DNA of 64,000 nt from Tenrec ecaudatus (taxonomy: Eukaryota > Chordata > Mammalia > Afrosoricida > Tenrecidae), in NCBI RefSeq assembly GCF_050624435.1, contig NW_027459438.1, positions 110,001 to 174,000 on the forward strand, read 5' to 3'. The notes under the pieces are model-generated. The model searched no databases and was not told the DNA's origin. It worked only from the letters and a program-made list of their open reading frames with translations. Numbering within the stretch: position 1 is the stretch's first letter; each line of letters opens with the position of its first letter. Below are positions 1 to 64,000 of this stretch, piece after piece. The position numbers and the translations under genes are program-made.

Positions 1-367
1 TAGGGCAGGGCCATCAGGATTGTGTGTGTGTACGTGTGTATGAAGGGACCTGAGTGAGGCAGCGAATAGGGGATGGGCATCAGGAGTGTGTGTGTGTGTG
101 TGTGTTTAGGGACAAGAGTGAGGCAGGGAATAGGGAAGGGGGTTCGGTAGTGTGTGTGTGTGTGTATGTGTGTGTGTGTGTGTGTGTGTAGGGGTTCGAG
201 AGGGGCAGGGAATAGGGAATGGGCTTCAGGGGTGTGTGTGTGTGTTGGGTGTTTGTGTGTGTTTGTAGTGGCAAGAGTGAGGCAGGGAATAGGGAAGGTG
301 CTTCAGGAGCGTGTATGTGTGTGTGTGTAGGGGCTGGAGAGAGGCAGGGAATAGGGAAGGGCTTCAG

Positions 368-402
<35 letters not shown>

Positions 403-442
403 GGGACAGGAGTGAGGCAGGGAATAGGGAAGGGGCTTCAGG

Positions 443-477
<35 letters not shown>

Positions 478-736
478 GGGCTGGAGTGAGGCAGGGAATA
501 GCCAAGGGGCTTCAGGAGCTTGTGTGTGGGTACAGGCGTGAGGCAGGGAATAGGGAAGGGGCTTATTGAGTCTATTGGGAGTGTGCAGGAATGAGGCAGG
601 GGATTGTGAATGGGAATTGTGTGTGTGTTTGTGTATGTGTGTGGGAGGACAGGAGTGAGGCAGGGAATAGGGATGGGCATCAGGAGTGTGTGTGTGTTTG
701 TGTGTGTAGGGACAGGAGTGAGGCAGGGAATAGGGA
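1..736. repeat. Unit 0 (partial): distal end of a TG minisatellite block
   Basis: This is the last 736 bp of a TG block whose start lies outside the window. It begins within the spacer that follows the (GA)n tract in other copies (compare 5790 onward). It carries the single-copy-per-block spacer ttattgagtctattgggag near 570 and ends at the CpG-block landmark. The sequence is nearly identical to the ends of the blocks feeding units 3 and 5. Confidence 0.9.
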
Positions 737-2087
737 GTCAGATGCCAACCATACAGATGTAAATCGCACGAAAAGGTCTCAACCATCGGGCAGCCAGCTA
801 TCCTGAACTCACCAGGGCACAGTTCTGAAGTCAGTGATGGACCGAAGAGGGGGTGCGGGGCGATTAGATGAGAGACGGACTTCGCGAACTATGTCTCAGG
901 GAAATAAGCCCCCGGATATCCCGCCTGTAGGACTGCACCTGGGTGAACAATGTCTCAGAAATATTTCCGCGGTTATCCGTCCCATAAGACTGCGCCTGTG
1001 TGAAGTAGGTCTCAGAGAAAAATCCGCGGTTATCCATTCTGTGCCACTGCGCCTGCGTGAACTATGTCCCAGAGAAATAGTTCCCGTAAATTCGGCCAGT
1101 AGGACTGCGCCTGCGTGAACTAGGACTGAGAAATAAGTGCGCGGTTATCCGTCCTGTACCACTGCGCCTGCGTGAACGAGCTGAGAGAAATGAGTCCCCA
1201 GATATCCGGCCTGTACGCCTACGCCTGCGTGAACTATGTCCCAGAGAAATAGTGCCCGGAATTGCGGCCCGTAGGACTGCGCCTGCGTGAACTAGGGCTG
1301 AGAAATAAGTGCGCGGTTATCCGTCCTGTGACAATGCGCCTGCGTGAAGGAGCTGAGAAATGAGTCCCCGGATATCCGGCCAGTACACCTACGCCTGCGT
1401 GGATTATGTCCCAGAGAAATAGTCCCGGGAAACGCGGCCTGTAGGACTGCGCCTGCGTGAACTAGGGCTGAGAAATAAGTGCGCGGTGATCCGCCTTGTG
1501 CCACTGCGCCTGCGTGAAAGCTCGGAGCTATGCGTCCCCGGATATCCGGCCTGTAAACCTACGCCTGCGTCAATTATATCCCAGAGTAATAGTCCCCGGA
1601 ATTGCGGCCCGTAAGACTGCGCCTGCGTGAACTAGGGCTGAGAAATAAGTGCGCGGTTATCTGCCCTGTGCAACTGCGCTTGCGTGAACGATCTCTGGGA
1701 TATGTCTCCTGATATCCGGCCTGTCAACCTACGCCTGCGTGAATTATGTCCCAGAGAAATAGTCCCCGGGATTGCGGTCTGTAGGACTGCGCCTGCGTGA
1801 ACTAGAGCTCAAAAGTCAGTCCGCGGTTATCCGTCTTGTGCCACTGCGCCTGTGTGATCGCGCTCAGAGAAATGAGTCACCGGTTATCCAGCTGTACACC
1901 TACGCCGACGTGAACTATTTCTCAGAAATAAGTTCGCGGTTGTCTGTCCTGTAAGATGCCGCCTGTGTGAACTGCCTCAGAGAAATACGACCCCGGATAT
2001 CAGGCCAGTGGGACAGTGCCTGCTTAAAATATCTCTCAGAGAAATGAGTCCCCGGAATTCTGGCCTGTCTTTCATAAATATCCCCAG
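737..2087. repeat. CpG-rich 170-bp tandem repeats, unit 1
   Basis: The phrase aactagg(g/a)ctgag recurs at about 1119, 1291, 1461 and 1631, with a variant at 1801, giving periods of 172, 170, 170 and 170 bp. Each period holds three ~57-bp monomers, each with a core like CTGCGCCTGCGTGAAC followed by cagagaaat or gagaaataag and ending in gttatccg, gatatccgg or aattgcggcc. CpG is dense, in contrast to the flanks. The first ~130 bp (737-870) are not clearly periodic. Open frames of 60-94 codons here are by-products of the repeat and are not called as genes. Confidence 0.92.
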
Positions 2088-2560
2088 ATATGTGTATATA
2101 TATATGTGTGTGTGTGTGTATATAATCACACACATATGCATGTAACTATCTATTTATATTTCATATTATATCTATTTATACATCAATATTTATAAGTTTT
2201 TCTACATGTATTAATTATCTAGACATGTTTATAGATTCCCCTAGATTTCCATAGTAGTCCTTAATCTATCTCCATATTTTATTATATTTCCTTATTTTTG
2301 CTTCTATATTCATCTATTGATTTATAGGCCTTGTATACACTTACATATTAGCATTACTAATTGTATGTTTAGGTATATCATTGTTTACAATTTATTCATA
2401 TTCATAAATTTATGTTTGTCTATACTTATGATTTCATTTACACAATTAGGTATACACAAGTCAGTGATTTGTTCATATGTATATCTTCAAGATTTCCCAT
2501 GTTTATTAATTTATATTTAGATATAATTTATATTTAGATATAATTTATATTTAGATCTCT
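2088..2560. repeat. AT-rich spacer of unit 1
   Basis: Very AT-rich sequence starts with tatgtgtatatatatatg and a short (TG)n tract, continues with low-complexity attta/tata text, and ends in three tandem copies of tttatatttagatataa just before the L1 piece. No gene or recognisable transposon is visible. The equivalent spacers in the other units are 7861-8333, 13266-13737, 18958-19430, 24931-25402, 30719-31191 and 36508-36979, nearly identical to this one. Confidence 0.85.
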
Positions 2561-3292
2561 ATCTGAGGTAATTTAGGGAGAGACTGTTTTTCCAAATATT
2601 TATCCATGTCTTCCAAGTTTCTGAATTCATTAGAATACAGACCTTCATAGTACTTTGGGATTATGTTTTTAATCTCCTTGGGGTCTGTTGTTATTGCCCC
2701 TGATTCATCCCTCATCCTGGCTATTAATGTTTGCTCCTTTCTATCTTTGCTAAGCTTTTCCAGAGAACTCTCAATTTTGTTAATTCTTTCATAAAACAAG
2801 ATTTTAGTTGCATTTATCTTTTGCATTGACCTCTTGTCTTCACCCTGGTTTACCTCTGCCCTTATTTTTATTATTTTTTTTCTCTTGCTAATGGAGGAGT
2901 TGTTCTGCTGACTCTGTTTAGTTCTTGGAGGTTTTGTGTTAACGTATCTGTCATACGTCTTGCTTCATTTTCATGTATGTATTCAATGATATCCAGCTAC
3001 CTCGGATAATTTCCTTTACAGGGTCCAATAAGTTTTGATACACTGTATTCTCGTTCTCATTAGTTTCTAGAAACTTACTTATATACTCTCTGATCTAGGC
3101 GTGTACCCATTCATGTCACAGGAGAACATTGTTCATTCTCGAATTGGTTGCCCTTGCTCTTTGGGACATCCTCTTATTAATCTCCAGCTTTATGGCATAG
3201 TGATCTGAGAATTATGTCTGGATAATATCTATGTGTTTAGATTTACTGAGGCTGTTCTTGTGTCCCAGCATGTGGTGTATTCTTGAAAGAGA
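2561..3292 (-). mobile_element. Antisense L1 ORF2 fragment, unit 1
   Basis: Read on the minus strand, 3292 toward 3212 encodes SLSRIHHMLGHKNS, matching the SKIDHILG-type end of the L1 ORF2 endonuclease domain. Further on, 2826-2551 encodes QKINATKILFYERINKIE and later GAITTDPKEIKNII and DMDKYLE, the linker between endonuclease and reverse transcriptase. It corresponds to roughly residues 200-435 of a typical ORF2. The frame is broken, including at an 8-T homopolymer near 2874-2881, so it is non-functional. Both ends are truncated: the 5'-ward end runs directly into (TG)n, the other into AT-rich DNA. The fragment was part of the unit before amplification, since all copies share both breakpoints. 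Confidence 0.9.
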
Positions 3293-3331
<39 letters not shown>

Positions 3332-3690
3332 GGAAAGGAGTGAGGCAGAGATTAGGGTAGGGGCATCAGGAGTGATTGTGTGTGTCTGCGTGTGTGTATG
3401 TAGGGAGAGGAGAGAGCCAGACAATAGGGAATGAGCATCAGGACTGTGTGTGTATGGGTGAGTGGGGGGGGGCAGGATGAGGCAAGGAATAGGGAGGGGC
3501 TTCAGAGTTGTGTGTGTGTGTGTGTGTGTGTAGGGACATGACTGAAGCAGGGAATAGGGAAGGGGCTTCAGGACTGTGTGTACGGGTGTGTGTGTGTAGG
3601 GCCAGGAGTGAAGCAGGAAATAGGGAAGGGTCATCCAAGGCATGTTTTTTGTAGGGGCAAGAGTGAGGCAGGGAATAGAGAAAATGCATC

Positions 3691-3725
<35 letters not shown>

Positions 3726-3920
3726 TGTGTGTGTGGTGGCAGAAGGGAGGCAGGGAATAGGAAAGGGACTTCAGGAGTGTGTGTGTGTTCGTGTGTGTGT
3801 GTGCGTAGGGACAGGAGGGAGGCAGGGAATAGGCAGTGGGCATCAGGAGTGTGTGTTTATTTTTTATGGGCAAGAATGAGGCAGGGAATAGAGAAGATGC
3901 TTCAGGCATGCGTGCATGAT

Positions 3921-3954
<34 letters not shown>

Positions 3955-4122
3955 TATAGGGGCCTGAGTTAGGCAGTGATTAGACAATGGGCTTCAGGAG
4001 TGTGGGTGTGTGTGTGCATAGGGGTGGAGTGAGGCAGTGATTAGGGAAGGGGCTTTAGGAGTGTGTGTGTGTGTGTGTGTGTAGGGACAGGAGTAAGGCA
4101 GGGAATAGGGAAGGGGGTTCGG

Positions 4123-4156
<34 letters not shown>

Positions 4157-4818
4157 GGGTTGGAGAGGGGCAGGGAATAGGGAATGGGCTTCAGGGGTGT
4201 GTTGTGTGTTGGTGTTTGTGTGTGTTTTTGTGAGTAAGGGCAGGAGTGAGGCAGGGAATAGGGAAACAGTTTGAGGACTGTGTGTATGTGTGTGTGTGTG
4301 TAGGGGTAGGAGTGAGGCAGGAAATAGGGAAGGGGCTTCAGGAGAGGGTGAGATTGTGTGTGTGTGTGTAGGGGGGACATTAGTGAGGCAGTAAGTTGGT
4401 ATTGGGGATCAGGAGTGTGTGTATTTTTGTAGGGGCACGAATTAAGCAGGGAATAGAGAATATGCTTCAGGCCCGTGTGTATGTGTGTGTGTGTGTGTAG
4501 TGTCAGGAGTGAGGCAGGGAATAGGGAAGGGGCTTCAGGTGTGTGTGTGAGAGAGAGTGAGTGTAGGGACAGGAATGAGGCAAGAAATAGGGAATGGGCA
4601 TCAGGAGTGTGTGTGTATGTGTGTGTAGTGGGTGGGGGTTTTGTGGCAGGAGTTAGGCAAGGAATAGTGAAGGGGCTTCAGGAATGGGTGTGTGTCTGTG
4701 TGTTTGTGTGTGTGTGTAGGGACTGGAGTGAGGTAGGAAATTGGCATTGGGCTTCAGAAGTGTATGTGTGATTTTGTAGGGGCAAGAGTGAGGCAGGGAA
4801 TAGAGAACATGTTTCAGG

Positions 4819-4857
<39 letters not shown>

Positions 4858-4956
4858 GGACTGGAGTGAGGTAGGAAAATGGCATTGGGCTTCAGAAGTG
4901 TATGTGTGATTTTGTAGTGGCAAGAGTGAGGCAGGGAATAGAGAACATGGTTCAGG

Positions 4957-5004
<48 letters not shown>

Positions 5005-5225
5005 GGGACTGGAGTGAGGTAGGAAATTGGCATTGGGCTTCAGCAGCGTGTATGTGGGTGCAGGAGTGATGCAGGGAATAGGGAAGGGGCTTCTTGAGTC
5101 TATTGTGGGGTGTGCAGGAGTGATGCAGGGATTTGGGAATGGGTATTGTGCGTGTGTTTGTTTTTTTTGTGTGTGTTTGTGTGCGCAGGGAAAGAATGAG
5201 GAAGGGATTAGAGAAGGGACTTCAG

Positions 5226-5263
<38 letters not shown>

Positions 5264-5722
5264 GGACAGGAATGAGGCAGGAATAGGGAATGGGCATCAG
5301 GAGTGTGTGTGTGTATGGGTGTGTGTGCGTGCGTGTTGAGGGGCAAGAGTAAGGCAGGGAATAGGGTAGGGGCTTCAGGAGTGTGTGTGTATATTTCTGG
5401 GGCCATGGGAGAAGCAGGGAATAGAGAAGATGCTTGGGCCTGAGTGTGTGTATTTTTGTGTGTGTGTAGTGGCATGAGTGAGGCAGCTAATAGAGAATGG
5501 ACATCAGGGGTGTGTGTGTGGGAGGGGGGCCTGGAGTGATGCAGCAAATAGGAAATGGGCATCAGAAGTGTGTATGTGTGTGTTTGTGTGTGTGTGTGTG
5601 TTTGTGTATAGAGGCAAGTGTGAGTGAGGGAATAGAGAAGACGTTACAGGTATGTGTGTGTAGTGGCAAGAGTGAGCCAGGGAATAGGGAAGGGGCATGG
5701 AGTGAGTGAGACAGAGAGAGAA

Positions 5723-5778
<56 letters not shown>

Positions 5779-5936
5779 AAGTGAGGCAGGGAATAGGGCA
5801 GGGCCATCAGGATTGTGTGTGTGTACGTGTGTATGAAGGGACCTGAGTGAGACAGCGAATAGGGGATGGGCATCAGGTGTGTGTGTGTGTGTGTGTAGGG
5901 ACAAGAGTGAGGCAGGAAATAGGGAAGGGGGTTCGG

Positions 5937-5972
<36 letters not shown>

Positions 5973-6510
5973 GGGTTGGAGGGGGCAGGGAATAGGGAAT
6001 GGGCTTCAGGGGTGTGTGTGTGTGTTGGGTGTTTGTGTGTGTTTGTAGTGGCAAGAGTGAGGCAGGGAATAGGGAAGGTGCTTCAGGAGCGTGTATGTGT
6101 GTGTGTGTAGGGGCTGGAGAGAGGCAGGGAATAGGGAAGGGCTTCAGGAGTGTGTGTGTGTGTGTGTTTGTGTGTGTGTGTATAGGGACAGGAGTGAGGC
6201 AGGGAATAGGGAAGGGGCTTCAGGAGCGTGTGTGTGTGTGTGTGTGTGTAGGGGCTGGAGTGACTTAGGGAATAGCCAAGGGGCTTCAGGAGCTTGTGTG
6301 TGGGTACAGGCGTGAGGCAGGGAATAGGGAAGGGGCTTATTGAGTCTATTGGGAGTGTGCAGGAGTGAGGCAGGGGATTGTGAATGGGAATTGTGTGTGT
6401 GTTTGTGTATGTGTGTGGGAGGACAGGAGTGAGGCAGGGAATAGGGATGGGCATCAGGAGTGTGTGTGTGTTTGTGTGCGTAGGGACAGGAGTGAGGCAG
6501 GGAATAGGGA
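3293..6510. repeat. TG/GA minisatellite block, unit 1
   Basis: Dozens of (TG)n tracts, always TG on the plus strand, alternate with ~45-bp spacers resembling agggacaggagtgaggcagg plus gaatagggaaggggcttcag. A (GA)n tract lies at about 5711-5774. Spacers are distinguishable variants in an order conserved between units. Segment 4065-4210 is repeated in diverged form at about 5885-6030 (gttcggtagtgtg at 4117 and 5931), so the block itself contains an older ~1.8-kb-offset duplication. Confidence 0.93.
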
Positions 6511-7860
6511 GTCAGATGCAACCATACAGATGTAAATCGCACGAAACGGTATCAACCATCGGGCAGCCAGCTATCCTGAACTCAGCAGGGCACAGTTCTG
6601 AAGTCAGTGATGGACCGAAGACGGGGTGCGGGGCGCTTAGATGAGAGACGGACTTCGTGAACTATGGCTCAGGGAAATAAGCCCCCGGATATCCCGCCTG
6701 TAGGACTGCACCTGGGTGAACAATGTGTCAGAAATATGTCCGCGGTTATCCGTCCCTTAAGACTGCGCCTGTGTGAAGTAGGTCTCAGAGAAAAATCCGC
6801 GGTTATCCATTCTGTGCCACTGCGCCTGCGAGAACTATGTCCCAGAGAAATAGTTCCCGGAAATTCGACCAGTAGGATTGCGCCTGCGTCAACTAGGGCT
6901 GAGAAATAAGTGCGCGGTTATCCGTCCTGTACCACTGCGCCTGCGTGAACGAGCTGAGAGAAATGAGTCCCCAGATATCCGGCCTGTACACCTACGCCTG
7001 CGTGAACTATGTCCCAGAGAAATAGTCCCCGGAATTGCGGCCCGTATGACTGCGCCTGCGTGAACTAGGGCTGAGAAATAAGTGCGCGGTTATCCGTCCT
7101 GTGACAATGCGCCTGCGTGAACGAACTGAGAGAAATGAGTCCCCGGATATCCGGCCAGTACACCTACGCCTGCGTGGATTATGTCCCAGAGAAATAGTCC
7201 CGGGAAACGCGGCCTGTAGGACTGCGCCTGCGTGAACTAGGGCTGAGAAATAAGTGCGCAGTTATCCGCCTTGTGCCACTGCGACTGCGTGAAAGCTCGG
7301 AGCTATGCGTCCCCGGATATCCGGCCTGTAAACCTACGCCTGCGTCAATTATATCCCAGAGTAATAGTCCCCGGAATTGCGGCCCGTAAGACTGCGCCTG
7401 CGTGAACTAGGGCTGAGAAATAAGTGCGCGGTTATCTGCCTTGTGCAACTGCGCTTGCGTGAACGATCTCTGGGATATGTCTCCTGATATCCGGCCTGTC
7501 AACCTACGCCTGCGTGAATTATGTCCCAGAGAAATAGTCCCCGGGATTGCGGTCTGTAGGACTGCGCCTGCGTGAACTAGAGCTCAAAAGTCAGTCCGCG
7601 GTTATCCGTCTTGTGCCACTGCGCCTGTGTGATCGCGCTCAGAGAAATGAGTCACCGGTTATCCAGCTGTACACCTACGCTGACGTGAACTATTTCTCAG
7701 AAATAAGTTCGCGGTTGTCCGTCCTGTAAGATGCCGCCTGTGTGAACTGTCTCAGAGAAATAAGACCCCGGATATCAGGCCAGTGGGACAGTGCCTGCTT
7801 AAAATATCTCTCAGAGAAATGAGTCCCCGGAATTCTGGCCTGTCTTTCATAAATATCCCC
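6511..7860. repeat. CpG-rich 170-bp tandem repeats, unit 2
   Basis: Same architecture as unit 1 with type-B differences: gatgcaaccat (one C fewer), aaacggtatcaacc, and ctgcgagaactatg near 6826. It keeps the full set of 170-bp repeats (landmark to AT-rich distance about 1349 bp). Confidence 0.9.
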
Positions 7861-8333
7861 AGATATGTGTATATATATGTGTGTGTGTGTGTATATAATC
7901 ACACACATATGCATGTAACTATCTATTTATATTTCATATTATATCTATTTATACATCAATATTTATAAGTTTTTCTACATGTATTAATTATCTAGACATG
8001 TTTATAGATTCCCCTAGATTTCCATAATAGTCCTTAATCTATCTCCATATTTTATTATATTTACTTATTTTTGCTTCTATATTCATCTATTGATTTATAG
8101 GCCTTGTATACACTTACATATTAGCATTACTAATTGCATGTTTAGGTATATCATTGTTTATAGTTTATTCATATTCATAAATTTATTTGTTTGTCTATAC
8201 TTATGATTTCATTTACACAATTAGGTATACACAAGTCAGTGATTTGTTGATATGTATATCTTCAAGATTTCCCCTGTTTATTAATTTATATTTAGATATA
8301 ATTTATATTTAGATATAATTTATATTTAGATCT

Positions 8334-9069
8334 CTATCTGAGGTCATTTAGGGAGAGACTGTCTTTCCAAATATTTATCCATGTCTTGCAACTTTCTGAA
8401 TTCATTAGAATACAGACCTTCATAATACTTTGGGATTATGTTTTTAATCTCCTTGGGGTCTGTTGTTATTGCCCCTGATTCATCCCTCATCCTGGCTGTT
8501 AATGTTTGCTCCTTTCTATCTTTGCTAAGCTTTTCCAGAGAACTCTCAATTTTGTTAATTCTTTCATAAAACAAGATTTTAGTTGCATTTATCTTTTGCA
8601 TTGACCTTTTGTCTTCCCCCTGGTTTACCTCTGCCCTTATTTTTATTATTTTTTTTCTCTTGCTAATGGAGGGGTTGTTCTGCTCACTCTGTTTAGTTCT
8701 TGGAGTTTTTGTGTTAACGTATCTGTCATACGCCTTGCTTCATTTTCATGTATGTATTCAATGATATCCAGCTACCTCGGATAATTGCCTTTACATTGTC
8801 CAATAAGTTTTGATAAACTGTATTCTCGTTCTCATTAGTTTCTAGAAACTTACTTATATACTCTCTGATCTAGGCGTGTACCCATTCATGTCACAGGAGA
8901 ACGTTGTTCATTCTCCAATTGGTTGCCCTTGCTCTTTGGGACATCCTCTTATTAATCTCCAGCTTTATGGCACAGTGATCTGAGAATTATGTCTGGATAA
9001 TATCTATGTGTTTAGATTTACTGAGGCTGCACTTGTGTCCCAGCATGTGGTGTATTCTTGAAAGAGATC

Positions 9070-9070
<1 letters not shown>
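8334..9070 (-). mobile_element. Antisense L1 ORF2 fragment, unit 2
   Basis: Same ORF2 interval as in unit 1. Minus-strand residues differ at type-B positions (TLTARM, FRKLQDMDKYLER), shared with unit 4. The plus-strand text attcttgaaagagatccatg then passes directly into (TG)n, showing the native L1 CATGTG at the junction. Confidence 0.9.
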
Positions 9071-9113
<43 letters not shown>

Positions 9114-9702
9114 TGTAGGGACATGAGTGAAGCAGGGAATAGGGAAGGGGCTTCAGGAGTGTGTGTACGGGTGTGTGTGTGCAGGGCCAGGAGTGAAGCA
9201 GGAAATAGGGAAGGGTCATCCAAGGCATGTGTGTGTGTGTATTTTTGTAGGGGCAAGAGTGAGGCAGGGAATAGAGAAAATGCATCAGGTGTGTGTGTGT
9301 TTGTGTGTGTGTGTGTAGTGGCAGAAGGGAGGCAAGGAATAGGGAAGGGACTTCAGGAGTGTGTGTGTGTTCGTGTGTGTGTGTGTGTGTGTGTGTGCGT
9401 AGGGACAGGAGGGTGGCAGGGAATAGGCATTGGGCATCAGGAGTGTGTGTTTATTTTTTAGGGGCAAGAATGAGGCAGGGAATAGAGAAGATGCTTCAGG
9501 CATGCGTGCATGATTGTGTGTGTGTGTGTGTGTGTGTTTATATAGGGGCTGGAGTTAGGCAGTGATTCGAGAATGGGCTTCAGGAGTGTGGGTGTGTGTG
9601 TGCATAGGGGTGGAGTGAGGCAGTGATTAGTGAAGGGGCTTTAGGAGTGTGTGTGTGTGTGTAGGGACAGGAGTAAGGCAGGGAATAGGGAAGGGGGTTC
9701 GG

Positions 9703-9739
<37 letters not shown>

Positions 9740-10122
9740 TAGGGGTTGGAGAGGGGCAGGGAATAGGGAATGGGCTTCAGGGGTGTGTTGTGTGTTGGTG
9801 TTTGTGTGTTTTTGTGAGTAAGGCCAGGAGTGAGGCAGGGAATAGGGAAAGAGCTTGAGGACTGTGTGTATGTGTGTGTGTGTGTGTGTAGGGGTAGGAG
9901 TGAGGCAGGAAATAGGGAAGGGGCTTCAGGAGAGGGTGAGATTGTTTGTGTGTGTGTAGGGGGGACATTAGTGAGGCAGTAAGTTGGTATTGGGGATCAG
10001 GAGTGTGTGTATTTTTGTAGGGGCACGAATTAAGCAGGGAATAGAGAATATGCTTCAGGCCCGTGTGTATGTGTGTGTGTGTGTAGTATCAGGAGTCAGG
10101 CAGGGAATAGGGAAGGGGCTTC

Positions 10123-10159
<37 letters not shown>

Positions 10160-11340
10160 ATAGAGTGAGTGTAGGGACAGGAATGTGGCAAGAAATAGGG
10201 AATGGGCATCAGGAGTGTGTGTGTATGTGTGTGTAGTGGGTGGGGGTTTTGTGGCAGGAGTTAGGCAAGGAATAGTGAAGGGGCTTCAGGAATGGGTGTG
10301 TGTCTGTGTGTTTGTGTGTGTGTGTAGGGACTGGAGTGAGGTAGGAAATTGGCATTGGGCTTCAGAAGTGTATGTGTGATTTTGTAGGGGCAAGAGTGAG
10401 GCAGGGAATAGAGAACATGCTTCAGGCGTGTGTGTGTGTGTGTTTGTGTGTAGTGGCAGTAGTGAGGTAGGGAATAGGGAAGGGGCTTCAGCAGCGTGTA
10501 TGTGGGTGCAGGGGTGATGCAGGGAATAGGGAAGGGGCTTCTTGAGTCTATTGTGGGGTGTGCTGGAGTGATGCAGGGAATTGGGAATGGGTATTGTGCG
10601 TGTGTTTGTTTTTTGTGTGTGTGTTTGTGTGCGCAGGGAAAGAATGAGGAAGGGATTAGAGAAGGGACTTCAGGTGTGAGTGTGTGTGTGTGTGTGTAAG
10701 GACAGGAATGAGGCAGGAATAGGGAATGGGCATCAGGAGTGTGTGTGTGTATGGGTGTGTGTGTGTGCGTGTTGAGGGGCAAGAGTAAGGCAGGGAATAG
10801 GGTAGGGGCTTCAGGAGTGTGTGTGTATATTTCTGGGGCCAAGGGAGAAGCAGGGAATAGAGAAGATGCTTGGGCCTGAGTGTGTGTATTTTTGTGTGTG
10901 TGTAGAGCCATGAGTGAGGCAGCTAATAGAGAATGGACATCAGGGGTGTGTGTATGGGAGGGGGGCCTGGAGTGATGCAGCAAATAGGAAATGGGCATCA
11001 GAAGTGTGTATGTGTGTGTGTTTGTGTGTGTGTGTGTATAGAGGCAAGTGTGAGTGAGGGAATAGAGAAGACGTTACAGGTATGTGTGTGTAGTGGCAAG
11101 AGTGAGCCAGGGAATAGGGAAGGGGCATGGAGTGAGTGAGACAGAGAGAGAAGAGGGAGAGAGAGAGAGAGATCTGAAGTGAGGCAGGGAATAGGGCAGG
11201 GCCATCAGGATTGTGTGTGTGTACGTGTGTATGAAGGGACCTGAGTGAGGCAGCGAATAGGGGATGGGCATCAGGAGTGTGTGTGTGTGTGTGTGTGTTT
11301 AGGGACAAGAGTGAGGCAGGGAATAGGGAAGGGGTTTCGG

Positions 11341-11374
<34 letters not shown>

Positions 11375-11621
11375 GAGTTGGAGGGGCAGGGAATAGGGAA
11401 TGGGCTTCAGGGGTGTGTGTGTGTGTGTGTTGGGTGTTTGTGTGTGTTTGTAGTGGCAAGAGTGAGGCAGGGAATAGGGAAGGTGCTTCAGGAGCGTGTA
11501 TGTGTGTGTGTGTAGGGGCTGGAGAGAGGCAGGGAATAGGGAAGGGCTTCAGGAGTGTGTGTGTGTGTGTGTGTGTGTATAGGGACAGGAGTGAGGCAGG
11601 GAATAGGGAAGGGGCTTCAGG

Positions 11622-11656
<35 letters not shown>

Positions 11657-11915
11657 GGGCTGGAGTGAGGCAGGGAATAGCCAAGGGGCTTCAGGAGCTT
11701 GTGTGTGGGTACAGGCGTGAGGCAGGGAATAGGGAAGGGGCTTATTGAGTCTATTGGGAGTGTGCAGGAATGAGGCAGGGGATTGTGAATGGGAATTGTG
11801 TGTGTGTTTGTGTATGTGTGTGGGAGGACAGGAGTGAGGCAGGGAATAGGGATGGGCATCAGGAGTGTGTGTGTGTTTGTGTGTGTAGGGACAGGAGTGA
11901 GGCAGGGAATAGGGA
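9071..11915. repeat. TG/GA minisatellite block, unit 2
   Basis: At about 2.85 kb this is the shortest TG block. The (GA)n tract at about 11141-11172 is only about half the length of those in units 1, 3, 5, 6 and 7. An 11-bp aggggtttcgg variant near 11331 replaces agggggttcgg and is shared with the unit 4 block. Confidence 0.9.
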
Positions 11916-13265
11916 GTCAGATGCCAACCATACAGATGTAAATCGCACGAAAAGGTCTCAACCATCGGGCAGCCAGCTATCCTGAACTCACCAGGGCACA
12001 GTTCTGAAGTCAGTGATGGACCGAAGAGGGGGTGCGGGGCGATTAGATGAGAGACGGACTTCGCGAACTATGTCTCAGGGAAATAAGCCCCCGGATATCC
12101 CGCCTGTAGGACTGCACCTGGGTGAACAATGTCTCAGAAATATTTCCGCGGTTATCCGTCCCATAAGACTGCGCCTGTGTGAAGTAGGTCTCAGAGAAAA
12201 ATCCGCGGTTATCCATTCTGTGCCACTGCGCCTGCGTGAACTATGTCCCAGAGAAATAGTTCCCGTAAATTCGGCCAGTAGGACTGCGCCTGCGTGAACT
12301 AGGACTGAGAAATAAGTGCGCGGTTATCCGTCCTGTACCACTGCGCCTGCGTGAACGAGCTGAGAGAAATGAGTCCCCAGATATCCGGCCTGTACGCCTA
12401 CGCCTGCGTGAACTATGTCCCAGAGAAATAGTGCCCGGAATTGCGGCCCGTAGGACTGCGCCTGCGTGAACTAGGGCTGAGAAATAAGTGCGCGGTTATC
12501 CGTCCTGTGACAATGCGCCTGCGTGAAGGAGCTGAGAAATGAGTCCCCGGATATCCGGCCAGTACACCTACGCCTGCGTGGATTATGTCCCAGAGAAATA
12601 GTCCCGGGAAACGCGGCCTGTAGGACTGCGCCTGCGTGAACTAGGGCTGAGAAATAAGTGCGCGGTGATCCGCCTTGTGCCACTGCGCCTGCGTGAAAGC
12701 TCGGAGCTAGGCGTCCCCGGATATCCGGCCTGTAAACCTACGCCTGCGTCAATTATATCCCAGAGTAATAGTCCCCGGAATTGTGGCCCGTAAGACTGCG
12801 CCTGCGTGAACTAGGGCTGAGAAATAAGTGCGCGGTTATCTGCCCTGTGCAACTGCGCTTGCGTGAACGATCTCTGGGATATGTCTCCTGATATCCGGCC
12901 TGTCAACCTACGCCTGCGTGAATTATGTCCCAGAGAAATAGTCCCCGGGATTGCGGTCTGTAGGACTGCGCCTGCGTGAACTAGAGCTCAAAAGTCAGTC
13001 CGCGGTTATCCGTCTTGTGCCACTGCGCCTGTGTGATCGCGCTCAGAGAAATGAGTCACCGGTTATCCAGCTGTACACCTACGCCGACGTGAACTATTTC
13101 TCAGAAATAAGTTCGCGGTTGTCCGTCCTGTAAGATGCCGCCTGTGTGAACTGTCTCAGAGAAATAAGACCCCGGATATCAGGCCAGTGGGACAGTGCCT
13201 GCTTAAAATATCTCTCAGAGAAATGAGTCCCCGGAATTCTGGCCTGTCTTTCATAAATATCCCCA
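11916..13265. repeat. CpG-rich 170-bp tandem repeats, unit 3
   Basis: Near-identical to unit 1. Visible differences include ctaggcgtccccgg near 12706 (ctatgcg in unit 1) and attgtggcccg near 12780 (attgcggcccg). Confidence 0.9.
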
Positions 13266-13737
13266 GATATGTGTATATATATGTGTGTGTGTGTGTATAT
13301 AATCACACACATATGCATGTAACTATCTATTTATATTTCATATTATATCTATTTATACATCAATATTTATAAGTTTTTCTACATGTATTAATTATCTAGA
13401 CATGTTTATAGATTCCCCTAGATTTCCATAATAGTCCTTAATCTATCTCCATATTTTATTATATTTATTTATTTTTGCTTCTATATTCATCTATTGATTT
13501 ATAGGCCTTGTATACACTTACATATTAGCATTACTAATTGCATGTTTAGGTATATCATTGTTTATAGTTTATTCATATTCATAAATATATTTGTTTGTCT
13601 ATACTTATGATTTCATTTACACAATTAGGTATACACAAGTCAGTGATTTGTTGATATGTATATCTTCAAGATTTCCCGTGTTTATTAATTTATATTTAGA
13701 TATAATTTATATTTAGATATAATTTATATTTAGATCT

Positions 13738-14476
13738 CTATCTGAGGTCATTTAGGGAGAGACTGTCTTTCCAAATATTTATCCATGTCTTCCAAGTTTC
13801 TGAATTCATTAGAATACAGACCTTCATAGTACTTTGGGATTATGTTTTTAATCTCCTTGGGGTCTGTTGTTATTGCCCCTGATTCATCCCTCATCCTGGC
13901 TATTAATGTTTGCTCCTTTCTATCTTTGCTAAGCTTTTCCAGAGAACTCTCAATTTTGTTAATTCTTTCATAAAACAAGATTTTAGATGCATTTATTTTT
14001 TGCATTGACCTCTTGTCTTCTCCCTGGTTTACCTCTGCCCTTATTTTTATTATTTTTTTTTCTCTTGCTAATGGAGGGTTTGTTCTGCTGACTCTGTTTA
14101 GTTCTTGGAGGTTTTGTGTTAACGTATCTGTCATACGCCTTGCTTCATTTTCATGTATGTATTCAATGATATCCAGCTACCTCGGATAATTGCCTTTACA
14201 GGGTCCATTAAGTTTTGATACACTGTATTCTCGTTCTCATTAGTTTTTAGAAACTTACTTATATACTCTCTGATCTAGGCGTGTACCCATTCATGTCACA
14301 GGAGAACGTTGTTCATTCTCCAATTGGTTGCCCTTGCTCTTTGGGACATCCTCTTATTAATCTCCAGCTTTATGGCATAGTGATCTGAGAATTATGTCTG
14401 GATAATATCTATGTGTTTAGATTTACTGAGGCTGTTCTTGTGTCCCAGCATGTGGTGTATTCTTGAAAGAGATCCA
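13738..14476 (-). mobile_element. Antisense L1 ORF2 fragment with longest open frame, unit 3
   Basis: Nine T (plus strand near 14053-14061) instead of eight restores the frame, so 14134-13748 reads as 128 codons covering the ORF2 linker (ending QNLQELNR upstream, KYLERQSLPK downstream). This is a homopolymer difference in a dead fragment, shared with unit 5, and is not evidence of function. Confidence 0.9.
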
Positions 14477-16381
14477 TGTGTGTGTGTGTGTGTGTGGGGG
14501 GGGGGGGTGTGCAGGGAAAGGAGTGAGGCAGAGATGAGGGTAGGGGCATCAGGAGTGATTGTGTGTGTCTGCGTGTGTGTATGTAGGGACAGGAGAGAGC
14601 CAGGCAATAGGGAATGAGCATCAGGACTGTGCGTGTATGGGTGAGTGGGGGGGGCAGGATGAGGCAAGGAATAGGGAGGGGCTTCAGAGTTGTGTGTGTG
14701 AGTGTGTGTGTAGGGACATGAGTGAAGCAGGGAATAGGGAAGGGGCTTCAGGAGTGTGTGTACGGGTGTGTGTGTGCAGGGCCAGGAGTGAAGCAGGAAA
14801 TAGGGAAGGGTCATCCAAGGCATGTGTGTGTGTGTATTTTTGTAGGGGCAAGAGTGAGGCAGGGAATAGAGAAAATGCATCAGGTGTGTGTGTGTTTGTG
14901 TGTGTGTGTGTAGTGGCAGAAGGGAGGCAAGGAATAGGGAAGGGACTTCAGGAGTGTGTGTGTGTGTTCGTGTGTGTGTGTGTGTGTGTGTGCGCGTAGG
15001 GACAGGAGGGAGGCAGGGAATAGGCAGTGGGCATCAGGAGTGTGTGTTTATTTTTTAGGGGCAAGAATGAGGCAGGGAATAGAGAAGATGCTTCAGGCAT
15101 GCGTGCATGATTGTGTGTGTGTGTGTGTGTTTGTATAGGGGCTGGAGTTAGGCAGTGATTCGAGAATGGGCTTCAGGATGTGGGTGTGTGTGTGCATAGG
15201 GGTGGAGTGAGGCAGTGATTAGTGAAGGGGCTTTAGGAGTGTGTGTGTGTGTGTGTGTGTAGGGACAGGAGTAAGGCAGGGAATAGGGAAGGGGGTTCGG
15301 TACTGTGTGTGTGTGTGTGTGTAGGGGTTGGAGAGGGGCAGGGAATAGGGAATGGGCTTCAGGGGTGTGTTGTGTGTTGGTGTTTGTGTGTGTTTTTGTG
15401 AGTAAGGGCAGGAGTGAGGCAGGGAATAGGGAAAGAGTTTGAGGACTCTGTGTATGTGTGTGTGTGTGTGTAGGGGAAGGAGTGAGGCAGGAAATAGGAA
15501 AGGGGCTTCAGGAGAGGGTGAGATTGTTTGTGTGTGTGTAGGGGGGACATTAGTGAGGCAGTAAGTTGGTATTGGGGATCAGGAGTGTGTGTATTTTTGT
15601 AGGGGCACGAATTAAGCAGGGAATAGAGAATATGCTTCAGGCCCGTGTGTATGTGTGTGTGTGTGTAGTGTCAGGAGTGAGGCAGGGAATAGGGAAGGGG
15701 CTTCAGGTGTGTGTGTGTGTGTGTGTGTGTGAGAGTGAGTGAGTGAGTGTAGGGACAGGAATGAGGCAAGAAATAGGGAATGGGCATCAGGAGTGTGTGT
15801 GTATGTGTGTGTAGTGGGTGGGGGTTTTGTGGCGGGAGTTAGGCAAGGAATAGTGAAGGGGCTTCAGGAATGGGTGTGTGTCTGTGTGTTTGTGTGTGTG
15901 TGTAGGGACTGGAGTGAGGTAGGAAATTGGCATTGGGCTTCAGAAGTGTATGTGTGATTTTGTAGGGGCAAGAGTGAGGCAGGGAATAGAGAACATGCTT
16001 CAGGCCTGCGTGTGTGTGTGTTTGTGTGTGTGTAGGGACTGGAGTGAGGTAGGAAATTGGCATTGGGCTTCAGAAGTGTATGTGTGATTTTGTAGGGGCA
16101 AGAGTGAGGCAGGGAATAGAGAACATGCTTCAGGCATGTGTGTGTGTGTGTTTGTGTGTAGTGGCAGTAGTGAGGTAGGGAATAGGGAAGGGGCTTTAGC
16201 AGCGTGTATGTGGGTGCAGGAGTGATGCAGGGAATAGGGAAGGGGCTTCTTGAGTCTATTGTGGGGTGTGCAGGAGTGATGCAGGGATTTGGGAATGGGT
16301 ATTGTGCGTGTGTTTGTTTTTTGTGTGTGTGTTTGTGTGCGCAGGGAAAGAATGAGGAAGGGATTAGAGAAGGGACTTCAG

Positions 16382-16427
<46 letters not shown>

Positions 16428-16894
16428 GGACAGGAATGAGGCAGGAATAGGGAATGGGCATCAGGAGTGTGTGTGTGTATGGGTGTGTGTGCGTGCGTGT
16501 TGAGGGGCAAGAGTAAGGCAGGGAATAGGGTAGGGGCTTCAGGAGTGTGTGTGTATATTTCTGGGGCCAAGGGAGAAGCAGGGAATAGAGAAGATGCTTG
16601 GGCCTGAGTGTGTGTATTTTTGTGTGTGTGTAGTGGCATGAGTGAGGCAGCTAATAGAGAATGGACATCAGGGGTGTGTGTGTGGGAGGGGGGCCTGGAG
16701 TGATGCAGCAAATAGGAAATGGGCATCAGAAGTGTGTATGTGTGTGTGTTTGTGTGTGTGTGTGTGTTTGTGTATAGAGGCAAGTGTGAGTGAGGGAATA
16801 GAGAAGACGTTACAGGTATGTGTGTGTAGTGGCAAGAGTGAGCCAGGGAATAGGGAAGGGTCATGGAGTGAGTGAGACAGAGAGAGAAGAGGGA

Positions 16895-16940
<46 letters not shown>

Positions 16941-17605
16941 AAGTGAGGCAGGGAATAGGGCAGGGCCATCAGGATTGTGTGTGTGTACGTGTGTATGAAG
17001 GGACCTGAGTGAGACAGCGAATAGGGGATGGGCATCAGGTGTGTGTGTGTGTGTGTGTAGGGACAAGAGTGAGGCAGGAAATAGGGAAGGGGGTTCGGTA
17101 GTGTGTGTGTGTGTGTATGTGTGTGTGTGTGTGTGTGTAGGGGTTGGAGAGGGGCAGGGAATAGGGAATGGGCTTCAGGGGTGTGTGTGTGTGTTGGGTG
17201 TTTGTGTGTGTTTGTAGTGGCAAGAGTGAGGCAGGGAATAGGGAAGGTGCTTCAGGAGCGTGTATGTGTGTGTGTGTAGGGGCTGGAGAGAGGCAGGGAA
17301 TAGGGAAGGGCTTCAGGAGTGTGTGTGTGTGTGTGTGTGTGTGTAGGGGCTGGAGTGACTTAGGGAATAGCCAAGGGGCTTCAGGAGCTTGTGTGTGGGT
17401 ACAGGCGTGAGGCAGGGAATAGGGAAGGGGCTTATTGAGTCTATTGGGAGTGTGCAGGAGTGAGGCAGGGGATTGTGAATGGGAATTGTGTGTGTGTTTG
17501 TGTATGTGTGTGGGAGGACAGGAGTGAGGCAGGGAATAGGGATGGGCATCAGGAGTGTGTGTGTGTTTGTGTGCGTAGGGACAGGAGTGAGGCAGGGAAT
17601 AGGGA
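14477..17605. repeat. TG/GA minisatellite block, unit 3
   Basis: Starts with a (TG)n tract that ends in a 12-G run at 14496-14507, seen in no other copy. The (GA)n tract is at about 16876-16937 and contains a gagagagtgagag interruption shared with units 5 and 6. A 110-120 bp spacer pair around 15955-16100 (gtgtatgtgtgattttgtag) is tandemly duplicated here and in units 1, 4, 5, 6 and 7. Confidence 0.9.
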
Positions 17606-18957
17606 GTCAGATGCCAACCATACAGATGTAAATCGCACGAAAAGGTATCAACCATCGGGCAGCCAGCTATCCTGAACTCAGCAGGGCACAGTTCTGAAGT
17701 CAGTGATGGACCGAAGACGGGGTGCGGGGCGCTTAGATGAGAGACGGACTTCGTGAACTATGGCTCAGGGAAATAAGCCCCCGGATATCCCGCCTGTAGG
17801 ACTGCACCTGGGTGAACAATGTGTCAGAAATATGTCCGCGGTTATCCGTCCCTTAAGACTGCGCCTGTGTGAAGTAGGTCTCAGAGAAAAATCCGCGGTT
17901 ATCCATTCTGTGCCACTGCGCCTGCGAGAACTATGTCCCAGAGAAATAGTTCCCGGAAATTCGACCAGTAGGATTGCGCCTGCGTCAACTAGGGCTGAGA
18001 AATAAGTGCGCGGTTATCCGTCCTGTACCACTGCGCCTGCGTGAACGAGCTGAGAGAAATGAGTCCCCAGATATCCGGCCTGTACACCTACGCCTGCGTG
18101 AACTATGTCCCAGAGAAATAGTGCCCGGAATTGCGGCCCGTAGGACTGCGCCTGCGTGAACTAGGGCTGAGAAATAAGTGCGCGGTTATCCGTCCTGTGA
18201 CAATGCGCCTGCGTGAAAGAACTGAGAGAAATGAGTCCCCGGATATCCGGCCAGTACACCTACGCCTGCGTGGATTATGTCCCAGAGAAATAGTCCCGGG
18301 AAACGCGGCCTGTAGGACTGCGCCTGCGTGAACTAGGGCTGAGAAATAAGTGCGCAGTTATCCGCCTTGTGCCACTGCGACTGCGTGAAAGCTCGGAGCT
18401 ATGCGTCCCCGGATATCCGGCCTGTAAACCTACGCCTGCGTCAATTATATCCCAGAGTAATAGTCCCCGGAATTGCGGCCCGTAAGACTGCGCCTGCGTG
18501 AACTAGGGCTGAGAAATAAGTGCGCGGTTATCTGCCTTGTGCAACTGCGCTTGCGTGAACGATCTCTGGGATATGTCTCCTGATATCCGGCCTGTCAACC
18601 TACGCCTGCGTGAATTATGTCCCAGAGAAATAGTCCCCGGGATTGCGGTCTGTAGGACTGCGCCTGCGTGAACTAGAGCTCAAAAGTCAGTCCGCGGTTA
18701 TCCGTCTTGTGCCACTGCGCCTGTGTGATCGCGCTCAGAGAAATGAGTCACCGGTTATCCAGCTGTACACCTACGCTGACGTGAACTATTTCTCAGAAAT
18801 AAGTTCGCGGTTGTCCGTCCTGTAAGATGCCGCCTGTGTGAACTGTCTCAGAGAAATAAGACCCCGGATATCAGGCCAGTGGGACAGTGCCTGCTTAAAA
18901 TATCTCTCAGAGAAATGAGTCCCCGGAATTCTGGCCTGTCTTTCATAAATATCCCCA
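17606..18957. repeat. CpG-rich 170-bp tandem repeats, unit 4
   Basis: Type-B variants as in unit 2, including gtgtcagaaatatgtcc near 17820 and actgcgactgcgtgaaag near 18373. The full complement of 170-bp repeats is present. Confidence 0.9.
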
Positions 18958-19430
18958 GATATGTGTATATATATGTGTGTGTGTGTGTATATAATCACAC
19001 ACATATGCATGTAACTATCTATTTATATTTCATATTATATCTATTTATACATCAATATTTATAAGTTTTTCTACATGTATTAATTATCTAGACATGTTTA
19101 TAGATTCCCCTAGATTTCCATAATAGTCCTTAATCTATCTCCATATTTTATTATATTTACTTATTTTTGCTTCTATATTCATCTATTGATTTATAGGCCT
19201 TGTATACACTTACATATTAGCATTACTAATTGCATGTTTAGGTATATCATTGTTTATAGTTTATTCATATTCATAAATTTATTTGTTTGTCTATACTTAT
19301 GATTTCATTTACACAATTAGGTATACACAAGTCAGTGATTTGTTGATATGTATATCTTCAAGATTTCCCCTGTTTATTAATTTATATTTAGATATAATTT
19401 ATATTTAGATATAATTTATATTTAGATCTC

Positions 19431-20037
19431 TATCTGAGGTCATTTAGGGAGAGACTGTCTTTCCAAATATTTATCCATGTCTTGCAACTTTCTGAATTCA
19501 TTAGAATACAGACCTTCATAATACTTTGGGATTATGTTTTTAATCTCCTTGGGGTCTGTTGTTATTGCCCCTGATTCATCCCTCATCCTGGCTGTTAATG
19601 TTTGCTCCTTTCTATCTTTGCTAAGCTTTTCCAGAGAACTCTCAATTTTGTTAATTCTTTCATAAAACAAGATTTTAGTTGCATTTATCTTTTGCATTGA
19701 CCTCTTGTCTTCCCCCTGGTTTACCTCTGCCCTTATTTTTATTATTTTTTTTCTCTTGCTAATGGAGGGGTTGTTCTGCTCACTCTGTTTAGTTCTTGGA
19801 GTTTTTGTGTTAACGTATCTGTCATACGCCTTGCTTCATTTTCATGTATGTATTCAATGATATCCAGCTACCTCGGATAATTGCCTTTACATTGTCCAAT
19901 AAGTTTTGATACACTGTATTCTCGTTCTCATTAGTTTCTAGAAACTTACTTATATACTCTCTGATCTAGGCGTGTACCCATTCATGTCACAGGAGAACGT
20001 TGTTCATTCTCCATGTGGTGTATTCTTGAAAGAGATC

Positions 20038-20038
<1 letters not shown>
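19431..20038 (-). mobile_element. Antisense L1 ORF2 fragment with 128-bp deletion, unit 4
   Basis: Text runs gttcattctccatgtggtg at about 20000-20018, joining sequence that is 128 bp apart in unit 2 (8915 to 9044). The lost part encodes most of the endonuclease C-terminal stretch. A two- to three-base CA/CCA overlap at the join suggests a microhomology-mediated deletion. Linker residues match unit 2. Confidence 0.9.
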
Positions 20039-20079
<41 letters not shown>

Positions 20080-20477
20080 TGTAGGGACATGATTGAAGCA
20101 GGGAATAGGGAAGGGGCTTCAGGAGTGTGTGTACGGGTGTGTGTGTGTAGGGCCAGGAGTGAAGCAGGAAATAGGGAAGGGTCATCCAAGGCATGTGTGT
20201 GTGTGTATTTTTGTAGGGGCAAGAGTGAGGCAGGGAATAGAGAAAATGCATCAGGTGTGTGTGTGTTTGTGTGTGTGTGTGTAGTGGCAGAAGGGAGGCA
20301 AGGAATAGGGAAGGGACTTCAGGAGTGTGTGTGTGTTCGTGTGTGTGTGTGTGTGTGTGTGTGCGTAGGGACAGGAGGGTGGCAGGGAATAGGCATTGGG
20401 CATCAGGAGTGTGTGTTTATTTTTTAGGGGCAAGAATGAGGCAGGGAATAGAGAAGATGCTTCAGGCATGCGTGCAT

Positions 20478-20513
<36 letters not shown>

Positions 20514-20676
20514 ATATAGGGGCTGGAGTTAGGCAGTGATTCGAGAATGGGCTTCAGGAGTGTGGGTGTGTGTGTGCATAGGGGTGGAGTGAGGCAGTGA
20601 TTAGTGAAGGGGCTTTAGGAGTGTGTGTGTGTGTGTAGGGACAGGAGTAAGGCAGGGAATAGGGAAGGGGGTTCGG

Positions 20677-20710
<34 letters not shown>

Positions 20711-21088
20711 GGGTTGGAGAGGGGCAGGGAATAGGGAATGGGCTTCAGGGGTGTGTTGTGTGTTGGTGTTTGTGTGTTTTTGTGAGTAAGGCCAGGAGTG
20801 AGGCAGGGAATAGGGAAAGAGCTTGAGGACTGTGTGTATGTGTGTGTGTGTGTGTAGGGGTAGGAGTGAGGCAGGAAATAGGGAAGGGGCTTCAGGAGAG
20901 GGTGAGATTGTTTGTGTGTGTGTAGGGGGGACATTAGTGAGGCAGTAAGTTGGTATTGGGGATCAGGAGTGTGTGTATTTTTGTAGGGGCACGAATTAAG
21001 CAGGGAATAGAGAATATGCTTCAGGCCCGTGTGTATGTGTGTGTGTGTGTAGTATCAGGAGTCAGGCAGGGAATAGGGAAGGGGCTTC

Positions 21089-21135
<47 letters not shown>

Positions 21136-23180
21136 ATAGAGTGAGTGTAGGGACAGGAATGTGGCAAGAAATAGGGAATGGGCATCAGGAGTGTGTGTGT
21201 ATGTGTGTGTAGTGGGTGGGGGTTTTGTGGCAGGAGTTAGGCAAGGAATAGTGAAGGGGCTTCAGGAATGGGTGTGTGTCTGTGTGTTTGTGTGTGTGTG
21301 TAGGGACTGGAGTGAGGTAGGAAATTGGCATTGGGCTTCAGAAGTGTATGTGTGATTTTGTAGGGGCAAGAGTGAGGCAGGGAATAGAGAACATGCTTCA
21401 GGCCTGTGTGTGTGTGTGTGTGTAGGGACTGGAGTGAGGTAGGAAATTGGCATTGGGCTTCAGAAGTGTATGTGTGATTTTGTAGGGGCAAGAGTGAGGC
21501 AGGGAATAGAGAACATGCTTCAGGCGTGTGTGTGTGTGTGTGTTTGTGTGTAGTGGCAGTAGTGAGGTAGGGAATAGGGAAGGGGCTTCAGCAGCGTGTA
21601 TGTGGGTGCAGGGGTGATGCAGGGAATAGGGAAGGGGCTTCTTGAGTCTATTGTGGGGTGTGCTGGAGTGATACAGGGAATTGGGAATGGGTATTGTGCG
21701 TGTGTTTGTTTTTTGTGTGTGTGTTTGTGTGCGCAGGGAAAGAATGAGGAAGGGATTAGAGAAGGGACTTCAGGTGTGAGTGTGTGTGTGTGTGTGTGTG
21801 TAAGGACAGGAATGAGGCAGGAATAGGGAATGGGCATCAGGAGTGTGTGTGTGTATGGGTGTGTGTGCGTGCGTGTTGAGGGGCAAGAGTAAGGCAGGGA
21901 ATAGGGTAGGGGCTTCAGGAGTGTGTGTGTATATTTCTGGGGCCAAGGGAGAAGCAGGGAATAGAGAAGATGCTTGGGCCTGAGTGTGTGTATTTTTGTG
22001 TGTGTGTAGAGCCATGAGTGAGGCAGCTAATAGAGAATGGACATCAGGGGTGTGTGTATGGGAGGGGGGCCTGGAGTGATGCAGCAAATAGGAAATGGGC
22101 ATCAGAAGTGTGTATGTGTGTGTGTTTGTGTGTGTGTGTGTATAGAGGCAAGTGTGAGTGAGGGAATAAAGAAGACGTTACAGGTATGTGTGTGTAGTGG
22201 CAAGAGTGAGCCAGGGAATAGGGAAGGGGCATGGAGTGAGTGAGACAGAGAGAGAAGAGGGAGAGAGAGAGAGAGATCTGAAGTGAGGCAGGGAATAGGG
22301 CAGGGCCATCAGGATTGTGTGTGTGTACGTGTGTATGAAGGGACCTGAGTGAGGCAGCGAATAGGGGATGGGCATCAGGAGTGTGTGTGTGTGTGTGTGT
22401 GTGTTTAGGGACAAGAGTGAGGCAGGGAATAGGGAAGGGGTTTCGGTAGTGTGTGTGTTTGTGTGCGCAGGGAAAGAATGTGGAAGGGATTAGAGAAGGG
22501 ACTTCAGGTGTGAGTGTGTGTGTGTGTGTGTGTGTAAGGACAGGAATGAGGCAGGAATAGGGAATGGGCATCAGGAGTGTGTGTGTGTATGGGTGTGTGT
22601 GCGTGCGTGTTGAGGGGCAAGAGTAAGGCAGGGAATAGGGTAGGGGCTTCAGGAGTGTGTGTGTATATTTCTGGGGCCAAGGGAGAAGCAGGGAATAGAG
22701 AAGATGCTTGGGCCTGAGTGTGTGTATTTTTGTGTGTGTGTAGAGCCATGAGTGAGGCAGCTAATAGAGAATGGACATCAGGGGTGTGTGTATGGGAGGG
22801 GGGCCTGGAGTGATGCAGCAAATAGGAAATGGGCATCAGAAGTGTGTATGTGTGTGTGTTTGTGTGTGTGTGTGTATAGAGGCAAGTGTGAGTGAGGGAA
22901 TAGAGAAGACGTTACAGGTATGTGTGTGTAGTGGCAAGAGTGAGCCAGGGAATAGGGAAGGGGCATGGAGTGAGTGAGACAGAGAGAGAAGAGGGAGAGA
23001 GAGAGAGAGATCTGAAGTGAGGCAGGGAATAGGGCAGGGCCATCAGGATTGTGTGTGTGTACGTGTGTATGAAGGGACCTGAGTGAGGCAGCGAATAGGG
23101 GATGGGCATCAGGAGTGTGTGTGTGTGTGTGTGTGTGTTTAGGGACAAGAGTGAGGCAGGGAATAGGGAAGGGGTTTCGG

Positions 23181-23214
<34 letters not shown>

Positions 23215-23457
23215 GGGTTGGAGGGGCAGGGAATAGGGAATGGGCTTCAGGGGTGTGTGTGTGTGTTGGGTGTTTGTGTGTGTTTGTAGTGGCAAGAGTG
23301 AGGCAGGGAATAGGGAAGGTGCTTCAGGAGCGTGTATGTGTGTGTGTGTAGGGGCTGGAGAGAGGCAGGGAATAGGGAAGGGCTTCAGGAGTGTGTGTGT
23401 GTGTGTGTGTGTGTATAGGGACAGGAGTGAGGCAGGGAATAGGGAAGGGGCTTCAGG

Positions 23458-23492
<35 letters not shown>

Positions 23493-23751
23493 GGGCTGGA
23501 GTGAGGCAGGGAATAGCCAAGGGGCTTCAGGAGCTTGTGTGTGGGTACAGGCGTGAGGCAGGGAATAGGGAAGGGGCTTATTGAGTCTATTGGGAGTGTG
23601 CAGGAATGAGGCAGGGGATTGTGAATGGGAATTGTGTGTGTGTTTGTGTATGTGTGTGGGAGGACAGGAGTGAGGCAGGGAATAGGGATGGGCATCAGGA
23701 GTGTGTGTGTGTTTGTGTGTGTAGGGACAGGAGTGAGGCAGGGAATAGGGA
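20039..23751. repeat. TG/GA minisatellite block with internal duplication, unit 4
   Basis: Same spacer order as unit 2 up to about 22450, then the segment from about 21717 is repeated before the block continues. Two (GA)n tracts result, at about 22242-22277 and 22976-23011. Confidence 0.9.
21717..23184. repeat. 734-bp tandem duplication inside unit 4
   Basis: The two copies, about 21717-22450 and 22451-23184, are offset by exactly 734 bp over long stretches. Apart from TG-tract length I noticed only single-base differences (gaatgaggaagg versus gaatgtggaagg; ggaataaagaag versus ggaatagagaag). The join lies in a TG tract at about 22450-22460, where a gttcggtag spacer runs directly into tttgtgtgcgcagggaaag. 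Unequal exchange between TG tracts is the simplest explanation. Confidence 0.93.
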
Positions 23752-24930
23752 GTCAGATGCCAACCATACAGATGTAAATCGCACGAAAAGGTCTCAACCA
23801 TCGGGCAGCCAGCTATCCTGAACTCACCAGGGCACAGTTCTGAAGTCAGTGATGGACCGAAGAGGGGGTGCGGGGCGATTAGATGAGAGACGGACTTCGC
23901 GAACTATGTCTCAGGGAAATAAGCCCCCGGATATCCCGCCTGTAGGACGGCACCTGGGTGAACAATGTCTCAGAAATATTTCCGCGGTTATCCGTCCCAT
24001 AAGACTGCGCCTGTGTGAAGTAGGTCTCAGAGAAAAATCCGCGGTTATCCATTCTGTGCCACTGCGCCTGCGTGAACTATGTCCCAGAGAAATAGTGCCC
24101 GGAATTGCGGCCCGTAGGACTGCGCCTGCGTGAACTAGGGCTGAGAAATAAGTGCGCGGTTATCCGTCCTGTGACAATGCGCCTGCGTGAAGGACCTGAG
24201 AAATGAGTCCCCGGATATCCGGCCAGTACACCTACGCCTGCGTGGATTATGTCCCAGAGAAATAGTCCCGGGAAACGCGGCCTGTAGGACTGCGCCTGCG
24301 TGAACTAGGGCTGAGAAATAAGTGCGCGGTGATCCGCCTTGTGCCACTGCGCCTGCGTGAAAGCTCGGAGCTAGGCGTCCCCGGATATCCGGCCTGTAAA
24401 CCTACGCCTGCGTCAATTATATCCCAGAGTAATAGTCCCCGGAATTGCGGCCCGTAAGACTGCGCCTGCGTGAACTAGGGCTGAGAAATAAGTGCGCGGT
24501 TATCTGCCCTGTGCAACTGCGCTTGCGTGAACGATCTCTGGGATATGTCACCTGATATCCGGCCTGTCAACCTTCGCCTGCGTGAATTATGTCCCAGAGA
24601 AATAGTCCCCGGGATTGCGGTCTGTAGGACTGCGCCTGTGTGAACTAGAGCTCAAAAGTCAGTCCGCGGTTATCCGTCTTGTGCCACTGCGCCTGTGTGA
24701 TCGCGCTCAGAGAAATGAGTCACCGGTTATCCAGCTGTACACCTACGCTGACGTGAACTATTTCTCAGAAATAAGTTCGCGGTTGTCCGTCCTGTAAGAT
24801 GCCGCCTGTGTGAACTGTCTCAGAGAAATAAGACCCCGGATATCAGGCCAGTGGGACAGTGCCTGCTTAAAATATCTCTCAGAGAAATGAGTCCCCGGAA
24901 TTCTGGCCTGTCTTTCATAAATATCCCCAG
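23752..24930. repeat. CpG-rich repeats lacking one 172-bp repeat, unit 5
   Basis: Landmark-to-AT-spacer distance is about 1177 bp against about 1350 bp in other units. Text moves from the first gaactatgtcccagagaaat directly to agtgcccggaattgcgg near 24093, skipping one three-monomer repeat. The loss is a whole period, as expected for unequal exchange between tandem repeats. Confidence 0.92.
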
Positions 24931-25402
24931 ATATGTGTATATATATGTGTGTGTGTGTGTATATAATCACACACATATGCATGTAACTATCTATTTATAT
25001 TTCATATTATATCTATTTATACATCAATATTTATAAGTTTTTCTACATGTATTAATTATCTAGACATGTTTATAGATTCCCCTAGATTTCCATAATAGTC
25101 CTTAATCTATCTCCATATTTTATTATATTTACTTATTTTTGCTTCTATATTCATCTATTGATTTATAGGCCTTGTATACACTTACATATTAGCATTACTA
25201 ATTGCATGTTTAGGTATATCATTGTTTATAGTTTATTCATATTCATAAATATATTTGTTTGTCTATACTTATGATTTCATTTACACAATTAGGTATACAC
25301 AAGTCAGTGATTTGTTGATATGTATATCTTCAAGATTTCCCGTGTTTATTAATTTATATTTAGATATAATTTATATTTAGATATAATTTATATTTAGATC
25401 TC

Positions 25403-26138
25403 TATCTGAGGTCATTTAGGGAGAGACTGTCTTTCCAAATATTTATCCATGTCTTCCAAGTTTCTGAATTCATTAGAATACAGACCTTCATAGTACTTTG
25501 GGATTATGTTTTTAATCTCCTTGGGGTCTGTTGTTATTGCCCCTGATTCATCCCTCATCCTGGCTATTAATGTTTGCTCCTTTCTATCTTTGCTAAGCTT
25601 TTCCAGAGAACTCTCAATTTTGTTAATTCTTTCATAAAACAAGATTTTAGATGCATTTATTTTTTGCATTGACCTCTTGTCTTCTCCCTGGTTTACCTCT
25701 GCCCTTATTTTTATTATTTTTTTTTCTCTTGCTAATGGAGGGTTTGTTCTGCTGACTCTGTTTAGTTCTTGGAGGTTTTGTGTTAACGTATCTGTCATAC
25801 GCCTTGCTTCATTTTCATGTATGTATTCAATGATATCCAGCTACCTCGGATAATTGCCTTTACAGGGTCCAATAAGTTTTGATACACTGTATTCTCGTTC
25901 TCATTAGTTTCTAGAAACTTACTTATATACTCTCTGATCTAGGCGTGTACCCATTCATGTCACAGGAGAACGTTGTTCATTCTCCAATTGGTTGCCCTTG
26001 CTCTTTGGGACATCCTCTTATTAATCTCCAGCTTTATGGCATAGTGATCTGAGAATTATGTCTGGATAATATCTATGTGTTTAGATTTACTGAGGCTGTT
26101 CTTGTGTCCCAGCATGTGGTGTATTCTTGAAAGAGATC

Positions 26139-26140
<2 letters not shown>
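25403..26140 (-). mobile_element. Antisense L1 ORF2 fragment, unit 5
   Basis: Same breakpoints as the other units. It has the 9-T homopolymer and the same 128-codon open linker frame (25798-25412) as unit 3. Confidence 0.9.
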
Positions 26141-26187
<47 letters not shown>

Positions 26188-28059
26188 GGAAAGGAGTGAG
26201 GCAGAGATGAGGGTAGGGGCATCAGGAGTGATTGTGTGTGTCTGCGTGTGTGTATGTAGGGACAGGAGAGAGCCAGGCAATAGGGAATGAGCATCAGGCC
26301 TGTGTGTGTATGGGTGAGTGGGGGGGGCAGGATGAGGCAAGGAATAGGGAGGGGCTTCAGAGTTGTGTGTGTGAGTGTGTGTGTAGGGACATGAGTGAAG
26401 CAGGGAATAGGGAAGGGGCTTCAGGAGTGTGTGTACGGGTGTGTGTGTGCAGGGCCAGGAGTGAAGCAGGAAATAGGGAAGGGTCATCCAAGGCATGTGT
26501 GTGTGTGTATTTTTGTAGGGGCAAGAGTGAGGCAGGGAATAGAGAAAATGCATCAGGTGTGTGTGTGTTTTTGTGTGTGTGTGTGTAGTGGCAGAAGGGA
26601 GGCAAGGAATAGGGAAGGGACTTCAGGAGTGTGTGTGTGTGTTCGTGTGTGTGTGTGTGTGTGTGTGCGCGTAGGGACAGGAGGGAGGCAGGGAATAGGC
26701 AGTGGGCATCAGGAGTGTGTGTTTATTTTTTAGGGGCAAGAATGAGGCAGGGAATAGAGAAGATGCTTCAGGCATGCGTGCATGATTGTGTGTGTGTGTG
26801 TGTGTGTTTGTATAGGGGCTGGAGTTAGGCAGTGATTCGAGAATGGGCTTCAGGATGTGGGTGTGTGTGTGCATAGGGGTGGAGTGAGGCAGTGATTAGT
26901 GAAGGGGCTTTAGGAGTGTGTGTGTGTGTGTGTGTGTAGGGACAGGAGTAAGGCAGGGAATAGGGAAGGGGGTTCGGTACTGTGTGTGTGTGTGTGTGTA
27001 GGGGTTGGAGAGGGGCAGGGAATAGGGAATGGGCTTCAGGGGTGTGTTGTGTGTTGGTGTTTGTGTGTGTTTTTGTGAGTAAGGGCAGGAGTGAGGCAGG
27101 GAATAGGGAAAGAGTTTGAGGACTCTGTGTATGTGTGTCTGTGTGTGTAGGGGAAGGAGTGAGGCAGGAAATAGGAAAGGGGCTTCAGGAGAGGGTGAGA
27201 TTGTTTGTGTGTGTGTAGGGGGGACATTAGTGAGGCAGTAAGTTGGTATTGGGGATCAGGAGTGTGTGTATTTTTGTAGGGGCACGAATTAAGCAGGGAA
27301 TAGAGAATATGCTTCAGGCCCGTGTGTATGTGTGTGTGTGTGTAGTGTCAGGAGTGAGGCAGGGAATAGGGAAGGGGCTTCAGGTGTGTGTGTGTGTGTG
27401 TGTGTGAGAGTGAGAGAGTGAGTGTAGGGACAGGAATGAGGCAAGAAATAGGGAATGGGCATCAGGAGTGTGTGTGTATGTGTGTGTAGTGGGTGGGGGT
27501 TTTGTGGCGGGAGTTAGGCAAGGAATAGTGAAGGGGCTTCAGGAATGGGTGTGTGTCTGTGTGTTTGTGTGTTTGTGTAGGGACTGGAGTGAGGTAGGAA
27601 ATTGGCATTGGGCTTCAGAAGTGTATGTGTGATTTTGTAGGGGCAAGAGTGAGGCAGGGAATAGAGAACATGCTTCAGGCCTGCGTGTGTGTGTGTGTGT
27701 GTGTGTGTGTAGGGACTGGAGTGAGGTAGGAAATTGGCATTGGGCTTCAGAAGTGTATGTGTGATTTTGTAGGGGCAAGAGTGAGGCAGGGAATAGAGAA
27801 CATGCTTCAGGCATGTGTGTGTGTGTGTTTGTGTGTAGTGGCAGTAGTGAGGTAGGGAATAGGGAAGGGGCTTTAGCAGCGTGTATGTGGGTGAAGGAGT
27901 GATGCAGGGAATAGGGAAGGGGCTTCTTGAGTCTATTGTGGGGTGTGCAGGAGTGATGCAGGGATTTGGGAATGGGTATTGTGCGTGTGTTTGTTTTTTG
28001 TGTGTGTGTTTGTGTGCGCAGGGAAAGAATGAGGAAGGGATTAGAGAAGGGACTTCAGC

Positions 28060-28091
<32 letters not shown>

Positions 28092-28561
28092 TAGGGACAG
28101 GAATGAGGCAGGAATAGGGAATGGGCATCAGGAGTGTGTGTGTGTATGGGTGTGTGTGCGTGCGTGTTGAGGGGCAAGAGTAAGGCAGGGAATAGGGTAG
28201 GGGCTTCAGGAGTGTGTGTGTATATTTCTGGGGCCAAGGGAGAAGCAGGGAATAGAGAAGATGCTTGGGCCTGAGTGTGTGTATTTTTGTGTGTGTGTAG
28301 TGGCATGAGTGAGGCAGCTAATAGAGAATGGACATCAGGGGTGTGTGTGTGGGAGGGGGGCCTGGAGTGATGCAGCAAATAGGAAATGGGCATCAGAAGT
28401 GTGTATGTGTGTGTGTTTGTGTGTGTGTGTGTGTTTGTGTATAGAGGCAAGTGTGAGTGAGGGAATAGAGAAGACGTTACAGGTATGTGTGTGTAGTGGC
28501 AAGAGTGAGCCAGGGAATAGGGAAGGGTCATGGAGTGAGTGAGACAGAGAGAGAAGAGGGA

Positions 28562-28619
<58 letters not shown>

Positions 28620-29075
28620 AAGTGAGGCAGGGAATAGGGCAGGGCCATCAGGATTGTGTGTGTGTACGTGTGTATGAAGGGACCTGAGTGAGACAGCGAA
28701 TAGGGGATGGGCATCAGGAGTGTGTGTGTGTGTGTGTAGGGACAAGAGTGAGGCAGGAAATAGGGAAGGGGGTTCGGTAGTGTGTGTGTGTGTGTGTATG
28801 TGTGTGTGTGTGTGTGTGTAGGGGTTGGAGAGGGGCAGGGAATAGGGAATGGGCTTCAGGGGTGTGTGTGTGTGTTGGGTGTTTGTGTGTGTTTGTAGTG
28901 GCAAGAGTGAGGCAGGGAATAGGGAAGGTGCTTCAGGAGCGTGTATGTGTGTGTGTGTAGGGGCTGGAGAGAGGCAGGGAATAGGGAAGGGCTTCAGGAG
29001 TGTGTGTGTTGTGTGTGTTTGTGTGTGTGTGTATAGGGACAGGAGTGAGGCAGGGAATAGGGAAGGGGCTTCAGG

Positions 29076-29110
<35 letters not shown>

Positions 29111-29367
29111 GGGCTGGAGCGACTTAGGGAATAGCCAAGGGGCTTCAGGAGCTTGTGTGTGGGTACAGGCGTGAGGCAGGGAATAGGGAAGGGGCTTATT
29201 GAGTCTATTGGGAGTGTGCAGGAGTGAGGCAGGGGATTGTGAATGGGAATTGTGTGTGTGTTTGTGTATGTGTGTGGGAGGACAGGAGTGAGGCAGGGAA
29301 TAGGGATGGGCATCAGGAGTGTGTGTGTTTGTGTGTGTAGGGACAGGAGTGAGGCAGGGAATAGGGA
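26141..29367. repeat. TG/GA minisatellite block, unit 5
   Basis: Begins with an uninterrupted (TG)n of about 45 bp. The (GA)n tract at about 28543-28617 is the longest in the window and includes the gagtgagag interruption. A gtgtgtgttgtgtgtgtttg slip near 29001 is shared only with unit 6. Confidence 0.9.
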
Positions 29368-30718
29368 GTCAGATGCAACCATACAGATGTAAATCGCACG
29401 AAAAGGTATCAACCATCGGGCAGCCAGCTATCCTGAACTCACCAGGGCACAGTTCTGAAGTCAGTGATGGACCGAAGACGGGGTGCGGGGCACTTAGATG
29501 AGAGACGGACTTCGCGAACTATGGCTCAGGGAAATAAGCCCCCGGATATCCCGCCTGTAGGACTGCACCTGGGTGAACAATGTCTCAGAAATATGTCCGC
29601 GGTTATCCGTCCCATAAGACTGCGCCTGTGTGAAGTAGGTCTCAGAGAAAAATCCGCGGTTATCCATTCTGTGACTCTGCGCCTGCGAGAACTATGTCCC
29701 AGAGAAATAGTTCCCGGAAATTCGACCAGTAGGATTGCGCCTGCGTCAACTAGGGCTGAGAAATAAGTGCGCGGTTATCCGTCCTGTACCACTGCGCCTG
29801 CGTGAACGAGCTGAGAGAAATGAGTCCCCAGATATCCGGCCTGTACACCTACGCCTGCGTGAACTATGTCCCAGAGAAATAGTCCCCGGAATTGCGGCCC
29901 GTAGGACTGCGCCTGCGTGAACTAGGGCTGAGAAATAAGTGCGCGGTTATCCGTCCTGTGACAATGCGCCTGCGTGAACGAACTGAGAGAAATGAGTCCC
30001 CGGATATCCGGCCAGTACACCTACGCCTGCGTGGATTATGTCCCAGAGAAATAGTCCCGGGAAACGCGGCCTGTAGGACTGCGCCTGCGTGAACTAGGGC
30101 TGAGAAATAAGTGCGCAGTTATCCGCCTTGTGCCACTGCGACTGCGTGAAAGCTCGGAGCTATGCGTCCCCGGATATCCGGCCTGTAAACCTACGCCTGC
30201 GTCAATTATATCCCAGAGTAATAGTCCCCGGAATTGCGGCCCGTAAGACTGCGCCTGCGTGAACTAGGGCTGAGAAATAAGTGCGCGGTTATCTGCCCTG
30301 TGCAACTGCGCTTGCGTGAACGATCTCTGGGATATGTCTCCTGATATCCGGCCTGTCAACCTACGCCTGCGTGAATTATGTCCCAGAGAAATAGTCCCCG
30401 GGATTGCGGTCTGTAGGACTGCGCCTGCGTGAACTAGAGCTCAAAAGTCAGTCCGCGGTTATCCGTCTTGTGCCACTGCGCCTGTGTGATCGCGCTCAGA
30501 GAAATGAGTCACCGGTTATCCAGCTGTACACCTACGCTGACGTGAACTATTTCTCAGAAATAAGTTCGCGGTTGTCCGTCCTGTAAGATGCCGCCTGTGT
30601 GAACTGTCTCAGAGAAATAAGACCCCGGATATCAGGCCAGTGGGACAGTGCCTGCTTAAAATATCTCTCAGAGAAATGAGTCCCCGGAATTCTGGCCTGT
30701 CTTTCATAAATATCCCCA
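29368..30718. repeat. CpG-rich 170-bp tandem repeats, unit 6
   Basis: Full-length set with type-C variants (cataagactgcgcc with atatgtccgcgg; gtgactctgcgcc). It looks like a mosaic of type-A and type-B states, which could mean a third subtype or an exchange product. Confidence 0.9.
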
Positions 30719-31191
30719 GATATGTGTATATATATGTGTGTGTGTGTGTATATAATCACACACATATGCATGTAACTATCTATTTATATTTCATATTATA
30801 TCTACTTATACATCAATATTTATAAGTTTTTCTACATGTATTAATTATCTAGACATGTTTATAGATTCCCCTAGATTTCCATAATAGTCCTTAATCTATC
30901 TCCATATTTTATTATATTTACTTATTTTTGCTTCTATATTCATCTATTGATTTATAGGCCTTGTATACACTTATATATTAGCATTACTAATTGCATGTTT
31001 AGGTATATCATTGTTTATAGTTTATTCATATTCATAAATATATTTGTTTGTCTATACTTATGATTTCATTTACACAATTAGGTATACACAAGTCAGTGAT
31101 TTGTTGATATGTATATCTTCAAGATTTCCCGTGTTTATTAATTTATATTTAGATATAATTTATATTTAGATATAATTTATATTTAGATCTC

Positions 31192-31926
31192 TATCTGAGG
31201 TCATTTAGGGAGAGACTGTCTTTCCAAATATTTATCCATGTCTTCCAAGTTTCTGAATTCATTAGAATACAGACCTTCATAGTACTTTGGGATTATGTTT
31301 TTAATCTCCTTGGGGTCTGTTGTTATTGCCCCTGATTCATCCCTCATCCTGGCTATTAATATTTGCTCCTTTCTATCTTTGCTAAGCTTTTCCAGAGAAC
31401 TCTCAATTTTGTTAATTCTTTCATAAAACAAGATTTTAGATGCATTTATCTTTTGCATTGACCTCTTGTCTTCCCCCTGGTTTACCTCTGCCCTTATTTT
31501 TATTATTTTTTTTCTCTTGCTAATGGACGGGTTGTTCTGCTGACTCTGTTTAGTTCTTGGAGGTTTTGTGTTAACGTATCTGTCATACGCCTTGCTTCAT
31601 TTTCATGTATGTATTCAATGATATCCAGCTACCTCGGATAATTGCCTTTACAGGGTCCAATAAGTTTTGATACACTGTATTCTCGTTCTCATTAGTTTCT
31701 AGAAACTTACTTATATACTCTCTGATCTAGGCGTGTACCCATTCATGTCACAGGAGAACGTTGTTCATTCTCCAATTGGTTGCCCTTGCTCTTTGGGACA
31801 TCCTCTTATTAATCTCCAGCTTTATGGCATAGTGATCTGAGAATTATGTCTGGATAATATCTATGTGTTTAGATTTACTGAGGCTGTTCTTGTGTCCCAG
31901 CATGTGGTGTATTCTTGAAAGAGATC

Positions 31927-31928
<2 letters not shown>
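31192..31928 (-). mobile_element. Antisense L1 ORF2 fragment, unit 6
   Basis: Eight-T version. One private change gives EQILIARM instead of EQTLIARM in the linker. Breakpoints are as in other units. Confidence 0.9.
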
Positions 31929-31983
<55 letters not shown>

Positions 31984-32440
31984 GGAAAGGAGTGAGGCAG
32001 AGATGAGGGTAGGGGCATCAGGAGTGATTGTGTGTGTCTGTGTGTGTGTATGTAGGGACAGGAGAGAGCCAGGCAATAGGGAATGAGCATCAGGCCTGTG
32101 TGTGTATGGGTGAGTGGGGGGGGCAGGATGAGGCAAGGAATAGGGAGGGGCTTCAGAGTTGTGTGTGTGAGTGTGTGTGTAGGGACATGAGTGAAGCAGG
32201 GAATAGGGAAGGGGCTTCAGGAGTGTGTGTACGGGTGTGTGTGTGCAGGGCCAGGAGTGAAGCAGGAAATAGGGAAGGGTCATCCAAGGCATGTGTGTGT
32301 GTGTATTTTTGTAGGGGCAAGAGTGAGGCAGGGAATAGAGAAAATGCATCAGGTGTGTGTGTGTTTTTGTGTGTGTGTGTGTAGTGGCAGAAGGGAGGCA
32401 AGGAATAGGGAAGGGACTTCAGGAGTGTGTGTGTGTGTGT

Positions 32441-32475
<35 letters not shown>

Positions 32476-33858
32476 TAGGGACAGGAGGGAGGCAGGGAAT
32501 AGGCAGTGGGCATCAGGAGTGTGTGTTTATTTTTTAGGGGCAAGAATGAGGCAGGGAATAGAGAAGATGCTTCAGGCATGCGTGCATGATTGTGTGTGTG
32601 TGTGTGTGTGTTTGTATAGGGGCTGGAGTTAGGCAGTGATTCGAGAATGGGCTTCAGGATGTGGGTGTGTGTGTGCATAGGGGTGGAGTGAGGCAGTGAT
32701 TAGTGAAGGGGCTTTAGGAGTGTGTGTGTGTGTGTGTAGGGACAGGAGTAAGGCAGGGAATAGGGAAGGGGGTTCGGTACTGTGTGTGTGTGTGTGTGTA
32801 GGGGTTGGAGAGGGGCAGGGAATAGGGAATGGGCTTCAGGGGTGTGTTGTGTGTTGGTGTTTGTGTGTGTTTTTGTGAGTAAGGGCAGGAGTGAGGCAGG
32901 GAATAGGGAAAGAGTTTGAGGACTCTGTGTATGTGTGTCTGTGTGTGTAGGGGAAGGAGTGAGGCAGGAAATAGGAAAGGGGCTTCAGGAGAGGGTGAGA
33001 TTGTTTGTGTGTGTGTAGGGGGGACATTAGTGAGGCAGTAAGTTGGTATTGGGGATCAGGAGTGTGTGTATTTTTGTAGGGGCACGAATTAAGCAGGGAA
33101 TAGAGAATATGCTTCAGGCCCGTGTGTATGTGTGTGTGTGTGTAGTGTCAGGAGTGAGGCAGGGAATAGGGAAGGGGCTTCAGGTGTGTGTGTGTGTGTG
33201 TGTGTGTGAGAGTGAGAGAGTGAGTGTAGGGACAGGAATGAGGCAAGAAATAGGGAATGGGCATCAGGAGTGTGTGTGTATGTGTGTGTAGTGGGTGGGG
33301 GTTTTGTGGCGGGAGTTAGGCAAGGAATAGTGAAGGGGCTTCAGGAATGGGTGTGTGTCTGTGTGTTTGTGTGTGTGTGTAGGGACTGGAGTGAGGTAGG
33401 AAATTGGCATTGGGCTTCAGAAGTGTATGTGTGATTTTGTAGGGGCAAGAGTGAGGCAGGGAATAGAGAACATGCTTCAGGCCTGCGTGTGTGTGTGTTT
33501 GTGTGTGTGTAGGGACTGGAGTGAGGTAGGAAATTGGCATTGGGCTTCAGAAGTGTATGTGTGATTTTGTAGGGGCAAGAGTGAGGCAGGGAATAGAGAA
33601 CATGCTTCAGGCATGTGTGTGTGTGTGTTTGTGTGTAGTGGCAGTAGTGAGGTAGGGAATAGGGAAGGGGCTTTAGCAGCGTGTATGTGGGTGCAGGAGT
33701 GATGCAGGGAATAGGGAAGGGGCTTCTTGAGTCTATTGTGGGGTGTGCAGGAGTGATGCAGGGATTTGGGAATGGGTATTGTGCGTGTGTTTGTTTTTTG
33801 TGTGTGTGTTTGTGTGCGCAGGGAAAGAATGAGGAAGGGATTAGAGAAGGGACTTCAG

Positions 33859-33891
<33 letters not shown>

Positions 33892-34361
33892 TAGGGACAG
33901 GAATGAGGCAGGAATAGGGAATGGGCATCAGGAGTGTGTGTGTGTATGGGTGTGTGTGCGTGCGTGTTGAGGGGCAAGAGTAAGGCAGGGAATAGGGTAG
34001 GGGCTTCAGGAGTGTGTGTGTATATTTCTGGGGCCAAGGGAGAAGCAGGGAATAGAGAAGATGCTTGGGCCTGAGTGTGTGTATTTTTGTGTGTGTGTAG
34101 TGGCATGAGTGAGGCAGCTAATAGAGAATGGACATCAGGGGTGTGTGTGTGGGAGGGGGGCCTGGAGTGATGCAGCAAATAGGAAATGGGCATCAGAAGT
34201 GTGTATGTGTGTGTGTTTGTGTGTGTGTGTGTGTTTGTGTATAGAGGCAAGTGTGAGTGAGGGAATAGAGAAGACGTTACAGGTATGTGTGTGTAGTGGC
34301 AAGAGTGAGCCAGGGAATAGGGAAGGGTCATGGAGTGAGTGAGACAGAGAGAGAAGAGGGA

Positions 34362-34413
<52 letters not shown>

Positions 34414-35155
34414 AAGTGAGGCAGGGAATAGGGCAGGGCCATCAGGATTGTGTGTGTGTACGTGTGTATGAAGGGACCTGAGTGAGACAGCGAATAGGGG
34501 ATGGGCATCAGGAGTGTGTGTGTGTGTGTGTAGGGACAAGAGTGAGGCAGGAAATAGGGAAGGGGGTTCGGTAGTGTGTGTGTGTGTGTATGTGTGTGTG
34601 TGTGTGTGTGTGTAGGGGTTGGAGAGGGGCAGGGAATAGGGAATGGGCTTCAGGGGTGTGTGTGTGTGTTGGGTGTTTGTGTGTGTTTGTAGTGGCAAGA
34701 GTGAGGCAGGGAATAGGGAAGGTGCTTCAGGAGCGTGTATGTGTGTGTGTGTAGGGGCTGGAGAGAGGCAGGGAATAGGGAAGGGCTTCAGGAGTGTGTG
34801 TGTTGTGTGTGTTTGTGTGTGTGTGTATAGGGACAGGAGTGAGGCAGGGAATAGGGAAGGGGCTTCAGGAGCGTGTGTGTGTGTGTGTGTGTGTGTAGGG
34901 GCTGGAGCGACTTAGGGAATAGCCAAGGGGCTTCAGGAGCTTGTGTGTGGGTACAGGCGTGAGGCAGGGAATAGGGAAGGGGCTTATTGAGTCTATTGGG
35001 AGTGTGCAGGAGTGAGGCAGGGGATTGTGAATGGGAATTGTGTGTGTGTTTGTGTATGTGTGTGGGAGGACAGGAGTGAGGCAGGGAATAGGGATGGGCA
35101 TCAGGAGTGTGTGTGTTTGTGTGTGTAGGGACAGGAGTGAGGCAGGGAATAGGGA
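31929..35155. repeat. TG/GA minisatellite block, unit 6
   Basis: Opens with about 52 bp of (TG)n, among the longest tracts in the array. The (GA)n tract is at about 34342-34410. Spacer order matches unit 5. Confidence 0.9.
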
Positions 35156-36507
35156 GTCAGATGCAACCATACAGATGTAAATCGCACGAAAAGGTCTCAA
35201 CCATCGGGCAGCCAGCTATCCTGAACTCACCAGGGCACAGTTCTGAAGTCAGTGATGGACCGAAGACGGGGTGCGGGGCACTTAGATGAGAGACGGACTT
35301 CGCGAACTATGTCTCAGGGAAATAAGCCCCCGGATATCCCGCCTGTAGGACTGCACCTGGGTGAACAATGTCTCAGAAATATGTCCGCGGTTATCCGTCC
35401 CATAAGACTGCGCCTGTGTGAAGTAGGTCTCAGAGAAAAATCCGCGGTTATCCATTCTGTGACTCTGCGCCTGCGAGAACTATGTCCCAGAGAAATAGTT
35501 CCCGGAAATTCGACCAGTAGGATTGCGCCTGCGTCAACTAGGGCTGAGAAATAAGTGCGCGGTTATCCGTCCTGTACCACTGCGCCTGCGTGAACGAGCT
35601 GAGAGAAATGAGTCCCCAGATATCCGGCCTGTACACCTACGCCTGCGTGAACTATGTCCCAGAGAAATAGTCCCCGGAATTGCGGCCCGTATGACTGCGC
35701 CTGCGTGAACTAGGGCTGAGAAATAAGTGCGCGGTTATCCGTCCTGTGACAATGCGCCTGCGTGAACGAACTGAGAGAAATGAGTCCCCGGATATCCGGC
35801 CAGTACACCTACGCCTGCGTGGATTATGTCCCAGAGAAATAGTCCCGGGAAACGCGGCCTGTAGGACTGCGCCTGCGTGAACTAGGGCTGAGAAATAAGT
35901 GCGCAGTTATCCGCCTTGTGCCACTGCGACTGCGTGAAAGCTCGGAGCTATGCGTCCCCGGATATCCGGCCTGTAAACCTACGCCTGCGTCAATTATATC
36001 CCAGAGTAATAGTCCCCGGAATTGCGGCCCGTAAGACTGCGCCTGCGTGAACTAGGGCTGAGAAATAAGTGCGCGGTTATCTGCCCTGTGCAACTGCGCT
36101 TGCGTGAACGATCTCTGGGATATGTCTCCTGATATCCGGCCTGTCAACCTACGCCTGCGTGAATTATGTCCCAGAGAAATAGTCCCCGGGATTGCGGTCT
36201 GTAGGACTGCGCCTGCGTGAACTAGAGCTCAAAAGTCAGTCCGCGGTTATCCGTCTTGTGCCACTGCGCCTGTGTGATCGCGCTCAGAGAAATGAGTCAC
36301 CGGTTATCCAGCTGTACACCTACGCTGACGTGAACTATTTCTCAGAAATAAGTTCGCGGTTGTCCGTCCTGTAAGATGCCGCCTGTGTGAACTGTCTCAG
36401 AGAAATAAGACCCCGGATATCAGGCCAGTGGGACAGTGCCTGCTTAAAATATCTCTCAGAGAAATGAGTCCCCGGAATTCTGGCCTGTCTTTCATAAATA
36501 TCCCCAG
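35156..36507. repeat. CpG-rich 170-bp tandem repeats, unit 7
   Basis: Type-C variants as in unit 6, plus cccgtatgactgcgcc near 35686, which is shared with unit 2. The full set of repeats is present. Confidence 0.9.
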
Positions 36508-36979
36508 ATATGTGTATATATATGTGTGTGTGTGTGTATATAATCACACACATATGCATGTAACTATCTATTTATATTTCATATTATATCTACTTATACA
36601 TCAATATTTATAAGTTTTTCTACATGTATTAATTATCTAGACATGTTTATAGATTCCCCTAGATTTCCATAATAGTCCTTAATCTATCTCCATATTTTAT
36701 TATATTTACTTATTTTTGCTTCTATATTCATCTATTGATTTATAGGCCTTGTATACACTTATATATTAGCATTACTAATTGCATGTTTAGGTATATCATT
36801 GTTTATAGTTTATTCATATTCATAAATATATTTGTTTGTCTATACTTATGATTTCATTTACACAATTAGGTATACACAAGTCAGTGATTTGTTGATATGT
36901 ATATCTTCAAGATTTCCCGTGTTTATTAATTTATATTTAGATATAATTTATATTTAGATATAATTTATATTTAGATCTC

Positions 36980-37713
36980 TATCTGAGGTCATTTAGGGAG
37001 AGACTGTCTTTCCAAATATTTATCCATGTCTTGCAACTTTCTGAATTCATTAGAATACAGACCTTCATAGTACTTTGGGATTATGTTTTTAATCTCCTTG
37101 GGGTCTGTTGTTATTGCCCCTGATTCATCCCTCATCCTGGCTATTAATGTTTGCTCCTTTCTATCTTTGCTAAGCTTTTCCAGAGAACTCTCAATTTTGT
37201 TAATTCTTTCATAAAACAAGATTTTAGATGCATTTATCTTTTGCATTGACCTCTTGTCTTCCCCCTGGTTTACCTCTGCCCTTATTTTTATTATTTTTTT
37301 TCTCTTGCTAATGGACGGGTTGTTCTGCTGACTCTGTTTAGTTCTTGGAGTTTTTGTGTTAACGTATCTGTCATACGCCTTGCTTCATTTTCATGTATGT
37401 ATTCAATGATATCCAGCTACCTCGGATAATTGCCTTTACAGGGTCCAATAAGTTTTGATACACTGTATTCTCGTTCTCATTAGTTTCTAGAAACTTACTT
37501 ATATACTCTCTGATCTAGGCGTGTACCCATTCATGTCACAGGAGAACGTTGTTCATTCTCGAATTGGTTGCCCTTGCTCTTTGGTACATCCTCTTATTAA
37601 TCTCCAGCTTTATGGCATAGTGATCTGAGAATTATGTCTGGATAATATCTATGTGTTTAGATTTACTGAGGCTGTTCTTGTGTCCCAGCATGTGGTGTAT
37701 TCTTGAAAGAGAC

Positions 37714-37716
<3 letters not shown>
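36980..37716 (-). mobile_element. Antisense L1 ORF2 fragment, unit 7
   Basis: Eight-T version. The TG junction reads agagacccgtgtgtg instead of agagatccatgtgtg. Otherwise it covers the same ORF2 interval and breakpoints. Confidence 0.88.
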
Positions 37717-37753
<37 letters not shown>

Positions 37754-37929
37754 GGAAAGGAGTGAGGCAGAGATTAGGGTAGGGGCATCAGGAGTGATTG
37801 TGTGTGTCTGCGTGTGTGTATGTAGGGACAGGAGAGAGCCAGGCAATAGGGAATGAGCATCAGGACTGTGTGTGTATGGGTGAGTGGGGGCGGGCAGGAT
37901 GAGGCAAGGAATAGGGAGGGGCTTCAGAG

Positions 37930-37965
<36 letters not shown>

Positions 37966-39270
37966 GGACATGAGTGAAGCAGGGAATAGGGAAGGGGCTT
38001 CAGGAGTGTGTGTACGGGTGTGTGTGTGTAGGGCCAGGAGTGAAGCAGGAAATAGGGAAGGGTCATCCAAGGCATGTGTGTGTGTGTATTTTTGTAGGGG
38101 CAAGAGTGAGGCAGGGAATAGAGAAAATGCATCAGGTGTGTGTGTGTTTGTGTGTGTGTGTGTAGTGGCAGAAGGGAGGCAAGGAATAGGGAAGGGACTT
38201 CAGGAGTGTGTGTGTGTTCGTGTGTGTGTGTGTGTGTGTGTGTGTGCGTAGGGACAGGAGGGAGGCAGGGAATAGGCAGTGGGCATCAGGAGTGTGTGTT
38301 TATTTTTTAGGGGCAAGAATGAGGCAGGGAATAGAGAAGATGCTTCAGGCATGCGTGCATGATTATGTGTGTGTGTGTGTGTTTGTATAGGGGCTGGAGT
38401 TAGGCAGTGATTCGAGAATGGGCTTCAGGATGTGGGTGTGTGTGTGCATAGGGGTGGAGTGAGGCAGTGATTAGTGAAGGGGCTTTAGGAGTGTGTGTGT
38501 GTGTGTGTGTGTGTGTGTAGGGACAGGAGTAAGGCAGGGAATAGGGAAGGGGGTTCGGTACTGTGTGTGTGTGTGTGTGTGTGTGTAGGGGTTGGAGAGG
38601 GGCAGGGAATAGGGAATGGGCTTCAGGGGTGTGTTGTGTGTTGGTGTTTGTGTGTGTTTTTGTGAGTAAGGGCAGGAGTGAGGCAGGGAATAGGGAAAGA
38701 ATTTGAGGACTGTGTGTATGTGTGTGTGTGTGTGTAGGGGTAGGAGTGAGGCAGGAAATAGGAAAGGGGCTTCAGGAGAGGGTGAGATTGTTTGTGTGTG
38801 TGTAGGGGGGACATTAGTGAGGCAGTAAGTTGGTATTGGGGATCAGGAGTGTGTGTATTTTTGTAGGGGCATGAATTAAGCAGGGAATAGAGAATATGCT
38901 TCAGGCCCGTGTGTATGTGTGTGTGTGTGTAGTGTCAGGAGTGAGGCAGGGAATAGGGAAGGGGCTTCAGGTGTGTGTGTGTGTGTGTGTGTGTGAGAGT
39001 GAGAGAGTGAGTGTAGGGATAGGAATGTGGCAAGAAATAGGAAATGGGCATCAGGAGTGTGTGTGTATGTGTGTGTAGTGGGTGGGGGTTTTGTGGCAGG
39101 AGTTAGGCAAGGAATAGTGAAGGGGCTTCAGGAATGGGTGTGTGTCTGTGTGTTTGTGTGTGTGTGTAGGGACTGGAGTGAGGTAGGAAATTGGCATTGG
39201 GCTTCAGAAGTGTATGTGTGATTTCGTAGGGGCAAGAGTGAGGCAGGGAATAGAGAACATGCTTCAGGCC

Positions 39271-39321
<51 letters not shown>

Positions 39322-39673
39322 GGACTGGAGTGAGGTAGGAAATTGGCACTGGGCTTCAGAAGTGTATGTGTGATTTTGTAGGGGCAAGAGTGAGGCAGGG
39401 AATAGAGAACATGCTTCAGGCATGTGTGTGTGTGTGTGTGTGTTTGTGTGTAGTGGCAGTAGTGAGGTAGGGAATAGGGAAGGGGCTTTAGCAGCGTGTA
39501 TGTGGGTGCAGGAGTGATGCAGGGAATAGGGAAGGGGCTTCTTGAGTCTATTGTGGGGTGTGCAGGAGTGATGCAGGGAATTGGGAATGGGTATTGTGCG
39601 TGTGTTTGTTTTTTGTGTGTGTGTTTGTGTGCGCAGGGAAAGAATGAGGAAGGGATTAGAGAAGGGACTTCCG

Positions 39674-39715
<42 letters not shown>

Positions 39716-40170
39716 GGACAGGAATGAGGCAGGAATAGGGAATGGGCATCAGGAGTGTGTGTGTGTATGGGTGTGTGTGCGTGCGTGTTGAGGGGCAAGA
39801 GTAAGGCACGGAATAGGGTAGGGGCTTCAGGAGTGTGTGTGTATATTTCTGTGGCCAAGGGAGAAGCAGGGAATAGAGAAGATGCTTGGGCCTGAGTGTG
39901 TGTATTTTTGTGTGTGTGTAGTGGCATGAGTGAGGCAGCTAATAGAGAATGGACATCAGGGGTGTGTGTGTGGGAGGGGGGCCTGGAGTGATGCAGCAAA
40001 TAGGAAATGGGCATCAGAAGTGTGTATGTGTGTGTGTTTGTGTGTGTGTGTGTGTATAGAGGCAAGTGTGAGTGAGGGAATAGAGAAGACGTTACAGGTA
40101 TGTGTGTGTAGTGGCAAGAGTGAGCCAGGGAATAGGGAAGGGGCATGGAGTGAGTGAGACAGAGAGAGAA

Positions 40171-40226
<56 letters not shown>

Positions 40227-40675
40227 AAGTGAGGCAGGGAATAGGGCAGGGCCATCAGGATTGTGTGTGTGTACGTGTGTATGAAGGGACCTGAGTGAGA
40301 CAGCGAATAGGGGATGGGCTTCAGGAGTGTGTGTGTGTGTGTGTGTGTAGGGACAAGAGTGAGGCAGGAAATAGGGAAGGGGGTTCGGTAGTGTGTGTGT
40401 GTGTGTGTGTGTAGGGGTTGGAGAGGGGCAGGGAATAGGGAATGGGCTTCAGGGGTGTGTGTGTGTGTTGGGTGTTTGTGTGTGTTTGTAGTGGCAAGAG
40501 TGAGGCAGGGAATAGGGAAGGTGCTTCAGGAGCGTGTATGTGTGTGTGTGTAGGGGCTGGAGTGAGGCAGGGAATAGGGAAGGGCTTCAGGAGTGTGTGT
40601 GTGTGTGTGTGTGTGTGTTTGTGTGTGTGTGTATAGGGACAGGAGTGAGGCAGGGAATAGGGAAGGGGCTTCAGG

Positions 40676-40710
<35 letters not shown>

Positions 40711-40912
40711 GGGCTGGAGTGAGGCAGGGAATAGGCAAGGGGCTTCAGGAGCTTGTGTGTGGGTACAGGCGTGAGGCAGGGAATAGGGAAGGGGCTTATT
40801 GAGTCTATTGGGAGTGTGCAGGAGTGAGGCAGGGGATTGTGAATGGGAATTGTGTGTGTGTTTGTGTGTGTAGGAACAGGAGTGAGGCAGGGAATAGGAA
40901 AGGGGCTTCAAT

Positions 40913-40955
<43 letters not shown>

Positions 40956-41214
40956 GGGCTGGAGTGAGGCAGGGAATAGCCAAGGGGCTTTAGGAGCTTG
41001 TGTGTGGGTACAGGCGTGAGGCAGGGAATAGGGAAGGGGCTTATTGAGTCTATTGGGAGTGTGCAGGAGTGAGGCAGGGGATTGTGAATGGGAATTGTGT
41101 GTGTGTTTGTGTATGTGTGTGGGAGGACAGGAGTGAGGCAGGGAATAGGGATGGGCATCAGGAGTGTGTGTGTGTTTGTGTGTGTAGGGACAGGAGTGAG
41201 GCAGGGAATAGGGA
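37717..41214. repeat. TG/GA minisatellite block, unit 7
   Basis: The terminal TG block of the array. (GA)n is at about 40159-40222. It carries an extra copy of the block end (see 40637-41113) and a long (TG)n tract at about 39273-39318. Confidence 0.9.
40637..41113. repeat. 245-bp-offset duplication at the end of unit 7
   Basis: The spacer ttattgagtctattgggag, single per block elsewhere, occurs at about 40797 and 41042. The preceding ctggagtgaggcaggg stretches (about 40715 and 40960) keep the same 245-bp offset. The first copy has ggaataggcaagg, the second ggaatagccaaggg as in other units. Probable local unequal exchange in the last unit. Confidence 0.9.
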
Positions 41215-41266
41215 GTCAGATGCCAAACATACAGATGTAAATCGCACGAAAAGGTATCAACCATCG
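41215..41266. repeat. Unit 8 stub and right end of the macrosatellite
   Basis: The CpG-block landmark continues to ggtatcaaccatcg and then stops matching other units, where gggcagccagctatcc follows. The next sequence is a C-rich stretch (ccccaccaacctccccgcc) and then unrelated DNA. The array therefore ends about 50 bp into a CpG block. Confidence 0.9.
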
Positions 41267-42490
41267 CCCCACCAACCTCCCCGCCCCACCACCAGACTGT
41301 GGTCCTTACTTTTTAGGTGTGGATCTAAACTCAGACCCATGTTAGAATAACTAACCATTTAAGATTAAAAGGGCATCATTTACCAAAAGACAAAGTTAAG
41401 AGAGTTGGAAAAGAAGCAAGCATGGAAACAGGAAATAGGGAGCAAGTAAGATAAGTGATTGTATAGTGAGCGGACTGAAATAATGAGTTGAATCAGAATG
41501 TGTGTGAATTGTTGAATGTACAGTTATGATCTGCTCTGTGAACTTTCAACTAATTCCAAATATTTTTTGATCCCACAAAGGAGGAACTCTTAAGCTCTTG
41601 CTTGGACGTAGTATTGCCAAAATTCTTCAGACCATAATACGAAAAGTATAATAGACCCTAAATATAACATCACATTATTTTGTTGTTGCTTTGGATAAGA
41701 CATTTGTAGTACATTTGTAGGAATTCATATGTGCATACAATATTTTACAGGTGCACAGAAAATTTTGGTTGAGGACCTGGAAATTTTGAGGAAAAGAGAT
41801 TCTCTTTTTAAGCAATTTTATGGTGGTTTATGTGAATCTCCCTGTGGGATTTAGCTGGGTAGAGCACAGAAGGAGAGACAATCTTAACAGGAAGTGTAGC
41901 CAGCATTTTAAGGCCTATATGTATACAAAACAAAATACTGGAACCTTGGAGAAGAATCAGCTTTGTTTAAGAGACCAACAAAACAAATATAAGTAGACAC
42001 AGATGTGGACTGGGCAAATAACTCGACAAATTTGATCCTCAAACCACACATGCTTGACATTAAATAGCTCATCAGAGCATTGTACTATGAAAGTAGGTCA
42101 CAATTTTAAAATAACTCCACTGTTATTTATACTTATACATATATCTCAATGGGTATACATTTTAGTACAAAAGGAATTTCACGTAAATTAGCTGTGTATT
42201 TTTTTTAATATTGTGATGGCTAGCATGTTGCTATGACACTGCAAGCTATGTCATGGGTATTTAAAAAACTGTAAGGGTAACCTGAGGTGGATAGGTTTCA
42301 ATGGTGCTTACATACTAAGACAGATTAGGAAGAAGAACCTGGCACTCTATTTCTAAACATTCCCAGTGAAAGCCTTATAAATATTCCTGGGAAAGTAGTT
42401 TACATGGTGCTAGAAGATGAGACCTTCAAGTTTTTAGGAACATGCTGAACTACTAGCAAGTGATAGGCAAAAGGGTAAAGAACTTGAGTA
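41267..42490. other. Non-array flank with a decayed dispersed repeat
   Basis: Starts with a short C-rich stretch. About 41336-41560 (catttaccaaaagacaaag ... tgatctgctctgtgaac) is a diverged relative of 52300-52510, so both belong to one dispersed family, possibly an afrotherian LINE or LTR end. I recognise nothing in 41561-42490, which is AT-rich with frequent stops. Confidence 0.45.
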
Positions 42491-42494
42491 CTAA

Positions 42495-42610
42495 ACCCAA
42501 CCAAACCTACTGTTGTCCAGTCAATTCCAACTCATGTCAAATTCCGTGTGCATTGTAGAATTTTCTTCGTTAAACTTTGCAGATGATTCCAATGCGCACC
42601 TAATATTAAG
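42495..42610 (-). mobile_element. AfroSINE-like fragment
   Basis: ccaaacctactgttgtccag followed by tcaattccaactcatg matches the form I recall for the reverse complement of afrotherian tRNA-derived SINEs (ccaaacccactgccgtcgag, tcgattccgactcatag). Similarity fades after about 42560. It is old and incomplete. The family name is from memory. Confidence 0.6.
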
Positions 42611-44715
42611 AGCCAGTGTTTTATTCCACTAAATAAGGTATCTTTGAGTCATTTTTTGTGATAGCTAAAGAAAGAGTTTGGACTTTATCATCAAATCAAG
42701 CTGATTAAATGTCTTACAAATTTTCCTGCAGACTATGGGTTTCCTTCGTTGTCTCCCAAGTGCGCACAATAATACGTATTCCATGAGGTATCTATGAAGC
42801 TTCAATTGAGTTAAGGATAAGGGATTTCTATAAGCATTATTTTAAAATAGAATTATTTTTCTCTATATACATTTATTTGCCCACTAAACATGCCCCTGTT
42901 TTATTTTATTTTTCTCTTTCTTCTCTATTGTGCCTACTTTACCTCACCTGCACTACTTCTTTCCCTTAAAAGAAATTAGCTTATATTTTTGCCTTAGACT
43001 TTGAGATTATTTTTTCAGGTGCTCTGTGGCAATATTAGTACCACATTTATCAGTTGACTTTCATGAGCTCATTTTTTTTCTATGCCAGAATTAATGATAG
43101 TCAATCCCCAAAGAAATACATGTATCTAGTCTAATATATACTTTCGCCACTGGGTGGTGCTCAGAATACACATTAGATGTTCCACGTTCACTTGGTTTAG
43201 TTGTTTGAACAGCCAAAATGTATCGAGAAATCACAATCCATTTAACAACTTTTCAGAATCAGTTGGGGGTAAGGGTGTTAATGTGATAAACGCGAGGTGA
43301 TTATAGCACCTATCATGTTGGAAAGGTAAGGGGCCCCAAAGTCACACATAAATAAGACCGGGGATGGTGCTGATGTACGAAAACAAAACAACACATAGTT
43401 AAGAGTTATATCTTTGGGGTTTTATGTGTCTTCTAGGGTAGCCTATATACGTTTGGGAGTACAAAACCCCCCAGACTGGAATACTACTGCCACTTGGTTT
43501 ATTTAGTAGTACTACACATAATCCATATGTGCGTGCAAAAGGGGTGAGGGATGCAGTTTTAGTGAAGATTCAAAAATGGAATTGATTAATGTCAAAAGTA
43601 AAGGCATACAACACCTTTTCCATGACTCCAGGAAAGAAAATCCAGTGCTGAATAACAGGAGAGATCAGCATGGGATAAATCAGAACGTGCTAAAAGCTGA
43701 AGTGACCTGGAGAGGTCACTAAAGAAATTCAGTCTAGGTACTATTTCTTTATTTTAGGTCTGAATTTTCAACACTTGCATTGTAAAAGACTGAAGATTTT
43801 TTGTTATGAACATATTTAGACAAGGAAGCTGAAATCCCAGCAGAGATTACATATCAAGGACACAGCATAGTATGTGGATGAGAATCAGAAGCAGTAGGGC
43901 ACCCTAAACACATCTAAGACTTGACTAAGCTATTTCAGTAACCTGTAGTGTGAAATATAAAAATACTCTCTACAATTTAATTATTTTCTTAATCCATTTA
44001 TATCCACGAATCCCTATATATTAAACAAGCACTAAATTAAGCATTAAGACACAGCTACAAATAAGACACACATACTTACACTAGCTATAGGCTCCCAATA
44101 AAATATATCATAAAGGATGCTAAATGTATTATTTGTGAATATGCTATGGGGTTTCTGCCAGTTCCTAAGTATACCTGTCACAATTATGCTCCTCAGAACC
44201 GGGGAAATAACCATCAGATGAGTTCAGGTACTCCCTAGATCCACTATCAGGTAGACATGGGCTAAAACTGATCACCTGGTCACTTAACACATGATCTCCA
44301 GAAGCTCCTACCCTGACCGGCATACCACAGAAACATTTTTACATCTCCTAAAATAAATGTCAATTCAGAGCTCAGTCAAGAAATTCCAGAAAGTCTGATA
44401 ACTATTTTTCCCCAATCCACATCGAACCTTTTAGAAAGGTTGGGAGAAGGATTGTTAGTATAAAATATTGGCAGTGTAGTACAATCCTTCCTTATGAGGG
44501 TCTGACCTCCCTGTCATTCAAGGAGTTTTGGTTCTATAAACTAGCTACATTCTTATAATTAATCGAAAGACTGTGATTCTCTTGTTTTATTAATTCAAGT
44601 AAGACTTGCTTCTTTGACCTAAAACACATCTGTTTCTATGGATCAAGTGAGAATTCGGTAGGCTTTTCAATTATTTCAACTGCAAGTGACACTGTGAGTA
44701 TACTGTAAGTCTGTG
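42611..44715. other. Intergenic DNA without a recognised gene
   Basis: AT-rich, stops in all frames, no long open frame. One site, ccactgggtggtgc at 43147-43160, resembles the CTCF core (12 of 14 positions of CCASYAGRKGGCRS by eye). I see nothing else I can support. Confidence 0.4.
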
Positions 44716-44926
44716 CTAGAGGTTAGCAAACTGCAGCTCAAGAGCCATGTGAGCCTCTTTTGATATATGTATGTGGCTCTGAAGTAAAAATATTTAAGGG
44801 ATATTATTCAAATAATGTTGATATCACTTCTTTGTAAAATATATTTATGACTCGCAAATAATGTTTATATTGTTGTGAGGGACAGGATTAGCTCTTCCAT
44901 CTCAAAAGTTTGTAGACCCCTGGTCT
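44716..44926. mobile_element. hAT-type MITE (~210 bp)
   Basis: The left end tagaggttagcaaactgc, then agctcaagagccatgtgagc, resembles hAT-derived elements that begin caggggtcggcaacctgcgg. The right end aagtttgtagacccctg is the imperfect inverse (caggggtctacaaac). Both ends are joined by a short AT-rich body with tgtggctctgaagt. Flanking 8-mers gtctgtgc and gtctataa agree at 5 of 8 positions, compatible with an old 8-bp target duplication. Non-coding and non-autonomous. Confidence 0.6.
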
Positions 44927-44930
44927 ATAA

Positions 44931-45444
44931 AGTCAGACTACTGAGATCACTGCTTTGACTCTGCTGTTAATTATAGAAATCATACTGATTTTCTCTCTGC
45001 TAATTAAATGTTCCCACTCGGTTTATGCCAATTGCATAAACAATTGCAATGTTTCCTAGTTCAGTGGCAGCAGTTCCCACTATAATATCTGACCTCCAGA
45101 GATGAGTGACCATAGAGTTTTAAAAGATGTTGGGTCTCCTTTTACACATGTGTTCCTCAGTGATGGTGAAAGGTATGCTTGTTGTACACTGCCAGGATAA
45201 AGGGGACATTTTTACATCATAATCACATTCTTCCCAAGCTTTGGAAACCTTCTTATACAGTACAACAACGTATTTCAACTTTGTTTATTGGAGGCCATCT
45301 TTGATATATGTTTCAGCCAACTAGTCAGTCAGAATAATTTCTAACCTCCCCAGCCGAAACACTCAATGCAGAATCTCAGTTTAGTGGATCCATATCAATA
45401 AATTCAGCCCCACCCAGTTTTATGTTCTTAACAACAAAGTACGA
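44931..45444. other. Short intergenic stretch between MITE and RTE fragment
   Basis: No open frame, repeat or RNA gene recognised. The sequence merges gradually into RTE-like text near 45445, so the RTE start is approximate. Confidence 0.4.
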
Positions 45445-46196
45445 AAAAGGGAGATCATTGTTGATGTAAGAGGGATCTTGGTTCAAAGCAGAGAATATCA
45501 AAAATATGTTAGCTTCTGCTTCATTGACTATGCAGTGGAATTGAGCTGTGTGCATCATAACAAACTTTGAAAAAAAGATGAACTTGTCGAGCATTTTGTT
45601 TTGCTTGGATCCATAATCAATGCTCATGGAAGAAGCAGTCAAGAGATCAAGAGACATATTGCATTATGTAAATATGCTACAAAAGATCTCTTTAGAGTAT
45701 TTAAAATCAAGGATGTTAATTTGAGGACTAAGGTGTGCCTTATCCAAGCTATGGTATTTATATTTGCCTCTCATATTCATGTAAAAGTTAGATACTGAAT
45801 AAGGAAGCCTGAGAAGTATTGATACATTTGAATTGTGGTGCTAGAGAAGAATATTGAAATACCATGGACTGTTCAATGGATAACAAATGTGTCTTGGAAG
45901 AAGTAGGTCCTGGATGGTCCTGTAAGACAAGGATCACAAGACTTCATCTCTCATACTTTGGGCATGTTTTCAGGAGAGACCAGAGCCTGGAGAATTACAT
46001 CAAATTTGTAAAGTGGAAGAGCAGTGAAAAAGAGTAAGGCCCTCAAAGATGGACTGACACAGTGGCTCCAACAATGGGGTCAAATATAAAAACAATTCTA
46101 AGGATGGTGCTGGGCCATACAGTGTTTCATTCTGTTGTGCATAGAGTCACTATTGGTGGGAACCGACTCAGTGGCACCTAACAACAAACAAAACAA
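45445..46196 (+). mobile_element. RTE/BovB-type LINE fragment (3' half, degenerate)
   Basis: Plus-strand sequence near 45513 encodes FIDYA followed by a decayed stretch and HHNKL, aligning with the FIDYAKAFDCVDHNKL reverse-transcriptase motif of RTE elements. The catalytic KAFD region is lost here. About 130 residues of RT are then missing, and 45595-45798 encodes LLGSIINAHG and later TKVCLIQAMVF, the C-terminal RTE segment. The end, gggaaccgactcagtggcac plus ctaacaacaaac, is the typical short A/C-rich tail. Broken by deletion and stops, so inactive. BovB/RTE families are known to have spread between animal lineages and are abundant in Afrotheria. Confidence 0.88.
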
Positions 46197-48536
46197 GAAG
46201 ACTAAAACATATGTATTATGGCGAGAACAGGTCTGCAGGTATTTGTTGATCTAAGAGATATTTTTAAACGGGTTTTGTTTGGAATAAACCGTGCATGTAT
46301 GAACTGGAAATCTAATAGAAATACGTTTTGGCTTACCCTTATATTCCCTGGATTTAAATCTGGATAAATTAGGACACTCACATAGTTCTTTTAAACTGTA
46401 GTGAAGCTACTCAATGCCCACAATTTTTATCTTATTTTTAAAGGCCTAGTGGGACGTTAGTCTTTTTATAGGTCTAGAAGAAAAATGTGGTAGTGATGAT
46501 GGGTCCGGATGATCATCAGCAATATCTTGCAATGCTTTTTTTACCCTGAATCCTAATTGGACCTCTACATACTTATGGTGATTTTAATTTCAAAGTTTAA
46601 AATTTTAAAGTGTTTTAGATAAATCATCCTAGGCAGTGATATATTAATTGATTTCCAAACTTCTCTGTATTTTTTTCTGCAGTTCCATAGTAGTACCTCA
46701 GAAATGACTGTGGGAAGTGGGATAAAGCCCAGGCTTTGAGGTTTCCTAGCCCAATTACACTATTTTATTTACATGTTGTACAAATGGAGGTATATGTAAA
46801 TTCTTATCAAGAACAAAAATTTGGAAAACAACTGTTATAGAGACCAAGAACAATTATTATTTCTAATTCATCTCATGAATGCAGTTACCAGATGAGTTAT
46901 TGGATGCCACATATTTTAAGAAATCTTGAAACATGCGAAAAGAAGAACAATTAAATATCACAGTAATGAGGAATATCCCGGCATGGCTACACCGAAGATT
47001 GCTTTAGCATTTCTTCCTGCTTGCCTGCCATTGGTGATGCCTTGGGGTGACCAGTCTTAAAGTGATTCATGTCAGGTTCTACTTATGAAAGCTTATAAAT
47101 GACCCTATCCATGCTTTCCAGACACTTTTTGGGATGGAAATGAGAGCCAAATGTTATGGAAAGGCCTGAAAGTGATTGTAATTCCCGTATCCAAGCACTT
47201 CCTGAAAGATGTACTCAGCCAAGAGATGTGGGAGGAAGCAGAGAAAAGAAGTAAGATTTCTAATCAGAGCTAGGCTGTGACAGAGGCAGGGTGCGAGAAA
47301 GGATCAAAATTACCTATGAAAGACTGTTACTGCTATTGAGTCACAGTGATTGTTGACAGGAAGGAAGGAGAAAATGGTACAATTTGGGCTTTTTTGCCAA
47401 TCTATTAAAAGTAGGTATTTTAAATAATTTTCCCATGTAAAATTGCATAAAAATATTGACAAGCCTGTACATTATTATCCAAAATACAATACTGAAAGCA
47501 ATAAATACAAAACACTCTTAGAAATATTATTGCATTGTTCCTACCAATTTTAATATCTCAGAGATATATTTAATTCAAAGCCATATAAATTTTAAGTGTA
47601 CATAAGAGTATATATTTCCCCAATGCATTTTACATGGAAAGGACAGTTTATACCTGGGACAGTTTTCTTTATTCAGCAAATTCCCTAGAGTCAAACCCTG
47701 TCACCTCTATCTTGACCACAATCATGTTCTCTAAGTTTAATAACAAGTTAGTGACTAATTTCACATCTTAGTCAGTAAAAATCCTATTAGCAGTTTCCAT
47801 TTTTCTAACTTTATTTCTCGTTCTTTTAATATGCCTCCCAACTAATGTAAAAAATTTAGTTTAAATATTTGCCTTTTCCTTGGTCAAAGCTTTTTAATAT
47901 GTTGCATACACATATAGTCCAAACTTCTTAGTAACAATTCAAGTTCTAAAGCAATCCATGTTTTTTTTAAGATACAGAGGGCATCTTGGCATATTTCCTT
48001 CACATTTCCTTTCATTATTCTCTATCTTTCTAATTATACACCCTCAATTGTTATACTCTCCGCTTTTTAAAACTAGAATTATGTCTATGTTTTAACGCTT
48101 CAAAGATAGTCTAACATAAAATCAATTGTTAATTCATAAACTTCTATGGTGTTTGCATATCACTCATTTGATACTACACATCTCATTGAACTGTCGTTAT
48201 TTTTAAAGCCATAAAGTCAGAGAATAATCTAAACAAAAAAATTGAGAGTTATTGAAAACACAGATTCTCATAGTCTCTTGTAAATCTACGTAATCAGAAT
48301 CTTCAGAGGAGGGACCAGATATCTATTTTGAACAAAGCCATGGGTAAGTCCATACCAACTAAATTTTGGGAACATTTATTAAGTCTAATCTCCTCATTAC
48401 ATGCACAAAATTCATTTGCATTCAAGGTAACTGTAATCCCCTGCTGAAAATAAACACCAAGCTAAGAAATTACATGAGTAGTTAGAAAATAAAAATACCA
48501 AAACTCACTACATTTGAGCAATACTAATTCATAATG
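46197..48536. other. Intergenic DNA without a recognised gene
   Basis: AT-rich single-copy-looking sequence with stops in all frames. A slightly more GC-rich patch at 46970-47300 (cttcctgcttgcctgccatt) has no open frame I can link to a protein. No clear transposon ends seen. Confidence 0.4.
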
Positions 48537-48612
48537 TGATCCTATAGGACAAGGTAGAACAACCCAATGATGGGATTCAAATAATTTAACAACTGGTCCA
48601 CTGCTCTAATGA
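48537..48612 (-). mobile_element. AfroSINE-like fragment with internal deletion
   Basis: gatcctataggacaaggtag aacaaccca and then gggattcaaataatttaac match the reverse complement of the SINE segment around its B box (ggattcgaac is the inverse of the tRNA GGTTCGAATCC box). The sequence between them in the family is missing. The fragment lies immediately upstream of the L1 at 48638. Confidence 0.6.
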
Positions 48613-48637
48613 TCATATTGTCTTAAAAAATGATATA

Positions 48638-50776
48638 CTGGAGGAAAGTTCCAAGATAGTGTACAGGTAGAATCACTTGCCTGTTGATTCTGCTGTTAGG
48701 TAAGAAAATTAAGAGGAACGGAGGCCAATAGTGGGAGGCAGGGTGCCAGAAATAGAGGTGAAGTGTACTAGGGTCTGTGGATCAGACCTCGCCCTGCCAT
48801 TTTCACCCACAGAGTGATTCAAGGGCTCACTGAAATGCTCTAGGTTCACTGCATTTGCCTGCCCCTGGGCTCCACTAATCCCTCACAAGTTCCAGCAGGA
48901 CAGCACCACCATATCTTTCTGTGTACAAGGTCCAAGCAGTTTCCCCATACTGCTTTGTAAAGGTGGTCATAATCTTGGCCTCTCAGAAAGCCTCCAAGAA
49001 GTTGCCACAGAGCTCACAATGGAGGTCTCCTCTCTGCCACCAACCCTGCTCCTACATTTTTAGGATTTGCATCTCTCTGTCCAGCCAGGAACAGAGCAAC
49101 TGCATAGCCCATCCCTTTCCCCTTCTGCTCAGCTCCCTGCTTGAAAGCGTAGGTAACAACAAATAATTTGATACAATTGGACAGCTCCTAGGATATTTAC
49201 CACACCCCTAGGCTATTTACCTGTGGTAGAGCGTAGATCCCTGGAGCACAGTTTGCAGAGTTGTGCAGAAGAGAGCCTGGGGTGATCCAGGAGGGCAGCC
49301 TTGGCAATTCAGACCAAATCGCCCCAAACCCACTCAGATAATCTAGTCCTCCTTCCCTGGGGGGCAGCATATCACAGCCCAGATAAAAACTCATTATAAA
49401 AAATAATTTTTTTTAAAGTTCTTTCAATCTGAGACTTGTGTAACTTCGAATCTAAGACAGCAGAAATCTGGTCCATTAACATAGCTTTAACACAACAAAA
49501 CAGGTAAATAACAGATCCCTTGAGCACAGTCTATAGAGCTTTAATATAACAAAACAGGAAATGTGTTCTACCAGTTTGGGGCATGACTGAGTCTTTGAAA
49601 GACTGTTAATAGTAACCAGAAGCAATTTGCTTCCAGAGTGTAGCCTCAAGCCTTGCAGTACCACACCTGGTTACCCTTGGAGCTATGGCTACACCATCAA
49701 CTTTCCTTGGATCAGCCCCATGGTCTTCCCAATGCTGGCAGCCTCAGTCTACCCTGATACTCTCCCTCCAATACTCTCCACCAAACTGTAGTGGCCTTCC
49801 TCTTCAATACTCTCCACCAAACTGGGTGGCTCCTCATCTGATTAGGCAACACAGTACAAACTCTGCAGCCTGAAATTGTCTGGCCAGCATCCCCTAAAAA
49901 GGCATTCAACCCTCTCTCTAAACGACAGAATAGGCTAAGGTGAGAAGGAAATCCCAGAGGGACAAAGCCATAGCCCAGCCCCTAAAGGCAGCTGACTAGA
50001 GTAGCCTGCAGCCTCAACAATCTCAATGAAAAATCAGGGGAACCAAAAAGGAATGTCGGAGGATAGAAGCAGACGTTGATCTGCCAGAGAAAGAAATCTT
50101 TAGAGTGTTGCTTGGAGTCATACAGGATATGAGAGAAGTAAAACAGAAAAGGGATGGAACACTAGAGGAGATAAAGACCATGCACCAAAGAAAAATACAA
50201 GATTTAAGGGACGAGGTAACAAAAGCAAATAAAAATTCACAGACATCACCAACAGACTAGAAGAAGCAGAGAATAGCACAGGTGACCTCAAAGATAACCA
50301 GGCAAACTTCAACAAATGGGACAGTCAAACAAGATAATCAGAGAAGCTTCAGAAAACCCAAGAACAATGTCTGATGCTATGAACAGTAGCAACATTAGAA
50401 TAATTGGCCAAAAAATAAACATATGAGAAAATATTCCCAATCATTACTGATAAGGGATTTACAACTTTAAACAACTATGAGATCTCACCTATCATCCTCA
50501 AGGAGAGCCCAATTCAAAAAATCAACAAGTGTTGAATGGCGTGGGGTGAGATTGGAACGCTCTTCCACTGCTGGTGGACATGTAACTATGTACATCTATT
50601 ACGGAAATCAATTTGGCGATACCTAAAATAAATGGAAATTGAGCTACCATATGTTTCACCAATCCCACTTTTGGGAATATATCCCAAAGCGATAAGAAAC
50701 AGACCACGGCCAGACATCTACGCTCCAATGTTCATCATGGCACTGTTCACAACAAAATGATTTATAAAGAAAATTT
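48638..50776 (+). mobile_element. L1 with 5' UTR, partial ORF1 and ORF2 end (internally deleted)
   Basis: The start ggaggaaagttccaagatag is typical of an L1 5' UTR beginning (ccaagatggc-like), followed by ~1.25 kb of GC-richer leader (48700-49900). At 50090-50330 the plus strand reads as an ORF1 coiled coil (EKEILRVLLGVIQDMREVKQ-like, QDLRDEVTKANKNS) with frame breaks, reaching the NIRIIG start of the RRM at about 50400. It then jumps to the ORF2 3' part (atgagaaaatattcccaatc near 50420; the conserved ccaatcccacttttgggaat near 50660). About 4 kb are missing at the join near 50408, and there is no poly(A). Possible target duplication: aatgatata at 48629-48637 and 50777-50785, with a ttaaaaaa endonuclease-like site on the left. 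Confidence 0.75.
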
Positions 50777-50785
50777 AATGATATA

Positions 50786-51849
50786 AGGAAAGCCAGTTTA
50801 TTTCATACAGTTAATACTTAAATATGAATGATAAAAAGGCATTAAAAACTAGATTGTGTGTTGAGTTTTAAAATATTAATGAAAAAAATTAAATAGTACC
50901 TGACCAAAAGAAAATAAATATTAAAACTTTTATTTAAGATATTTTCATAATACCTCTTGATTGGCATTCTCACATTCAATATTCTTTCTTTTTATCCAAG
51001 CACCATTGGCTGTATGATTAAGCCTTAACCAAGTTTTTACGCTAGAAGTAGGAGCCCATTCCTCTAGATAGGCCAATTAGGCCATAGTCATTATGTATGG
51101 TATATTGGAAACAGGCACCTTCTCTAAATATATTATGTTCATCTTTGGAAAATCCCTTCTGGTGAAGTTACAGCAATTGTTCTGAAAATGTTTTTAGCTT
51201 TGGAATAATTTCAGGAATTACATAATTCACTCATTATATCTTGTGGGAATTTAGGGCGTGACACAGCTGAAACAAATGAGAATGATGTGCAGATAAATGT
51301 TTAAAAAGGGTAAGGAATATAAATCGGTGATTTCCATATTGGACAGCTACCCATCCACCTACCCTAGAGAGAACCCTGATTACAAGTGCCATTTTTAACA
51401 ACTGGTTAGCTAAACTCAACAAAATATGAGGTATGGGTTTTGCGAACCAGAGCAAACCAGCTGAATCCCACCAATGGAGCTGCTTCTGTAGTTTTCTGAG
51501 ACTGCAGCTATTTACAGGAGTAGAAAGCTTCATCTTTCTACCTCAGTTCAGTTGATGGTTTCAATCTAATGATCTTACCATTAATAGGTCAACGTGGAAC
51601 CATTACACCCCCAGATCAAGGTCAATGTATTGTGCTCTTTCCACAGTTTTTTTTATTATTGGTTTTGTTTTCACTATTGTGTCCTTTATAACAAATTGCA
51701 CATAACTATTTGATAAAAGTGTGTGAATCAATTTTAAGAATGCAGACTTAGGAATCTGTGTCAATAGCTTTTTACGTATGTTAATAAAAATATCACTTAA
51801 CATGGAACATGCAATAGTAAAGTTATGAAAACTTCTTAGACATAATCAA
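50786..51849. other. Intergenic DNA without a recognised gene
   Basis: AT-rich with short open frames only. No protein family, RNA gene or transposon end recognised. Confidence 0.4.
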
Positions 51850-52510
51850 ATACCCTGAGGGAAGAATCTCTGGACCTGGTGGCTCAGGATCATAGTTCCA
51901 GAGGACACCAAGGTCAACTTGCATAACATAGTCTAAGAGCAATAGAGAATGATGAAAATCAAACATGCATGGAAAGAATCAGTTCAATGGAATAATGGAC
52001 CACAGGAACATCAATCCCCACCACCCTGAGACCAGAAGAACTAGATATTGTTCACAGTCACTACCAATTCTCTGAAAGGAATCACATTAGAGGGGCCTGG
52101 ATAGAGTGGTAGAAGAATGTGGAACAAAATACAAAATCACAAAATGACCAGACTAACTATTCAGATAAAGGCTAGTGAACCACTTGAGACTGTGGCCCTA
52201 AGTCACCCTTCAAATCTGAAAATGAACTCACCCCCATGTCCAATTACTAGCTGAACAATTGACAAGTCTATAACAGTAACAGTAACACTAGTGAGGTACA
52301 CACACCTTAGAATAATCTGCAATTTAATATAGAAAAGGTATCATTTACCAAAGAACAATGTCCAGAAGGGTTAAGCAAACATGACAAATAAAAACAGGAG
52401 GCAAGGGAGTGAAAAAGTGATGTTACTTTATGGAAATTGCAACCAATGACATGAAACAAAGTGTGTCAGAATTAATGAGTGGAAGTTATCTACTCTGTAA
52501 GCCTTTACCC
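51850..52510 (+). mobile_element. Afrotherian-type dispersed repeat copy
   Basis: The order accagaagaactagatattg, ggcctggatagagtgg, gaacaaaatacaaaatcac, gaccagacta, cacttgagactgtggcccta and catttaccaaagaacaatg matches a repeat I recall as common in elephant-type genomes, probably the 3' end of a LINE or an LTR. The last ~200 bp have a diverged partner at 41336-41560. Class and orientation are uncertain. Non-coding here. Confidence 0.45.
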
Positions 52511-52535
52511 CTCCCCTCAAAACAAGGATAAAAAT

Positions 52536-52572
52536 AGATTAGATAGATAGATAGATAATAGATATAGATATA
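52536..52572. repeat. (TAGA)n microsatellite
   Basis: Tandem taga/gata units (agattagatagatagataga then taatagatatagatata). Short and slightly interrupted. Confidence 0.9.
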
Positions 52573-52681
52573 TTTCATGTTACTGGATTTAAATAGGTTC
52601 ATGACAAAAATAGATTTTAAAATAGATTATAAGAAATGAATGGATGCACACTTTATTTTGAATAAATGCCTATGGTTGTCC

Positions 52682-53235
52682 GGGTGAACTAGAGAAACAA
52701 ATTCATTGATACTCATATGTGTATAAGAAACAGCTTTATATAAAAGAGTAATTGTATATTGGGAAAACATACCAGTCCAGTCCACATCATGTTCATAAGT
52801 CCGATATTAACCCATATGTCTGATACAAGTCTATAAATTCCCCTTCAGATTCACACAACACATGCAATGATGCCGAATACAGAAGGATCACAGGCCAGTG
52901 GGTGGAAAATCTTGTGGATCCAGTAGCAGTAGCAGTGGAAGCATCTCAGTGCTGGTGTGGGTCTCCACATAACTACTCCAGCTCCATCAGCGTAGCTCCA
53001 TGTGGCTTATCAACAGGAATGTCTTACAGGGAGACAAATCAGAGAGTGTGTCTGGCCTCCAGTGAGTTATTTCTCTCTGTCGCACCTCTAAATGAGGTCA
53101 TCAAGCTATGACCAAATTGACAGGCTAGATTCCTCTCCTTCCTCATGTTGCCAGTTGATGATGTAACTGCCACAATACCTGAACTTCGCTTGGAATGATT
53201 CTTTCTCAGTGCTCTCCTGCCACTTGACATGGACT
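52682..53235 (+). mobile_element. Interspersed repeat, probably tenrec-lineage, class unknown
   Basis: Begins gggtgaactagagaaacaaa and continues with gctttatataaaagagtaat, cagtccagtccacatcatg, aagtccgatattaacccata, cacatgcaatgatgccgaat, aggatcacaggccagtggg and gcatctcagtgctggtg. I recall this word order from a high-copy repeat in tenrec sequence. No terminal repeats or coding domain were seen. A 69-codon plus-strand frame (52902-53111) inside it has no recognisable homology. Confidence 0.4.
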
Positions 53236-53734
53236 ACAAAATATTTGAATATTATATTTTAACTCAACCACTGGAAAACATGCACACGTGAAATAAGTTC
53301 GTTCACGTGTATAGCTTATGGACCTAATGTGGAGATATAGCGCAAGTAGAAGGTAAAATCCCATACCACAATAAACATAGGAGGGAGCTGTGAGATTTTA
53401 GAAGACAAAGCAAAGAGAAGCAGTGCGGACAGTAGGCCATATGCACTGTGAAAACAGTGAGCACTCTTCCAATTTTCCAACCATGGTGCAGGGTATTTCA
53501 TTCACAGTTAAGACTGTATGTTTTCATAAAGCTGTTCTAAAACAGGAAGAAGAAAAATCTCAATTGAATCTTCTTGCCAGAAGTAATTTTTTCCCATCTT
53601 CACTGCCTCCCTATACTTGTTTTGGTCTGAAAAGTTTAATGTCATTTGACAGGATGGAAGCAGACCATTTTCTGAGAGTTGAATATTTCAAGGTCACGTA
53701 TGCATTTGGTGGGAAATGGCTATCTCTTTCTATC
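53236..53734. other. Intergenic DNA without a recognised gene
   Basis: An open frame of 111 codons at 53423-53758 has no recognised domain, no coding-like composition that I can defend, and its end overlaps a SINE. I treat it as non-coding. Confidence 0.4.
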
Positions 53735-53868
53735 CTTAGAGAAGTACTCTGTTCCTAACAAAAATGTCAGTGGTTCAAATCCATCAGTCATTTCACAGGA
53801 GAAATATGTGGTAATGTGTTTCTGTAAAGTATTGACACATGAACTCTACAGGACAGTTTTACTCTTTC
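53735..53868 (+). mobile_element. AfroSINE-like element abutting the CRE satellite
   Basis: cctaacaaaaatgtcagtgg ttcaaatccatcagtcattt matches the tRNA-sense orientation of the SINE (aaccgaaaggtcggcagttc gaatccaccagc), with the B-box-like ggttcaaatcc at about 53773-53783. gaactctacaggacagtttt actcttt corresponds to the following ggcagttctactctgtcc, slightly rearranged. The match stops at about 53868, exactly where satellite monomer text (cataattggtgggattataa) begins. The SINE 3' end is thus cut by the satellite edge. Confidence 0.65.
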
Positions 53869-56800
53869 ATAATTGGTGGGATTATAAATGGGGAACGTTA
53901 TAGGGCTATGGTGTTAGATAATTGTTTATGGCAAAAATCCATTTTGTCAAGCATGTCGCAAAGGTGATGACTTTATAATTGGGTGATTTCATAAATGTAG
54001 CATGTTTGGTGATGTCATAAAACAATTGTGATATCATAAGCAATCATGGGATGTCATAAAATTTTGACCGTAATAATCAAATAAGTGACATCTTAAAGCA
54101 ATTATGTGATGTCACAAAGCAATTATGTGCCGTCTTTAGTGACGTCATGAATGGAAGGTATTATACAGCTACCCTGTTGCATAGTGGGTGAATTCTTATG
54201 TCACACATTCGTTATAATTTGTGGCATCATAAATGGGGCACGTTATAGGGCTAAGGTGTGAGATAATGGGTAATGCCAAAGTCCAGTTTGTCTTACATGT
54301 CAAAACAGTGATGGCTTCATAGTTAGTTGACGTCATGTATGTGGCATAATTGGTGACGTCATAAAGCAATTGTGATGTCATAAAGCCATCATGTGACGTC
54401 AAAGAGAAATGAGGAGGCATCATAAAGCAATTATGCGATGTCAAAAAGTTATGTGGCGCGTTAGTGTCGTCATGAATGGGAGAGAATATACAGCTACATT
54501 GCGACATAGTGGCTAATTTCTTATGTCTTACATTCATTATAATTTTTGGAATCATAAATGGGAAACATTATAGGGCTAAGGTGTGGGACAATGGGTTGTG
54601 CCAAAAATCTAGTTTGTATAGAATTTCACAAAGGTGATGATGACTTCATAGTTGGATGAAGTTATAAATGTGGCATAATTGGTGACCTCTACAGGTTGGT
54701 GATGTCATAAATTTTGTGATGACATAAAGGAATTCTGTGATGCCAAAAAGCCATTACATGCCACGTTTTTGACATCATGAATGGGAGACATTATACAGCA
54801 CCTTTGCGACATAGTGGGTGACTCCTTATGTCTTACATTCGTCATAATTTTTGGCATCACAAATGGGGCATTTTAGTGCAATGTTTGGGACAATGGGTTA
54901 TACCAAAGGCCCAGTTTTTCTATCATGCCACATAGTTGATGTCTTCATAGTTGGGTGATGTCATAAATGTGGCATAATTGTGACGTCATTAAGCACTTGA
55001 GGTGTCATAAAGCAATCGTGTGACTTCATAGAGAAATTTTGTGATGACATAAATGAATTATGTGATGCCATACAGCAATTGTGTGTTTCGTTTATGATGT
55101 CATCAATGGGAGATATTATACAGGAACTTTGCGACTTGGGTGACTTCTTATGTCTTAAATGCATCATAATTTTTGGCATCATAAATGGGGCATCTTAGGG
55201 TAAGGTTTGGGACAATGGGTTATGCCAAAGGTTCACTTTGTCTAGAATGTCACTTAGTTGATGTCTTCATAGTGGTGTGACGTCATAAATGTCGCATTGT
55301 TGTGATGTCATAGAGCAATTCTGTAATAAAGCAATCGGGCGACGCCACAGAGCACTCGTGTGACATCAGAGCGCACTCGTGTGGCGTCATAGAGCTATTA
55401 GGCGATGTCATGAAGCAATTATGTGACGCGTTTGTGGCGTCATGAATGGGAGACATTAAACAGCTATTTTGCGACATAGTGGGTAAATATTTATGTCTTC
55501 CATTCAACATAATGGGTGGCACACTAAATGGGGCACGTTATAGGGTTAAGGTGTGGGACAATGGGTTATGCCAAAAATCTACTTTGTCGAGCATGTCATA
55601 TAGTTGGGTGACATCATAAATGTGGAATAATTGTGATGCCATTAAGCACTTGTGGTGTCATAGAACAATCGTTTGACGTCATAGAACAATCGTGGGACTT
55701 CATAGAGCTATTAGGCAATGTCATAAAGCAATTATGTGCCGCGTTTGTGGTGTAATGAATGGGAGACATTATACAGCTATTTTAGGATATAGTGGGTAAC
55801 TGCTTATGTCTTCCATTCACCATCATTGGTTGCATAATAAAAGGGGCATGTCAAAGTGCCAAGGCGTGGGACAATGGGTTACGCCACAATCTCGTTTGTC
55901 TACCATGTCACAAAGGTGATGAGTTCATAGTTGGATGAAGTCATAAATGTGGCATAATTGGTAACTTCATCAAGCAATTGTGATGTCAGAAAAAATCATG
56001 TGATGTCATACAGAAATTTTGTGAGGGCATAAAGGAATTATGTGATGCCGTAAAGCAATTATGTGCCGCGTTTGTGACATGACGTCATGAATGGGAGACA
56101 TTATACAGCACCTGTTCTCCCTTGTGGGTGACTTCTTATGTCTTAAATGCATCATAATTTTTGGCATCATAAATGGGGCATCTTGGGGTAAAGTTTGGGA
56201 CAATCGGTTATGCCAACGGTCCAGTTTTCTAGGATGTTACATAGTTGATGTCTTCATAGTTGGGTGAGGTCATAAATGTAGCATCGTTGTGACGTCATAG
56301 AGCAATTGTGGTGTCATAAAGCAATCGTGTGACTTCATATAGCAATTATGTGATGTGCCATGTCTTAAAGCAATTATGTACTGAGTTTGTGTCGTCATGA
56401 ATGGGAGAGAGTATACAGCTACTATGGAACACAGTGGCTAACTTCTTATGTCTTATATTCATTATAAGTTTTGGCATCATAAATGGGGCACCTTATAGGG
56501 CTATGATGTGGGACAATGGGTTATGCCAGAAATCCAATTTTTCAAGCATGTCACAAAGGTGATGACTTCATAGTTGGATGAAGTCATAAATGTGGCATAA
56601 TTGTGACATCATAAGGCATTTGTGGGGTCATAAAGCAATCCTGTGACGTCACAGAGCAATTATGTGACTACATAAAGCTATTATGCGATGTCATAAAGCA
56701 ATCATGTGCCATGTATGTGACGTCATGAATGGGAGAAATATTCAGCTACTATGCGACATAGTACGTAGATGCTTACGTCTTACATTCTTCATAATTGGTG

Positions 56801-59400
56801 GGATTATAAATGGGAAACGTTATAGGGCTATGGTGTTAGATAATTGTTTATGGCAAAAATCGAATTTGTCAAGCATGTCACAAAGGTGATGAATTTATAT
56901 TTGGGTGATTTCATAAATGTAGCATGATTGGTTATGTTATAAAACAATTGTGATATCATAAGAAATCATGTGACGTCATAAAAATGGGGCCATCATAATC
57001 AAATAAGTGACATCTTAAAGTAATTATGTGATGTCACAAAGCAATTATTTGCCGTCTTTAGTGACGTCATGAATGGGAGGTATTATACAGCTACCCTGTT
57101 GTATAGTGAGTGAATTCTTATGTCTCTCATTCGTTATAATTTGTGGCATCATAAATGGGGCACGTTATAGGGCTAGGGTGTGAGATAATGGGTAAGGCCA
57201 AAGGTCCAGTTTGTCCTACATGTCAAAACAGTGATGACTTCATAGTTGGTTGACATCATGAATGTGGCATAATTGGTGATGTGGCATAATCAGTGACCGC
57301 ACAAGTAATGGTGATGGCACAAAGCAATCATGTGACATGAAATATTTGAGGACATAAAGGAATTATGTGATGCCCTAAAGGTTTTATGTGCCACATTTGT
57401 GAGGTGACGTCATGGATGGGAGACATTATACAGAACATTTTCGACACAGTGGGTGACTTCTTATGTTTTAAATGCATCATAATTGTTGGCATCATAAATG
57501 GGGCATCTTAGGGTCAGGTGTGGGACAATGGGTTATGCCAACCGTCCAGTTTGTCAAGGAGGTCACATAGTTGATGTCTTCACAGTTGGGTGATGTCATA
57601 AATGTGGCATAATTGTGACATCATAAGGCATTTGTGGGGTCATAAAGCAATCCTGTGACGTCACAAAGCAATTATGAGACTACATAAAGCTATTATGTGA
57701 ATTCATATAGCAATCATGTGACGTCATGAATGGGAGAGAATATTCGGCTTCTATGCGACATAGTGCATAACTTCTTATGTCTTACATTCTTCATAATTGG
57801 TGGGATTATAAATGGGGCACGTTATAGGGCTAAGATGTGAGATAATGGGTAATGCCAAAGGTCCAGTTTGTCTTACATGTCAAAACAGTGATGACTTCAT
57901 AGATGGTTGATGTCATGAATGTGGCATAATTGGTGATGCCATAAAGCAATTGTGATGTCATAAAGCCATCATGTGACGTCAAAGAGAAATATGGAGGCAT
58001 CATAAAGCAATTATGCGATGTCAAAAAGTTATGTGCCGCATTAGTGTCGTCATGAATGGGAGAGAATATACAGCTACATTGCGACATAGTGGCTAATTAC
58101 TTATGTCTTACATTCATTATAATTTTTGGAATCATAAATGGGGTACGTTATAGGGCTAAGGTGTGGGACAATGGGTTATGCCAAAAATCTGGTTTGTCTA
58201 GCATGTCACAAAGGTGATGACTTCATAGTTGGATGAAGTCATATGTGTGGCATAATTGGTGATCTCATCAGGTATTGGTGATGTCATAAATTTTGTGACG
58301 ACATAAAGGAATTCTGTGATGCCATAAAGCAATTACGTGACACGTTTGTGACATCTGAATGGGAGACATTATGCAGCACCTTTGCGACATAGTGGGTGAC
58401 TTCTTATGTCTTACATTCGTCATAATTTTTGGCATCACAAATGGGGCACGTTAGGGTAATGTGTGGGTCAATGGGTTATTCCAAAGGTCCAGTTTGTCTA
58501 GCATGCCACAAAGTTGATGTTTCATAGTTGGGTGACGTCATGAATGTGGCATAATTGTGACGTCATTAAGCACTTGGGGTGTCATAGAGCAATCGTGTGA
58601 CTTCATAGAGAAATTTCGTGACGACATAAATGAATTATGTGATGCCATACAGCATTTATGTGCTTCGTTTATGACGTCATCAATGGGAGACATTATACAG
58701 CTCCTTTGCGACAGTGGGTGATTTCTTATGTCTTAAATGCATCATAATTTTTGGCATCATAAACGGGGCATCGTAGGGTAAGGTTTGGGACAAATGGTTA
58801 TGCCAAAGGTCCACTTTGTCTAGGATTTAACTTAGTTGATGTCTTTATAGTGGTGTGCCATCATAAATGTCGCATCGTTGTGATGTCATAGAGAAATTGT
58901 GGTGTCATAAAGCAATCGGGTGATGCCATAGAGCACTCGCGTGACGTCATAGATCACTCGTGTGAGGTCATAGAGCTATCAGGCAATGCCATACAGCAGT
59001 TATGTGCCGCGTTTGTGGCGTCATGAATGGAAGACATTAAACAGCTATTTTGCAATATAGTGGGTAGATATTTATGTCTTCCATTCACCATAATTGGTGG
59101 GATTATAAATGGGGCACTTTATAGGGCTAAGGTGTGGGACAATGGGTTATGCCAAAAATCAGCTTTGTCGAGCATGTCACATAGTTGATGTCTTCATAGT
59201 TGGGTGATGTCATAAATGTGGCATAATTGTGATGTCATTAAGTACTTGTGGTGCCATAAAGCAATCGTGCGACTTCATAGAGAAATTTTGTGATGACAAA
59301 AATGAATTATGTGATGCCATACAGCAATATTATGTGCTTCACTTATGACGTCATCAATGGGAGACATTATACAGCTCCTGTGTGACATAGTGGGTGACTT
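53869..59400. repeat. CRE-rich satellite, left part
   Basis: Tandem monomers of about 305-345 bp: the landmark catgaatggg(a) after gtgacgtcat recurs at about 54146, 54471, 54776, 55101, 55441, 55753, 56086, 56396, 56724, 57068, 57411, 57725 and 58051. Each monomer has two parts. One is a run of ~21-bp subrepeats (gtgacgtcataaagcaattat with variants). The other is a ~190-bp unique segment (gggagacattatacagct, gcgacatagtgggtgacttc, ttatgtcttacattcgtcat, aaatggggcacgttataggg, gggacaatgggttatgcc). Monomers are 70-90% alike by eye, more diverged than the macrosatellite. Minus-strand frames of 60-120 codons rich in SHN, SMT and CFM repeats are repeat artefacts. Confidence 0.93.
59391..59400. repeat. 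Target-site duplication, left copy
   Basis: tgggtgactt is satellite sequence (normally continuing cttatgtctta). It is repeated exactly at 60854-60863 on the other side of the insertion. Confidence 0.85.
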
Positions 59401-59762
59401 TTTTTTTTTTTACAATTTATTTTTATTTTAACAATTTATTGGGGCTCATACAATTCTTTTCACAGTTCATACATATACATACATCAATTGTATAAAGCAC
59501 ATCTGTACAGTCTTTGCCCTAATCATTTTTTTCTCTTTTCTTCTTTTACATTTTATTAGGGACTCATACAACTCTTACCACAATCCATACATATACATAC
59601 ATCAATTGTATAAAGCACATCCATACATTCCCTGCCCCAATCATTCTCAAGGCATTTGCTCTCCACTTAAGCTCCTTGCATCAGGTCCTCTTTTTTTCCC
59701 CCCTCCCTCCCCATACCCCCCTCCCTCATATGCCCTTGGTAATTTATACATCGTTATTTTGT
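59401..59762 (-). mobile_element. Antisense L1 3' end, left half of a double-tailed insertion
   Basis: Starts with poly(T) (13 T including the last two bases of the target duplication), the inverse of a poly(A) tail. It then contains two tandem, imperfect copies of an L1 3'-UTR terminal segment: atttattggggctcatacaa at about 59435 and ttttattagggactcataca at about 59550, each followed by catacatatacatacatcaa and ttgtataaagcacatc. A pyrimidine tract (ctccctccccatacccccct) follows near 59702, and the L1 part ends at gttattttgt. The type matches L1 3' ends I recall from tenrec. It joins WDR3 sequence head-to-head at about 59762. Confidence 0.8.
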
Positions 59763-60347
59763 AATATTGAAACCGTCAAAGCAGCTGAGAAGATCATGGA
59801 GGCTATAGAGCTGTACCGAGAAGAAACTGCAAACATAAAAGAGCACAACGCCATTTGTAAAGCCACAGGGAAAGAGGTTCCTCGTCCCATCAACCCCATC
59901 CTGATGGCTTATGGCAATATCTCACCTTCAGCGTATGTGTTACAGATTTTTAAAGGAGTCAAGTCCAGTGAGCTGGAAGAATCTCTGCTTGTGCTACCTT
60001 TTTCCTACGTCCCAGACATTCTTATGCTCTTCAATGAATTCATCCAGCAGGGCTCTGACGTTGAACTGCTGTGTCGATGCCTCTTCTTTCTCCTCAGAAT
60101 TCACTTTGGGCAGATCACAAGCAACCAAATGCTTGTCCCCGTGATAGAGAAATTAAAGGAAACGACTATTTCAAAAGTCAGCCAAGTCCGGGATGTTCTT
60201 GGCTTCAACATGGCTGCTCTGGATTACCTCAAGAGGGAGTGTGAGGCACAAAGGGAAGTCACATTTTTTGCCGATGCCACAAACAACTTGGAAGAGAAAA
60301 AGCGGAAGAGGAAAAAGAGGGAGCGGCTCATTCTAACATTGACTTAG
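59763..60347 (+). pseudogene. WDR3: WDR3 retrocopy, 3' part of the coding sequence (5'-truncated processed copy)
   Basis: The 194 codons read NIETVKAAEKIMEAIELY, later NPILMAYGNISPSAYVLQ, ELEESLLVLPFSYVPDI, GQITSNQMLVPVIEKLKE, LDYLKRECEAQREV and end KKRKKRERLILTLT before a TAG stop. This is the C-terminal Utp12 domain and basic tail of WDR3, a WD40 protein of the small-subunit processome (nucleolar 18S rRNA maturation); human WDR3 is about 943 residues, so roughly the last fifth is present. There are no introns, no frameshift and no stop, so insertion is recent. All WD40 repeats are absent, so it cannot replace WDR3. An upstream ATG in the L1 part (59676) opens a 223-codon frame fused to it; there is no evidence that it is translated. 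Confidence 0.9.
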
Positions 60348-60839
60348 AACTGAAATGACGCCTCCTGCTGCTCAGGACTTCCACACTGAGCAGCAGTAGC
60401 GCTGCCGCCACGGGACCGCCAACTAGAGGAGGACCGCGCTGTGACGTTGTCAGGATGTGCGCCCGGCTCATTTCTCAGAGTCTTTCTTTGTCCTCAATCC
60501 CCTGCAGAGGTTATTCCCTTTTTCTAGCAGGAAGCAAAGAATTATTTTTTAAATTTTGAATTTATTTCACTGGCACGGACATCAACCTGTAGAAACGTTG
60601 ACAAGCAGACAGTCTGATGGATGGCCTGTTAGCTCATGGTGTCAGGTTCTAGTCAGGTGCACCGTCCACTGTCTTGCCCTATAAATGCAGCCATGGACTT
60701 GGAGATTAGAGATTCTGAAAGTCAGAAGAGCATCCCTTAACGTAATCTCTCGCAGATTGTTTTATATCTGTATATAAAAAGACCATAAGTCTGTTTATAT
60801 TTCTGAATTAGGTTTTTCTAATTAAATAATAGCCAAACC
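60348..60839 (+). pseudogene. WDR3: WDR3 retrocopy 3' UTR with ATTAAA polyadenylation signal
   Basis: Follows the stop codon without interruption and is not satellite sequence. The variant polyadenylation signal ATTAAA lies at 60821-60826, 13-14 bases before the A-run, the normal distance. This supports insertion of a mature mRNA rather than genomic DNA. Confidence 0.85.
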
Positions 60840-60849
60840 AAAAAAAAAA
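60840..60849 (+). other. WDR3: Poly(A) tail of the WDR3 retrocopy
   Basis: Ten A residues, then caac, then the right target-site duplication. It is the second outward-facing tail of the insertion (the first is poly(T) at 59401). Confidence 0.85.
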
Positions 60850-60853
60850 CAAC

Positions 60854-60863
60854 TGGGTGACTT
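60854..60863. repeat. Target-site duplication, right copy
   Basis: tgggtgactt, identical to 59391-59400. It is followed by cttatgtcttaaatgcatca, so the satellite resumes in phase. Confidence 0.85.
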
Positions 60864-63800
60864 CTTATGTCTTAAATGCATCATATTTTTGGCATCATAA
60901 ATGGGGCATCTTAGAGTAAGGTTTGGGACAATGGGTTATGCCAAAGGTCCACTTTGTCTAGGATGTCACTTAGTTGATGTCTTCAAAGTTGCGTGACATC
61001 ATAAATGTCGCATCGTTGTGATGTCATAGAGCAATTCTAGTGTCATAAAGCAATCGTGTGACTCCATAGAGCACTTGTGTGACGCCATAGAGCACTTGTG
61101 TGACGTCATAGAGCACTCGTGACACGTCATAGAGCTATTAGGAAATGTCATAAAGCAATTATGTGCCGAGTTTGTGGCGTCATGAATGGGAGACATTAAA
61201 CAGCTATTTTGTGACATAGTGGGTAAATATTTATGTCTTCCATTCATCATAATTGGTGGCATACTAAATGGGGCACGTTATAGGGCTAAGGTGTGGGACA
61301 AAGGGTTATGCCAAAAATCTACTTTGTCTAGCATGTCACATAGTTGATGTCTTCATATTTGGGTGACGTCATAAATGTGGCATCACTCTGACGTCATATA
61401 GCAATTGCGGTGTCATAAAGCAATCGTGTGATGTCATAGAGCAATTATGTGATGTTATAAAGCTATTGGGCGATGTCATAAAGCAATTATGTGCCGCGTT
61501 TTTGACGTAATGAATGGGAGAGAATATACAGCTACTATGTGACATAGTGGCTTACTGCTTATGTCTTACATTCGTTATAAGTTTTGGCATTATAAATGGG
61601 GCATGTCATAGGGCTAAGGAGTTGGACAATGGGTTATGCCAAAATCTAGTTTGTCTACCATGTCGCAAATGTGATTATTTCATAGTCGGATGGAGTAAAA
61701 AATGTGGAATAATTGTTGACGTCATCAAGCAATGGTGATGTCAGAAATCCTCATGTGACGTCATAGAGAAATTTTGTGATGACATGAAGGAATTATGTGA
61801 TGCCATACAGCAATTATATGCCGTGTTTATGATGTCATCAATGGGAGATATTATACAGCTCCTTTGCAACATAATCAGTGACTTATAATGTGGTAAATGC
61901 ATCATCATTGTTGGTATAATAAATGGGGCATCTTAGGGTAAGGTGTGGGTCAATGGGTTATGCCAACTGTCCAGTTTGTCAAGGATGTCACATAGTGGAT
62001 GTCTTCATATTTGGGTGATGTCATAAATGTGGCATCATTGTGAAGTCATGAGGCAATTGTGGTGCCCTAAAGCAACTCTGTGACGTCACAGAGCAATTAT
62101 GTGATGTCATAATGCTATTATGCAAAGTCATAAAGCAATTACGTGCCGCGTTTGTGACGCCTTGAAAGGGAGAGAATATTCAGCTACTATGCGACATAGT
62201 GCGTAACTGTTATGTCTTATATTCTTCATAATTTGTGGGATTATAAATGGGCAACGTTATAGGGCTATGGTGTTAGATTATTGTTTAGGGTAAAAATCCA
62301 ATTTGTCAAGCATGTCACAAAGTTGATGACTTCATCATTGGGTGATTTCATAAATGTAGCATGATTGGTGAAGCCATAAGACAATTGTGACATCATAAAT
62401 AATCATGTGACGTCATAAAACAATGGGGCCCTGATAATCAAATAAGTGATATCTTATGATATCTTAATGCAATTACGTGATGTCAGAAAGCAATTATATG
62501 TCGTCTTTAGTGACGTCATGATTAGGAGATATTATACAGCTACCCTGTTGCATAGAGGGTGACTTTTTATGTCACACATTCGTTATAATTTGTGGCATGA
62601 TAAATGGGTCACGCTATAGGGCTATGGTGTGAGATAATGGGTAATGCCAAAGAACCAGTTTGTCTTACATTTCACAAAAGTGATGACTTCATATTTGGTG
62701 GACATCATGAATGTGGCATAATTGATGACATCATAAAGCAATTGTGATGTCATAAAGCAATCATGTGACATCAAAGAGCAATAAGGAGACATCATACAGC
62801 AATTATGCGATGCCAAAAAATTGTGTGCCATATTTGTGACGTCATGAATGGGAGAGAATATGCAGCTACATCCCGACATAGTGGCTAACTGCTTATGTCT
62901 TACATTCGTTATCATTTTGGGCATCAGAAATGGGGCAAGTTATAGGGCTAAGGTGTGGGACAATGAGTTTTGCCAAAAATCTGGTTTGTCTTGCATGTCA
63001 CAAAGGTGATGAATTCATAGTAAGATGAAGTTATAAATGTGGCATAATTAGTGGCGTCATCAAGCAATGGTGATGTCATGAATTTTGTGTAGACATAAAG
63101 GAATTCTGTGATGCCATAAAGCAATTATGTGCCGCGTTTCAGACGGCATGAATGGGAGACATTATACAGCACCTTTGTGACATAGCGGGTGATTTCTTAC
63201 GTCTTACATTCGTCAAAAATTTTGGCATCATACATGGGACATCTTAGGGTAATGTGTGGGAAAATGGGTTATTCCAAAAGTCCAGTTTGTTTGGCATGTC
63301 CTATTGTTGGGTGACGTCATAAATGTGGCAGAATCATGATGTCATAAAGCACTTGTGGTGTCATTAAGCAATCGTGTGACGTCATAGAGCATTCGTGTAA
63401 CGTCATAGAGGAATTAGGCAATGTCATAAAGCAATTATGTGCCAAGTTTGTGGCATCATGAATGGGAGATATTATACAGCTATTTTGCGACACAGTGGGT
63501 AACTGCTTATGTCTTCCAGTCATCATAATTGGTGGCATAATAAAAGGGACACATTAAAGTGCCAAGGTGTGGGACAATGTGTTATGACACAATTGAGTTT
63601 GTCTACCATGTCACAAATATGATGACTTCATAGTTGGATGAAGTAATAAATGTGGCATAATTGGTGACATCATCAAGCAATGGTGATGTCAGAAAGCACT
63701 CATGTGACGTCATAGGGAAAGTTTGTGACGACCTAAAGGAATTATGTGATGACATAGAGCAATTAGGTGCCAAGTTTGTGACGTAACGTCACGAATGGGA

Positions 63801-64000
63801 GACATTAGACAACTCCTTTTCGACCTAGTGTGTGACTTCTTATGCCTTAAGTGAATCATAATTGTTGGCATCATAAATGGGGCATGTTAGGAAAAGGTGT
63901 GGGACAATGGGTTATGCCAACGGTCTAGTTTGTCCACGATATCACATAATTGATGACTTCATAGTTGGGCGATGTCATAAATGTGGCTTCATTGTGACCT
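60864..64000. repeat. CRE-rich satellite, right part (runs off the window)
   Basis: Same monomer family as 53869-59400, in the same orientation and in phase across the insertion. The monomer at 60970-61260 has four consecutive agagcac(t)tgtgtgacg-type subrepeats. The run at 62225-62530 carries the aaataagtgatatcttat variant also seen near 54080 and 57000. No gene is present. Confidence 0.92.

Follow-up and report, generated by a model that had tools for sequence, protein, structure and literature searches.

An antisense L1 end and a sense WDR3 mRNA end with outward tails inside one target duplication in a tenrec satellite array

The window, the whole 64,000-nucleotide stretch of Tenrec ecaudatus DNA analyzed here, contains a satellite array, and within this array an insert of 1,453 bp (59401-60853) lies between two in-phase copies of TGGGTGACTT. 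The insert is a composite of the antisense 3' end of an L1 element and the sense 3' end of the WDR3 mRNA, with both tails pointing outward, and one exact 10-bp target duplication encloses the two (Table 1). All of the parts listed by the first-pass annotation, from the poly(T) and antisense L1 end to the WDR3 3' piece with its poly(A), are present. An Rfam gathering search of the whole window gave no matches.

Table 1. Features of the composite insertion and its target (window coordinates)
Feature	Position	Strand	Remarks
Satellite array (insertion target)	53867..64000	+	Register at the insert about 326 bp; extends past the window end
Left copy of the 10-bp target-site duplication, TGGGTGACTT	59391..59400	.	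Same phase as the right copy; no break here in homologous monomers
Poly(T), the poly(A) tail of the L1 half	59401..59411	-	13-T run if the last two duplication bases are included
5'-truncated L1 3' end, antisense	59412..59764	-	Possibly to 59767 (TAT also in WDR3)
Internal join	59763..59767	.	TAT at 59765-59767 common to both halves for a source L1 reading ATATTACAAAAT; failing that, AA as two added bases
WDR3 mRNA 3' piece, intronless, starting mid-exon	59765..60839	+	Last 193 codons, open up to the stop at 60347, 3' UTR to the poly(A) site of the gene
Poly(A) tail of the WDR3 half, 10 A	60840..60849	+	Parent gene without an A-run there
CAAC between tail and duplication	60850..60853	+	In the C139 copy, one C after the A-run
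Right copy of the 10-bp target-site duplication	60854..60863	.	In phase with the left copy

Because the target word recurs in a tandem array, a 10-bp repeat is little proof as a word and needs an argument from phase. Besides the two exact copies that flank the composite, TGGGTGACTT occurs four more times in the window (six in all), always in satellite monomers other than the target one. At the insert, the two flanks connect in register at a single monomer position. All 24 homologous window sites selected from the ends of BLAST matches, with a spacing of mostly 300 to 370 bp, are unbroken at the insertion point; four of them carry the exact word and the remainder carry variants. Similarly, a model of the joined flanks aligned over the insertion point in every one of 30 fetched loci, at 81 to 91% identity; the unoccupied sites are paralogous monomers and not an empty allele. 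Six of these 30 loci coincide in part with the two occupied loci, and adjacent monomers were scored there; 24 have neither half, and none is an L1-only or WDR3-only site. Thus, the phase of the flanks rules out a satellite coincidence, and the enclosing duplication proposed in the first pass is confirmed. A second target duplication around one half was also looked for, and neither outer edge shares with the join any word of at least 5 bp.

The WDR3 identity of the right half is firm. Residues 2 to 194 of its translation match human WDR3 residues 751 to 943 (7mq8, E 2.5e-108), and the parent gene lies on another contig (C1) with its exons separate. The piece spans exon junctions and differs from the parent by 17 mismatches in 1,077 positions. 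With its introns absent, its poly(A) at a genuine cleavage site, and a duplication shared with the L1 half, it has the hallmarks of a processed pseudogene. It begins within an exon (parent GAAAAC/TATTGAAACC, with the slash at the start of the piece), and the join therefore lies inside a WDR3 exon, so the composite is no splice product. Two overlapping fetched stretches over the 3' exons of the gene (9,901 and 6,801 bp) gave only 12-base chance matches to the L1 family of the left half, and an origin by splicing or read-through was rejected on both grounds. At the WDR3-side edge, the A-run and single C of the C139 copy indicate one or more bases that belong to neither tail nor target.

The left half has an A-tail, target duplications, and a 5' truncation, and the 3' region of its family is contiguous with a long reverse-transcriptase open reading frame. 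Such frames in the genome are 1,283 amino acids long without stops, and the DNA behind one of them continues into the 3' region of the left half; from its length and a C-terminal motif, we take this frame for an L1 ORF2 and not for one from another LINE clade. No ORF2 was recognizable upstream of the fetched copies because their 3' UTR is long, and the L1 class was settled from the ORF side. Out of 1,365 candidates, 40 were scored and 28 other loci were examined. Compared with the column majority of these 28 copies, the left half differs at 12 columns: three are past the join, one is at the join, two are in a C-tract, and four are in the tail, while at the remaining two its own base is also found in 9 and 11 of the 28 copies. 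One member of the family (L023), read by eye, has an inverted piece of approximately 20 nucleotides within one duplication, so an L1 of this family does twin-prime.

The join between the halves, placed at 59762 by the first-pass annotation, was corrected to 59764/59765, with a possible extension to 59767. Whether it contains microhomology, as had been asked, depends on one variable base of the L1, which is T in 4 and G in 24 of the 28 other copies. In two of the four (L015 and L018), the T belongs to their own junction, and it is certain only in L017 and L028. A source L1 that read ATATTACAAAAT gives a 3-bp microhomology, TAT, whereas a source with G at this base leaves two extra bases, AA, and no microhomology. 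In addition, three of the 28 other copies terminate at an L1 position that is only a few bases away from the join.

A second composite was found on contig C139 (about 35.0759-35.0772 Mb), with both halves and with the same outer ends as the window copy (contig C1870, 169391-170863). The aligned stretches of the two are 99.30 and 99.43% identical; the poly(T) of the C139 copy has 11 T, counted with the last two duplication bases, and the copy lacks 131 bp of WDR3, with one deletion edge exactly at the L1/WDR3 join. The composite thus existed before being duplicated. A third paralogous stretch, also on C139 (35.986 Mb) and 99.46% identical to the window, was considered as a nearby empty allele and rejected, since it starts only at window position 61040 and says nothing about the insertion site. 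Either half alone was sought as well: a WDR3 search matched only the exons of the gene and the two composites, and the 28 further L1 loci examined all lie outside the target satellite. Both halves look young, and they are not clearly of different ages; a clear age difference, like a half-only locus, had been named in the first pass as evidence against a single event.

The reading that fits best is the one first put forward from the sequence, in which the two cut target strands primed on two different polyadenylated RNAs; we give a rough probability of 0.65 to such a single L1-driven event, that is, twin priming with two RNAs, or "dual priming." The L1 endonuclease would nick the top strand after GACTT, and the 3' TT would prime on the poly(A) of the L1 RNA. 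The L1 cDNA would halt about 355 nucleotides in, where some other copies of the same L1 also stop. The bottom strand would be nicked 10 bp away, and its 3' end, once it had gained one or more untemplated bases, would start a second cDNA on the poly(A) of a trans-carried WDR3 mRNA. The facing ends of these cDNAs would then be joined via a short microhomology or two extra bases to give the head-to-head chimera. The two target ends are not equally suited to these steps. On the L1 side, the end is TT, which can pair with poly(A), and the site ACTT/CT matches TTTT/AA at two of six positions. In contrast, the bottom-strand end that would prime on WDR3, ...CACCCA-3', cannot pair with poly(A) and carries the extra base, and the site CCCA/CT matches at none. 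In the available text of PMC2912911, 28 of 605 5'-inverted L1s have no microhomology at the corresponding 5' junction and 3.9% have extra nucleotides, so the WDR3-side junction would be of a minority type.

This junction, unlike ordinary priming, leaves room for the main rival, the capture of a ready-made WDR3 cDNA. L1 would have begun target-primed reverse transcription on the top strand, and a cDNA made elsewhere would have been end-joined into the open break, attached to the target through its poly(A) end and to the L1 cDNA through its truncated one. The noncomplementary CCCA with an extra C has the look of end joining, and twin-primed L1s with such a junction are scarce in that survey. However, capture requires a free cDNA at the right moment, whereas extension from the second nick requires no additional molecule. 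The available text of PMC3649969 also reports L1 priming from imperfect T-tracts, though it does not show that T-less ends are included. On balance, we consider capture unlikely.

Two successive insertions are less probable still. A first retrocopy would have made the 10-bp duplication, and a second would have entered exactly at its 5' boundary with no duplication of its own. Each half alone is an ordinary retrotransposition product, and nested insertions are generally common. Yet the second insertion must strike one exact position and leave no duplication, and the lack of a shared word at the join, of a half-only locus among those examined, and of a clear age difference all argue against it. 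The C139 composite offers a further outside chance, namely that the two composites are two resolutions of one dual-primed intermediate and not a duplicate with a later deletion. On this long shot, the L1 cDNA end met the WDR3 cDNA 131 nucleotides in on one strand and at its tip on the other, and, no less speculatively, the heteroduplex segregated into two inherited forms. This would explain the deletion edge that falls exactly on the join. The shared 946 bp, however, contain 17 clean differences, of which 10 are parent-side, 3 are private to the C139 copy, and 4 are private to the window copy, a split that speaks against a star (p = 0.027). Fusion of two independent same-phase insertions in different monomers, by deletion of the intervening satellite and both 5' parts, is very improbable: the recurring target word would allow the same duplication to arise twice, but the same nick pair would have to be used in opposite orientation at poor endonuclease motifs, and the fusion would have to fall within a few bases of the L1 position where other copies end. 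Least probable of all is the retrotransposition of one RNA that was already antisense L1 plus WDR3, from an L1 in a WDR3 exon of some allele or from RNA ligation; retrotransposition of chimeric RNAs has been inferred (available text of PMC13174262), but the copy must truncate exactly at the poly(U), the WDR3 part begins away from a splice site, and no source was found in the WDR3 search or the fetched part of the gene.

Dual priming was put forward by Meyer, Srikanta, Conlin, and Batzer in 2010 (PMC2837659) speculatively, for 39 L1 loci; at these, one of the cDNAs would not have gone beyond a poly(A) tail. Those data were L1 only, so that two RNAs and one RNA used twice were indistinguishable, and dual priming could not be separated from twin priming. 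A young insertion with tails from recognizably different RNAs removes this ambiguity. Here, cDNAs of two different RNAs, each giving hundreds of bases, lie within one target duplication; its left edge bears 11 T, and its right edge bears 10 A at the WDR3 poly(A) site plus one or more extra bases. The composite points to extension of the second target strand on an mRNA carried in trans, possibly from an end unpaired with poly(A); if a cDNA was captured instead, that would also be informative. Outward tails from different RNAs within one duplication form a signature that can be searched for and that may escape notice when pseudogenes and L1s receive separate annotations.

Classical twin priming, which produces 5'-inverted L1s, likewise leaves two opposed cDNAs, one target duplication, and a head-to-head join, but from one RNA, with the second cDNA primed internally and usually with microhomology. 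The tenrec composite combines two RNAs, L1 on the left and WDR3 on the right, has two tails, and lacks microhomology at the target end on the WDR3 side. Template-switch chimeras, such as U6/L1, also combine two RNAs in one L1 insertion, but both of their parts have the same orientation and share one tail, whereas the parts of the composite are in opposite orientations with a tail each. Also close are the human mRNA or lncRNA chimeras with L1 of Law and Burns 2026 (PMC13174262): according to the available text, 15 of 17 are sense and 2 are antisense, 15 of 17 map to the beginning of the transcript, and the antisense ones are possibly more consistent with twin priming. These likewise set L1 and mRNA opposed in one insertion, but an mRNA 3' end primed at its poly(A), with tails on both sides of the insertion, is not described in that text. 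The product was first called "rarely described"; the idea is already in print and the class has been catalogued, so the tenrec composite is a clean variant of this known type.

The host assembly holds 3.92 Gb in 2,140 contigs, and the window corresponds to C1870:110001-174000. The insert (1,453 bp) lies within one monomer of a tandem satellite array, whose register at this point is about 326 bp, and is flanked on both sides by TGGGTGACTT. Because this word belongs to the satellite, with 6 exact occurrences in the window and 21 matches at no more than one mismatch compared with 6.3 expected, its repetition alone is weak evidence. The evidence for a target duplication is the phase of the flanks: one identical monomer position forms both the end of the left flank and the start of the right flank. 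All 24 homologous monomer sites, picked by hand from BLAST ends, were uninterrupted at the insertion point, with the exact word in 4 and variants in the rest. The single enclosing 10-bp duplication proposed by the first-pass annotation was thus borne out.

An empty-site model aligned across the insertion-type point in 30/30 loci (81-91% identity). These loci were fetched by left-flank similarity (30 of 355 matches); because of overlaps among them, they represent fewer than 30 independent sites. Neither half was present in 24 of them, and the other six, which overlap the two occupied loci and hold both halves, were scored on neighbouring monomers. The single-half intermediate that the first-pass annotation suggested looking for was thus absent from all 30. 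Elsewhere in the window, we observed a macrosatellite built of units about 5.4-6.1 kb long, which are 87-98% alike among the longest self-matches listed; inside it lie tandem repeats of two kinds, GT-rich (60-70 bp) and GC-rich (57/170 bp).

Features of the insert and its surroundings in window coordinates
Feature	Coordinates	Strand	Basis
Macrosatellite	1-41000		self-matches
Tandem satellite array	53867 on		
Whole insert	59401-60853		
L1 3' end with A-rich tail	59401-59764	reverse	
Tandem duplication inside L1 3' end	59420-59527 and 59538-59645		
WDR3 mRNA 3' part	59765-60839		translation, protein-domain and parent-gene matches

The WDR3 half proved to be an mRNA 3' piece ending in poly(A), as had been claimed. 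When translated, the piece matches residues 751-943 of human WDR3 (7mq8, E 2.5e-108) and Pfam Utp12, and the frame stays open up to the natural stop. In the parent gene on contig C1 the corresponding sequence is divided among exons; the piece begins mid-exon, where the parent reads GAAAAC and then TATTGAAACC, and crosses exon junctions without an intron. Where the piece ends the parent reads CCAAGATGTC, and therefore the A-run is not genomic. Over 1,077 aligned bases, piece and parent show 17 mismatches and, in addition, two gaps that together span five bases. A genome search with the piece gave eight matches, six of them to exons of the gene and one each to the window and to the second copy of the composite on contig C139.

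For the family of the L1 half there were 1,365 candidate copies; 40 were scored, and the 30 that were fetched include both composites. Each of the 28 others departs from the insert at 9-17 of 348-358 bases, a count that takes in three columns lying within WDR3. By a crude measure of upstream similarity, 14 of these copies lose it at various points, 13 are alike up to the fetched edge and 1 has no value. Flank-shared words read as target duplications were seen in three copies (12 bp in L015; 17 bp in L018 and L023), and the truncation points of these three lie near a GAAGGGGGGAAGGGAG tract. None of the 28 lies in the insert's satellite. The L1 3' end contains a tandem duplication (spacing 118 bp, 81-85% alike); since other fetched copies align through it, it looks like a family feature.

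No ORF2 was recognised upstream of the fetched copies; the 3' UTR of this L1 is long, about 2.8 kb as estimated by summing two copies (L078 and L016). A genome search for RVT_1 gave 51,266 candidates, and among the 150 scored were several open frames of 1,283 amino acids without stops. Downstream of one of these, on contig C109, an in-frame stop is followed by a 3' region matching the insert's L1 half, which fits the claim of an antisense L1 3' end. In the 15 rows listed, this region was 92.8-98.9% identical to the fetched copies in 14 and 73% in the other (L020). This RVT_1 frame running on into the 3' region indicates an autonomous LINE family. We take it to be L1 rather than another LINE clade from the first-pass annotation, the frame length and a C-terminal motif.

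The two halves meet at 59764/59765, possibly extending to 59767, instead of at 59762 as first placed. The key base at the join is G in 24/28 L1 copies and T in 4/28, the T being certain in L017 and L028 only because that in L015 and L018 belongs to their own junctions. Microhomology at the join depends on this base: if the source L1 had T, L1 reaches 59767 and TAT is common to both halves, and if it had G, two bases (AA) are extra. No words of 5 bp or more are shared between either outer edge and the join, so that nothing here suggests a second target duplication. In three of the 28 other copies (L015, L018 and L023) the truncation lies about 6 nt or less from the point where the L1 part of the insert stops, and by our own estimate far fewer would be expected if ends were spread evenly over kilobases. 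These clustered 5' truncations possibly mark a reverse transcription stop site. Read by eye, L023 is itself a product of twin priming: a single target duplication encloses an inverted stretch of about 20 nt together with filler, and the internal join of this copy falls at the same site.

The C139 composite (at about 35.0759-35.0772 Mb) is 99.30% identical to window 56478-59764 and 99.43% identical from 59896 onward. The outer ends of the composite are identical in the two copies, and therefore the halves had already been united when the copies diverged. In place of window 59765-59895 (131 bp), C139 has AG (L011:3225-3300, the fetched C139 locus, versus window 59700-59900). The left edge of this deletion coincides exactly with the L1/WDR3 join; by our own calculation, an edge placed at random would lie no more than one base away from it in about 0.4% of cases. 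Over the shared 946 bp, 17 clean differences comprised 10 between the parent and both copies, 3 private to C139 and 4 private to the window. This imbalance has p = 0.027 under a star and favours an ordinary later deletion in C139, which is our preferred account and under which the match of edge and join would be a coincidence. A third stretch (C139:35986002 onward) is 99.46% identical to the window and starts abruptly at window 61040, 177 bp beyond the insertion, which points to large recent duplications in the array, one with an edge near the insert.

The best interpretation is dual priming, in which the two cut strands were extended on L1 RNA and WDR3 mRNA; we give this reading, already proposed in the first-pass annotation and in keeping with the lack of a second duplication or a single-half locus among the 30, a probability of about 0.65. 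With its final TT, the top-strand end (...GACTT) can pair with the L1 tail, and the bottom-strand end (...CACCCA) allows no pairing with a poly(A) tail. As only the top-strand end can pair, the L1 half is taken as the first reaction. It would have primed on the L1 tail, and the truncations suggest that the cDNA ended at a favoured stop near a G-rich tract, where reverse transcriptase tends to stop. The WDR3 half would then have been made at the other end from an mRNA carried in trans. Compared with the TTTT/AA cleavage motif as given in PMC2912911, the L1-side site matches at 2/6 positions and the WDR3-side site at 0/6. The weak point of dual priming is the WDR3-side junction, where microhomology is lacking and one or more additional bases are present: CAAC in the window and, in C139, one C behind the A-run. 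According to the same paper, only 28/605 5'-inverted human and chimpanzee L1s were without microhomology at the equivalent junction, and additional nucleotides stood there in 3.9%. Because these figures make the junction unusual, they lower the odds of dual priming and raise those of capture of a ready-made WDR3 cDNA into the L1-opened break in place of second-strand priming, an explanation we nevertheless consider unlikely.

Double-tailed insertion from two RNAs was not reported in the literature searched, most subscription journals being outside reach, nor in the accessible portions of PMC3024322, PMC12016303 and PMC12350158, which describe inversions and pseudogenes. The term "dual priming" occurred, among the matches listed, in PMC2837659 only. 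In that paper, Meyer et al. (2010) described 39 L1 loci with 5' poly(T) and speculated that two mRNAs anneal to two nicks. Antisense mRNA/L1 chimeras are regarded in PMC13174262 as possibly more consistent with twin priming, and antisense tRNA chimeras are viewed there in the same way. Meyer et al. considered dual and twin priming inseparable in their data and hoped for later validation. In contrast to those loci, the composite described here has the form of a twin-primed, double-tailed insertion derived from two RNAs that can be told apart.
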